Assembly: GCA_002238765.1 (NCBI GenBank)
Contig: MPMZ01000017.1
Coordinates: 1-48,057, forward strand
Origin: Nitrospira sp. bin75
Lineage (GTDB): Bacteria; Nitrospirota; Nitrospiria; Nitrospirales; UBA8639
Length of the DNA stretch: 48,057 bases
Direction: 5' to 3'
The position numbers and the translations under genes were made by a program. Below the pieces are notes generated by a model. The model was not told the DNA's origin and did no database searches. It saw nothing but the letters and a program-made list of their open reading frames with translations. How positions within the stretch are numbered: the stretch's first letter is position 1; every line of letters starts with the position of its first letter. Of the stretch, positions 1 to 48,057 are shown in pieces.

Positions 1-126
1 GGGGACAACACGACGTTTACGGGGGAATTGATCGCGCCGATTGCGATGGAGCAGGGATTACGGTTTGCGGTGCGAGAAGGCGGGCGCACGGTGGGCGCCG
101 GCGTCGTCACCGAAATCCTCGCCTAG
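1..126 (+). CDS. tuf: Elongation factor Tu, 3' end of first copy (partial)
   Basis: This is the last 41 codons and stop of an EF-Tu gene whose beginning lies outside the window. It encodes the C-terminal part of domain 3, ending in the family's usual [12 protein letters not shown] segment. EF-Tu carries aminoacyl-tRNA to the ribosome as a GTP complex. The DNA is identical, base for base, to the end of the complete tuf at 15240-16445, and the identity stops just after the stop codon. This fits two tuf copies kept alike by gene conversion. Copies next to secE/nusG and next to fusA are the usual arrangement in bacteria with two tuf genes. Confidence 0.97.
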
Positions 127-203
127 GACACTCTTGACAGGAACGGTGGTAGTCTGCCCGTCCGAAAGTGTCGAGGAGTCACGGCGCGCCGGGCAGAGAG
201 GAC

Positions 204-325
204 GAGGATGGTCAAAACGGTCGTCCAGCGCGGCCGCAGCAAGCGAGGGGGCGAGGCGTACGTTTCGGTACGTTGAGCCGCCGAGCGCCGCGAGAACAAA
301 GCTGGCGGGCGTTTTCAGCATCCTC
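204..325. repeat. Long imperfect palindromic intergenic element
   Basis: Most of the tuf-rpmG spacer (127-342) is one long imperfect inverted repeat. The left arm begins GAGGATGGTCAAAACGGTCG at 204. The right arm ends CGTTTTCAGCATCCTC at 325 and pairs with it over about 25 bases with few mismatches. The centre holds a smaller palindrome around GTACG. As RNA it would fold into a rod of about 120 nt. I associate similar elements with Nitrospira intergenic regions, from memory. A degenerate copy in the opposite orientation lies at 18362-18465. No convincing open reading frame or promoter is seen in the spacer. Confidence 0.7.
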
Positions 326-342
326 GCAAGGGAGGAGACGTT

Positions 343-492
343 ATGCGGGTCATTATTTCGTTAGCCTGTGGGGACTGTAAACGGCGGAATTATTCGACGA
401 TGAAGAATAAAAAAAATGATCCTGATCGCTTGGAAGTGAAAAAGTATTGCCGGTTCTGCAGAAAACATGTCCCTCATAAGGAAGTGAAATGA
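343..492 (+). CDS. rpmG: 50S ribosomal protein L33 (bL33)
   Basis: This 49-residue protein of the large ribosomal subunit sits near the E site. The sequence is basic and has two Cys pairs, C9-x2-C12 and C36-x2-C39, so it is the zinc-binding (C+) form. A ribosome-binding site, GGAGGAG, lies about 5 bases before the ATG. The order tuf-rpmG-tRNA-Trp-secE-nusG is a common bacterial arrangement and supports the call. The zinc-binding form suggests ordinary zinc-replete expression; a zinc-free paralog elsewhere in the genome cannot be excluded. Confidence 0.95.
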
Positions 493-513
493 CGGGTTTG
501 CCGGGAGTCATGA

Positions 514-589
514 AGGGGCATGGTGTCAATGGCTAGCATGTCGGTCTCCAAAACCGAAGGTCCGGGTTCGAGTCCTGGTGCCCCTGCCA
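514..589 (+). tRNA. trnW: tRNA-Trp (anticodon CCA)
   Basis: The 76 bases fold as a standard cloverleaf. The acceptor strand AGGGGCA pairs with TGCCCCT. The anticodon stem TCGGT/ACCGA encloses the loop CTCCAAA with anticodon CCA at 548-550, and the T-arm carries GGTTCGAGTCC. The 3' CCA is encoded in the DNA. It sits between rpmG and secE, where tRNA-Trp is often found, and is probably co-transcribed with them and processed out. Confidence 0.97.
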
Positions 590-627
590 CGATACGGGTC
601 GAGTAAGGAAGATGGGAAGAGCGTGAC

Positions 628-819
628 ATGAAGAAACTCTGGGCGAAAATTGCGGAATTTCTCATCGAGGTGAAAGGGGAGTTGAAGAAGGTTTCGTATC
701 CGACGCGTGATGAAACGATTGGTTCTACGTCGGTGGTGGTGGTGTTTTGCTTCATTATGTCTTTGTACCTCTCGATGACTGATTCCATTTTAGTATGGCT
801 GGTCAGTCGAATCCTTTGA
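628..819 (+). CDS. secE: Preprotein translocase subunit SecE
   Basis: SecE is the small clamp subunit of the SecYEG channel in the inner membrane. The 63-residue protein has the short single-helix form: an amphipathic N-terminal helix, the conserved segment with KKVSYPTRDE at about residues 22-31, then one membrane helix of Val, Phe and Met at about 36-60. Its partner SecY is encoded at 25893-27206. Gene order with nusG directly downstream is typical. SecE anchors and stabilises SecY; the short form lacks the two extra helices seen in E. coli. Confidence 0.95.
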   Translation: MKKLWAKIAEFLIEVKGELKKVSYPTRDETIGSTSVVVVFCFIMSLYLSMTDSILVWLVSRIL

Positions 820-838
820 ACGTTTGGGGTCAAGCGCT

Positions 839-1378
839 ATGGCCAAAAATTGGTACGTGATTCACACCTATGCCGGATATGAGGGGCGCGTGCGCACCTC
901 CTTGGTGGAGCGGGCGACCCAGATGGGTCTTGAGGAAGAGTTCGGGCAGGTTCTGGTGCCTACCGAGGACGTGATTGAAATCAAAGATGGAAAACGCCGC
1001 GCGTCAAAGCGAAAATTTTTTCCCGGCTACGTGCTGGTCGAATTGGAGGATCCTCTCAGGGACGAAACGGTCGTGATGATCAAAGAGACTCCCAAGGTCA
1101 CGGGGTTTGTCGGTGGAGAGGGGGTCAAGCCCATGCCGTTGCCGAAGGAGGAAGCGGATTCTCTTCTGAAGCAAATCGAATCCGGCGTGTCTCTTCCGCG
1201 GGAGCGGGTGTTTTTTTCCAAAGGGGATAACGTCCGGATCGTTGACGGGCCGTTCATGGGCTTTAACGGTTTGATCGACGAAGTGGACGACGAGCATAGT
1301 CGGGCCAAGGTGTTGGTGAGCATCCTGGGTCGTGCGACGCCGGTCGAATTGGTCTTTGCACAGATTGAGCGAGGGTAG
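839..1378 (+). CDS. nusG: Transcription termination/antitermination factor NusG
   Basis: NusG binds the RNA polymerase clamp, reduces pausing and links polymerase to Rho or to the leading ribosome. The 179-residue protein starts MAKNWYVIHTYAGYE, the family's typical beginning, so the ATG at 839 is preferred over an in-frame TTG five codons upstream. The N-terminal NGN domain spans about residues 1-115, including the KRKFFPGYVLVE motif. A C-terminal KOW domain follows with GDNVRIVDGPFMGFNG at about 127-142. It sits 19 bases after secE and before the rplK-rplA ribosomal genes, as in most bacteria. Confidence 0.96.
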   Translation: MAKNWYVIHTYAGYEGRVRTSLVERATQMGLEEEFGQVLVPTEDVIEIKDGKRRASKRKFFPGYVLVELEDPLRDETVVMIKETPKVTGFVGGEGVKPMPLPKEEADSLLKQIESGVSLPRERVFFSKGDNVRIVDGPFMGFNGLIDEVDDEHSRAKVLVSILGRATPVELVFAQIERG

Positions 1379-1452
1379 GGTGTCGTTGACATGGGTGCGC
1401 GCGGGCGGCGTCGTGAGTTGTAGTGAACTAACCTAGGAAAAAGGACAGAGAG

Positions 1453-1878
1453 ATGGCAAAAGAGGTCATAACGCTGATTAAATTGCAGATTCCCGCGGGG
1501 AAGGCCAATCCCGCTCCGCCCGTGGGTCCCTCATTGGGTCAACATGGTCTGAACATCATGGATTTTTGCAAGCAATTTAATGCGAAGACGCAAAAGCAGG
1601 AAGGGAGCATCATCCCCGTTGTCATTACCGTGTATCGAGACCGGAGCTTTACCTTTATCACGAAAACCCCTCCGGCTACGGATCTTTTGAAGAAAGCGGT
1701 GGGGATTATTAAGGGTTCCGGGGTACCGCAGAAGGATAAGGTTGGCGCGATCTCCCGCGCCCAAATACAGGAAATCTCCAAGCAAAAAATGGAAGATTTG
1801 AATGCGGTGAACATCGAAGGGGCGATGAGGATCATCGAAGGTACCGCCAGGAGCATGGGGATCACGGTGACCGACTGA
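1453..1878 (+). CDS. rplK: 50S ribosomal protein L11 (uL11)
   Basis: L11 sits at the base of the L7/L12 stalk, binds the GTPase-associated region of 23S rRNA and helps signal stringent response through RelA. The 141 residues match the usual length. The N-terminal domain has the Pro-rich [19 protein letters not shown] segment, the site contacted by thiopeptide antibiotics. The C-terminal rRNA-binding domain includes [11 protein letters not shown]. The start ATG follows an AGGA-type ribosome-binding site in an A-rich stretch. The 174-base gap after it, before rplA, holds a small hairpin (1999-2012, loop GTTT) but no clear promoter. Confidence 0.98.
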
Positions 1879-2052
1879 TGTATTGTACCATCGGGCGCAT
1901 GGCGGTGTTGTGTCCTCGCTCAACCTTCGCCTATCTCTATGATAAGCCTCGGGTTTCGCTACGGGACGCCTTGCCCTGCAACCCGCTATCACAATAAATC
2001 AGGGTTTCCTGACGAGTTGGTTGGTTTTCGTTTTCAGAGGGGAGTGTGAATC

Positions 2053-2745
2053 GTGGGAAAACAATTACGGAACTCCGCAGCAAAAGTTGAATCCAAGCTG
2101 TACGGGCTTGAGGAAGCCAGTGATTTGGTCAGGCAGGCGGCCTATGCCAAATTTGATGAGACCGTGGAATTGTCCATCCGGTTGGGTGTTGATCCAAAAC
2201 GTGCAGACCAAATGGTTCGTGGTACGACGGTGTTACCTCATGGCACCGGGAAAAAGGTCAGGATTCTGGTGTTCGCCAAAGGGGAAAAAGAGCAAGAGGC
2301 GCGACAGGCCGGTGCCGATTTCGTGGGGGCCGATGATTTGTTGGAAAAAATCAAAGGGGGCTGGTTGGATTTTGATCAGGCCATCTCCACGCCGGATCTG
2401 ATGTCTTCGGTTGGAAAATTGGGAAAAGTGTTGGGCCCGCGCGGCCTGATGCCCAACCCCAAGACCGGAACCGTGACGTTCGAGGTCGGGAAGGCGATCG
2501 AGGAGATCCGGAAGGGCCGGGTCGAGTACAAAGTGGATAAGGCCGGGAACGTCCACGTGCCGATAGGCAAGGTTTCGTTCGCCGTCTCGCAAATCACCGA
2601 GAACGCGCAGGCGGTGTTGACGTCGGTGGTGAAAGCCAAACCCTCCTCAAGTAAGGGAAAGTATCTTAAGGGTGCGACCATGTCGAGCACCATGGGGCCG
2701 GGTATTCCCCTGGAATGTGCGACCTTGGGCCGACACGTTGATTAG
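2053..2745 (+). CDS. rplA: 50S ribosomal protein L1 (uL1)
   Basis: L1 forms the mobile L1 stalk near the E site and in many bacteria represses its own operon by binding the mRNA. The 230-residue protein has the standard features: [15 protein letters not shown] near residue 43, the [18 protein letters not shown] signature around residue 125, and a C-terminal [16 protein letters not shown]. The start is GTG at 2053, preceded by GAGGGGAG about 11 bases upstream. rplJ begins only 24 bases after the stop, so there is no room for the long L10 leader found upstream of rplJ in many species. Confidence 0.97.
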
Positions 2746-2769
2746 TCGTGGTGTGAAAAGGAGCCGGGC

Positions 2770-3702
2770 ATGAAAAAGGAACAGAAGACGGGGGTGGTTT
2801 CCAATTTGCACGAGAAGTTCGCCAGGGCCAGGTTGGCCGTGGTGACGGAATGCGCAGGAATGCCGGTTAATCAGGTGACCCAGTTACGACACAAACTCCG
2901 CGACGCTCAGGCGGAATTGAAAGTGGTGAAGAATTCCCTGGCCACGAGAGCCGTGGAGGGAACGTCGTTGTTCCCCGTCGTGTCCTTGTTCAAGGGGCAA
3001 GTCGCGGTGGTCATCGGTTACGACGATCCGGTGTTGCCTGCCAAGATTCTTCGGGATTTCATCAAACACGAAAAATGTGACGAGAAGATTCTTTGGCGAG
3101 GCGGCGTGATCGAAGGAAAAGCGCTTGAGCCCGCACAACTGATTGCGACTGCTGAATTGCCTTCCAAAGAGGTGCTGCTGTCGATGCTCTTGTCTGCCAT
3201 GCAGGGGCCTCTTCGAGGAATGGTGGGTGTGCTTCAAGGGATTTTACGTGGATTTGCGGCCGTGCTGGTTGCGATTCAAGACAAAAAGAAAGGAGAAGGA
3301 GAAATGGCTGCAACGGAGGCAAAGCTTTCACAGGAAGACATTCTGGGGGCCGTTGAAAGCATGACGGTTTTGGAGTTGTCCGAATTGGTCAAGGGATTTG
3401 AAGAGAAATTCGGCGTGACGGCGGCGGCGCCGGTGGCAGTGGCGGCGCCGGCTGCCGGGGACGCGGGGGCTCAGGCTGCCGAAGAGAAAGACGCTTTTGA
3501 CGTGGTGTTGGCCGGCGTGCCGGCCGACAAGAAAATTCAAGTCATTAAAGTGGTTCGCGAGATCACCGGGCTCGGGTTGAAAGAAGCCAAGGATTTGGTG
3601 GAGGCGGCGCCGAAGCCGGTCAAGGAAGGTGCGGCCAAAGACGAGGCGGAAACGATCAAGAAAAAGCTCACCGACGTGGGGGCCACGGTTGAAGTCAAGT
3701 AA
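2770..3702 (+). CDS. rplJ-rplL: Ribosomal stalk fusion: L10 (uL10) joined in frame to L7/L12 (bL12)
   Basis: One open frame of 310 residues reads through both stalk proteins. Residues 1-178 are a complete L10: the rRNA-binding domain with [18 protein letters not shown], and the C-terminal helix around residues 130-172 that normally binds L12 dimers. Where L10 proteins normally stop after a short Lys/Glu tail, the frame here continues GEGE and then [10 protein letters not shown], the start of L7/L12. Reading codons from 3241 (ATT TTA CGT ... GGA GAA ATG) shows no stop. L10 anchors several L12 copies to the ribosome, which recruit translation GTPases. An independent L12 start exists at 3304. 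A sequencing error at a lost stop codon is the main alternative. Confidence 0.85.
3291..3303 (+). promoter_or_regulatory. Internal ribosome-binding site for L7/L12
   Basis: The stretch carries two overlapping purine-rich Shine-Dalgarno matches. The first AGGAG (3291-3295) stands 8 bases before the ATG at 3304, a near-ideal distance. The second (3297-3301) is too close to work well. The bases also encode Lys-Gly-Glu-Gly-Glu, the linker of the L10-L12 fusion. The site suggests that free L7/L12 is made by internal initiation in addition to the fusion. Confidence 0.7.
3304..3702 (+). CDS. rplL: 50S ribosomal protein L7/L12 (bL12), internal start
   Basis: This is the L7/L12 portion as a separate 132-residue product, starting at the ATG behind a strong ribosome-binding site. 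The N-terminal dimerisation helices (residues 1-38, with [22 protein letters not shown]) are followed by an Ala/Pro/Gly-rich hinge at about 39-58. The C-terminal factor-binding domain includes [20 protein letters not shown]. Its length is slightly above the usual 120-130. It is nested in frame inside the L10-L12 fusion. Because ribosomes carry four to six L12 per L10, separate production would explain how the excess is supplied. Confidence 0.85.
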
Positions 3703-3778
3703 CAGACGAGGGTTGTTACGGGATCTGGTTGATCGGGACGGGTTGTTCGTACACGCCTAGAGAGAGAAGGAGCCGACT

Positions 3779-6700
3779 ATGTCTCAACCTCCATTGCCGG
3801 GAATTATCAAACGTACTGATTTTTCGAAAATTCAGTCGACGATTGACATTCCTGACCTCGTCGAAGTTCAAAAACGCTCATACGAGGGGTTTTTGCAAAA
3901 AGAGACCGACTCTGAGCGTCGCGCGGAAAAAGGGCTGCAGGCGGCGCTCATGAGTGTCTTTCCCATTGCAGACTTTAACAGTTCGGCCATTCTTGAATTT
4001 TCCAGTTATTCGCTGGGCACGCCCAAGTACGATATGCGCGAGTGCCTGGAACAGGGCATGACGTTTGCCGCCCCTTTGAAATTGCGCATCCGACTGGTGG
4101 TATTTGATCCGCAGGAGAAAGGGGTGAAAAACAGCAAGGTGCTCGACGTTCGAGAGCAGGAAGTGTACGTGGGTGAGCTTCCTCTGATGACGGACCGGGG
4201 CACCTTTATCATTAACGGCACGGAGCGGGTCGTGGTGAGCCAATTGCATCGCTCTCCCGGCGCCTCGTTCAGTCATGATAAAGGGCGTACCCATTCCAGC
4301 GGCAAGGTGTTGTTTTCCGCTCGTATCATTCCCTACCGGGGGTCTTGGTTGGATTTCGAGTTTGACGCGCGGGATATTTTGTACGTCCGCATCGATCGTC
4401 GCCGCAAAATGCCGGCCACGATTCTGTTGAAGGCATTTGGCTTGTCAACGGACGACGTGCTGAAGATGTATTATCCCATTGAGGAAATTCGGGTTTCAGA
4501 CGGGCAACTGATGAGGAAGTTGGATCCGGACCTGCATACGGGTTTACGGTCGTCGGTTGAGGTTTTCGAGAAAGGCGTCAAGGACCCGATCGTTCGAGAA
4601 GGGACGCGGCTGAACAAATCGCTCATGGCGAAAGTTCGCGCCGCCGGGGTGAAGGAGATCCCGGTGAAGCCGGAAGAATTGGTCGGGCGAGCCGTGTTGA
4701 CGGAAATTCGGGACTCGGAAAAAGGAGAGGTGCTTGTTGAAAAAAATCAACGGTTGACCTTGCCCATGCTTGAGCGGCTTCTTGAATTGAAACCATCGAG
4801 TTTCAAGGTGATTTATTTGGATAGTGTGGTGGCGACTCCGATCATTTTGGATACCCTGGAGGCCGAACGGACGACTTCTCAAAAGGAAGCCTGGGTGGAA
4901 ATTTATAAGCGCCTTCGGCCGGGCGAAATGCCTTCCGTGGATTCGGCCAAACTTTTGTTTGAGAACCTGTTTGTCAACCCGAAGCGATATGATTTGTCTC
5001 CGGTCGGACGGCTGAAGATGAATAACCGTTTTTCGTTGGATCTGGCCCTCACCCAGCGGGTACTCACCGCCCAGGACGTGGTGGAAGTGGTCCGCTGCCT
5101 CGTCGAATTGAAAATGGGTAAAGGTGACGTGGATGACATTGATCACTTGGGGAATCGCCGGGTTCGGACGGTTGGAGAATTGCTCGAGAATCAGATCCGT
5201 TTGGGGTTGGCCCGGATGGAGCGCAGCATTAAAGAGCGGATGAATCTGCTCGATATGGAAACGGTGCTGCCGCACGACTTGATTAACGCCAAACCCATTG
5301 TCGCCGCCATTAAAGAGTTCTTTGCCGGCAGCCAATTGTCGCAATTTATGGATCAAACGAACCCCTTGGCCGAAATCACGCATAAGCGGCGACTGTCCGC
5401 ATTGGGGCCAGGCGGGCTGACTCGTGAGCGCGCGGGGTTTGAAGTCCGCGACGTCCACCCCTCTCACTATAGCCGTATCTGTCCCATCGAAACCCCTGAA
5501 GGGCCGAACATCGGGCTGATCACGTCGTTGGCCACCTACGCGCGCATCAACGAATTCGGTTTCATTGAAGCCCCGTTTCGAAAAGTTCAGAAGGGACGCG
5601 TCCTGCGGGACGTCGAATTTCTTTCTCCGTTGGAAGGCGAGCATCACGTCATTGCTCAAGCCAATTCTCAAGTGGACGCAGCCGGTCGTTTGTTGTCCGA
5701 TTCGGTAACGGCGCGGTCCGAAGGGGAGTTTATTGCGACGACACCGGATCGAGTCGATTACGTGGACGTGTCCCCGAAGCAGGTGGTCAGCGTCGCCACC
5801 GCGTTGATTCCCTTTCTTGAGCACGACGACGCCAACCGTGCGTTAATGGGTTCGAACATGCAGCGCCAGGCCGTGCCGCTCGTGCAGAGTGAGGCGCCGT
5901 TGGTCGGAACCGGCATGGAAGCCGTGGTGGCCCGCGACTCCGGGTACGTTGAACAAGCCAGGCGGGATGGGGTCGTGGAAAGCGTGGATGCCCGGCGCAT
6001 CGTCGTCCGAACAGAAGGCGGTAAGGCGGACGAGGGGAAAAAGAAGACCGGACGCTTTTGGGATACGTATGATTTGGTGAAATTTCAACGAACCAACCAG
6101 AATACGTGCGTGACTCAAACCCCTATTGTGAAAGTCGGGCAGCCGGTCAAGAAGGGGCAGGTGTTGGCGGATGGGCCGGCCATCGATCGGGGCGAGTTGG
6201 CGTTGGGAAAAAACATCCTGGTCGGGTTCATGCCCTGGGGCGGGTACAATTTTGAGGACGCCATTTTGTTGAGCGAGCGACTGGTTCGTGAGGATACTTT
6301 TACGTCCATTCACATCGAAGAGTTCGAGGTGGAAGCCCGTGATACCAAATTGGGGAAGGAGGAGATTACGCGTGACATTCCCAATCTGGGGGAAGAGGCG
6401 CTGAGAAACCTCGATGAAAGCGGGATTGTTCGCATTGGAGCCGAGGTCAAGGCCGGGGACATCCTGGTCGGCAAAGTGACTCCGAAGGGTGAGACGCAAC
6501 TGACCCCGGAAGAGAAGTTGCTGCGGGCGATCTTTGGAGAAAAAGCAGGAGACGTGAAGGATACGTCCCTTCAAGTTCCTCCGGGAATTGAAGGAATCGT
6601 GGTGGACGTGAAGATTTTTTCCAGAAAAGGCATTGATAAGGATGAGCGTTCGAAGAACATTGAATCCCAGGATCGCTTAAAATTTGAACGGAACTATCAG

Positions 6701-7750
6701 GATGAACTCCACATCATCGAGGATGAACGGAACAAGAAAATTCGGAGACTGTTGCTTGGGCAGGTGGTAGGCCGTGACTTGATGGATCCCGAAAGCGGCG
6801 AAGTTATTTTAAAGAAAAAAGGGAAAATCACCGCGGAGGTTTTGCGGAAACTTCCCGATGACGACGTGCGGCGCGTGATTCTGGGTGACCAGGAAGAGCA
6901 ACGAAAGCTCGAAGAGGTAGAACGGGCGGCCAAGGATCACATCGAGAGCCTGCAAACCTTCTATGACGAAAAGGTCGGGCGGCTTCGGCGTGGTGATGAA
7001 TTGCCCCCGGGCGTCATCAAGTTGGTGAAAGTCTATCTCGCCATTAAGCGGAAAATATCCGTTGGGGACAAGATGGCCGGACGTCATGGCAACAAGGGCG
7101 TGGTCTCCCGGATTCTGCCCGAAGAAGATATGCCGTATTTGCCTGACGGCACACCGATTGAAATCGTGCTGAATCCGCTTGGGGTTCCGTCGCGAATGAA
7201 CGTCGGACAGATTTTGGAAACGCATTTAGGATGGTCTGCCAGGGCCTTGGGGATCTATGCCGCCAGTCCCGTGTTTGACGGAGCGACGGAAGGGGAGATT
7301 AAAGAATTGTTAAGGCAGGCCGGCTTGCCGGAAAATGGTCAATCGGTGGTGTATGACGGTCGTACCGGCGACCCGTTCAAGAGTCCGGTGACGGTCGGCT
7401 ACGTCTATATGATGAAGTTGCACCATTTGGTGGATGATAAGATTCATGCCCGGTCCATTGGCCCCTATTCGTTGGTGACGCAACAACCGCTGGGCGGGAA
7501 GGCCCAGTTCGGGGGGCAGCGTTTGGGCGAAATGGAAGTCTGGGCTCTCCAGGCGTATGGAGCCGCGTCCACGCTTCAGGAATTCTTGACCGTGAAGTCC
7601 GATGACGTTCCTGGACGGTCGAGAATGTACGAGGCGATCGTCAAGGGAGAAAACTTTCTGGAGCCGGGCTTGCCGGAGTCGTTTAACGTGTTGGTGAAAG
7701 AATTGCAAAGCCTGGGATTGGACGTTGAGTTAATAAAATCCGCCGAATAG
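3779..7750 (+). CDS. rpoB: DNA-directed RNA polymerase subunit beta
   Basis: RpoB forms one pincer of RNA polymerase and half of the active-site channel. The 1323-residue protein is close to the family length. The rifampicin-binding segment lies near residues 517-550 ([15 protein letters not shown], then [13 protein letters not shown]). The residues usually mutated in resistant strains appear wild type. Further landmarks are [14 protein letters not shown] (about residue 565), GGYNFEDAI (about 822) and [15 protein letters not shown] (about 1098). The ATG follows a GAAGGAG ribosome-binding site. rpoC begins 60 bases after the stop, and the two are surely co-transcribed. Confidence 0.99.
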
Positions 7751-7810
7751 TCCGGTCCTTACCACTACTATTTCGAGGATATTCCAGTTTCTGAAAAGGA
7801 GGGTAGAGCC

Positions 7811-11971
<4,161 letters not shown>

Positions 11972-11989
11972 TTGACGGAGTGATTTATC

Positions 11990-12018
11990 TTGACACGTGG
12001 CGATTGTCTCACTACAAT
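11990..12018 (+). promoter_or_regulatory. Strong sigma-70 promoter for the str cluster
   Basis: A perfect -35 box, TTGACA (11990-11995), stands 17 bases before TACAAT (12013-12018), which matches 5 of 6 consensus -10 bases. Transcription should begin near 12025 and give a leader of about 48 bases before the rpsL ATG at 12073. It lies only 18 bases after the rpoC stop, so it would boost rpsL-rpsG-fusA-tuf independently of read-through from rpoBC. Confidence 0.75.
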
Positions 12019-12072
12019 CGAAAGGTTGTCCGAGAGCGTTACATCCATCACGTCTTTGAAGGAAAATTTCGT

Positions 12073-12444
12073 ATGCCAACGGTGAATCAGCTTGTCAGAA
12101 AAGGTCGCAAGGCCCCAAAGGCCAAGAGTAAAAGCCCGGCTCTGAATCGATGCCCGCAACGGCGAGGGGTCTGTCTGCGCGTGTACACGACGACTCCGAA
12201 AAAGCCGAATTCCGCGTTGCGGAAAGTGGCACGTGTGCGTTTGACGACGGGCGTCGAGGTAACGACCTACATCCCGGGCATGGGGCATAACTTGCAGGAG
12301 CATTCCATCGTGCTCGTGCGTGGCGGTCGGGTGAAGGACTTGCCCGGCGTGCGTTATCATTTGGTCCGGGGCGCACTGGACGCGGTCGGCGTCGCCAACC
12401 GGAAACAAGGTCGTTCGAAGTACGGAGCAAAGCGACCGAAATAG
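12073..12444 (+). CDS. rpsL: 30S ribosomal protein S12 (uS12)
   Basis: S12 lies at the decoding centre and controls accuracy. The 123-residue sequence starts [13 protein letters not shown], the usual N-terminus, so the ATG at 12073 is chosen over an upstream in-frame ATG at 11980 that would precede the likely transcription start. The streptomycin-related segments [11 protein letters not shown] (about 41-51) and [13 protein letters not shown] (about 84-96) are intact, with the usual Lys residues at about 43 and 88. Asp89 is the residue methylthiolated by RimO in other bacteria. rpsG follows after 36 bases. Confidence 0.98.
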
Positions 12445-12480
12445 CCAAAGGTGTTTGCGTAGAGAAGGTGTGTTGACGAT

Positions 12481-12951
12481 ATGTCTCGTAGTCGAAGTGC
12501 CGTCATAAGAACTTCCGGGGTTGATGCCAAATATCGGGATTCTCTTGTAGGGAAGTTCATCAATATTCTTATGGCGAGAGGGAAAAAGAGTACAGCCCAG
12601 CGTGTATGTTATGGGGCGTTCGACGTCATTCAACAGAAGACCGGGAGTGATCCCTTGAAAGTTTTTCATTCTGCCCTTGGCAACGTGAAGCCAATGGTGG
12701 AAGTGAAATCGAGACGGGTGGGTGGGGCGTCGTATCAGGTCCCCGTCGAAATCCGGCCGGTCAGGCAAGTTGCCCTGGCCTTTCGATGGATTAAGCGCAG
12801 TGCTCAGTCTCGAACGGGAAAGAGTATGCAAGACAAGCTTGCCGCCGAGTTGCTTGATGCTGCCAATAATACAGGGGTTGCGGTCAAGAAACGCGATGAA
12901 ACGCACAGAATGGCCGAGGCGAATCGTGCGTTTGCCCATTACCGTTGGTAG
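12481..12951 (+). CDS. rpsG: 30S ribosomal protein S7 (uS7)
   Basis: S7 nucleates assembly of the 3' domain of 16S rRNA and contacts tRNA at the E site. The 156 residues equal the standard length. Visible motifs are [20 protein letters not shown] (the rRNA-binding helices), [13 protein letters not shown] and the C-terminal end FAHYRW. A four-base-pair GC stem followed by six T residues overlaps the stop codon (12941-12960); it is too weak to call a terminator. fusA follows after 109 bases. Confidence 0.98.
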
Positions 12952-13060
12952 CGGTTTTTTGTTGCTGTAGTCGAATCACCCTCCACGTGTCGTTTTTTAA
13001 TCCGTGTTCGGATTGGGCGTTTGGGAGTGTTGCTGCAGCCTGATGGTGTGTGGAGGAATG

Positions 13061-15142
13061 GTGTCCAGAGAATATCCATTAGAGCGGACTCGGAATATCG
13101 GTATCATGGCCCATATTGATGCCGGGAAAACGACGACGACCGAACGCATTCTGTTTTATACCGGTGTCTCTCACCGGATGGGTGAAGTGCATGAAGGTGC
13201 GGCTCAAATGGATTGGATGGAGCAGGAGCGGGAGCGGGGCATTACGATTACGTCTGCGGCGACGACCTGTTTTTGGAACGATCATCGCATTAACATTATC
13301 GATACCCCGGGGCACGTAGACTTTACGGTTGAAGTCGAGCGATCCCTTCGCGTGTTGGACGGGGCCGTGGCCGTTTTTGATTCGGTGCAGGGAGTCGAAC
13401 CGCAGTCGGAAACGGTCTGGCGTCAGGCCGATAAGTATCGAGTCCCTCGCATTGCCTTTCTGAATAAAATGGACCGGGTGGGTGCCGACTTTTCAGGCAG
13501 CGTTCAAAGTATCGTTGATCGCCTGGAGGCGAATCCGGTTCCGGTGCAGTTGCCTATCGGAAAAGAGGCGGATTTTCGGGGAGTGATTGATCTTGTCTCG
13601 ATGAAGTCCTTCCTCTTTGTGGATGAAACGCTGGGCGCGGACTTCGTGGTGGAAGACGTCGCGCCGGATCTTCTGCCGATGGCTCAAGAGTATCGGGACA
13701 AGCTGATCGAAGCCGTTGCCGAATTTGATGAAACGGTGCTTGAGCAATACCTGAATGGCGATCCATTGAAACCCGAGGATATCAAGCGTGCCGTGCGTGC
13801 CGGGACCAATCAAATGCGAATGACGCCTGTGTTCTGCGGGTCGGCGTTCAAGAACAAGGGCGTGCAGCCGTTACTGGATGCCGTGGTGGATTACCTGCCT
13901 TCACCTCTGGATGTTCCGGAAGTGGAAGGAGTCGATCCGGTCAGCGGCGAGAAAATGACCTGTCCGGCCAGTGATGAAGAGCCGTTTTCGGCGTTGGCCT
14001 TCAAGATCATGGCCGATCCCTTTGCCGGGCAGCTCACGTATTTCCGCGTCTATTCCGGTCGCCTGGAAACGGGGTCGTACGTGTCTAACGTCACCCAGGG
14101 CAAGCGAGAACGGATCGGACGTTTGCTCAAAATGCACGCGAACAAGCGCGAAGACATTGACGTGGTCCATGCCGGAGACATTGCCGCCGCGGTGGGGATG
14201 AGGGGCGCGAGAACGGGTGATACCTTGTCGTACGAAAAGCGCCCAATCTTGTTGGAAGTGATCAAATTTCCGGAGCCCGTGATTTCCATGGCAGTGGAGC
14301 CGAAAACCAAGCAGGATCTCGAAAAGCTTGGTTTTTCTTTGGAAAAACTGTCGCAGGAAGATCCGTCCTTTCACGTTCGAACCGACGATGAGACCGGGCA
14401 AACGATCATTTCCGGAATGGGGGAACTGCATCTGGAAATCATAGTCGATCGTCTGGTCAGGGAATTCAAGGTGCAGGCGAACGTTGGCAAACCCGAAGTG
14501 GCCTATCGCGAGACGATTCGCGGCACGGGTGAAGCCGAAGGAAAATATATCAAGCAATCCGGTGGGCGGGGGCAATACGGGCACGTGGTGTTGCGCGTCG
14601 AACCGTCCGAGCCCGGGGTGGGATTTGAGTTTGTCAACAAGATTGTCGGCGGCATTATTCCCCGTGAATATATCCCGGCGGTGGAAAAAGGGGTGAAAGA
14701 ACGGATGGGGTCCGGCGTGGTAGCCGGGTATGCCATGCGGGACGTTCGGGTGACGTTGTTCGATGGTTCTTTTCATGAGGTCGATTCCAGTGAAATGGGC
14801 TTTAAAATCGCGGCGTCCATGGCCTTTGAGGGGGCCTGTCGTAAGGCCAACCCGATCCTCCTTGAGCCGGTGATGAAGGTGGAAGTGTTGGTTCCCCAGG
14901 ATTTCATGGGCGACGTGATCGGCGACTTGAATGCCCGGCGCGGAAAAGTTCAGGGGATCAAGGCGAGAGTCGGCTCTCAAGCTGTGGAGGCCATGGTTCC
15001 TCTTGGAGAAATGTTTGGGTATGCCACGAGTCTTCGCTCGAAGACGCAGGGGCGTGCCACTTATTCAATGGAATTTGCGGAATACGAACCGGTGCCCAAG
15101 CAACTGGCGGATCAAATTGTCGGCAAGCAGCGTGGAGAATAA
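13061..15142 (+). CDS. fusA: Elongation factor G
   Basis: EF-G is the GTPase that drives translocation and, with RRF, ribosome recycling. The GTP-binding motifs are canonical: [12 protein letters not shown] near residue 16, a normal switch I containing [15 protein letters not shown], and [10 protein letters not shown]. Domains II to V follow. The start is uncertain. GTG at 13061 is preferred because GGAGG ends 4 bases before it and gives the usual N-terminus [15 protein letters not shown]. The ATG one codon upstream would sit almost on top of the ribosome-binding site. The predicted length of 693 matches the family. Confidence 0.97.
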
Positions 15143-15239
15143 GGGGACGGTTTCTTGGAAAGGCAGGAAAGCGACGTGACGGTACTCGTTTCTTTCTCGC
15201 CTGGCCTCAAGAGATTCGCAATCGAAGAGGGAGGGGCAG

Positions 15240-16445
<1,206 letters not shown>

Positions 16446-16457
16446 GGAAGGAATCCA

Positions 16458-16775
16458 GTGGTGGTAAGTGTCGATCAGCGTATTCGTATCCGATTGAAAG
16501 GCTTTGATTATCGGATCCTTGATCAATCGGCCAGGGAAATCGTGGATACCGTCAAGCAAACGGGTGCGCGCGTGGCTGGCCCCATTCCGCTTCCCACGCG
16601 GATTGAAAAGTTTACCATCCAGCGATCCACTCATACGGATAAGAAGTCCCGCGAACAATTTGAAATCCGAACCCACAAGCGCTTGCTGGATATTCTTGAA
16701 CCCACTCCAGAAACAATGGATGCACTCATGAAATTAAGTCTGGCAGCAGGGGTGGACGTGGAGATCAAGTTGTAG
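16458..16775 (+). CDS. rpsJ: 30S ribosomal protein S10 (uS10)
   Basis: S10 is a 30S head protein and the NusE partner of NusB in antitermination. The 105 residues include [21 protein letters not shown], the loop with [14 protein letters not shown], and the C-terminal [19 protein letters not shown]. Two adjacent GTG codons (16458 and 16461) could serve as start; GGAAGGA lies 5 bases before the first. The gene begins 12 bases after the tuf stop and opens the S10 cluster. Confidence 0.97.
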
Positions 16776-16810
16776 CGTGGTGTCGTCGTCAATGATTGGC
16801 AGGATGCGAA

Positions 16811-17434
16811 ATGGTTAGTGGATTAATAGGAACAAAGTTGGGCATGACGCAGTTTTACGACGAAAACCGTCGTCTCCATCCCGTGACGGTGATTGAGGCG
16901 GGTCCCTGTCGCGTCACGGCCGTGAAGACCAAAACTCATCATGGTTACGATGCGGTGCAGCTTGGGTATTCGGAGGTCCAAGAGCGGAAGCTCACGAAAG
17001 CCCAGGTGGGGCATCTTCGTTCTTCCGGGCAAGAGAAGCTGTTCAGGCATTTGCGGGAATTTCGTTGCGTGCCGGATTGTCAGGTGGGAGACGCCGTGAC
17101 GGCTGACCTGTTTGGAAAAGGTGAAGTGGTTCACGTCCAGGGGATCTCAAAGGGAAAAGGGTTTCAGGGCGTCATGAAGCGTCACAATTTCGGTGGGGGG
17201 CCGGCCAGTCACGGTTCCATGTTTCATCGTGCGCCGGGGTCGATCGGTTGCAGTTCGTATCCCTCGCGCGTCTTGAAAAATAAGAAGCTTCCCGGACAAA
17301 TGGGGAATAAGCGGGTCACGGTGCAAGGATTGACCGTGATCGAAACGAGACCGGAGGATAATCTTGTTCTGATCGCAGGGGCCGTTCCCGGGCCCGTGGG
17401 AGGGCTGGTCCTCATTCGGAAGGCGGAGGGGTAA
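16811..17434 (+). CDS. rplC: 50S ribosomal protein L3 (uL3)
   Basis: L3 is an early assembly protein whose extended loop reaches the peptidyl-transferase centre. The 207-residue product starts [14 protein letters not shown], the typical L3 N-terminus; a longer in-frame start at 16796 adds only five unmatched residues. The loop region contains the conserved [20 protein letters not shown] and [12 protein letters not shown] segments. An AGGA site stands 7 bases before the ATG. rplD begins 9 bases downstream. Confidence 0.98.
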
Positions 17435-17443
17435 GACGTCGGC

Positions 17444-18067
17444 ATGGCCTCGATAGAAGTCAGAGATCAAAGCAACAAGTCCGTGGGTGCCGTTGAGGTG
17501 AGCGAAGGCGTGTTTGGATCTCAGCCGCATGGTGCGCTTGTTCATTCCGCCGTGGTGATGCAGTTGGCGTCGCTTCGGCAGGGGACCGCCAGTACGAAGG
17601 GCCGTAGCGAGGTCAGTGGCACGGGCAAGAAACCGTGGAGGCAAAAACATACGGGACGGGCTCGAGCTGGTTCGAATCGTTCGCCGGTGTGGCGGCATGG
17701 CGGGACGGTGTTTGGGCCGCAGCCTCGAAAGTATCGTTCTGCCATGTCGAAAAAAATGTATCGAAAGGCCATGCAAAGTGCCCTTTCGTCCAAGATGGCG
17801 GCCGGGGAGCTTCTGGTTCTTGCCGATCTTTCGCTTCCGGAACCCAAGACCAAATTGATGGCCAAGGCGGTGAAGCAATTGGGGGCGACGGGTCCCGTCC
17901 TGTTCGTAGTGGGGAGGGATCATGATGCCGTGTTTCGCGCGACGAGGAATCTGGCTCAAGTGAAAGCCGTGCCGCCGGAAGAACTCACGGTGTACGACGT
18001 GCTTCGATATCAGACGCTCGTGGTGTTGAAGGATGAATTGCCGAACGTGCAGGAGTTGTGGGCATGA
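17444..18067 (+). CDS. rplD: 50S ribosomal protein L4 (uL4)
   Basis: L4 lines the exit tunnel and in some bacteria regulates the S10 operon. The 207 residues contain the tunnel-loop sequence KGRSEVSGTGKKPWRQKHTG with RARAGSNRSPVWRHGG after it, where macrolide-resistance changes usually arise; it appears normal. The stop codon overlaps the start of rplW (ATGA at 18064-18067), indicating translational coupling. Confidence 0.98.
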   Translation: MASIEVRDQSNKSVGAVEVSEGVFGSQPHGALVHSAVVMQLASLRQGTASTKGRSEVSGTGKKPWRQKHTGRARAGSNRSPVWRHGGTVFGPQPRKYRSAMSKKMYRKAMQSALSSKMAAGELLVLADLSLPEPKTKLMAKAVKQLGATGPVLFVVGRDHDAVFRATRNLAQVKAVPPEELTVYDVLRYQTLVVLKDELPNVQELWA

Positions 18068-18357
18068 AGCGTGACCCGTTTGACGTCTTGGTCAAGCCGT
18101 TGTTGACCGAGAAAATCACGGGGCTTCAGGAGTCCGCCAACCGCATCGCCTTTGTCGTGCAAAATGACGTGAATCGAATCGAAGTGCGTCAGGCGGTGGA
18201 GTCGGTTCTCAAGGTCAAAGTCAAGTCCGTGAATATAATGAACGTCATGGGCAAGAAGAAGCGTCAAGGGCGCTATCTTGGGAAACGGGCGGATTGGAAG
18301 AAGGCCATCATCACCCTGTATGAGGGCGAGAAGGTGGAGTTGTACGAGAGTGCATAG
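18064..18357 (+). CDS. rplW: 50S ribosomal protein L23 (uL23)
   Basis: L23 surrounds the tunnel exit and is the docking site for trigger factor and SRP. The 97-residue protein begins MKRDPFDVLVKPLLTEK and has the family's loop KKKRQGRYLGKRADWKKAI. The ATG overlaps the rplD stop by four bases and is preferred over an in-frame GTG two codons upstream. Unusually, 181 bases separate it from rplB; that gap holds a degenerate palindromic repeat. Confidence 0.97.
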   Translation: MKRDPFDVLVKPLLTEKITGLQESANRIAFVVQNDVNRIEVRQAVESVLKVKVKSVNIMNVMGKKKRQGRYLGKRADWKKAIITLYEGEKVELYESA

Positions 18358-18361
18358 CAGT

Positions 18362-18465
18362 ACGTTGAAAAAAGCCGGCGGCGGCGTGCTCGGCCCCTTG
18401 TCGCGTTCACGTGCGTTGCGTGTGCCAACTGACCTGTGGCCTTGCCGGGTGCCATTTTTGAACGT
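18362..18465. repeat. Degenerate copy of the long palindromic element
   Basis: The gap between rplW and rplB begins with ACGTTGAAAAAAGCCGGC (18362-18379) and contains GCCGGGTGCCATTTTTGAAC (18444-18463), which is an imperfect inverted complement of it. Read in this direction, the ends and the inner TGTGGCC segment resemble the reverse complement of the element at 204-325, with many changes. It looks like an old copy inside the ribosomal operon. The rest of the gap (18466-18538) shows only the rplB ribosome-binding region. Confidence 0.5.
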
Positions 18466-18538
18466 GTTGTCTTGCCAAGTGTGGGATTGACCATTGCCGG
18501 TTGTGTGGATTGAGCTAGAGAAGAAAAGGTTGTAGACA

Positions 18539-19366
18539 ATGCCCAGTAAACCCTATCGTCCAACGTCGCCCGGTCGTCGAGGCATGACCGTCCTCAAGGA
18601 CAAGACGCTGTCGAAAGAATCTCCGGAAAAACGCTTGACCACGGCGCTTCCAAGCTCCGGAGGGCGAAACAGCTTCGGGCGCATTACGACCAGATTTCGT
18701 GGTGGCGGGCATAAGCGTCTGTATCGCGTCATTGATTTCAAGAGAAATAAAGTCGGCGTGCCGGGCAAAGTCGCCAGGTTGGAGTATGACCCCAATCGTT
18801 CGGCTCGTATCGCGTTGATCGCTTACGCGGACGGGGACAAGCGGTATATCCTCGCTCCCGTCGGCTTGTCGGTCGGAGACTTGATTCAGGCCGGTCCGGG
18901 CTCGGACATTCGTCCCGGCAATGCGCTGCCCTTGTCGTTGATGCCGCTTGGCACGACCATTCATAACATTGAACTCAAGCCGGGGAAGGGCGCCCAGGTG
19001 GCGCGGAGCGCCGGCGCTTCTTGTCAGGTGATGGGCCGGGAAGGGAAGTACGTTCAGGTCCGCCTGGTTTCGGGCGAGATGCGTCGCATTCTGGGAACGT
19101 GTATGGCGACCGTGGGGCAAATTGGGAACGTTGACCACGAGAACGTCTCGGTGGGGAAGGCCGGTCGTTCGAGGTGGATGGGGAAACGGCCTCACGTCCG
19201 AGGGGTCGTGATGAATCCGGTGGATCATCCACATGGTGGCGGCGAAGGGAAGTCCGGGCAGGGGAACCCTCATCCCGTTTCTCCTTGGGGGGTCCCGACC
19301 AAAGGCTTCAAGACCCGGAAGAAAAAATTATCGTCGAAATTCATTATCTCCCGGCGGACGAAATAA
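18539..19366 (+). CDS. rplB: 50S ribosomal protein L2 (uL2)
   Basis: L2 binds domain IV of 23S rRNA, is needed for subunit association and supports peptidyl-transferase activity. The 275 residues match the family. The C-terminal signature [10 protein letters not shown] contains the His considered functionally critical. The N-terminal RNA-binding domain includes [18 protein letters not shown]. The start ATG follows an AAAAGG site. The unusually long upstream gap could allow separate control of the genes from rplB onward. Confidence 0.98.
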
Positions 19367-19381
19367 GGAGAGCCAGCGTCG

Positions 19382-19669
19382 ATGCCTCGTTCGATTCGTA
19401 AAGGACCCTTTGTTGATACCCACCTCATGGAAAAGGTGGAAAAAATGAACGACTCCCGTGATCTGAGGATCATCAAAACCTGGTCGCGTCGTTCGACGAT
19501 TATTCCTGAAATGATCGGTCATACGTTTGTGGTGCACAACGGGAAAAAGTTTATTCCGGTGTACGTGACGGAAAATATGGTTGGGCATAAACTCGGAGAA
19601 TTTTCTCCGACCCGGTTTTTTAAGGGGCATGGAGCCGCCAAATCGGAAAAAGCCGTGCCATTGAAGTAG
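19382..19669 (+). CDS. rpsS: 30S ribosomal protein S19 (uS19)
   Basis: S19 forms a complex with S13 in the 30S head near the A and P site tRNAs. The 95 residues begin [18 protein letters not shown] after Met and include the conserved [17 protein letters not shown] ribosome-binding site, AAGGAG, lies 12 bases before the ATG. Gene order rplB-rpsS-rplV is the standard one. Confidence 0.98.
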
Positions 19670-19703
19670 CGTGGCACGGGCGGAACGTTAGGGAAGGGAA
19701 CTC

Positions 19704-20051
19704 ATGGCCGAAGCAAGGGCAGTCTTGCGTTACGTCAGAATGACACCGCGAAAAGTGCGGATGGTCATCGACTTGATCCGTGGGCGCGACGTGCCTGAGG
19801 CGTTGACGGTCCTCAAGTACTTGCCCAGGGCCGCTGCCCCGGTCGTCGAAAAGGTGTTGAATTCCGCCGTCGCGAACGCCGGGCAACAAGAATTGGGGGA
19901 TCCCGAATCGTTGAAAGTTTCAAGAGCCTACGTGGATGGCGGCCCCGTGTTAAAACGATTTCGAGCGAGGTCGATGGGCAGGGCCAATCCCATCCATAAG
20001 CGAACGAGTCACGTGACGATTGCGGTTTCTCCGATGAAGGAGACTTCTTAG
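19704..20051 (+). CDS. rplV: 50S ribosomal protein L22 (uL22)
   Basis: L22 contacts all domains of 23S rRNA, and its beta hairpin lines the exit tunnel. The 115-residue protein shows RYVRMTPRKVRMVIDLIRG near the N-terminus and the tunnel-tip segment VDGGPVLKRFRARSMGRA with the terminal HKRTSHVTIAV. No deletions of the kind seen in macrolide-resistant mutants are apparent. Confidence 0.98.
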   Translation: MAEARAVLRYVRMTPRKVRMVIDLIRGRDVPEALTVLKYLPRAAAPVVEKVLNSAVANAGQQELGDPESLKVSRAYVDGGPVLKRFRARSMGRANPIHKRTSHVTIAVSPMKETS

Positions 20052-20102
20052 GGGGCGTCAGTGCGAACCGTTTCAGTTGACGGAGTGAGGTAAATCGGGA
20101 GT

Positions 20103-20768
20103 ATGGGACAAAAAACGCATCCATATGGTTTTCGGTTGGGGTATACCAGGACGTGGAATTCCCGATGGTATGCCAAGAAAGATTTCGTGAAGTTGCTTCA
20201 TGAGGATGTGGAAATTCGGCAAACGGTCAAGTCCCGGTTGTTTCACGCCGGTATTTCTCGGGTGGAGATCGAACGTTCCGGGAATCAGGTGAAAGTGATC
20301 ATTTACACGGCCCGCCCCGGCATTATTATCGGGAGAAAGGGTGCGGAAGTCGACAAGTTGAGGGCTATGTTGGAGCAACGATACGGCCGGGAAGTCTACG
20401 TGACGGTCAAGGAAATCAAGAAGCCGGAATTGGATGCACAACTCGTTTCCGAAAATATTGCCTTGCAATTGGAGAAACGCGTTTCATTTCGTCGTGCCAT
20501 GAAACGAAGCGTCGCCTCGGCGCTCCGGTTGGGCGCCCAGGGTGTGCGAGTATCTTGTGCCGGACGGTTGGGCGGAAATGAAATCGCCAGGACGGAATGG
20601 TATCGGGAGGGCCGGGTTCCGCTTCACACGCTCAGGGCGGACGTGGATTATGGTTTTGCGGAAGCCCATACGACCATGGGGATTATCGGCGTGAAGGCGT
20701 GGATTTATAAGGGCGATGCGGAGTTGCCGAACGTGGCGAAAGACGAGGCTTCGTTGAATCTGCTTTAG
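20103..20768 (+). CDS. rpsC: 30S ribosomal protein S3 (uS3)
   Basis: S3 lies at the mRNA entry pore of the 30S subunit and contributes to mRNA helicase activity. The 221 residues start [18 protein letters not shown]. The KH domain contains the nucleic-acid-binding GRKG segment within [14 protein letters not shown]. The C-terminal domain ends with the usual [10 protein letters not shown]. The start ATG stands 51 bases after rplV. Confidence 0.98.
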
Positions 20769-20841
20769 AGGGGCGTCGCCGTGTGTCGGATGCACGAAAG
20801 CGCCGGTGATATTCACTCTTGAATGTTGACGTGATCAGAAT

Positions 20842-21261
20842 ATGTTAGCTCCGAAAAAAGTTAAGTATCGCAAAGTGCAGAAAGGCAACATGCGGGGGAA
20901 GGCCTACCGCGGCGGCGACGTGTCTTTCGGGCAATTCGCGCTCAAGGTGCTGGAGCCTGGTCGGATTACGGCCCGGCAAATCGAGGCGGCGAGAATTGCG
21001 ATGACGCGTCACGTCAAGCGTGGCGGACGAATCTGGACCCGAATTTTCCCGGATAAGCCGATTACCAAAAAGCCGGCAGAGGTTCGAATGGGAAAAGGGA
21101 AAGGGAGTCCGGAGCTTTGGGTTGCCGTGGTGAAGCCCGGTCGCATTCTCTACGAAATGGATGACGTGTCGCGAGATGTTGCGAAGGAGGCGTTTCGTTT
21201 GGCCGGTCATAAGCTGCCGTTGGCGACAAAATTTGTCGTTCGAGGCGAATTTTCCGTCTGA
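20842..21261 (+). CDS. rplP: 50S ribosomal protein L16 (uL16)
   Basis: L16 organises the A-site region of the large subunit. The 139 residues begin [19 protein letters not shown] and contain the conserved [20 protein letters not shown] and [18 protein letters not shown] segments, the latter near the residue hydroxylated in some bacteria. The gene is 73 bases after rpsC and 9 bases before rpmC. Confidence 0.98.
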
Positions 21262-21270
21262 GGCACATCA

Positions 21271-21483
21271 ATGGACGTCAAAGAATTGCAAGGCATGGAA
21301 GCGGAAGAGTTGGTCGGAAAAGTGCATGAGTTGAAGCAGGAATTGTTTCACCTTCGCTGTCAACATGCTCTTGGACGAATTGAAAATCCGATGAAAATCC
21401 GTCAGGCGCGGAAAGACGTGGCCAGAGCAAAGACCGTCCTTCATGAAAAACGGGTGTCCGGGCGTTCGAAAAGCGAGGATTGA
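21271..21483 (+). CDS. rpmC: 50S ribosomal protein L29 (uL29)
   Basis: L29 is a small helical hairpin protein beside L23 at the tunnel exit. The 70 residues read MDVKELQGMEAEELVGKVHE at the start, then the conserved LKQELFHLRCQHALG and the helix with IRQARKDVARAKTVLHE. The length is within the normal 60-75 range. rpsQ follows after 6 bases, so the two are probably translated together. Confidence 0.97.
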   Translation: MDVKELQGMEAEELVGKVHELKQELFHLRCQHALGRIENPMKIRQARKDVARAKTVLHEKRVSGRSKSED

Positions 21484-21489
21484 CGAAAC

Positions 21490-21759
21490 ATGGCTGAAAG
21501 ACGACAGCGTGCATCGTATGGACGAGTGATCAGCGATAAAATGGACAAAACGGTTGTCGTGGCGGTTCCGAGACTGGTGTCGCACGCGTTGTATGGAAAA
21601 GTGGTGCGACGCCTTACCAAGCTGAAAGCCCACGATGAAACGAATGAATCTCGGATTGGCGACCGCGTGAAAATCGTGGAGACGCGCCCGCTCAGTAAGG
21701 ATAAACATTGGCGGGTCGCGGCTATTGTTGAGCGTGGCGAGCAGAGCCCGTCGCCGTAG
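21490..21759 (+). CDS. rpsQ: 30S ribosomal protein S17 (uS17)
   Basis: S17 is a primary 16S rRNA binding protein of the 30S body. The 89-residue sequence has the OB-fold signature [20 protein letters not shown], then [27 protein letters not shown] in two pieces, and WRV. The short C-terminal tail is not conserved. The order rplP-rpmC-rpsQ-rplN is standard. Confidence 0.98.
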
Positions 21760-21783
21760 ATCGGCGACGCAGGGGTTGCGCGG

Positions 21784-22152
21784 ATGATTCAAAATTATAG
21801 TTACCTGGATGTCGCAGACAATTCCGGCGCCAAAAGCGTGCGGTGCTTTCACGTGCTGGGGGGGACTCGCCGCCGGTATGGGGGCATCGGCGATATCGTG
21901 GTGGTGTCGGTTCGGGAGGCGATTCCTAAAGCCTCCGTCAAGAAGGGCGACGTGGTCAAAGCGGTGATTGTCCGAACGAAAAAAAGCCGGCGTCGTGAGG
22001 ATGGCTCCTATATTCGCTTTGATCGCAACGCGTGTGTGCTGGTGAATAACCAGGGGGACCCCGTCGGCACGAGAATCTTCGGTCCCGTCGCCCGGGAATT
22101 GAGGAAAAAGAAATTCATGAAAATCATTTCTCTTGCCCCGGAGGTGTTATAA
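21784..22152 (+). CDS. rplN: 50S ribosomal protein L14 (uL14)
   Basis: L14 lies at the subunit interface, forms an inter-subunit bridge and is the target of the silencing factor RsfS. The 122 residues start [17 protein letters not shown] and include the invariant signatures [20 protein letters not shown] and [13 protein letters not shown]. Its length matches the family exactly. Confidence 0.98.
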
Positions 22153-22157
22153 CGCTC

Positions 22158-22520
22158 ATGGGGACTCGAACTGCGACAGGAATTCCGACGGCAACCAAAT
22201 CGCGTATTCGCAAAGGTGACACGGTCATCGTGATTGCCGGACGGGAAAAGGGAAAAATGGGGAAGGTCTTGCACGTCAATCCACGGACCAGCCGGGTGAC
22301 GGTGGAAAAAATCAACGTGATCAAGCGACACACGAAGCCCTCCCAAAAAATGAAACAAGGCGGCATTTTAGAGCGGGAGGCGGCCTTGGCGATTTCGAAC
22401 GTCATGGTGTATTCCCAGGCTTTGGGGAAGCCTTCACGGGTCACAATCAAGCGCTTGGATGATGGGCGTCGAGTACGGGTCTTACAGAAAAGTCCGGAAG
22501 ATGTGCTGGATAAGGTGTGA
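22158..22520 (+). CDS. rplX: 50S ribosomal protein L24 (uL24)
   Basis: L24 initiates assembly of the large subunit and sits near the tunnel exit. The KOW motif is clear in [19 protein letters not shown] (about residues 19-37), followed by [20 protein letters not shown]. The protein has about ten more N-terminal residues than many family members. The ATG at 22158 lies 5 bases after rplN with GGAGG 12 bases upstream. The stop overlaps the rplE start (TGATG). Confidence 0.96.
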
Positions 22521-23119
22521 TGGCTAAGAAAGAAACCACGACTGAACCCGCAACCAAGAAAAAGGCTGCGCAGAGCGGACCTCCTCCACGATTGAGGGAT
22601 CGCTATCGGACTGAGGTCATCCCTCGGATGATGAAGGAGTTCTCGTATTCCAACACGATGCAAGTGCCCCGCGTCGAGCGGGTGGTCCTGAACGTCGGCA
22701 TGGGAGAAGCGATTCAAAACGTGAAATTGTTGGATAGCGCCGTGGCTGAGTTGGCGTTAATCACCGGGCAGAAGCCCGTCGTGACCCGGGCCAAGAAAGC
22801 CATAGCCGGCTTTAAAGTGCGACAGGGCATGCCGATCGGTGCCAAGGTGACGCTTCGCGGAAGCCGGATGTATGAGTTTCTTGATCGCCTGCTGAATATC
22901 GGTCTGCCTCGGATTCGAGATTTTCGGGGGGTGTCCCCCAAGGCGTTTGATGGTCGCGGCAACTATACGTTCGGGTTGAAAGAACAATTGACCTTTCCTG
23001 AAATTAAATATGATGACGTGGCCGCTATTCACGGGATGGATATCACGATTGTGACGAGTGCTCAACGAAATGATGAGGCCAAATCCTTGTTGGCGCATCT
23101 CGGAATGCCGTTTCGTTGA
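22520..23119 (+). CDS. rplE: 50S ribosomal protein L5 (uL5)
   Basis: L5 binds 5S rRNA and contacts the P-site tRNA. From the ATG at 22520 the product has 199 residues. The conserved protein starts near residue 25 with [17 protein letters not shown] and includes [30 protein letters not shown] and the C-terminal [12 protein letters not shown] Lys/Ala/Thr-rich extension of about 20 residues precedes it, longer than in most L5 proteins. The start codon overlaps the rplX stop by one base. A GTG one codon upstream is an alternative. Confidence 0.96.
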
Positions 23120-23146
23120 ATCCGCGCGATTGAAACGGAGGCTGTT

Positions 23147-23332
23147 GTGGCAAGAAAAGCGTTACGGAATAAAGCTGCGGCGGAGCCGAAGTTCCCCGTC
23201 CGGCGATATAATCGCTGTCCTCTCTGCGGTCGCGTGAGGGCCTTTTTACGGCGGTTCCATATGTGTCGGATTTGTTTCCGGCTTCATAGCCTGTCCGGGA
23301 ATATTCCCGGGGTCACGAAGTCAAGTTGGTAG
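23147..23332 (+). CDS. rpsN: 30S ribosomal protein S14, zinc-binding type (uS14)
   Basis: S14 is a late-assembling protein of the 30S head. The 61-residue form carries two Cys pairs, CPLC (24-27) and CRIC (40-43), so it is the short zinc-binding type rather than the long Cys-free type. The C-terminal [11 protein letters not shown] is characteristic. It has about ten extra N-terminal residues compared with many type Z proteins. The start is GTG at 23147, with ACGGAGG about 7 bases upstream. Confidence 0.96.
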
Positions 23333-23369
23333 TGCGCCCCCAGGCTCCGGATGATGAGGATGTGACGTT

Positions 23370-23774
23370 ATGGGTATGACAGATCCAATTGCCGATCTTT
23401 TTGTTCGCATCATGAATGCCATGCAACGGGGGCACGCGACGGTCAACGTTCCGGCCTCCAAGCTGAAGGCCAACGTGCTGGCCGTTTTTAAGGCCGAAGG
23501 TTTTATTCAAGATTTTTCGCCCACCACACTCGACGGGCACCCGGCCATTCAGGTGGAGTTGCGGTATATTCCCGGACGGGAAAAGAAGCCCGTCATTGAG
23601 CGACTCAAGCGGGTCAGCAAGCCGGGCAAACGGGTGTATGTGGGAGTGGCTTCCATCCCTCGAGTGCGGGGTGGGTTGGGGGTTGCGATTCTTTCGACCT
23701 CGAAAGGGGTCATGACGGATCGGCAAGCCAGACAGCAGAGTATGGGCGGAGAGGTGTTGTGTCACGTCTGGTAA
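23370..23774 (+). CDS. rpsH: 30S ribosomal protein S8 (uS8)
   Basis: S8 binds the central domain of 16S rRNA and in E. coli represses the spc operon. The 134 residues begin MGMTDPIADLFVRIMNA and end with the signature STSKGVMTDRQARQQSMGGE. The loop between the two domains is of normal length. The next start codon, of rplF, lies 45 bases downstream. Confidence 0.98.
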   Translation: MGMTDPIADLFVRIMNAMQRGHATVNVPASKLKANVLAVFKAEGFIQDFSPTTLDGHPAIQVELRYIPGREKKPVIERLKRVSKPGKRVYVGVASIPRVRGGLGVAILSTSKGVMTDRQARQQSMGGEVLCHVW

Positions 23775-23819
23775 GGCTTGGAGAAACCGGGTTGTTTCAG
23801 CAAGGAAGTGACGCCAGCG

Positions 23820-24359
23820 ATGTCTAGGATCGGGATTAAACCAATCGCTCTTGCCCCCACCGTCGAGGTGAAGGTTGAAAATGGTTCCGTCTCCGTGAAG
23901 GGGCCCTTGGGTCAACTAGGGTGGGACTTGAACGAAGGGATTGACGTCACCATCGACGAGGGAGCCATCCACGTGGGAAGGCGAGGGAATGCTCCTCGTG
24001 TCAGAGCCCTGCATGGGCTGACCCGCGTTGAGTTGTCGAATCTGGTCGAGGGCGTGACCAAGGGGTTTGAACGAAACTTGGAATTGACGGGGGTAGGGTA
24101 TCGGGCGCAAGTGCAAGGTCAATCGCTGACCTTGAACGTCGGGTTTTCACATCCCGTGACCTTGTCGCTTCCGGAAGGCGTGCAAGCGTCGGTCGAGAAG
24201 CAAACCATGGTCTCCGTCAAAGGCATTGACAAACGGCTGGTGACCCAGACCGCCGCCAATATTCGACGAGTGCGACCGCCTGACGTCTATAAGCAAAAGG
24301 GCATCAGGTATGCCGGGGAAGTCTTGATCAAGAAAGCCGGAAAGGCCGGCAAGAAATAG
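23820..24359 (+). CDS. rplF: 50S ribosomal protein L6 (uL6)
   Basis: L6 lies near the sarcin-ricin loop and the factor-binding site. The 179-residue product starts MSRIGIKPIALAPTVEVKV, the family N-terminus; a longer in-frame start at 23778 would add 14 unmatched residues. Two tandem L6 domains are seen, the second carrying the signature RRVRPPDVYKQKGIRYAGE. An AAGGAAG site lies about 11 bases upstream of the ATG. rplR begins 3 bases after the stop. Confidence 0.98.
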   Translation: MSRIGIKPIALAPTVEVKVENGSVSVKGPLGQLGWDLNEGIDVTIDEGAIHVGRRGNAPRVRALHGLTRVELSNLVEGVTKGFERNLELTGVGYRAQVQGQSLTLNVGFSHPVTLSLPEGVQASVEKQTMVSVKGIDKRLVTQTAANIRRVRPPDVYKQKGIRYAGEVLIKKAGKAGKK

Positions 24360-24362
24360 CGT

Positions 24363-24728
24363 ATGAATCAAAAGACACAACGTCGTCGATTGGAACGACG
24401 AAAAGCGCGAGTCAGAAAAAAAGTTCAGGGAACATCTGAACGGCCGAGACTGACGGTCTTTCGCAGTAATGCGCACATTTACGCCCAAGTCGTCGATGAT
24501 ATCGCGGGTCTCACCGTGGCTGCGGCATCCTCGAAGGACGTCAGCCTGCGCGAGACCGTGAAGTCCTGTTCTTCGAAGGTGGCAGCGCAGGCCGTCGGAA
24601 AGTTGTTGGCCGAACGAGCAAGGGCCGCGAACGTGACCAATGTGGTGTTTGATCGGAATGGGCGACTGTATCATGGGCGCGTGAAGGCATTGGCCGACGC
24701 GTCCCGTGAAGGGGGACTTGCCTTTTAA
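24363..24728 (+). CDS. rplR: 50S ribosomal protein L18 (uL18)
   Basis: L18 binds 5S rRNA and joins it to the central protuberance. The 121 residues have a strongly basic N-terminus ([17 protein letters not shown]) and the conserved [20 protein letters not shown] and [17 protein letters not shown] segments. The gene starts 3 bases after rplF, which suggests coupled translation. Confidence 0.98.
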
Positions 24729-24743
24729 CCAAGAGGATGGCAT

Positions 24744-25241
24744 TTGGCGCACATGAATCCTGAAGAATTGAACCTCAAGGATAAATTGATTTCGATTAAC
24801 CGTGTGGCGAAAGTCGTCAAAGGCGGAAAGCGCTTTTCCTTCAGCGCGTTGGTCGTGGTCGGAGATGGGCAGGGCTGGGTCGGCATCGGCAAGGGGAAAG
24901 CCACCGAGGTCCCGCCGGCGATTGCCAAAGCCGTGGGCCGGGCCAAGAAACAGCTGCTCCAGGTTCCTTTGAGAAAGGGCAGTATCCCCCACGACGTGCA
25001 CGGGCGGTTTTGTGGGGAACACGTGTACATGAAACCGGCGAAAGAAGGGACGGGGATCATCGCGGGAGGAGCGGTCCGGGCCATTTTGGAAGTGCTCGGG
25101 GCCCACAATATCATTGCGAAAACATTAGGTCGTGGAAATCCCTATAACGTGGTGCAAGCCACCTTGGCCGGCTTGTCTCAACTCAAGGGCCCGGAAGACG
25201 TGAAGCAACTCCGTCAGGTCCTGAATGAGCCGTCACTTTAA
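24744..25241 (+). CDS. rpsE: 30S ribosomal protein S5 (uS5)
   Basis: S5 sits on the solvent side of the 30S near the mRNA entrance and affects accuracy. The protein includes ISINRVAKVVKGGKRFSFSA (the dsRNA-binding fold), GWVGIGKGKATEVPPAI and the C-terminal GRGNPYNVVQATLAGL. The start is a choice between TTG at 24744, with GAGGA six bases upstream, and ATG at 24753, which is farther from that site. TTG is used here for spacing. The result is 165 residues. Confidence 0.96.
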   Translation: MAHMNPEELNLKDKLISINRVAKVVKGGKRFSFSALVVVGDGQGWVGIGKGKATEVPPAIAKAVGRAKKQLLQVPLRKGSIPHDVHGRFCGEHVYMKPAKEGTGIIAGGAVRAILEVLGAHNIIAKTLGRGNPYNVVQATLAGLSQLKGPEDVKQLRQVLNEPSL

Positions 25242-25262
25242 CCTGGTGTGAGGATCGTTTCC

Positions 25263-25454
25263 GTGTCTGAAACTCCTGATCGGCTTTCCATTACGCTGAA
25301 GCACAGCCCCATTGGCCGACCCTATAAACAGCGGCTGTATTTACAGGGTCTCGGCTTACGAAGGCTCCAGCAAACGGTGCAGCGCCCCAAGACGCCCCAG
25401 GTGTTAGGGTTGATTCGGAAGGTCAAGCACCTCGTAGAGGTCAATGATCAATGA
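25263..25454 (+). CDS. rpmD: 50S ribosomal protein L30 (uL30)
   Basis: L30 is a small protein of the large subunit. From the GTG at 25263 it has 63 residues, with LKHSPIGRPYKQRLYLQGLG and the tail VLGLIRKVKHLVEV. An in-frame GTG at 25248 is possible, but AGGA (25251-25254) is placed correctly only for the later start. The stop overlaps the rplO start (ATGA at 25451-25454). Confidence 0.95.
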   Translation: MSETPDRLSITLKHSPIGRPYKQRLYLQGLGLRRLQQTVQRPKTPQVLGLIRKVKHLVEVNDQ

Positions 25455-25900
25455 AACTCCATCAGTTGCAGCCCGCACCAGGTTCCAGGAAGTCGAAAAA
25501 ACGACTGGGGCGAGGTCCGGGGTCGGGATCGGGAAAGACGGCAGGGAAGGGGCATAAAGGCATGCTCGCCCGGTCCGGTACGGCGAACGTCGCGGGGTTT
25601 GAAGGCGGGCAAATGCCGCTCGCCAGGAGATTGCCCAAACGAGGATTTCATAATCCCTTTCGTACCGAATTTGCCACGGTCAATCTCAAGACCCTTGCTG
25701 CCCTTGCCCAGACCACGACCGTGACCCCTCAAGTCTTATATGAGAAAAAGATCGTCAAGAAGCAGTCAAGGCCCATCAAGATTCTTGGCGTGGGAGAGCT
25801 GGACAAGCCCATGACAATTGAAGCGCATAAATTCAGTCAGTCGGCTCTTCGGAAGATTGAACAGGCGGGCGGACAAGCCAAGGTCATCGGCAGTGCTTGA
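25451..25900 (+). CDS. rplO: 50S ribosomal protein L15 (uL15)
   Basis: L15 is a late-assembly protein that threads a long basic arm into 23S rRNA. The 149-residue sequence has the Gly/Lys-rich arm [20 protein letters not shown] near residues 17-36 and [18 protein letters not shown] following it. It overlaps rpmD by four bases at its start and secY by eight bases at its end. Confidence 0.98.
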
Positions 25901-27206
25901 ACGGCTCATTACGAGCTTCCAGAACATCCTCAAAATACCGGAGTTACGTAGCCGTGTCCTTTTTACGTTGGCCATGTTGGCGGTCTACCGGATTGGGGCT
26001 CATATTCCGACTCCGGGGATTAATAATGATGAATTGGCGGCATTCTTATTGGACCAAGGCGGAGCCCTTCTCGGGTTCCTGGATATTTTTTCCGGAGGCT
26101 CGCTGTCACGGTTAACGATTTTTGCGCTGGGCATTATGCCCTACATCAGTGCTTCGATTATTCTGCAATTATTGACCGTTGTTATCCCGCATCTATCGAA
26201 GCTGGCCAAGGAGGGTGAACGAGGAAGAAAGACCATTATTCAATATACCCGGTACGGCACCATCGGGATTGCTCTGATACAGGGGTTCGGGATTGCCCTG
26301 GGGCTCGAAGGGATGAACGGCGGCCAATACGTGTTGGATCCGGGCTGGCCGTTTCGGCTCATGACCGTGATTACCCTGACCGCGGGAACGGCCTTCCTCA
26401 TGTGGTTGGGTGAACAAATTACCGAGCGGGGGGTAGGCAACGGCATCTCGCTGATCATTTTCGCCGGGATCGTCGCCCGGCTTCCAAGCGCGGTGGCCCA
26501 AACCTTCGAAATGTACCGGGTCGGGGAGTTGAGCCTGCTCTTCCTGATCCTGTTGATCGTGAGCATGTTGGGCGTGATCACGGCCATTGTGTTCTTGGAA
26601 AGCGGAAGACGGCGGGTTCCGGTTCAATATGCCAAACGGGTGGTCGGCCGCAAGGTCTACGGGGGACAGAGTACGCACATCCCCTTGAAAATCAATACGG
26701 CCGGGGTGATCCCTCCGATCTTTGCGTCTTCGATTATTGCGTTTCCGGCTACCATTACCTCCTTTGTTCAGGTGCCGTGGGTGCAAGCGTTGGGGGCACA
26801 TTTGGCTCCCGGGTCGGTCGTCTATACATTGATGTACGTGGGCCTGATTATTTTCTTCTGTTTTTTCTATACGGCGGTCGTGTTGAATCCGGTCGATATG
26901 GCGGACAACATGAAAAAATATGGAGGGTTTATTCCGGGCATCCGGCCGGGCCAGCGAACGGCGGATTATATTTACAGAGTCCTGACTCGGGTGACGTTCG
27001 CCGGTTCCATTTATCTGGCGATCGTCTGTGTGATTCCGGAATTATTGATTTATAAATTGAACGTTCCCTTTTATTTCGGAGGGACGTCGTTATTGATTGT
27101 CGTGGGTGTCGGGTTGGATACCGCTCAGCAAATCGAGAATCATATGCTGATGCGGAATTATGAAGGTTTCTTGGCCAAGGGCAAATTGAGAGGCCGGAGC
27201 GGATAG
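25893..27206 (+). CDS. secY: Preprotein translocase subunit SecY
   Basis: SecY is the ten-helix protein-conducting channel of the inner membrane. The product has the conserved [12 protein letters not shown] after the first helix, the plug region [35 protein letters not shown]-type residues around position 190, and [12 protein letters not shown] in the last cytoplasmic loop. The GTG at 25893, inside the end of rplO, gives 437 residues with the usual N-terminus. An upstream frame start at 25818 would lie deep in rplO. Partner SecE is at 628-819; secG is not in the window. Confidence 0.96.
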
Positions 27207-27212
27207 TAAGGT

Positions 27213-27860
27213 ATGCGTTTGGTTTTTCTTGGTGCGCCCGGGGTCGGCAAGGGCACGCAGGCTGAAATGGTGGCAGCCCAATTCGCCATACCCAAGATTT
27301 CCACTGGAGACTTGCTGCGAACGGGCGTGGCTCAAAAGACGCCGTTGGGTCTTGAAGCGCAGCACTATATGACACGAGGGGAACTCGTGCCCGACAACGT
27401 CGTGATCGGTCTCGTTGCGGAAAAAATCGGTTCGCCGGAATGTGAAAAGGGATTCATTCTTGATGGTTTCCCGCGAACCATTCTTCAAGCGGATGCCCTG
27501 TCGGGAATTCTTCAGGAGCAGGAGGTGGTGCTGGACCGGGTCATGTACTTCGTCATTCCCCGCGAGGAAGTGGTCAGGCGGTTGAGCGGACGACGAAGTT
27601 GTTCGATGTGCTCGGCGGTGTATCAAATTGATTACGTGCCGCCCAAGCAGGAAGGACGCTGTGACGAGTGTGGGGCCGCTCTTGTTCAACGCAGTGACGA
27701 TAAACGGGAAACGGTCGAATCCAGGCTGATGGTGTATGAAGAGCAAACATCCCCCTTGATTGCCTACTATAAAGAGAAAAATGCGTTGGCGGAATTGGAC
27801 GGCACGGGATCCGTGGAACAGGTGCGGGAGCGGTTGCTTGCGTTGTTATCCCGGTCATAG
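27213..27860 (+). CDS. adk: Adenylate kinase
   Basis: This enzyme interconverts ATP plus AMP with two ADP in the cytoplasm. The 215-residue protein has the P-loop GAPGVGKGTQ (8-17), the AMP-binding STGDLLR and DGFPRT segments, and a long LID domain. The LID carries four cysteines at 130, 133, 150 and 153, so it is a zinc-stabilised LID as in Gram-positive and many other bacteria, unlike E. coli. It lies between secY and map, a conserved arrangement. Confidence 0.98.
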   Translation: MRLVFLGAPGVGKGTQAEMVAAQFAIPKISTGDLLRTGVAQKTPLGLEAQHYMTRGELVPDNVVIGLVAEKIGSPECEKGFILDGFPRTILQADALSGILQEQEVVLDRVMYFVIPREEVVRRLSGRRSCSMCSAVYQIDYVPPKQEGRCDECGAALVQRSDDKRETVESRLMVYEEQTSPLIAYYKEKNALAELDGTGSVEQVRERLLALLSRS

Positions 27861-27866
27861 CTCCTC

Positions 27867-28640
27867 ATGATTATGCTCAAGACCGAGGAAGAAATTGCCC
27901 TGATGGCACAGGCCTCGAAGATTGTGGCGGAAGCGCATCAGGTGCTCCAACAAGAGGTCAGGCCCGGTGTCACCACGTTGTATTTGGACGAGCTCGCTGA
28001 AACGTTCATTCGTGATCACGGGGGAATCCCGGCCTTTAAAGGGTACCGCAATTTCCCCAACACCCTGTGTGCCTCGGTGAATCATGAAGTGGTGCATGGT
28101 ATTCCCTCCAACCGGGAACTGAAAGAAGGGGACATCGTCGGGCTTGACTTGGGGGCGATTGTTCAGGGATTTTATGGTGACGGGGCCGTGACGGTACCCG
28201 TCGGCACGGTTTCAGGCGACGTTGAAACCCTGCTCAAGGTGACGGAAGAGGCGATGCATAGAGGGATTGATCAAGCACGAGTCGGGAACCGGTTGTCCGA
28301 TATTGGTCATACGATACAAAGCTACGTGGAAGCGCACGGTTTTTCCGTTGTCAGGGATTTTGTGGGACATGGGATCGGCCGGCAACTTCACGAGGACCCG
28401 CAGGTTCCCAATTACGGACGTCCGGGGCAAGGCTCGCGTCTCCAGTTCGGGATGGTGTTGGCCATTGAGCCCATGGTGAACGTTGGTGGGCCGCAGGTGA
28501 AAGTCATGGACGATCAATGGACCGCCGTCACGAAAGACGGCAGTCTGTCGGCGCATTTTGAACATACCGTGGCGATCCGACCCGAAGGGCCGCCCACGAT
28601 CTTGACGACGGTAAAGGAGCAGGTGAGCGTCAATTCATAG
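27867..28640 (+). CDS. map: Methionine aminopeptidase, type I
   Basis: This metalloenzyme removes the initiator methionine from nascent proteins. The five metal ligands expected for the pita-bread fold are visible in context: two Asp in GLDLGAIVQGFYGDGAV, His in GHGIGRQLHEDP, Glu in LAIEPMV and Glu in HFEHTVAI. The length is 257 residues from the ATG at 27867; a second ATG two codons later is equally possible. The gene starts 6 bases after adk. Confidence 0.97.
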   Translation: MIMLKTEEEIALMAQASKIVAEAHQVLQQEVRPGVTTLYLDELAETFIRDHGGIPAFKGYRNFPNTLCASVNHEVVHGIPSNRELKEGDIVGLDLGAIVQGFYGDGAVTVPVGTVSGDVETLLKVTEEAMHRGIDQARVGNRLSDIGHTIQSYVEAHGFSVVRDFVGHGIGRQLHEDPQVPNYGRPGQGSRLQFGMVLAIEPMVNVGGPQVKVMDDQWTAVTKDGSLSAHFEHTVAIRPEGPPTILTTVKEQVSVNS

Positions 28641-28658
28641 TGACGCGGTTTCAGGCTG

Positions 28659-28877
28659 ATGGCAAAGGAAGACATGATTGAAGTGCAAGGGGTGATTATG
28701 GAAACGTTGCCCAATGCCATGTTCCGAGTTCAGTTGGAGAGTGGACATAAGATTCTGGCACATATTTCAGGGAAGATGCGGATGCATTTTATTCGAATTC
28801 TCCCGGGCGATAAAGTGACCGTGGAATTGTCTCCGTATGATCTGACGAGGGGACGGATCACCTATCGCTTCAAATAG
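28659..28877 (+). CDS. infA: Translation initiation factor IF-1
   Basis: IF-1 occupies the ribosomal A site during initiation. The 72-residue OB-fold protein reads [20 protein letters not shown] at its start, then [20 protein letters not shown] and the terminal [10 protein letters not shown], all typical. Position between map and rpmJ is conserved in many bacteria. AAAGGA-like bases cluster just around the start, and the distance to map is 18 bases. Confidence 0.98.
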
Positions 28878-28896
28878 CAAGGAGAGACACGCTCTC

Positions 28897-29010
28897 ATGA
28901 AAGTCAAATCGTCCGTCAAACCGATGTGCTCAAAATGCATTGTATTCAGACGACGAGGAATTGTGCGGGTCCGATGCAGTAATCCTCGCCATAAGCAGCG
29001 ACAAGGGTAA
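28897..29010 (+). CDS. rpmJ: 50S ribosomal protein L36 (bL36)
   Basis: L36 is the smallest protein of the large subunit. The 37 residues have the zinc-binding pattern C11-x2-C14, C27 and H32, so this is the C+ form. The sequence starts [14 protein letters not shown] and ends NPRHKQRQG. The start ATG follows AAGGAGAG at a distance of 9-10 bases. It lies between infA and rpsM, the standard place. Confidence 0.97.
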
Positions 29011-29045
29011 GGCAGAAGGCCGGTTCACGTGAAGAAGGAGGGGAC

Positions 29046-29414
29046 ATGGCTCGGATAGCAGGCGTCGATCTGCCCGTGGGCAAACGCATTGAGATTGGTT
29101 TGACCTATATTTATGGGATCGGATCGTGGAGTGCGAGGCAGATCTTACGAAAGACCGGCATTGACAGCACCGTGCGGGTCAAGGATCTTCGTGAGGAAGA
29201 CATTGTCAAACTTCGCGAAACGATCGATAAAGACTATACCGTGGAGGGGGATCTCCGAAAAGAAATCACCCTCAGCATTAAACGCCTGATCGATACGGGA
29301 TCGTATCGAGGTCTCCGTCATCGAAGAGGCCTTCCCGTTCGTGGACAACGGACCAAAACGAATTCACGAACCAGGAAGGGAAAACGGGCTTCGATCGGCA
29401 GAAGCAAGAAATAA
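29046..29414 (+). CDS. rpsM: 30S ribosomal protein S13 (uS13)
   Basis: S13 is a 30S head protein whose tail touches the P-site tRNA and which bridges to L5. The 122 residues include [33 protein letters not shown] and the signature [19 protein letters not shown]. The basic C-terminal tail is of normal length. AAGGAGGGG lies directly before the start region. The gene opens the alpha cluster. Confidence 0.98.
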
Positions 29415-29434
29415 ACAGCCATTCAGGGGATAGC

Positions 29435-29818
29435 ATGAGCGTAAAAAAAGGTCGGAAAAAAGAGAAAAAAATCGTGCAAATGGGGATCGCTCATATTCAA
29501 GCGTCCTTTAATAACACGCTGGTGACCATTACGGATATGAGTGGCAATACGGTCTCGTGGTCGAATGCGGGCGGCTTGGGCTTCAAGGGAGCCAGAAAGA
29601 GTACGCCCTTTGCTGCGACGCGCGTCGGGGAAGCGGCGGGACGCAAAGCCATGGAGCAAGGCATGCGCCAGATTGACGTCTACGTCAACGGGCCGGGATC
29701 GGGTCGTGAGTCGGCGGTGCGGGCTCTGCAATCCGTCGGCTTGCGGGTGAATTTGATTCGAGACGTGACCCCCATTCCCCATAACGGATGTCGACCGCCG
29801 AAGCGGCGACGAGTGTAA
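29435..29818 (+). CDS. rpsK: 30S ribosomal protein S11 (uS11)
   Basis: S11 lies on the 30S platform next to the Shine-Dalgarno helix. The 127 residues include a Lys-rich N-terminus, [18 protein letters not shown], and the conserved C-terminal [19 protein letters not shown]. It starts 20 bases after rpsM. A 70-base gap with a small hairpin separates it from rpsD. Confidence 0.98.
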
Positions 29819-29835
29819 GCGGTGATTGATGCAAT

Positions 29836-29864
29836 CTTCAGGCGTGCCAATGCAGGATCTGAAG
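29836..29864 (+). other. Small hairpin between rpsK and rpsD
   Basis: CTTCAG (29836-29841) can pair with CTGAAG (29859-29864) around a 17-base loop, followed by four T residues. It is the only folded-looking element in the 70-base gap before rpsD. S4, the rpsD product, regulates alpha operons in other bacteria through mRNA structure. Whether this hairpin is such a site or a weak attenuator is inference. Confidence 0.3.
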
Positions 29865-29888
29865 TTTTCCAAGTGAGAGGCTAGAGAC

Positions 29889-30515
29889 GTGGCAAATTAT
29901 CGTGGTCCAGTATGCAGGATTTGTCGAAGGGAAGGCGTGAAACTGTTTCTCAAGGGAACACGTTGCATGACCGACAAGTGTGCGATCGAACGTCGCAGTT
30001 ATCCGCCGGGTCAGCATGGACAAGCTCGCCCCCGTGTAACGGATTATAGTATGCAGCTTCGTGAAAAACAGAAATTGCGCCGGATGTATGTCATTCAGGA
30101 GCGTCAGTTTCGAGGCCTCTTCGAGCGCGCTGAACGGCAAGAGGGCGTGACCGGTGAAAATCTGCTGGCGTTGCTTGAGCGCCGGTTGGATAACGTCGTC
30201 TACCGGATTGGTTTGGCTTTTTCACGTAAGCAGGCTCGCCAGTTGGTCAATCATGGACACATTATCGTGAATGGCCGAAAAACCGACATTCCATCCTATA
30301 CCACGGCTGTGGGAGACGTGGTTCAAGTCAGACCAAGGAGCGTGGAGTTGCTGGCGATTAAAGCCGCGGCGCAGGCTGCCGACAGCCAGCCGGAGGTCAG
30401 CTGGATAGACTGTGACCGTGATGCGTTGAAAGGCACGGTTCGGGCACTGCCGACGAAAGAAGACATTGGGGCTCCGGTCAATGAACAGATTATTGTGGAA
30501 CTTTATTCTCGCTAG
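29889..30515 (+). CDS. rpsD: 30S ribosomal protein S4 (uS4), zinc-finger form
   Basis: S4 nucleates assembly of the 5' domain of 16S rRNA. The 208-residue protein has an N-terminal zinc finger with C9, C12, C26 and C31, as in the C+ type. The S4 RNA-binding domain follows, with [20 protein letters not shown] and [17 protein letters not shown]. It starts with GTG at 29889, preceded by GAGAGG. It lies directly before rpoA in the usual alpha-operon order. Confidence 0.98.
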
Positions 30516-30585
30516 ATGAGGACAAGCTGGACGCCAGACGTGAGTCGATGGTTCGGTTGTGACAGATGAGGCGAAAGGGGGCGTA

Positions 30586-31581
30586 ATGAGCAAAGGGATC
30601 AAGGATTTTCAGTTGCCGATGCGACTGGAATTGGAAAAGGAAACTGCCTCGTCCAGCTATGGAAAATTTACGGCGGAGCCCTTTGAACGCGGGTTTGGGA
30701 CAACGGTCGGCAATTCCTTGCGACGCGTGTTATTGTCCTCGTTAACCGGGGCGGCCGTGACATCCGTCAAGATCGAAGGTGCGTTTCATGAATTTTCCAC
30801 CCTCCCCGGCGTCACGGAAGACGTGACCATTATCATCTTGAACATCAAGAATCTTCGTCTCAAACTGCACACCGACAAATCGAAAGCGATGCAGTTAAAG
30901 AAGAAAGGGCCGGGGAAAGTTCGTGCCGCCGACATTCAGCATGACGCGGATATCACCATCTTAAATCCTGAACTGCATATTGCGACGTTGGACAAGGATG
31001 GTGTGCTGGACATGGAGTTGATCGTCAAGCCGGGACGAGGTTACGTACCGGCTGAACGCAATAAAGAAGAAGGGTTGCCCATTGGGGTCATCCCGGTCGA
31101 TTCGATTTTTTCTCCGATCAAGCGAGTGAACTTTCACGTGGAAAATGCCCGTGTGGGACGTGTGACCGATTATGATAAATTGAATCTTGAGGTTTGGACC
31201 GATGGAAGCGTCACTCCGCTGGAGGCGGTGTCCTCATCGGCATCCATTCTTCGTGAGCATTTGGCGATTTGCATTCCCAGCGAAGAAATGAAAGAAGTGG
31301 AGCATGATTCCGCTTACGAGGAAACGCAAGCCGAATTGAATAAACACTTGGCCCGAAGCGTCAATGAACTCGAGTTGTCCGTGCGTGCGGCGAATTGTCT
31401 GAAGAATGCGAATATCAAAACCATTGAAGACCTCGTCCAGAAGACGGAAATAGAGATGCTGAAGACCAAAAACTTCGGGAAAAAATCGCTCAACGAAATC
31501 AAGGAAGTGTTAGCCGAAATGGGATTGAGCTTGGGTCTGAGAAGAGAAAGTCTCGTACAGACCAACAACGAGTCGCATTAA
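30586..31581 (+). CDS. rpoA: DNA-directed RNA polymerase subunit alpha
   Basis: RpoA dimerises to scaffold the polymerase, and its C-terminal domain contacts UP elements and activators. From the ATG at 30586 it has 331 residues. The N-terminal domain has [20 protein letters not shown] and the C-terminal domain has [20 protein letters not shown] and the [15 protein letters not shown] helix. AAAGGGGG lies a few bases upstream. An in-frame start at 30559 would add nine residues without a good ribosome-binding site. Confidence 0.99.
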
Positions 31582-31609
31582 CATTTTATCAAGAGAAGAG
31601 AGCCGCATC

Positions 31610-32017
31610 GTGCGTCATCGAAAAAAAGGCAGACAATTCGGGCGAAATTCCAAACATCGACACGCGATGTTTCGGAACCTGGTCACCTCGTTACTGGAAC
31701 ACGAACGTATTGAAACCACGGAGGCAAAAGCCAAAGAGATCCGCGGCATCACTGAGAAAATGATCACCCTGGGGAAAGAAGGCTCTCTGCATGCCCGCAG
31801 GCGTGCCTTGGACTTCATCCGGAAAAAAGACATTGTTTCCAAATTGTTCGGCGACGTGGCGGGACGATTCAGTCGGCGGCCCGGAGGGTACATCAGGATC
31901 ATCCCCACGAGACGGCGACCCGGGGATGCCGCAGAACTTGTGGCCGTTGAGTTGATCGAGCGCGGGCCGGCGAGTGACGACGTTCCTGAATCCGTGGAGG
32001 AAGACAAAGCTTCCTAA
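31610..32017 (+). CDS. rplQ: 50S ribosomal protein L17 (bL17)
   Basis: L17 sits near the tunnel exit on the solvent side. The 135 residues read MRHRKKGRQFGRNSKHRHAM at the start, then FRNLVTSLLEHERIETTEAKAKE and GGYIRIIPTRRRPGDAAE. The acidic C-terminal tail is variable in the family. The start is GTG at 31610 with AAGAGA before it. It ends the alpha cluster. No convincing terminator is visible in the next 125 bases. Confidence 0.98.
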   Translation: MRHRKKGRQFGRNSKHRHAMFRNLVTSLLEHERIETTEAKAKEIRGITEKMITLGKEGSLHARRRALDFIRKKDIVSKLFGDVAGRFSRRPGGYIRIIPTRRRPGDAAELVAVELIERGPASDDVPESVEEDKAS

Positions 32018-32142
32018 TCTCGTTACCGTTCTTTTCTCCTCACGTATCCGGCCTTGTGGGGGGCAGACGCGCCGTTGTGTTCCTCACCGCCTTCCCGTTC
32101 GTCAGCACACCGTGTTTCAGGAATATCTCCCCGGCCGTTTAG

Positions 32143-32171
32143 TTTACTTGGTTTGGGGCGTATGGTATTCT
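32143..32171 (+). promoter_or_regulatory. Probable promoter for the lptC-lptA-lptB-rpoN block
   Basis: TTTACT (32143-32148) stands 17 bases before TATTCT (32166-32171); each matches the sigma-70 consensus at four of six positions. A start near 32178 would place the lptC ATG at 32201 about 23 bases downstream. The spacing and position fit, but the boxes are moderate. The rest of the gap after rplQ (32018-32142) shows nothing recognisable. Confidence 0.45.
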
Positions 32172-32200
32172 GTCCACGATACCTGCCAAGCTGGTTACGT

Positions 32201-32773
32201 ATGCCTCGCTTATGGATTCAATGGATGTTAAGGGGGATGACCCTGAGTTTGGCCGTCTTTCTCGGGTATGTCCTGATGCAGCAGATGCAATTGAATCAGC
32301 CGTCCCCCGTGGTGACGGAGCCGGTTTTTGAAACGACCGACGCCGGTATAGAAGGTTTTGTCTATCGTCAAACCGATGAAGGTCGAGTCCAATGGGAGGT
32401 GGAAGCGCAAAAAGCCGAAAGCCATGAGTCCGAACAGCACGTGCTGCTGAAGCAGGTTCAGGTTCGGTTGTTTGACAAGGAGGGGCAAGCGCAGGCAATG
32501 CAATTGGCGGCTGAAGAAGGAACGATTAATACGGCCAACGGCGATTTTGACCTACGAAATCAGGAAGCGCTGATTGCGATTGAATTGGCAAATGGATATA
32601 CCATCCTGACCCCGCACCTGCACTGGGTGGACGCGGACAAGACCATCAGCACGGACAGGCCGGTGACCATACAGGGGCACGGCTTGATCATTACGGGTAT
32701 TGGTTTGATCGCAGAATTGAAAACAGAAAAGTTAGGAGTGCTCGATGATGTTCACGTTGAACTTACGTCCTGA
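32201..32773 (+). CDS. lptC: LPS export protein LptC
   Basis: LptC passes lipopolysaccharide from the LptBFG transporter to LptA in the periplasm. From the ATG at 32201 the product has 190 residues: one N-terminal membrane anchor (about residues 12-29, MTLSLAVFLGYVLMQQM) and a periplasmic beta-jellyroll domain with IEGFVYRQTDEGRVQWEVEA. Alternative ATGs at 32225 and 32237 would shorten the cytoplasmic stub. The next gene, lptA, overlaps it by 29 bases. The LPS-assembly context makes the call firm even though the family is poorly conserved in sequence. Confidence 0.85.
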   Translation: MPRLWIQWMLRGMTLSLAVFLGYVLMQQMQLNQPSPVVTEPVFETTDAGIEGFVYRQTDEGRVQWEVEAQKAESHESEQHVLLKQVQVRLFDKEGQAQAMQLAAEEGTINTANGDFDLRNQEALIAIELANGYTILTPHLHWVDADKTISTDRPVTIQGHGLIITGIGLIAELKTEKLGVLDDVHVELTS

Positions 32774-33269
32774 ATGCGGCGTGCCGGTCCTCCTGGCGAT
32801 TCTGGTGTGTGGCCTTCTTTCGGCGCAGACCATCCCTTTCGCCTTTGCCGAGACTAAAGAGCAAACGACGATAACGTCACAGAGGATGACCGTCGAAGGA
32901 AAGTCCAGACGAACGATCTTTGAAGGAATGGTGGTCCTCAAGAAAAAGGACTTCGTCATGCGATCCGATCAGATGGTCGTGACGTTTAAAAAAGGCGCGC
33001 AGGCCGGTAGCCCGGACACGGAAGAGGGTACCACGAGCCAAGTCGACCGCATTGAGGCCGGCGGCAACGTGGTCATTGAGAAATCAGACGGGAAGGCGAC
33101 GTGCGGGCGGGCTCTGTATGACAAAGATGAAGAAACACTCGTCCTCACGGAATCGCCGGTGGCTTGGCAAGGCGGTACCAAGGTTGAAGGATCCCAAATG
33201 ACCATGTTCTTAAAGGAAGAACGAAGCATCGTCGAAGGTGGGTCCCGCGTGGTGATCCTCGAAGAATAG
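32745..33269 (+). CDS. lptA: Periplasmic LPS-bridge protein LptA (OstA-like)
   Basis: LptA polymerises into the periplasmic bridge that carries LPS to LptD in the outer membrane. The 174-residue protein has a cleavable signal peptide: a hydrophobic core VPVLLAILVCGLLSAQ, then a probable cut after FAFA near residue 35. An OstA-type beta domain follows with ITSQRMTVEGKSRRTIFEGM. It overlaps the end of lptC and precedes lptB, the order found across diderm bacteria. Confidence 0.88.
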   Translation: MMFTLNLRPECGVPVLLAILVCGLLSAQTIPFAFAETKEQTTITSQRMTVEGKSRRTIFEGMVVLKKKDFVMRSDQMVVTFKKGAQAGSPDTEEGTTSQVDRIEAGGNVVIEKSDGKATCGRALYDKDEETLVLTESPVAWQGGTKVEGSQMTMFLKEERSIVEGGSRVVILEE

Positions 33270-33312
33270 GGGCCGTCAGGCCGTGGACGATCGTTGAGCC
33301 GTTACACCCGTC

Positions 33313-34041
33313 ATGGCGCACTCCAGGCTTTCCGTCAGGGAACTACGCAAAAGTTTCAAAGGACGGGACGCCGTTCGAGGCGTCTCGCTAGCAGTTGAAT
33401 CAGGAGAAATTGTCGGGTTGTTGGGCCCGAATGGAGCAGGAAAAACGACTATTTTCGACATGGTGGTCGGCCTGTGCCAGCCCGACCATGGCCAGATTTT
33501 CCTCAATCACGAGCCGGTCACCGACTTGCCGATGTATCAGAGGGCCCGCCGCGGCATTGGGTATCTCCCGCAAGAAGCTTCAGTCTTTCGTCGACTATCC
33601 GTTCAAGATAATATTTCCGCGGTCTTGGAGGTCTTGGACCTTTCCCGGGATGAGCGTCATGAACGCTTGGAGAGTTTATTGAATGAACTCGGGTTAGCCC
33701 ATATACGAAGAAACAAAGCCTTCACGCTTTCCGGCGGAGAGCGTCGTCGGTTGGAAATCACGAGGGCCCTGGCCACGACCCCTCAGTTTTTGTTGTTGGA
33801 TGAACCGTTTGCCGGCATTGATCCCATAGCGGTCGCCGACATCCAAAAAATCATTCAATCTCTGAAAAGGAAACACATCGGAATTCTGACGACGGATCAT
33901 AACGTGCAAGAAACGCTTTCCATAACCGACCGGGCGTATATCATTAATGAAGGAATGATTCTGGAGGCAGGTACTTCAGAAGCCATTGTCAGGAGCCCCA
34001 AGGTCAGAGAAATCTATTTAGGCGAACGCTTCCGACTCTGA
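33313..34041 (+). CDS. lptB: LPS export ABC transporter ATPase LptB
   Basis: LptB powers extraction of lipopolysaccharide from the inner membrane with LptF and LptG, which are not encoded here. The 242 residues contain Walker [10 protein letters not shown] (about 37-45), the Q-loop region [15 protein letters not shown], the signature [10 protein letters not shown], Walker [14 protein letters not shown] and the switch His in TTDHNVQET. These match LptB closely, including [12 protein letters not shown]. rpoN begins 13 bases after the stop, as in many bacteria. Confidence 0.97.
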
Positions 34042-34054
34042 ACGTTCGACCCTG

Positions 34055-35575
34055 ATGACGGCGATGGACCTCAAACTCGATCTGCAACTCAGCCAGAAGT
34101 TGGTGATGACTCCCCAACTTCAACAGGCTATCAAGCTCTTGCAGTTATCCAGATTGGAATTACAGCAGGTACTCTCTCAACATTTGTTGGAAAATCCACT
34201 CCTTGAAGAGTTGAGTGCCGATGCGGACGAGGGAGATGGGCCACCGCCTGAAGAGGCCGTTGCTGTCAGCAAGGAAGAAGCCGTTGATGGCACTGATGCC
34301 GGCGACGGTGACGCCGGAGCCGGAGAAGCCAACGAGTTGTCAGAACCGCTTTCGCCGGATGGCTGGGAAGACTATTATGAAAGTGATTGGCGACCGGGGG
34401 GTGGCAAATACGAGGCATTCCCGGAAGGAGATTTTCCGTCTTATGACCAAACGCTGACCAAACCGGCCACCTTGGAAGATCACCTGCTTTGGCAGCTACG
34501 GCTTTCTTCGGATGATGAAATAGAAAAAGCCATCGGCCATATGATCATCGGCAATCTCGATGAAGACGGGTATCTCTGCATCTCGATAGAAGAAATTGCC
34601 GAAGAATCCGAGGTGTCCGTCAAGAAAGTCGATTCTGTTTTATCCTTGATTCAAACGTTCGATCCGATTGGCGTGGCTGCCCGAGATCTTCAAGAATGCC
34701 TGTTGATTCAACTTCGTCACATTCACAAGCCCCTGGGTTATGGATCCGTTCACGGCGGCGCTCGCCAGAAATCACTTATCGAACTGATGATCAAGAGCCA
34801 TCTTCACGACCTCCAAAAAAAACGATACCTGACTATTGCCAAAGCCGTCGGCGGGTCCGTTGAAGAGATTGCGGAGGCTGTGCGTATCATTGAAGGGCTG
34901 GAACCCAAGCCGGGACGTCCCTATGGTTCCGACAGCAACCAGATGATTGTGCCGGACGTCTTTGTGTTCAAAGACGAAGGCGTCTGGCAGGTGTACCTGA
35001 ATGATGACGGGATGCCTCGTGTGCGTATCAATTCTTATTATACGCAAATGTTGGGAACGAACCGCCGCGATGGAGATACCACGAGAGCATACCTGGAGGA
35101 CAAACTGCGAGGAGCCCAGTGGATTATTCGCAGCCTTGAGCAGAGGAACAAGACGATTCTGAAAGTTGTTGGAAGTCTAATCAAATTCCAGGAAGCATTC
35201 CTGGATAAGGGTATTCAGTACCTGAAACCGCTTGTGCTGAAGCAAGTGGCTGAAGACGTGGGCATGCATGAGTCGACCATCAGTCGGGTGACGACGAATA
35301 AATATATGTATTGCCCCCAGGGCATGCTGGAACTGAAATTTTTCTTTAACGCGGGCATTCACCGGGCGGAACCGGGTGCTGAGGATTTGTCCTCGGTCAC
35401 CGTTCGTGAGTTGATCCGTGAAATGGTCGGACAGGAAAACCCCGGGAAACCGCTCAAGGATCAAGAAGTCGTGACGAGGTTGCGCGCCCGAGGGATTGTC
35501 ATTGCCAGACGGACGGTCGCCAAATACAGGACGGAACTCAATATCGCCCCGGCCAGCCAGCGAAAACGTATCTAG
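34055..35575 (+). CDS. rpoN: RNA polymerase sigma-54 factor
   Basis: Sigma-54 directs polymerase to -24/-12 promoters that need enhancer-binding ATPases. The 506-residue protein has the Gln/Leu-rich region I (LVMTPQLQQAIKLLQLSRLE, about residues 17-36) that senses the activator. A long acidic region II (about 50-120) follows, then the core-binding domain and the helix-turn-helix ESTISRVTTNKY. The RpoN box ARRTVAKYR is at 484-492. The start is ATG at 34055 or the ATG three codons later. hpf and ptsN, which often follow rpoN, are absent here. Confidence 0.98.
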   Translation: MTAMDLKLDLQLSQKLVMTPQLQQAIKLLQLSRLELQQVLSQHLLENPLLEELSADADEGDGPPPEEAVAVSKEEAVDGTDAGDGDAGAGEANELSEPLSPDGWEDYYESDWRPGGGKYEAFPEGDFPSYDQTLTKPATLEDHLLWQLRLSSDDEIEKAIGHMIIGNLDEDGYLCISIEEIAEESEVSVKKVDSVLSLIQTFDPIGVAARDLQECLLIQLRHIHKPLGYGSVHGGARQKSLIELMIKSHLHDLQKKRYLTIAKAVGGSVEEIAEAVRIIEGLEPKPGRPYGSDSNQMIVPDVFVFKDEGVWQVYLNDDGMPRVRINSYYTQMLGTNRRDGDTTRAYLEDKLRGAQWIIRSLEQRNKTILKVVGSLIKFQEAFLDKGIQYLKPLVLKQVAEDVGMHESTISRVTTNKYMYCPQGMLELKFFFNAGIHRAEPGAEDLSSVTVRELIREMVGQENPGKPLKDQEVVTRLRARGIVIARRTVAKYRTELNIAPASQRKRI

Positions 35576-35657
35576 TGAATCCCGCCCCATCGTGGGTGCG
35601 TTGTGGGGTGGTCTGTCTTGCCGATGAGAAAGAAGCCGATTCTCCCGAGGGTATCGT

Positions 35658-36548
35658 GTGACTGATCATGAACCGGAACGTTCCCTGCATCTCGTGATTG
35701 TCAGTGGGTTGTCCGGCTCCGGAAAAACCCAGGCTCTGAAATGCCTGGAGGATCTGGGGTTCTTCTGCGTGGACAATCTTCCTCCGGCGCTCTTCCTCTC
35801 CTTTGCAGAAGTTTGCGGCCAACGCAGTCACACCGTTCGAAAGATCGCCTTATGCATTGATGTGCGCGAACGCGAATTTTTGTTGGATTTTTTCGAAAAT
35901 CTCGAGCGACTTCAAGCGAGCGTCTCCGTCGTGGAATTGTTGTATTTGGAAGCGAATGACGTTGTCCTGACCCGTCGCTTTTCTGAATCGCGTCGTCCCC
36001 ATCCGCTTTTGCCCCGGCAGCCCGTTCATGAAGGGATCCGACTTGAACGGGAGCGCCTTGGCGAACTGCGGTCTCGGGCTGATCGGGTGCTGGATACGTC
36101 GGAGTTGACCGTACATGAACTGAGAGATTGGATGGTGCAGCAGTACGGCGACCGTGACCATCGGCACTCAATGAAAGTATCCGTGATGACGTTCGGTTAC
36201 AAATTTGGGGTGCCCTTCGAGGCCGATCTCGTGTTTGACGTTCGCTTTTTGCAAAATCCTCACTTCGTTCCTGAATTGAAACCCTTAACGGGAAATGAAA
36301 CAAATATTCAGCAGTACGTTCTCGAGAACAAAGAGGCACAAGGGTTTCTAGAGCACATGAAGCATTTCTTCGCGTTTCTTTTTCCGCTGTTTGAGCGAGA
36401 ACGGCGAAGTTATCTGACCATCGCCATCGGTTGTACGGGGGGGAGACATCGTTCCGTTGCGATTGCGAACAAGGTGAAGGACCTGTTCGCCCTGTTAGGC
36501 TACGAGGCTACGCTCAGCCATCGGGACATGGATCGTTCAGAATATTGA
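35658..36548 (+). CDS. rapZ: RapZ-type nucleotide-binding protein
   Basis: RapZ in E. coli is an RNA-binding adaptor that controls glucosamine-6-phosphate synthase through small RNAs. In other bacteria the family (YvcJ/RapZ) is less understood. The 296 residues show the Walker A motif GLSGSGKT near residue 17, FFCVDNLPP, and the C-terminal domain with SFGYKFG-like VMTFGYKFGVPFEADLVFDV and GCTGGRHRSV near residue 260. It starts with GTG at 35658 and lies 82 bases after rpoN. No PTS genes are nearby. Confidence 0.95.
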   Translation: MTDHEPERSLHLVIVSGLSGSGKTQALKCLEDLGFFCVDNLPPALFLSFAEVCGQRSHTVRKIALCIDVREREFLLDFFENLERLQASVSVVELLYLEANDVVLTRRFSESRRPHPLLPRQPVHEGIRLERERLGELRSRADRVLDTSELTVHELRDWMVQQYGDRDHRHSMKVSVMTFGYKFGVPFEADLVFDVRFLQNPHFVPELKPLTGNETNIQQYVLENKEAQGFLEHMKHFFAFLFPLFERERRSYLTIAIGCTGGRHRSVAIANKVKDLFALLGYEATLSHRDMDRSEY

Positions 36549-36619
36549 TGCGCCACCGTTCCCGGCTGCGGGTTGTTCGGCATGGCGGGCTCTTCCGGTC
36601 CCGGCAGCTTCCGGTACAC

Positions 36620-36649
36620 ATCGCAACAAGGGAACGTTCCCGTCGCGAT
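36620..36649. promoter_or_regulatory. Palindromic site upstream of pilM, possible operator
   Basis: The 236-base gap between rapZ and pilM contains a perfect 12-base palindrome, GGGAACGTTCCC (36630-36641), flanked by ATCGC (36620-36624) and GCGAT (36645-36649), so the symmetry extends to 30 bases. A perfect -35-like TTGACA follows at 36655, although no good -10 box stands at the right distance. The layout suggests a repressor or activator site controlling the pil genes, which is inference. Confidence 0.35.
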
Positions 36650-36784
36650 CCTTCTTGACAAGAAATCTCGTGGGCTGATCGGCCCAATCGCCATTGTTTG
36701 ACGGTCAATCGAGAACAGTGTAGGGTTGATTCGTTTACGCGAAAACGTCGGGTAACAGCAGCCAGCCCTCGCAATTGACCGCCG

Positions 36785-37846
36785 ATGATGAAGCGACTCC
36801 GGAGATGGGCCCATGTGTTTTCACGACCGCAATCCCATATCGGGTTGGATATCGGCTCTTCCACGATCAAACTGATCGAGCTTGAGCAGCACGCCGCACG
36901 GTATCGTCTCAAACGATTTGGCGTACGTCGCCTGGAATCAGACGTTGTGGAAGAAGGTGCGAGCCACCATTCCCATCGCCTGAAAGCCGCACTCCGCGAT
37001 TTGCTTCGAGAATTTGAGTTGCTTGGCAGCCCCGTTGCCATCTCCGTATCCGGACCCTCGGTGATGGTCAAGCGGATACGCGTGTCCGGAGTCGAGCAGG
37101 ATGCACTGGATGAATACTTGACGTGGGAAGGCCATCAATACATTCCCCATGCCATGAGTGACGTGTGTTTTGATTATTGGATCCTGCCTCCCCCTCGACC
37201 GCAGTCCGTCTCGACGGAGACGGACCTTTTGCTCGTGGCCGCCAAGCAACAGATGGTTGAAAGCCGCAAAGCGTTGTTGGAGGAAATCGGGGTGCATCCG
37301 ATCGTGTGCGACGTGGATGGCCTTGCGCTGATGAAGACGATCATGCGGAAAAGTCCAGCCCTCCGGGGAAGGTCGTTTGGGATTGCAAACGTGGGAGCCA
37401 GCGGAATGAATATCGTCTTCGTCGCCGATGAGCAACCCCTCATGGTCCGCGATGTCAGCTTCGAAGGCACTTCGTCGAGCCGGGCATTCGATAACCCGGA
37501 AACCGTCGAAGACACCGCTGAATACGTTCCGGGTGGACCCGGTTGCCTGGAGAATCCATCTGCTGTGGCGGATGTCATCAAGGAAATCAAATGCTGTGTC
37601 GAGTCCGTCCTGGAACGCGACCCGGGACTCGACGTGGAAAAGCTCTTTCTTTGTGGAGGACAATCGAAACATCCACGATTGCAAAGTGAGTTATACAACG
37701 CCTTGGGGATTCCCACTCTGCCGTTCAATCCTTTTGATGACATCGAGTGTCAGGCCGATCACCAAGACCGTGATCATCTGACGGCTTCGGCCCACCTCGG
37801 AGGAGTGGCCGTCGGGTTGGCGCTTCATAAGGACAACCATGGTTAG
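36785..37846 (+). CDS. pilM: Type IV pilus assembly protein PilM
   Basis: PilM is an actin-like cytoplasmic ATP-binding protein that links the pilus motor to PilN and PilO at the inner membrane. The 353-residue sequence has the phosphate-1 motif GLDIGSSTIKLIEL (about 20-33), SGPSVMVKRIRV, the FDYWILPP strand, and a C-terminal LFLCGGQSKHPRL segment typical of the actin fold. The final eight bases overlap pilN. Two adjacent ATGs (36785 and 36788) can start it. Confidence 0.92.
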   Translation: MMKRLRRWAHVFSRPQSHIGLDIGSSTIKLIELEQHAARYRLKRFGVRRLESDVVEEGASHHSHRLKAALRDLLREFELLGSPVAISVSGPSVMVKRIRVSGVEQDALDEYLTWEGHQYIPHAMSDVCFDYWILPPPRPQSVSTETDLLLVAAKQQMVESRKALLEEIGVHPIVCDVDGLALMKTIMRKSPALRGRSFGIANVGASGMNIVFVADEQPLMVRDVSFEGTSSSRAFDNPETVEDTAEYVPGGPGCLENPSAVADVIKEIKCCVESVLERDPGLDVEKLFLCGGQSKHPRLQSELYNALGIPTLPFNPFDDIECQADHQDRDHLTASAHLGGVAVGLALHKDNHG

Positions 37847-38393
37847 CATTAATTTGCTGAAAGACCGACGATACGATGACGGTCGAGGGCGGAGGCGCTC
37901 CAAGGCAGAGTTGTTCGCGGGGGGCTGTGTCCTGGCGAGTGTCTGTGCGTTCTGGGGATGGGGTGTCATCGATGTCAATGACGCGACGCAACGGCTTGAA
38001 CAGGAGATGCAGGAAAAACAGGAACGCGTCGCTTTGCTGCAGAACACGCACCGGGAAGTGTTGACATTGGAGGAACGACGGCAAGCCGTGCTCACTGAAC
38101 ACGACAGGCTCAAGACATCGACGAAGCAGTTGGCCGGGCCCATTCACCTGCTGTCGATGATCAGCCGGCTGGTTGATCCGTTGGACGTGTGGTTGCTGCA
38201 TCTTCAGGCAGATGATGAAAAGATCACGCTGTCGGGTTTTTCCCATTCCCTCGAAGACGTCGTGAAACTTGCGAAGGATTTCGAAAAGATGCTTGGCCCG
38301 GTCGACGTTGTCGATGCCGGACCTCATGACCGGCGGCCCGACCTCTTTCAATTTTCAATGAACGTCTTGATGGACTCGACGAAGCATGGTTGA
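37839..38393 (+). CDS. pilN: Type IV pilus assembly protein PilN
   Basis: PilN binds PilM through its cytoplasmic N-terminus and pairs with PilO in the periplasm. The 184-residue protein starts with the diagnostic motif MVSINLLKDRR, close to the INLLPWR-type PilN tail that inserts into PilM. A membrane helix (about 24-45), a coiled coil (about 47-95) and a ferredoxin-like periplasmic domain follow. The start overlaps pilM and the end overlaps pilO, each by eight bases, indicating tight coupling. Confidence 0.9.
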   Translation: MVSINLLKDRRYDDGRGRRRSKAELFAGGCVLASVCAFWGWGVIDVNDATQRLEQEMQEKQERVALLQNTHREVLTLEERRQAVLTEHDRLKTSTKQLAGPIHLLSMISRLVDPLDVWLLHLQADDEKITLSGFSHSLEDVVKLAKDFEKMLGPVDVVDAGPHDRRPDLFQFSMNVLMDSTKHG

Positions 38394-38964
38394 AACTATT
38401 CTTGATTGGGTGGAGGACACGCGTATGACCAAGAAGGTCATGCTCCTGCTTCTCGTTGCCGGGGTGACGTCGATGATCCTGTTTCAATTCGTTGTGGAAC
38501 CGCAACGGCAACGCGCCCAAGCGTTTCAACAAACCCTTCGATCCCTGGACCATCAACTGGTCACGATGGAGCCGGACCGTGAATCGGAGACTCTCAAAGA
38601 CGAAATCGCCGATCTGACGCGTCGGCTCGACGCACAAAAAAGAGCATTAGCGGTGCCCATGGATCACATACTCACGGGCATCCTGGACAAGGCTCGATCG
38701 GTTGACGTGACCCTCAAGTCTTGGAAGTCCGAGGAGCCCGTTCCCCTTCCGGGAACGGACGTGAATCGAGTCACGCTTCAATTCCATGCAGAGGGTGGGT
38801 ATCATGCGCTCGCGCACTTTCTTGAAGAACTGCAAACGCTTCCGAACAGGTTGACGTTGAAGTCGCTGGACTTTCACGCCCTGGAACGGAGTGGGGAAAT
38901 CCAGGAGCGCCCCATTCAAGCTTCCTTTGAATTGACAGGTTTCCAGGCGACTGTAGAAGGATAG
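38386..38964 (+). CDS. pilO: Type IV pilus assembly protein PilO
   Basis: PilO forms a heterodimer with PilN and aligns the inner-membrane platform with the secretin. The 192 residues have one membrane helix (about 16-36, MLLLLVAGVTSMILFQFVV), a coiled-coil stretch (about 40-85) and a C-terminal fold with GGYHALAHFLEELQTLPNRL, the usual PilO signature. Sequence conservation in this family is low, so the call leans on topology and position. Confidence 0.88.
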   Translation: MVETILDWVEDTRMTKKVMLLLLVAGVTSMILFQFVVEPQRQRAQAFQQTLRSLDHQLVTMEPDRESETLKDEIADLTRRLDAQKRALAVPMDHILTGILDKARSVDVTLKSWKSEEPVPLPGTDVNRVTLQFHAEGGYHALAHFLEELQTLPNRLTLKSLDFHALERSGEIQERPIQASFELTGFQATVEG

Positions 38965-38974
38965 AGAGTGCAAT

Positions 38975-39044
38975 GATTGCGGATTTTGGATTGCGGATTG
39001 CTGATTTTTGTAATTTTCCAATCCACAATCGACAATCAAAAATC
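38975..39044. repeat. AT-rich inverted repeat with GATTG units
   Basis: The pilO-pilP gap contains repeated GGATTG/GATTGCGG units on one side (38975-39000) and their inverted complement, with AATCCACAATCGACAATC, on the other (39020-39037). Together they make a long imperfect hairpin of lower GC than the surrounding genes. Similar GATTGCGGATT intergenic palindromes are scattered in many bacterial genomes, from general knowledge. It splits the otherwise overlapping pil genes, so it probably inserted there. Confidence 0.6.
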
Positions 39045-39076
39045 TCAAAAATGCTTGCGAGTAAAGGCGCAACCGC

Positions 39077-39556
39077 ATGATGCATGCCATTTCAGTGCTC
39101 ATGTCCTTTGTATGTATCGGCGTGTTCTGGTTTGCCGGGACGCCCGTTCATGCAAGGCTCGCCGATCAGGCCGTGACGAACGCGCAAGAGTCGCCGCGAG
39201 TCGTCCGGTACCGTTCGGATCGCTATCGTGATCCTTTTGTGCCGAAATCGGTTATCCCGAGCGCTACCGGTTCTTCCTTGCAGGCGCAAGACGTGGGCCG
39301 CCAAACAGTGAAGGTTCTCGGGACCATATCATCTGCCGAAGGCCGTTGGGCTGTGGTGCAATTTGAGAATGGGGAGCGACTCATTGTCAAGCCGGGACAA
39401 GTCATTGCCGCGTATTCCCTCGTCGTGAAACACGTCACGGAGCAGGGGGTGACTCTTTCGGCGATAGAGGAACAGGCAAAGCTCCAAGCGGAGCGGACGT
39501 ATCGGTTGGATGAAGAACGGGACTTTGGGGAACCACGGCCCAACGGGGACTTCTGA
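39077..39556 (+). CDS. pilP: PilP-like pilus assembly lipoprotein-type protein
   Basis: In other bacteria PilP is a periplasmic linker between PilN/PilO and the PilQ secretin. The 159-residue product has an N-terminal signal segment (hydrophobic about 5-21, with cleavage likely after VHA near 26). The YRDPFVPKSV motif is next, then a compact beta domain with VKVLGTISSAEGRWAVVQF and ERLIVKPGQVI, which fits PilP. No lipobox Cys is obvious at the predicted cleavage site. No pilQ follows. Function is assigned mainly from the pilMNO context. Confidence 0.7.
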   Translation: MMHAISVLMSFVCIGVFWFAGTPVHARLADQAVTNAQESPRVVRYRSDRYRDPFVPKSVIPSATGSSLQAQDVGRQTVKVLGTISSAEGRWAVVQFENGERLIVKPGQVIAAYSLVVKHVTEQGVTLSAIEEQAKLQAERTYRLDEERDFGEPRPNGDF

Positions 39557-39581
39557 AACGTCAGATGGATGAAGGTGCACG

Positions 39582-40742
39582 ATGTTGCGTTATTTAAATG
39601 CCGGTGAATCCCATGGAAAGGGATTGATGGCCGTGTTGGAAGGGGTCCCGGCAGGGCTTCCCCTGAGCGCGGAAACGATCAATCAGGATCTGGCGAGAAG
39701 GCAGGGTGGATATGGCCGTGGGGGGCGAATGCGAATCGAAAAAGATCAGGTCGAGTTTTACTGCGGCGTCCGAAAAGGAAAAACCTTGGGAAATCCGTTG
39801 GGCTTATTGGTTCGCAATCGAGATTGGGAAAATTGGCAGGAGATTATGGCGGCTGAACCGGGGCCTCCTTCTGAAGAACGAGTCGTGACCCGTCCGCGAC
39901 CCGGTCATGCCGACTTGGTGGGGGCCATTAAATATGGACATCGGGACATTCGCAACGTGCTCGAAAAGGCGAGCGCGAGAGAAACGGCGATCCGGGTGGC
40001 GCTTGGTAGCGTGGCCAAGGTCCTCTTGTCGCAATTTGATATGCGGGTGGTGAGTTATACGACCCGAATCGGCTCGGTCGCGATCCCGCAGGTGGATGAT
40101 CCCTTGGCGGCGTATGAACTGGCTGAGCAGTCTCAGGTCCGGTGTCCTGATCCGGAAGCAAATGAAAAGATGATCGAGCAGATCCAAACGGCGAAACGGA
40201 ACGGCGATTCCTTGGGTGGAATCTTCGAGGTGGTGGTGACCAATCCTCCCATTGGGTTGGGCAGTTACGCGCAGTGGGACCGGCGTTTGAGCGCACGGTT
40301 GGCCATGGCGGCCCTGAGTATCCAGGCCATGAAAGGCGTGGAAATCGGTATGGGGTTCGAGTCGGCTCGTCGCTTTGGCTCCGAAGTGCATGACGACATT
40401 TATCCCAGTGACGTGAAACCGGGCTTTGCACGACAGACCAACCATGCCGGTGGGTTGGAAGGCGGCATGACGAACGGCCAACCCGTGGTCGTGCGGGTTG
40501 CCATGAAACCGATTGCCACGTTGTATCAACCGAAAAACAGCGTCGATATCCAAACGAAAGAACCATTTGAAGCCACGGTGGAACGTTCGGATATCTGTAC
40601 GGTTCCTGCAGCCGGCGTGGTAGGAGAAGCCGTCATTGCCTATGAGATGGCCAATGCCATGTTGGAAAAGTTCGGCGGCGATAGTTTGGATGAAATGAAA
40701 CGGAATTTCGACGCCTACCAGGAATACGTGAAGAATTTCTGA
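39582..40742 (+). CDS. aroC: Chorismate synthase
   Basis: This FMN-dependent enzyme makes chorismate from EPSP, the last step of the shikimate pathway. The 386-residue protein shows AGESHGKGLMA (about 7-17), RRQGGYGRGGRMRIE (about 35-49) and GHADLVGAIKYGHRDIRNVL, all signatures of the family. The C-terminal GGMTNGQPVVVRVAMKPI segment is intact. It begins 25 bases after pilP and is followed after 72 bases by aroB. Confidence 0.98.
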   Translation: MLRYLNAGESHGKGLMAVLEGVPAGLPLSAETINQDLARRQGGYGRGGRMRIEKDQVEFYCGVRKGKTLGNPLGLLVRNRDWENWQEIMAAEPGPPSEERVVTRPRPGHADLVGAIKYGHRDIRNVLEKASARETAIRVALGSVAKVLLSQFDMRVVSYTTRIGSVAIPQVDDPLAAYELAEQSQVRCPDPEANEKMIEQIQTAKRNGDSLGGIFEVVVTNPPIGLGSYAQWDRRLSARLAMAALSIQAMKGVEIGMGFESARRFGSEVHDDIYPSDVKPGFARQTNHAGGLEGGMTNGQPVVVRVAMKPIATLYQPKNSVDIQTKEPFEATVERSDICTVPAAGVVGEAVIAYEMANAMLEKFGGDSLDEMKRNFDAYQEYVKNF

Positions 40743-40814
40743 GTGGGTTTTCTTCCTCAACCAACGTGAATCCATGGCAGGGCTCAACCGGAAAAGCCGA
40801 GCGCGGGGTTGCTC

Positions 40815-41906
40815 ATGACCCTCTCTGACAAAACCGTCACGGTCGGCCTCGGCAAGCGAAGCTACGATATCGTCATCGGTCCCGGCACCCTTCACCGTAT
40901 GGGTGAGTATTTACAGTCATTGGGCCTGTCCGGAAGAGTCGGGGTCGTGACCAATCCGGCGTTGGCGCGGCTCTACGGGGCATCGCTCAAGAAGGCGATA
41001 GTGAAAGCCGGATTCACCTGCCACGTCATGAGTATTCCGGAAGGTGAGCGAACCAAAACGCTTCGGTGGGTCTCGTACATCGTCGATGAATTGGTCAAGC
41101 ATCGATTCGAACGCCGGTCCACGCTCGTGGCGTTGGGTGGAGGAGTGATTGGAGACCTCACCGGTTTTGCCGCGTCAATGTACCTTCGGGGTATTCCCTT
41201 TGTGCAGGTCTCCACCACGCTTGTGGCACAGGTGGATTCCAGCGTGGGGGGGAAAACCGGGGTCAACCATTCCTCCGGGAAGAATTTGATCGGTGCGTTT
41301 TACCAGCCGGCCCTCGTGGTGTCCGATACGAATACGTTGCAGACCCTTCCGAAGCGGGAATGGATAGCCGGTTTGGCCGAAGTGATTAAATATGGAGTCA
41401 TTGCCGACAAGACGTTTTTCGCGTTTTTGGAAAACCGGATGGACCACATTCTCGACATGCAGGAAAAGGACATCCAAACGGTCGTCACGCGTTGTTGTGA
41501 GATCAAGGCGCGGGTGGTCGCCAAAGATGAACGGGAATCGGGTCTGCGTCGGATCTTGAATTATGGACATACGATCGGGCACGCGTTGGAGGCCTTGGGC
41601 CGGTACCGACACTATATCCATGGCGAAGCGGTGGGAATCGGTATGGTGTATGAATCCCTCCTTGCCAGTCATTTGGAGTTGTGCTCGAAAGACGTCGTGC
41701 ACCGGCAGCGTGTCTTGATACAGCAGACGGGCCTTCCCGTGCGGATGCCGGCGCATAGTTTTTCGAGATTCTGGGAAGCCATGCGTCATGATAAAAAAGT
41801 GGTGCATGGCGCCGTCCATTGCGTGCTTCCCAGGTCGATAGGAAAAGTGCAGGTCATGCCGCTGGACCCGCGCACGGTGAGACGGTGGTATGCACAATTG
41901 AGTTGA
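40815..41906 (+). CDS. aroB: 3-dehydroquinate synthase
   Basis: AroB converts DAHP to 3-dehydroquinate, the second step of the shikimate pathway, using NAD and a metal. From the ATG at 40815 it has 363 residues. Visible motifs are the NAD-binding GGGVIGDLTGFAAS, the substrate loop GGKTGVNHSSGKNLIGAF, and metal ligands in the LAEVIKYG, NYGHTIGHALE and IHGEAVGIGM segments. A TTG two codons upstream is a less likely start. Pairing with aroC is a small shikimate cluster. Confidence 0.98.
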   Translation: MTLSDKTVTVGLGKRSYDIVIGPGTLHRMGEYLQSLGLSGRVGVVTNPALARLYGASLKKAIVKAGFTCHVMSIPEGERTKTLRWVSYIVDELVKHRFERRSTLVALGGGVIGDLTGFAASMYLRGIPFVQVSTTLVAQVDSSVGGKTGVNHSSGKNLIGAFYQPALVVSDTNTLQTLPKREWIAGLAEVIKYGVIADKTFFAFLENRMDHILDMQEKDIQTVVTRCCEIKARVVAKDERESGLRRILNYGHTIGHALEALGRYRHYIHGEAVGIGMVYESLLASHLELCSKDVVHRQRVLIQQTGLPVRMPAHSFSRFWEAMRHDKKVVHGAVHCVLPRSIGKVQVMPLDPRTVRRWYAQLS

Positions 41907-41927
41907 CCATTGACCCCCTCACCCCAA

Positions 41928-41950
41928 CCCTCTCCCGCGAGGGGAGAGGG
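41928..41950. repeat. GC-rich hairpin repeat (CCCTCTCCC/GGGAGAGGG)
   Basis: CCCTCTCCC and GGGAGAGGG can pair with nine base pairs around a five-base loop. Together with the preceding CCCTCACCCC it matches a dispersed intergenic repeat widespread in Gram-negative genomes, recognised from general knowledge. It creates a spurious upstream coding extension (PSPQPSPARGEG) to the next gene, which should be ignored. It lies 22 bases after the aroB stop and could also act as a terminator-like structure, though no T-run follows. Confidence 0.75.
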
Positions 41951-41969
41951 AGACTTGGGGATTATTGAA

Positions 41970-43229
41970 ATGACGCCGACAAAGAAATCACCCAAGCGGC
42001 CCCAGCCGGACGTCAAGGCCGTCCTTCGCGAAAGAACGCGTGAAGTGGAAGTGCTGTATCGTATCAGTGAATCGATCAGCAGCACGCTCGATTTGGAAGC
42101 GGTTCTCAAACACATCGTGGAAATGGTTGTCGAAGTGACGAAGGCCGATTCCTGCTTGTTGTATCTCGTCTCCGAGAATCGGGACGAACTTGTTTTGCGA
42201 TCATCCAAGAATCCTCATCCCAAGCTCATCGGCCGAATCTCCGTGGGATTGGGAGAGGGGATTACGGGCTGGGTGGCGCAAGAAATGGTGCCGGTGGTCA
42301 TTCCTCGTCACGCGAGTGATGATCCACGGTTTAAATTCTTTCACAATCTTCCCGAAGACCGATACCAGGCGTTTGTGTCGCTTCCTATCGTGACCAAAGG
42401 CAGCGTCATCGGAGTCATTAACGTTCAACACAAGCGGGCGAGGCGATATCAGGATGCCGAACTGGCGCTGTTATCGACGATCGCGAACCAGGTTGGGGGC
42501 GCCATCGAGAACGCGCGATTGTATGACGAAATGAGGCGGCAAACGTTACAACTGGATACCTTGTCCCAGGTTTCGGAAACCGTGGCGTCCAATCGCGTGA
42601 TCGAGGAAGTACTCCAATTGATCGTGATGACGACGGCGCAGATGATGGATTCGACGATCTGTTCCCTGATGTTGGTTGATGAGGAGAACCAGAAATTGCA
42701 TATTGCGGCGACCCAGAGCCTGAGCGAAGCCTATCGCCGGAAACCTCCGCTCAAGATCGGCCAGAGTATCAGTGGGCTGGTGGTCAAGGAACAACGGCCG
42801 ATTTACGTTTCGGACGTGAAGAAGGAAAAAGAGTTTTTCTACCAGGATTTAGCCAAACGGGAGTCGTTGTGTTCGTTATTGTCGGTGCCCATGATGAGCA
42901 AGGAACGGGTCATTGGCGTGCTCAATACCTATACCTCCACGTTGCATGCGTTTGACGACAAGGAGATCAAAATTATGCAAGCCATTGCCAACCAGGCAGC
43001 GGTCGCCATTGAGCATACTCGTCTCATGGAAAAATCATTTGAAATGCAGGAAGCCCTGACCGTCAGAAAACTCGTCGAACGAGCCAAGGGGTATCTCATG
43101 CATTCTCGTAAATTGTCGGAAGCCGACGCGTTCAGGTTGATCCAGCGTCAAAGCATGAACATGCGAAAGTCCATGCGGGAGATAGCCGAGGCCATTATTC
43201 TGGCTGGAGAATTGGAAGGCGGGGATTAG
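41970..43229 (+). CDS. GAF-GAF-ANTAR regulatory protein
   Basis: The 419-residue cytoplasmic protein has two GAF sensor domains, about residues 38-186 and 205-352. A C-terminal ANTAR domain spans about 361-415 (VRKLVERAKGYLMHSRKLSE, ending in three short helices). ANTAR domains bind paired RNA hairpins and prevent transcription termination, as in AmiR, NasR and EutV. GAF domains often sense small molecules, nitric oxide or redox. The ligand and target RNA are unknown here. The ATG at 41970 is chosen because upstream in-frame codons lie inside a dispersed repeat. No sensor kinase is adjacent. Confidence 0.85.
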   Translation: MTPTKKSPKRPQPDVKAVLRERTREVEVLYRISESISSTLDLEAVLKHIVEMVVEVTKADSCLLYLVSENRDELVLRSSKNPHPKLIGRISVGLGEGITGWVAQEMVPVVIPRHASDDPRFKFFHNLPEDRYQAFVSLPIVTKGSVIGVINVQHKRARRYQDAELALLSTIANQVGGAIENARLYDEMRRQTLQLDTLSQVSETVASNRVIEEVLQLIVMTTAQMMDSTICSLMLVDEENQKLHIAATQSLSEAYRRKPPLKIGQSISGLVVKEQRPIYVSDVKKEKEFFYQDLAKRESLCSLLSVPMMSKERVIGVLNTYTSTLHAFDDKEIKIMQAIANQAAVAIEHTRLMEKSFEMQEALTVRKLVERAKGYLMHSRKLSEADAFRLIQRQSMNMRKSMREIAEAIILAGELEGGD

Positions 43230-43232
43230 GCA

Positions 43233-43264
43233 GGACCAACGATCATGGTTCCTTCCTTTCTTTC
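43233..43264 (+). terminator. Weak terminator-like hairpin after the ANTAR gene
   Basis: GGACCA (43233-43238) can pair with TGGTTCC (43246-43252) with one bulged base, followed by a pyrimidine-rich run with several T residues. It would end transcription just after the stop at 43229. The T-run is interrupted by C residues, so strength is doubtful. Confidence 0.3.
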
Positions 43265-43269
43265 TTCCG

Positions 43270-44235
43270 TCATCCTCGACCCCCCTTGTTGTACTGTCCC
43301 GTGTGATTCTGGAGGAGTTGCAAGGGCGTCTGATAGTTGAGGCACTTTAACCGCGTCCGATTATAATTGTCCACGAACCGCGTGAGAAACGCGTTCCGCT
43401 CGGCGTGGGTCCGAAACCGATTACGGCAATGGGGCCGAAGCGGTGGCTGACTCTGGAAGGCCTCGCTCAACCGCCGGTTAAAGCGTTCGACCATCCCATT
43501 CGTCTGCGGATGATAGGGCCGGATCAGCCGATGCTTGATCCCATGCGCCTGGCACACCCGGTCCAGGCGATGCGTCCCGCTCGGCTGCCCCGCGGGGTTG
43601 CCTTTTTTGTGCACCGCAAACCGATCAGTCAATGCGCCATCGTTATCGGTCAAGATGGTGTGCACTTTCTGGGGAAACGCGGCCAGACATTCTTCCACGG
43701 CCTGCGTCACCATGGCGGCGGTCCGCCGGGCCAGCACCTTGATCCAGACATAGCGGGTGGCGCGGTCAATCGCTACGAACACATAGCTGGGCTGCTTGGG
43801 TAATTTACTTAACACTTTCAGATCCAGATGAATGTAGCCGCAAGGGGTTGCCGCGAACCGCTCCACCGGCGGCGCGTCGGGGGCGACGGGGGGCAACCGG
43901 GCCACGCCCAGCCGGACGAAGCAGCGATGGATGGCGCTGCGACTCAAGCGGGGCGTGCTGCAGCGGTTCATGACTTCCGTGACATCGTCGAGGGACAACC
44001 GCAACTGGGGGCGCAATTCGGCGATGAGGGCTTCCGGCTCGGGGGAGGTGCGGGCATGGAGCTGGTGCCGAACATGAGAGCCGTCATGGCCCCGACCGGC
44101 CCGCTTCCATTTATAGACGGTGGTGACGGCCACCCCGAGTTCGCGGGCCAAGGCCGCGGCGCTTTTGGGGGCGGTCTGGATGTAGCGCCGGGTGGCGGGG
44201 GTGGTGCGAGCTAACTTATGCCATTTGATGTCCAT
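43270..44235 (-). CDS. IS481-family transposase
   Basis: The 321-residue protein has an N-terminal helix-turn-helix (ALARELGVAVTTVYKWKRAG, about 28-47) and an RVE-type catalytic core. The DDE residues are placed at D138 (YIHLDLKVLSK), D197 (TILTDNDG) and E250 (YHPQTNGMVERFNRRL), so it appears intact. The ATG at 44235 has AGGAG five bases before it on the minus strand. The last codons, for KGGRG and the stop, lie beyond the left inverted repeat in host DNA, so the coding region depends on the insertion site for its stop. Confidence 0.93.
   Translation of the reverse strand: MDIKWHKLARTTPATRRYIQTAPKSAAALARELGVAVTTVYKWKRAGRGHDGSHVRHQLHARTSPEPEALIAELRPQLRLSLDDVTEVMNRCSTPRLSRSAIHRCFVRLGVARLPPVAPDAPPVERFAATPCGYIHLDLKVLSKLPKQPSYVFVAIDRATRYVWIKVLARRTAAMVTQAVEECLAAFPQKVHTILTDNDGALTDRFAVHKKGNPAGQPSGTHRLDRVCQAHGIKHRLIRPYHPQTNGMVERFNRRLSEAFQSQPPLRPHCRNRFRTHAERNAFLTRFVDNYNRTRLKCLNYQTPLQLLQNHTGQYNKGGRG
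43286..43304. repeat. IS481 terminal inverted repeat, transposase 3' end side
   Basis: TTGTTGTACTGTCCCGTGT matches the complement of 44297-44315 perfectly over 19 bases. It also encodes, on the minus strand, part of the transposase C-terminus (HTGQYNK). Confidence 0.88.
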
Positions 44236-44296
44236 GGGGCCTCCTGGGGTGGACATAGGCAATCCCGCGCATGATCGCATCAGAGTCTAGGTAATG

Positions 44297-44315
44297 ACAC
44301 GGGACAGTACAACAA
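44297..44315. repeat. IS481 terminal inverted repeat, transposase 5' end side
   Basis: ACACGGGACAGTACAACAA is the exact reverse complement of the repeat at 43286-43304. The transposase start codon lies 62 bases inside this end. Confidence 0.88.
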
Positions 44316-44366
44316 AGGAGGGGAAGGAGTTGCAGGTCGGATCAGCGAAGAGTCATCCGACAGGAG

Positions 44367-45380
44367 CTAATTTTCCGGGGCTTCGACGATGTGGTTTTCA
44401 AAGCGGGTACAGCCCTCGGCCAACAACCGGTTCGTCAGCATTTCCCCGGGCCATTCGATCGGCAGGTCCGCCGTGAAGACCCAGACGTCCGGCGAAGTCC
44501 AGATCGGGCCGTGGTCTTCCGGCAAATCAGGGTCGAACAGATCCGTCCAGACGGGCATATAAACCCCGTTCCCACATTGCGTATGCAAATGAACAATAGT
44601 CCGGCTCCTGACAGGAGGATCGAGATCATGCCAGACCGCCGCCGTCTCATCAGCCAGTCGATGCAGTCTCACGGCGTTCTGCGCGTCGAACATGCCGTAC
44701 GCGGCGTACACCGGCACCTCCAACATATTCGGCGCCAGGGCAATTTCAGGGCATTGAGCCATCAAGCCTCGCAACAGGGTTTCCCGTTCTTTGTCGGGGA
44801 TGGTCTCCGGGAGGGACGAATCTTTCGCACCGATTAATTCAAACAGCAAAAATGCCGTTGACTCGACGGGAGGATGCAGGCGAGCGGTAACGGGTTGCCG
44901 GCGCTGGGAACCGGCCATGCAGGACAAATGGTCGTGGAGCTTCTGAAGGGTTAAAAAATCAAGCGTCGTATCCGTCAGCAATCGTGGTTCGACCGTCACC
45001 ACGGTTCCCGGCGGAACGTGCAAACATTCCCGCAGTAATTCCGCGGTTTTTTCCGGATGAATCTTCAAGCCAAGGGGCGCGGCCAAATTCGCCTGCAGGG
45101 ACAACTCAATCGCGCCCAAAATAGCATAAGCCGGGTCGTCATCATGATCACTCTCAATCAACACCGAGCACGCGGCTTCCGCCAACAGGTCAAACAACCA
45201 CTCGGCCATTTCCTCGTCCAGCGCCGCCAACACGGTGAGGACGTCGTGCTCGCGGTCCTGTTCGAGCAGCGCCTGCAGGACTTCAATGGCGAGTTCGGAA
45301 TCACCGTGATCGTGCCGGCGGGCATTGATCAAATGAATCAGGTCTCGCGTTAACGGGTCCGGACGATACCAACTGGACAT
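44367..45380 (-). CDS. Orphan acidic protein of unknown function
   Basis: I do not recognise this 337-residue protein. It has no signal peptide or membrane helix, so it is probably cytoplasmic. The N-terminal half is helical and acidic (LAALDEEMAEWLFDLLAEAA, then a DHDDDP patch near residue 77). The C-terminal half has several Trp and looks beta-rich (RTIVHLHTQCGNGVYMPVW, IWTSPDVWVF). The ATG at 45380 has no strong ribosome-binding site. It runs opposite to its neighbours, just beyond the IS right end, with a 306-base divergent gap to the next plus-strand gene. Its codons look like ordinary host genes. Confidence 0.75.
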   Translation of the reverse strand: MSSWYRPDPLTRDLIHLINARRHDHGDSELAIEVLQALLEQDREHDVLTVLAALDEEMAEWLFDLLAEAACSVLIESDHDDDPAYAILGAIELSLQANLAAPLGLKIHPEKTAELLRECLHVPPGTVVTVEPRLLTDTTLDFLTLQKLHDHLSCMAGSQRRQPVTARLHPPVESTAFLLFELIGAKDSSLPETIPDKERETLLRGLMAQCPEIALAPNMLEVPVYAAYGMFDAQNAVRLHRLADETAAVWHDLDPPVRSRTIVHLHTQCGNGVYMPVWTDLFDPDLPEDHGPIWTSPDVWVFTADLPIEWPGEMLTNRLLAEGCTRFENHIVEAPEN

Positions 45381-45686
45381 GTGCGGAGTTCGGATTCGAC
45401 GTCTGCTAAAATTTCCTGCCCGCCCCAGCCAAGGAACGGCAACTCGAGGGGCATCCTTTTGTTGCGTCGCCTACGGAATGCATTCTGCATACGGTGAATC
45501 CGATATGCAACCTCTTTTCTCGCACAACCGGATAGGCGCGATGTCTCCGTCGTATCTCAACGAGACGCCGCTTCTCGTTCATGCATTCCTGCAGGCCGAA
45601 AACACGGCAGTCCGGCGCGCCCGGCGGCACGTTCATCCACGCCCTCACGTCCTTGCCCCGGTTTGACATGCTTGAAGGTGAGTGGT
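45381..45686. other. Divergent intergenic region without a clear gene
   Basis: This 306-base gap separates the minus-strand orphan gene from the plus-strand SH3-like gene. No RNA gene, repeat or convincing terminator is seen. Short open frames on both strands lack recognisable similarity and ribosome-binding sites. TTGACA at 45663-45668 with TATGAA 17 bases later is promoter-like, but the -10 box overlaps the downstream ATG at 45687. Confidence 0.5.
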
Positions 45687-46205
45687 ATGAAAATCAGTAT
45701 TGTGGCCACAGACCAAGACCTTGATTTCGACGATGAATTGGAAGACTTCGACGACCCACGTTATAGACCACCTCGGCGCCGTTGGTTTCTGATCTTCCTG
45801 CTCATCCTGTTGGGCGTCGGGACGTGGTACGTCGTGACGGATCCGGAGCGACGGTCTTTCGTGATCCGAATGATGCCCGACACGGTGCTTGTCACTCTCG
45901 GAATAGATACTGAAGAGCCTACTCCTGAACACGAGCACGACGTCCCATCGACGCCGACCGTCCCTTCCCTTCCGGCTTTTCACGAAGGGCAGCATGTCAC
46001 CGTGGCGATGAAGGAAGGTCGCCAGGCTCGCTTCCGGTTGCGGAATGAAGCAGAAGGCGAACAACTGGGGCCTTTGGTGAAAACCGGCGACGTCCTCACG
46101 ATCATCGACGGGAGTTTGATCAAGCAGAAGTGGACGTACTTCGTACAAACAGAGGCCGGAGAGTCGGGATGGATTAAGGAAGTATACCTTCAACCGCAAT
46201 CATAA
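45687..46205 (+). CDS. Membrane-anchored SH3-like domain protein
   Basis: The 172-residue protein is predicted to lie in the inner membrane with its C-terminus outside. A very acidic cytoplasmic N-terminus (DLDFDDELEDFDD, about 12-24) and a Pro/Arg stop (RPPRRR) precede one membrane helix (about 35-55, FLIFLLILLGVGTWYVV). After a Pro/Glu linker, residues about 100-168 resemble a bacterial SH3-type domain (VTVAMKEGRQARFRLRNEAE, then TEAGESGWIKEVYL). Such domains often bind cell-wall material. The function is unknown. The ATG at 45687 has GAAGGTG seven bases upstream; GTG at 45702 is an alternative. Confidence 0.7.
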   Translation: MKISIVATDQDLDFDDELEDFDDPRYRPPRRRWFLIFLLILLGVGTWYVVTDPERRSFVIRMMPDTVLVTLGIDTEEPTPEHEHDVPSTPTVPSLPAFHEGQHVTVAMKEGRQARFRLRNEAEGEQLGPLVKTGDVLTIIDGSLIKQKWTYFVQTEAGESGWIKEVYLQPQS

Positions 46206-46228
46206 GTTGCAGCCAAGTTCCCACGCAG

Positions 46229-47113
46229 ATGCCCACCGTCACGGACGCCCACTCCTATTGCACCCAAAAAACCAGAGATAGCGGGAGTAATTTTTACTAT
46301 TCATTTCTGTTTTTACCCCGTCCCCGCCGGGAAGCCATGTATACCGTGTACACGTTGTGTCATGAGTTGGACGCGGCCGTGGATCATCCCCCTGACGGAG
46401 TGGACCCATGCGACCAACTTGCGCAATGGCGCCGGGAAATCGAGGCGGTCTATCAAGGCATCCCGCAATATCCGGTGACCATCAGTCTTGCGGACCACGT
46501 CCCCAAGCTGGGCATTCCCCAGGACTATTTTCAGGAACTGATTGCCGGCATGGAAATGGATCTGACGATCAGACGGTATGCCACCTTCGACGATCTCTAT
46601 CCGTATTGCTATCGCGTGGCATCGAACGTCGGATTGATCTGTCTGAAAGTGTTCGGAACCATTGACCCTCGCGCGCGGGACTATGCCGTCAACTTGGGCG
46701 TGGCCTTTCAACTGACCAACATCATGCGCGACATCGGAGCCGATGCCGACCGCGACCGGATTTACGTGCCGCAGGAGGACCTGGCCCGGTTCGGCTGTTC
46801 CGAAGAACAGATTTTGTCCAAGACCTCGTCGCCCCAATTCTTTCAACTCATGGAATTCCAGGCCGACCGGGCTCGCGACTACTATCGAAAAGCCCAAACC
46901 GTGCACGACGCCCTTTCAGCGGCCGACCGCCAATCCTTGCTGGTCGCGGAAATCATGCGCGACATCTACTTCAACCTGTTAACCCGTATTGAACAAACGC
47001 GATTTGCCGTATTCTCTTCCCGCATTCGCGTCCCTCCGCTTCATCGTCTGATACTCGCCTTATCGGCGTGGGCACGCCGGTCATTCCAAAACCGTGTGTC
47101 CCGTCGCGCGTAG
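46229..47113 (+). CDS. hpnD: Squalene/phytoene synthase family protein, probable presqualene diphosphate synthase HpnD
   Basis: Enzymes of this family join two prenyl diphosphates head to head; HpnD makes presqualene diphosphate for hopanoid synthesis. The 294-residue sequence has the first Asp-rich motif DAAVD (48-52) and the second, NIMRDIGADADRDRIYVP (about 164-181), plus SNFYYSFLFLP near the start, a variant of the SFYYPFLLLP segment. CrtB-type phytoene synthase is a possible alternative. Partners hpnC and hpnE and squalene-hopene cyclase are not in the window. The ribosome-binding site is weak. Confidence 0.8.
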   Translation: MPTVTDAHSYCTQKTRDSGSNFYYSFLFLPRPRREAMYTVYTLCHELDAAVDHPPDGVDPCDQLAQWRREIEAVYQGIPQYPVTISLADHVPKLGIPQDYFQELIAGMEMDLTIRRYATFDDLYPYCYRVASNVGLICLKVFGTIDPRARDYAVNLGVAFQLTNIMRDIGADADRDRIYVPQEDLARFGCSEEQILSKTSSPQFFQLMEFQADRARDYYRKAQTVHDALSAADRQSLLVAEIMRDIYFNLLTRIEQTRFAVFSSRIRVPPLHRLILALSAWARRSFQNRVSRRA

Positions 47114-47159
47114 GGCGTCCCTGGTGGCATCAGGCCCCAAGGGTCACGTCGCCCTAAAA

Positions 47160-47188
47160 TTGACATCACGGGTCCCTCTTCCTATGAT
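47160..47188 (+). promoter_or_regulatory. Sigma-70 promoter for the uracil-DNA glycosylase gene
   Basis: A perfect TTGACA (47160-47165) stands 17 bases before TATGAT (47183-47188), which matches the -10 consensus at five of six positions. Transcription would start at about 47194-47196, two to four bases before the ATG at 47198, so the mRNA would be nearly leaderless. Confidence 0.7.
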
Positions 47189-47197
47189 GCCATTTCT

Positions 47198-47809
47198 ATG
47201 TTGCTCGCCGACCTCTGTGAATCACTACGCAACTGCCGGCAATGTCGCCTGGCTTCCGGACGGACGCAGGTCGTGTTCGGGAGCGGGAATCCGGAAGCCT
47301 CGATCATGTTCGTGGGGGAAGCCCCGGGGTTTCACGAGGATAAGCAAGGAGTGCCGTTTGTCGGCGCGGCGGGAAAACTCCTGACGGAATTATTGGAATC
47401 GGTCGGGCTGTCCCGGTCCCGGATTTACATTGCCAACGTCATCAAGTGCCGTCCTCCCCAGAATCGCGACCCCGCCCCCGATGAAGTTGAGACGTGCAAA
47501 CCGTTCCTGCTCCAGCAGATTCAATTGATCAAACCGCACTTGGTGTGTTCCATGGGGAACTTTGCCACTCAAACCCTGCTGGAAAGAAAAGTGGGGATCA
47601 CCAAGGTGCATGGGCAAACGTTTGAATTAGCGGAATTTCGACTGTTTCCGCTGTTCCATCCCGCCGCGGCGCTCCACAACGACCGTCTCCGGCCTCAGCT
47701 TCAGGAAGACTTTCAAAAACTAAAACGGCTCCTGGACACCATGGCGGTTCCACGGCAGGAGCCGGCGACCCCGGCAAGCACCCAACCCGTCCAAATGGAT
47801 TTGTTTTAG
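47198..47809 (+). CDS. udgA: Uracil-DNA glycosylase, family 4 (iron-sulfur type)
   Basis: This base-excision repair enzyme removes uracil arising from cytosine deamination. The 203-residue protein has four Cys (13, 16, 84, 100) spaced as the 4Fe-4S ligands of family 4 enzymes. The motif GEAPGFHEDKQGVPFVG (about 40-56) and the HPAAAL segment (154-159) carry active-site residues. The C-terminal tail after about residue 175 is variable and ends QMDLF. The start ATG has almost no leader behind a good promoter and no Shine-Dalgarno sequence; the Cys ligands require a start at or before this point. Confidence 0.93.
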   Translation: MLLADLCESLRNCRQCRLASGRTQVVFGSGNPEASIMFVGEAPGFHEDKQGVPFVGAAGKLLTELLESVGLSRSRIYIANVIKCRPPQNRDPAPDEVETCKPFLLQQIQLIKPHLVCSMGNFATQTLLERKVGITKVHGQTFELAEFRLFPLFHPAAALHNDRLRPQLQEDFQKLKRLLDTMAVPRQEPATPASTQPVQMDLF

Positions 47810-47859
47810 CCCCGCTGCCGAATAACGCCTTCGACTATCTCGATCTACGATGATAGACG

Positions 47860-47930
47860 CATTTTTGGTGCATTTATGTGCCATTTATATACTTTTTAGA
47901 TTCATTTTTGACTCTTAATGATACATTTTT
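47860..47930. repeat. Helically phased CATTT tracts upstream of the last gene
   Basis: An AT-rich stretch contains five CATTT units beginning at 47860, 47871, 47882, 47903 and 47924, spacings of 11, 11, 21 and 21 bases. Another T-tract sits at 47893-47897, close to the missing phase. Phasing with the DNA helix suggests intrinsically bent DNA or a row of protein sites just upstream of the promoter at 47950. The base composition drops sharply in GC compared with the preceding genes. The rest of 47810-47940 holds nothing recognisable. Confidence 0.5.
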
Positions 47931-47949
47931 GGGGAATTATCCTTTTAAC

Positions 47950-47978
47950 TTGACAAAGGGATAGACTTCTGATAGACT
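47950..47978 (+). promoter_or_regulatory. Sigma-70 promoter before the terminal partial gene
   Basis: A perfect TTGACA (47950-47955) stands 17 bases before TAGACT (47973-47978), a four-of-six -10 match. Transcription near 47985 would leave a short leader containing the AAAGGAG ribosome-binding site (47994-48000). Confidence 0.65.
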
Positions 47979-48008
47979 CCGAGCATGGTCACGAAAGGAG
48001 TCTAGCAG

Positions 48009-48057
48009 ATGAAAAAACGCAAAGCCACTACGTTAAGCCTGTTCCAGTTGACTGAGA
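48009..48057 (+). CDS. Start of an unidentified gene (partial)
   Basis: Only 16 codons are present, reading MKKRKATTLSLFQLTE before the window ends. The ATG stands eight bases after a strong AAAGGAG site and behind a good promoter, so it is very probably a real gene. The basic N-terminus and the AT-rich, repeat-containing upstream region hint at a mobile-element or transferred gene. A transposase of the IS1595 type is one guess, but the sequence seen is too short to say. Confidence 0.6.
   Translation, partial: MKKRKATTLSLFQLTE

Follow-up and report, generated by a model that had tools for sequence, protein, structure and literature searches.

A GAF-GAF-ANTAR protein as a putative antiterminator of nitrogen-acquisition operons in the Nitrospirales

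Our analysis indicates that a GAF-GAF-ANTAR protein of Nitrospira sp. bin75 is very probably a one-component transcription antiterminator that serves its lineage as the regulator of nitrogen acquisition, acting through paired hairpins in RNA leaders. Nitrospira and its relatives drive nitrite oxidation and comammox, and the role of general nitrogen-status regulator is filled elsewhere by NtrBC. In their available portions, two genomic or transcriptomic papers name no regulator for switching between ammonium, urea, cyanate and nitrite. The protein and its RNA targets, resolved base by base, would offer a candidate and testable answer to how nitrogen uptake is controlled in Nitrospira-type bacteria. 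The initial annotation had proposed ANTAR antitermination of nitrogen genes via paired hairpins with six-base loops, and at the level of sequence this proposal is supported by the leaders, the targets, and the co-occurrence of protein and leader, all of which were computed along with the domains and fold.

The gene lies on contig MPMZ01000017.1, which was analyzed over positions 1 to 48,057 (the window). The features of the window that bear on the argument are the following.

39582..40742, plus strand: aroC (chorismate synthase), conserved upstream neighbor, named by eye
40809..41906, plus strand: aroB (3-dehydroquinate synthase), conserved upstream neighbor, named by eye
41970..43229, plus strand: GAF-GAF-ANTAR gene, 419 aa, from stop-free translation, Pfam and orthologues
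42090..42506, plus strand: first GAF domain, residues 41-179; Pfam GAF, 140.7 bits
42600..43013, plus strand: second GAF domain, residues 211-348; Pfam GAF_2, 155.1 bits
42957..43226, plus strand: long helix continuing into the ANTAR three-helix domain, residues 330-419; AlphaFold2 and Foldseek
43044..43199, plus strand: ANTAR RNA-binding domain, residues 359-410; PF03861
43286..44315, minus strand: insertion sequence with 19-bp inverted ends (43286-43304 and 44297-44315); transposase named by eye

The GAF domains and the ANTAR domain are fused in one 419-aa chain, in which PF03861 scores 68 bits, above its curated cut-off of 27.3. A Pfam scan of this chain found neither a receiver domain nor a nitrate-sensing NIT domain, and the matches to GAF, GAF_2, and PF03861 confirm the receiver-less GAF-GAF-ANTAR architecture that had first been read from the DNA. 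It is the sole ANTAR match in its own 3.04-Mb genome. AlphaFold2 modeled the whole protein as two GAF domains joined by a helix and followed by a three-helix ANTAR end (mean pLDDT 79). Because tandem GAF proteins dominated the fold search with the whole protein, the ANTAR part was folded alone. Its last 90 residues formed helices H2-51, H55-69, and H73-88 with a mean pLDDT of 94.4, and the best 11 Foldseek matches in the PDB were all chains of the known ANTAR proteins Rv1626, EutV, NasR, AmiR, and PAL. The C terminus thus has the expected three-helix ANTAR fold, set on a coiled-coil helix. EutV of Enterococcus faecalis superposes on it with a VIA-align Z of 10.3 and an rmsd of 2.5 over 84 residues and shares most RNA-contact residues. 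The RNA-touching residues of EutV, as given in PMC8934654, align with R366, K367, R371, K373, E384, F388, Q392, M396, N397, R399, and S401, and eight of these 11 positions (R366, K367, R371, K373, E384, M396, N397, and R399) are identical or conservative; EutV Y164, R168, and R177 are replaced by F, Q, and S.

What might the GAF pair sense? The first GAF domain is nearest to NifA/PtsP-type GAF domains, with the NifA profile spanning residues 25-192 and PDB matches to 3e0y, 3ci6, and 3trc, and the second matches the PtsP profile over residues 196-368. As described in the relevant parts of PMC8219145 and PMC4848567, the GAF domain of NifA binds 2-oxoglutarate and that of PtsP binds glutamine. 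Our best guess is that the signal is nitrogen status, in the form of glutamine or 2-oxoglutarate. A rather unlikely alternative is that the antiterminator and its targets are as we describe them, but the GAF pair senses redox state, oxygen, NO, or another small molecule. GAF domains accept a wide range of ligands; across 35 orthologues (the window protein aligned with 34 of the 63 fetched loci), C62 never varies and C231 hardly does; and the fold search with the whole protein returned tandem GAF cyclic-nucleotide proteins as its best matches, with DevS/DosS GAF structures also present. However, all assigned targets are nitrogen genes and the nearest profiles are those of NifA and PtsP; the fold rankings were given no weight against any GAF ligand class. 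It is also unlikely that the signal is read outside the GAF domains, with PII/GlnK or another protein gating the antiterminator. Both glnK and glnD fall within the regulon, and PII gates other nitrogen regulators such as NifL-NifA (described in part of PMC8219145), but GAF domains can sense directly.

The initial annotation considered the gene an orphan and monocistronic, a view that its surroundings contradict. In the window, aroB lies 63 nt upstream on the same strand, and synteny with aroCB and nadE-glnD is conserved: among relatives, 36 of 41 loci have aroB directly upstream of the ANTAR gene, and in 30 of 39 nadE lies no more than 1.5 kb downstream. The typical order is pilMNOP-aroC-aroB-[GAF-GAF-ANTAR]-leader-nadE-glnD, and some relatives have amtB-glnK between nadE and glnD (the names aroB, aroC, pilMNOP, orn, and transposase were assigned by eye). 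The exceptions fall into two sets. In L019, L024, and L028, which include N. moscoviensis, genes for urea transport or urease follow the ANTAR gene; in the six distant loci L040-L045 it is followed by an oligoribonuclease-like gene. In the window, an insertion sequence occupies the position of the leader and nadE in relatives, and nadE-glnD with its leader is found on contig C44 of the same genome. An insertion and a rearrangement have separated the ANTAR gene from nadE, and the window itself holds no leader, the sole site near the ANTAR gene having been replaced by the insertion sequence.

The combination of domains had also been called uncommon, but 160 of 235 Nitrospirales genomes carry an ANTAR gene, nearly always in one copy. 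Apart from single exceptions, the close ones among the 63 fetched loci bear the name Nitrospira, Nitrospirales, or Nitrospirota. Identity to the window protein is 56-98% in the 34 other loci, L002 being the nearest at 98%. Family f21, in another class of the phylum, has ANTAR domains in open frames of ~420 aa (for example in G309, G317, and G319) and no matches to the leader model; these genes perhaps encode GAF-GAF-ANTAR proteins with diverged targets.

The leader before nadE is conserved in Nitrospirales and consists of a sigma-70-like promoter, two hairpins (P1 and P2), a terminator, and a U-tract. Both hairpins have six-base loops in which position 1 is A or G and position 4 is G, as in GAC-AACGAC-GTC (P1) and GGAC-AATGGC-GTCC (P2), and the 3' arm of P2 (GTCC) doubles as the 5' arm of the terminator. 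The leader sequences, terminator covariation, and folding all point to this overlap of P2 with an intrinsic terminator, which is typical of the ANTAR family. A long U-tract, a hallmark of the intrinsic terminator, closes almost every element. Five pairs of the terminator stem are altered on both sides, a level reached by none of 500 shuffles, and the covariation score over 134 matches is 0.546 versus 0.199 when shuffled. Covariation in P2 was rejected as proof of that hairpin since its stem is nearly invariant (two compensatory cells). When the five leaders of the bin75 genome were folded, the structure of lowest energy contained the terminator (z from -2.5 to -5.3), as expected of the unbound state. 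The arrangement of P1, P2, and terminator is that of known ANTAR antiterminator leaders, those of NasR and EutV, as far as PMC3369931 and PMC8934654 describe them, and antitermination is therefore the most likely mechanism.

P1 was not part of the search model. Even so, a P1 hairpin (score of at least 4, no more than 75 nt upstream) accompanies 81 of 102 elements, compared with 9.3% of shuffles. Its loop positions 1 and 4 are A/G in 68 cases and G/G in 17, with 1-8 for each of the 14 other combinations, and G at position 1 is in the minority. A P2 hexaloop with G at position 4 is present in 98 of the 102 elements. Within the bin75 genome, four of the five leaders have P1 and four have the P2 hexaloop. 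Promoters scoring at least 9/12 precede 74 of 86 leaders versus 11.5% of shuffles (single-base shuffles, as for P1). No P1 can be recognized before nadE in the genus of the window (L098 plus seven relatives, inspected by eye) or in leaders from distant orders of the class, and three leaders of sigma-54 activator genes (L136 at 2033-2085, L201, and L214) have a seven-base P2 loop, AATGAAC or AACGAAC. In L032-L037, P1 shares sequence with a separate terminator-like hairpin, and the nadE leader there seems to hold two serial terminators. In two nadE leaders from distant orders (L226 and L227), a strong hairpin lies upstream, but its loop does not fit the ANTAR type. No plasmid copies of the nadE leader were found.

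In 22 nadE leaders, the ATG lies 0-4 nt past the U-tract and an AGAGG-like sequence lies within the 3' arm of the terminator, so translation may be controlled too. An extreme form of this idea is that control is mainly translational, with the hairpin hiding the ribosome-binding sequence, ANTAR binding freeing it, and termination being secondary. We consider this form distinctly improbable, since a long U-tract ends nearly all elements and many targets other than nadE begin 50-200 nt beyond the element. Antitermination, with translation as a possible addition at nadE, remains the preferred mechanism.

The search model, R1, describes P2 plus terminator and was built on 34 sequences that are mainly nadE leaders, so the finding of other operons was not built in. 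It returned four strong sites and one weak site in the bin75 genome, and the gene families of the targets were confirmed.

nadE-glnD, contig C44: R1 56.6 bits
porin-amtB-glnK-amtB: R1 43.8 bits
sigma-54 activator gene: R1 42.9 bits
urea porin-urtA and further urt genes: R1 40.9 bits
nitrate-type ABC transporter and cyanase: R1 weak, 20.8 bits, E 0.29

The weak site has a P1 hairpin, GAC-AAAGAA-GTC, and a P2 hairpin with another stem, TGGC-AATGAC-GCCA.

R1 matched in 25 of 29 chosen genomes; of the four match-less genomes, three belong to genus g29 and lack ANTAR, and the fourth is from family f4. From 99 listed matches, 97 were used after two antisense echoes were dropped. Across the relatives and the bin75 genome, 74 of 86 places were assigned to nitrogen genes: nadE (19), amt-glnK (16), urea (15), nitrate/cyanate-type transporter (14), nirC-nirA (5), sigma-54 regulator (4), and glnD (1). 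The other 12 are other or unassigned, and because open reading frames were called by length, antisense frames hide genes at some of them. A scan for dual hexaloop hairpins before nitrogen genes, which had been suggested from the window alone, is therefore strongly positive. In five places glnA comes next after the amt genes, and a tandem pair of elements occurs in 16 of the 81 places of relatives. More distant orders of the class have elements before a sigma-54 activator gene (five genomes) or nadE (three genomes), the nadE elements having the stem AAGAC/GTCTT or one close to it. N. moscoviensis has elements at nadE and the cyanate-type operons, and R1 found none at its urea (urt) genes. With nitrite as the only nitrogen source, this organism transcribes the nitrogen region strongly and the urea genes moderately, according to the pertinent part of PMC6606698. 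Transcription under this one growth condition is consistent with the distribution of elements, which falls short of proof.

If the leaders are the targets of the protein, the two should be found in the same genomes. The leader is present in 161 of 231 Nitrospirales genomes, and for these 231, both gene and leader occur in 154, the ANTAR gene alone in 6, and the leader alone in 7. The ANTAR scan covered 235 genomes and the RNA model 231, so up to four of the six ANTAR-only genomes perhaps fall outside the RNA-model set, which did include G142 and G144; the 64 genomes counted as having neither in the statistics are 231 minus 167. Retention and loss of the protein go hand in hand with those of the leader throughout the order and also within genus g29, where 13 of 79 genomes have both, one has the ANTAR gene only, two have the leader only, and most lack both. 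Most genomes of this genus (G061-G139) have apparently lost the whole system. Six ANTAR-less genomes keep nadE, and the 200 nt upstream of it show no P2-like hairpin or T-run in the five informative reads, the sixth (L236) falling inside the gene. The ANTAR-less members of g29 are natural knock-outs for comparison. Single departures include G142 and G144, in which the protein is present and the leader is below threshold, and G079 (99% complete), which has the leader and no ANTAR. Elsewhere in the class, in its other orders, 10 genomes have ANTAR genes and 5 have leaders, with an overlap of 4, and it is likely that a model trained on Nitrospirales loses sites there. In a sample of 295 genomes from across the phylum, R1 had no matches outside the class although many genomes there have other ANTARs, and chance matching was rejected.

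Might the hairpins instead be simple attenuators, or a riboswitch that answers to some other factor, with the protein acting elsewhere? Although the binding of protein to leader is something we infer, we regard this as very improbable: the loop bases of both hairpins fit the ANTAR rule, the leader is gained and lost along with the ANTAR gene, and the leaders match nothing in Rfam (across seven stretches that include target operons, tRNAs were the sole hits, with no riboswitch or other known RNA family).

We therefore return to antitermination by the GAF-GAF-ANTAR protein, for which the direction of regulation and the signal, as set out here, are what we infer. Each target transcript would start at a sigma-70-type promoter and carry P1 and then P2 near its 5' end. 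By default, the intrinsic terminator would form and end transcription before the first gene. The GAF pair would be switched by nitrogen shortage, probably read as low glutamine or high 2-oxoglutarate, and the ANTAR domains of the switched dimer would hold P1 and P2 so that the terminator cannot form. RNA polymerase would then read on into nadE-glnD, amtB-glnK, urt, the nitrate/cyanate-type transporter with cynS, nirC-nirA, and the sigma-54 activator gene. In the family of the window, the ribosome-binding sequence of nadE lies within the terminator arm as well, and freeing it may raise translation. A tie between NadE and PII, reported in part of PMC7196632, may explain why nadE belongs to a nitrogen regulon. 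In its most complete form, to which we give slightly less than even chances, the protein would be an order-wide nitrogen-status regulator whose GAF domains read glutamine or 2-oxoglutarate directly, which controls the acquisition and use of ammonium, urea, cyanate, and nitrite as well as NAD synthesis and PII modification by antitermination (with translation in addition at nadE), which feeds a sigma-54 cascade, and which was lost at once in most of g29.

How does this system compare with known ones? According to the available portions of PMC3369931 and PMC7496416, NasR of Klebsiella oxytoca is likewise a one-component sensor-ANTAR antiterminator of nitrogen assimilation, and its nasF leader likewise has paired six-base-loop hairpins before a terminator. 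NasR differs in its nitrate-sensing NIT input and its single operon beside the nas genes, whereas the Nitrospira protein has tandem GAF domains and many operons and is not beside nas. EutV shares the overlap of P2 with the terminator but is switched by phosphorylation of a receiver, which the Nitrospira protein lacks. PAL of Nakamurella multipartita (PAS-ANTAR-LOV), another one-component sensor-ANTAR protein, senses light, in contrast to a protein with GAF domains. NifA and PtsP (EI-Ntr) provide the nearest profiles for the GAF input part, but their outputs are sigma-54 activation or phosphotransfer rather than an RNA-binding ANTAR domain.

Other bacteria are known to place nitrogen regulons under the control of ANTAR proteins, and the ANTAR targets listed in the accessible part of PMC3369931 include PII and ammonium and urea transporters. 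The same source predicts an ANTAR nitrogen regulon in Desulfotomaculum acetoxidans that also has many leaders before nitrogen genes (13 sites, six units). That organism belongs to another phylum, and the portion of the source at hand names no GAF-GAF regulator, nadE, or cyanase for it. In the available text, PMC3369931 (2012) states that no GAF-ANTAR protein had yet been characterized, and PMC7496416 (2020) gives PAL and NasR as the only characterized one-component ANTAR proteins. The literature accessible to our searches yielded no GAF-ANTAR protein with known targets, although Table S2 of PMC3369931 may list a Nitrospirae site, and what it offered on the ANTAR domain together with Nitrospira-like names concerned another system only. 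As far as these searches show, the protein would be the first GAF-GAF-ANTAR with a mapped regulon and, if our reading is true, the first GAF-ANTAR protein of any kind with a defined one.

Two kinds of places lie apart from the known nitrogen genes. In L204 (351-403; genome G201), an element precedes a gene for a beta-propeller-type protein without an evident nitrogen role. A lipoprotein-like gene of ~300 aa without a Pfam match stands behind elements in L166 (550-1464; genome G046), L162, L177, and L194, three of these four loci having tandem elements, and it is possibly a new member of the nitrogen regulon.
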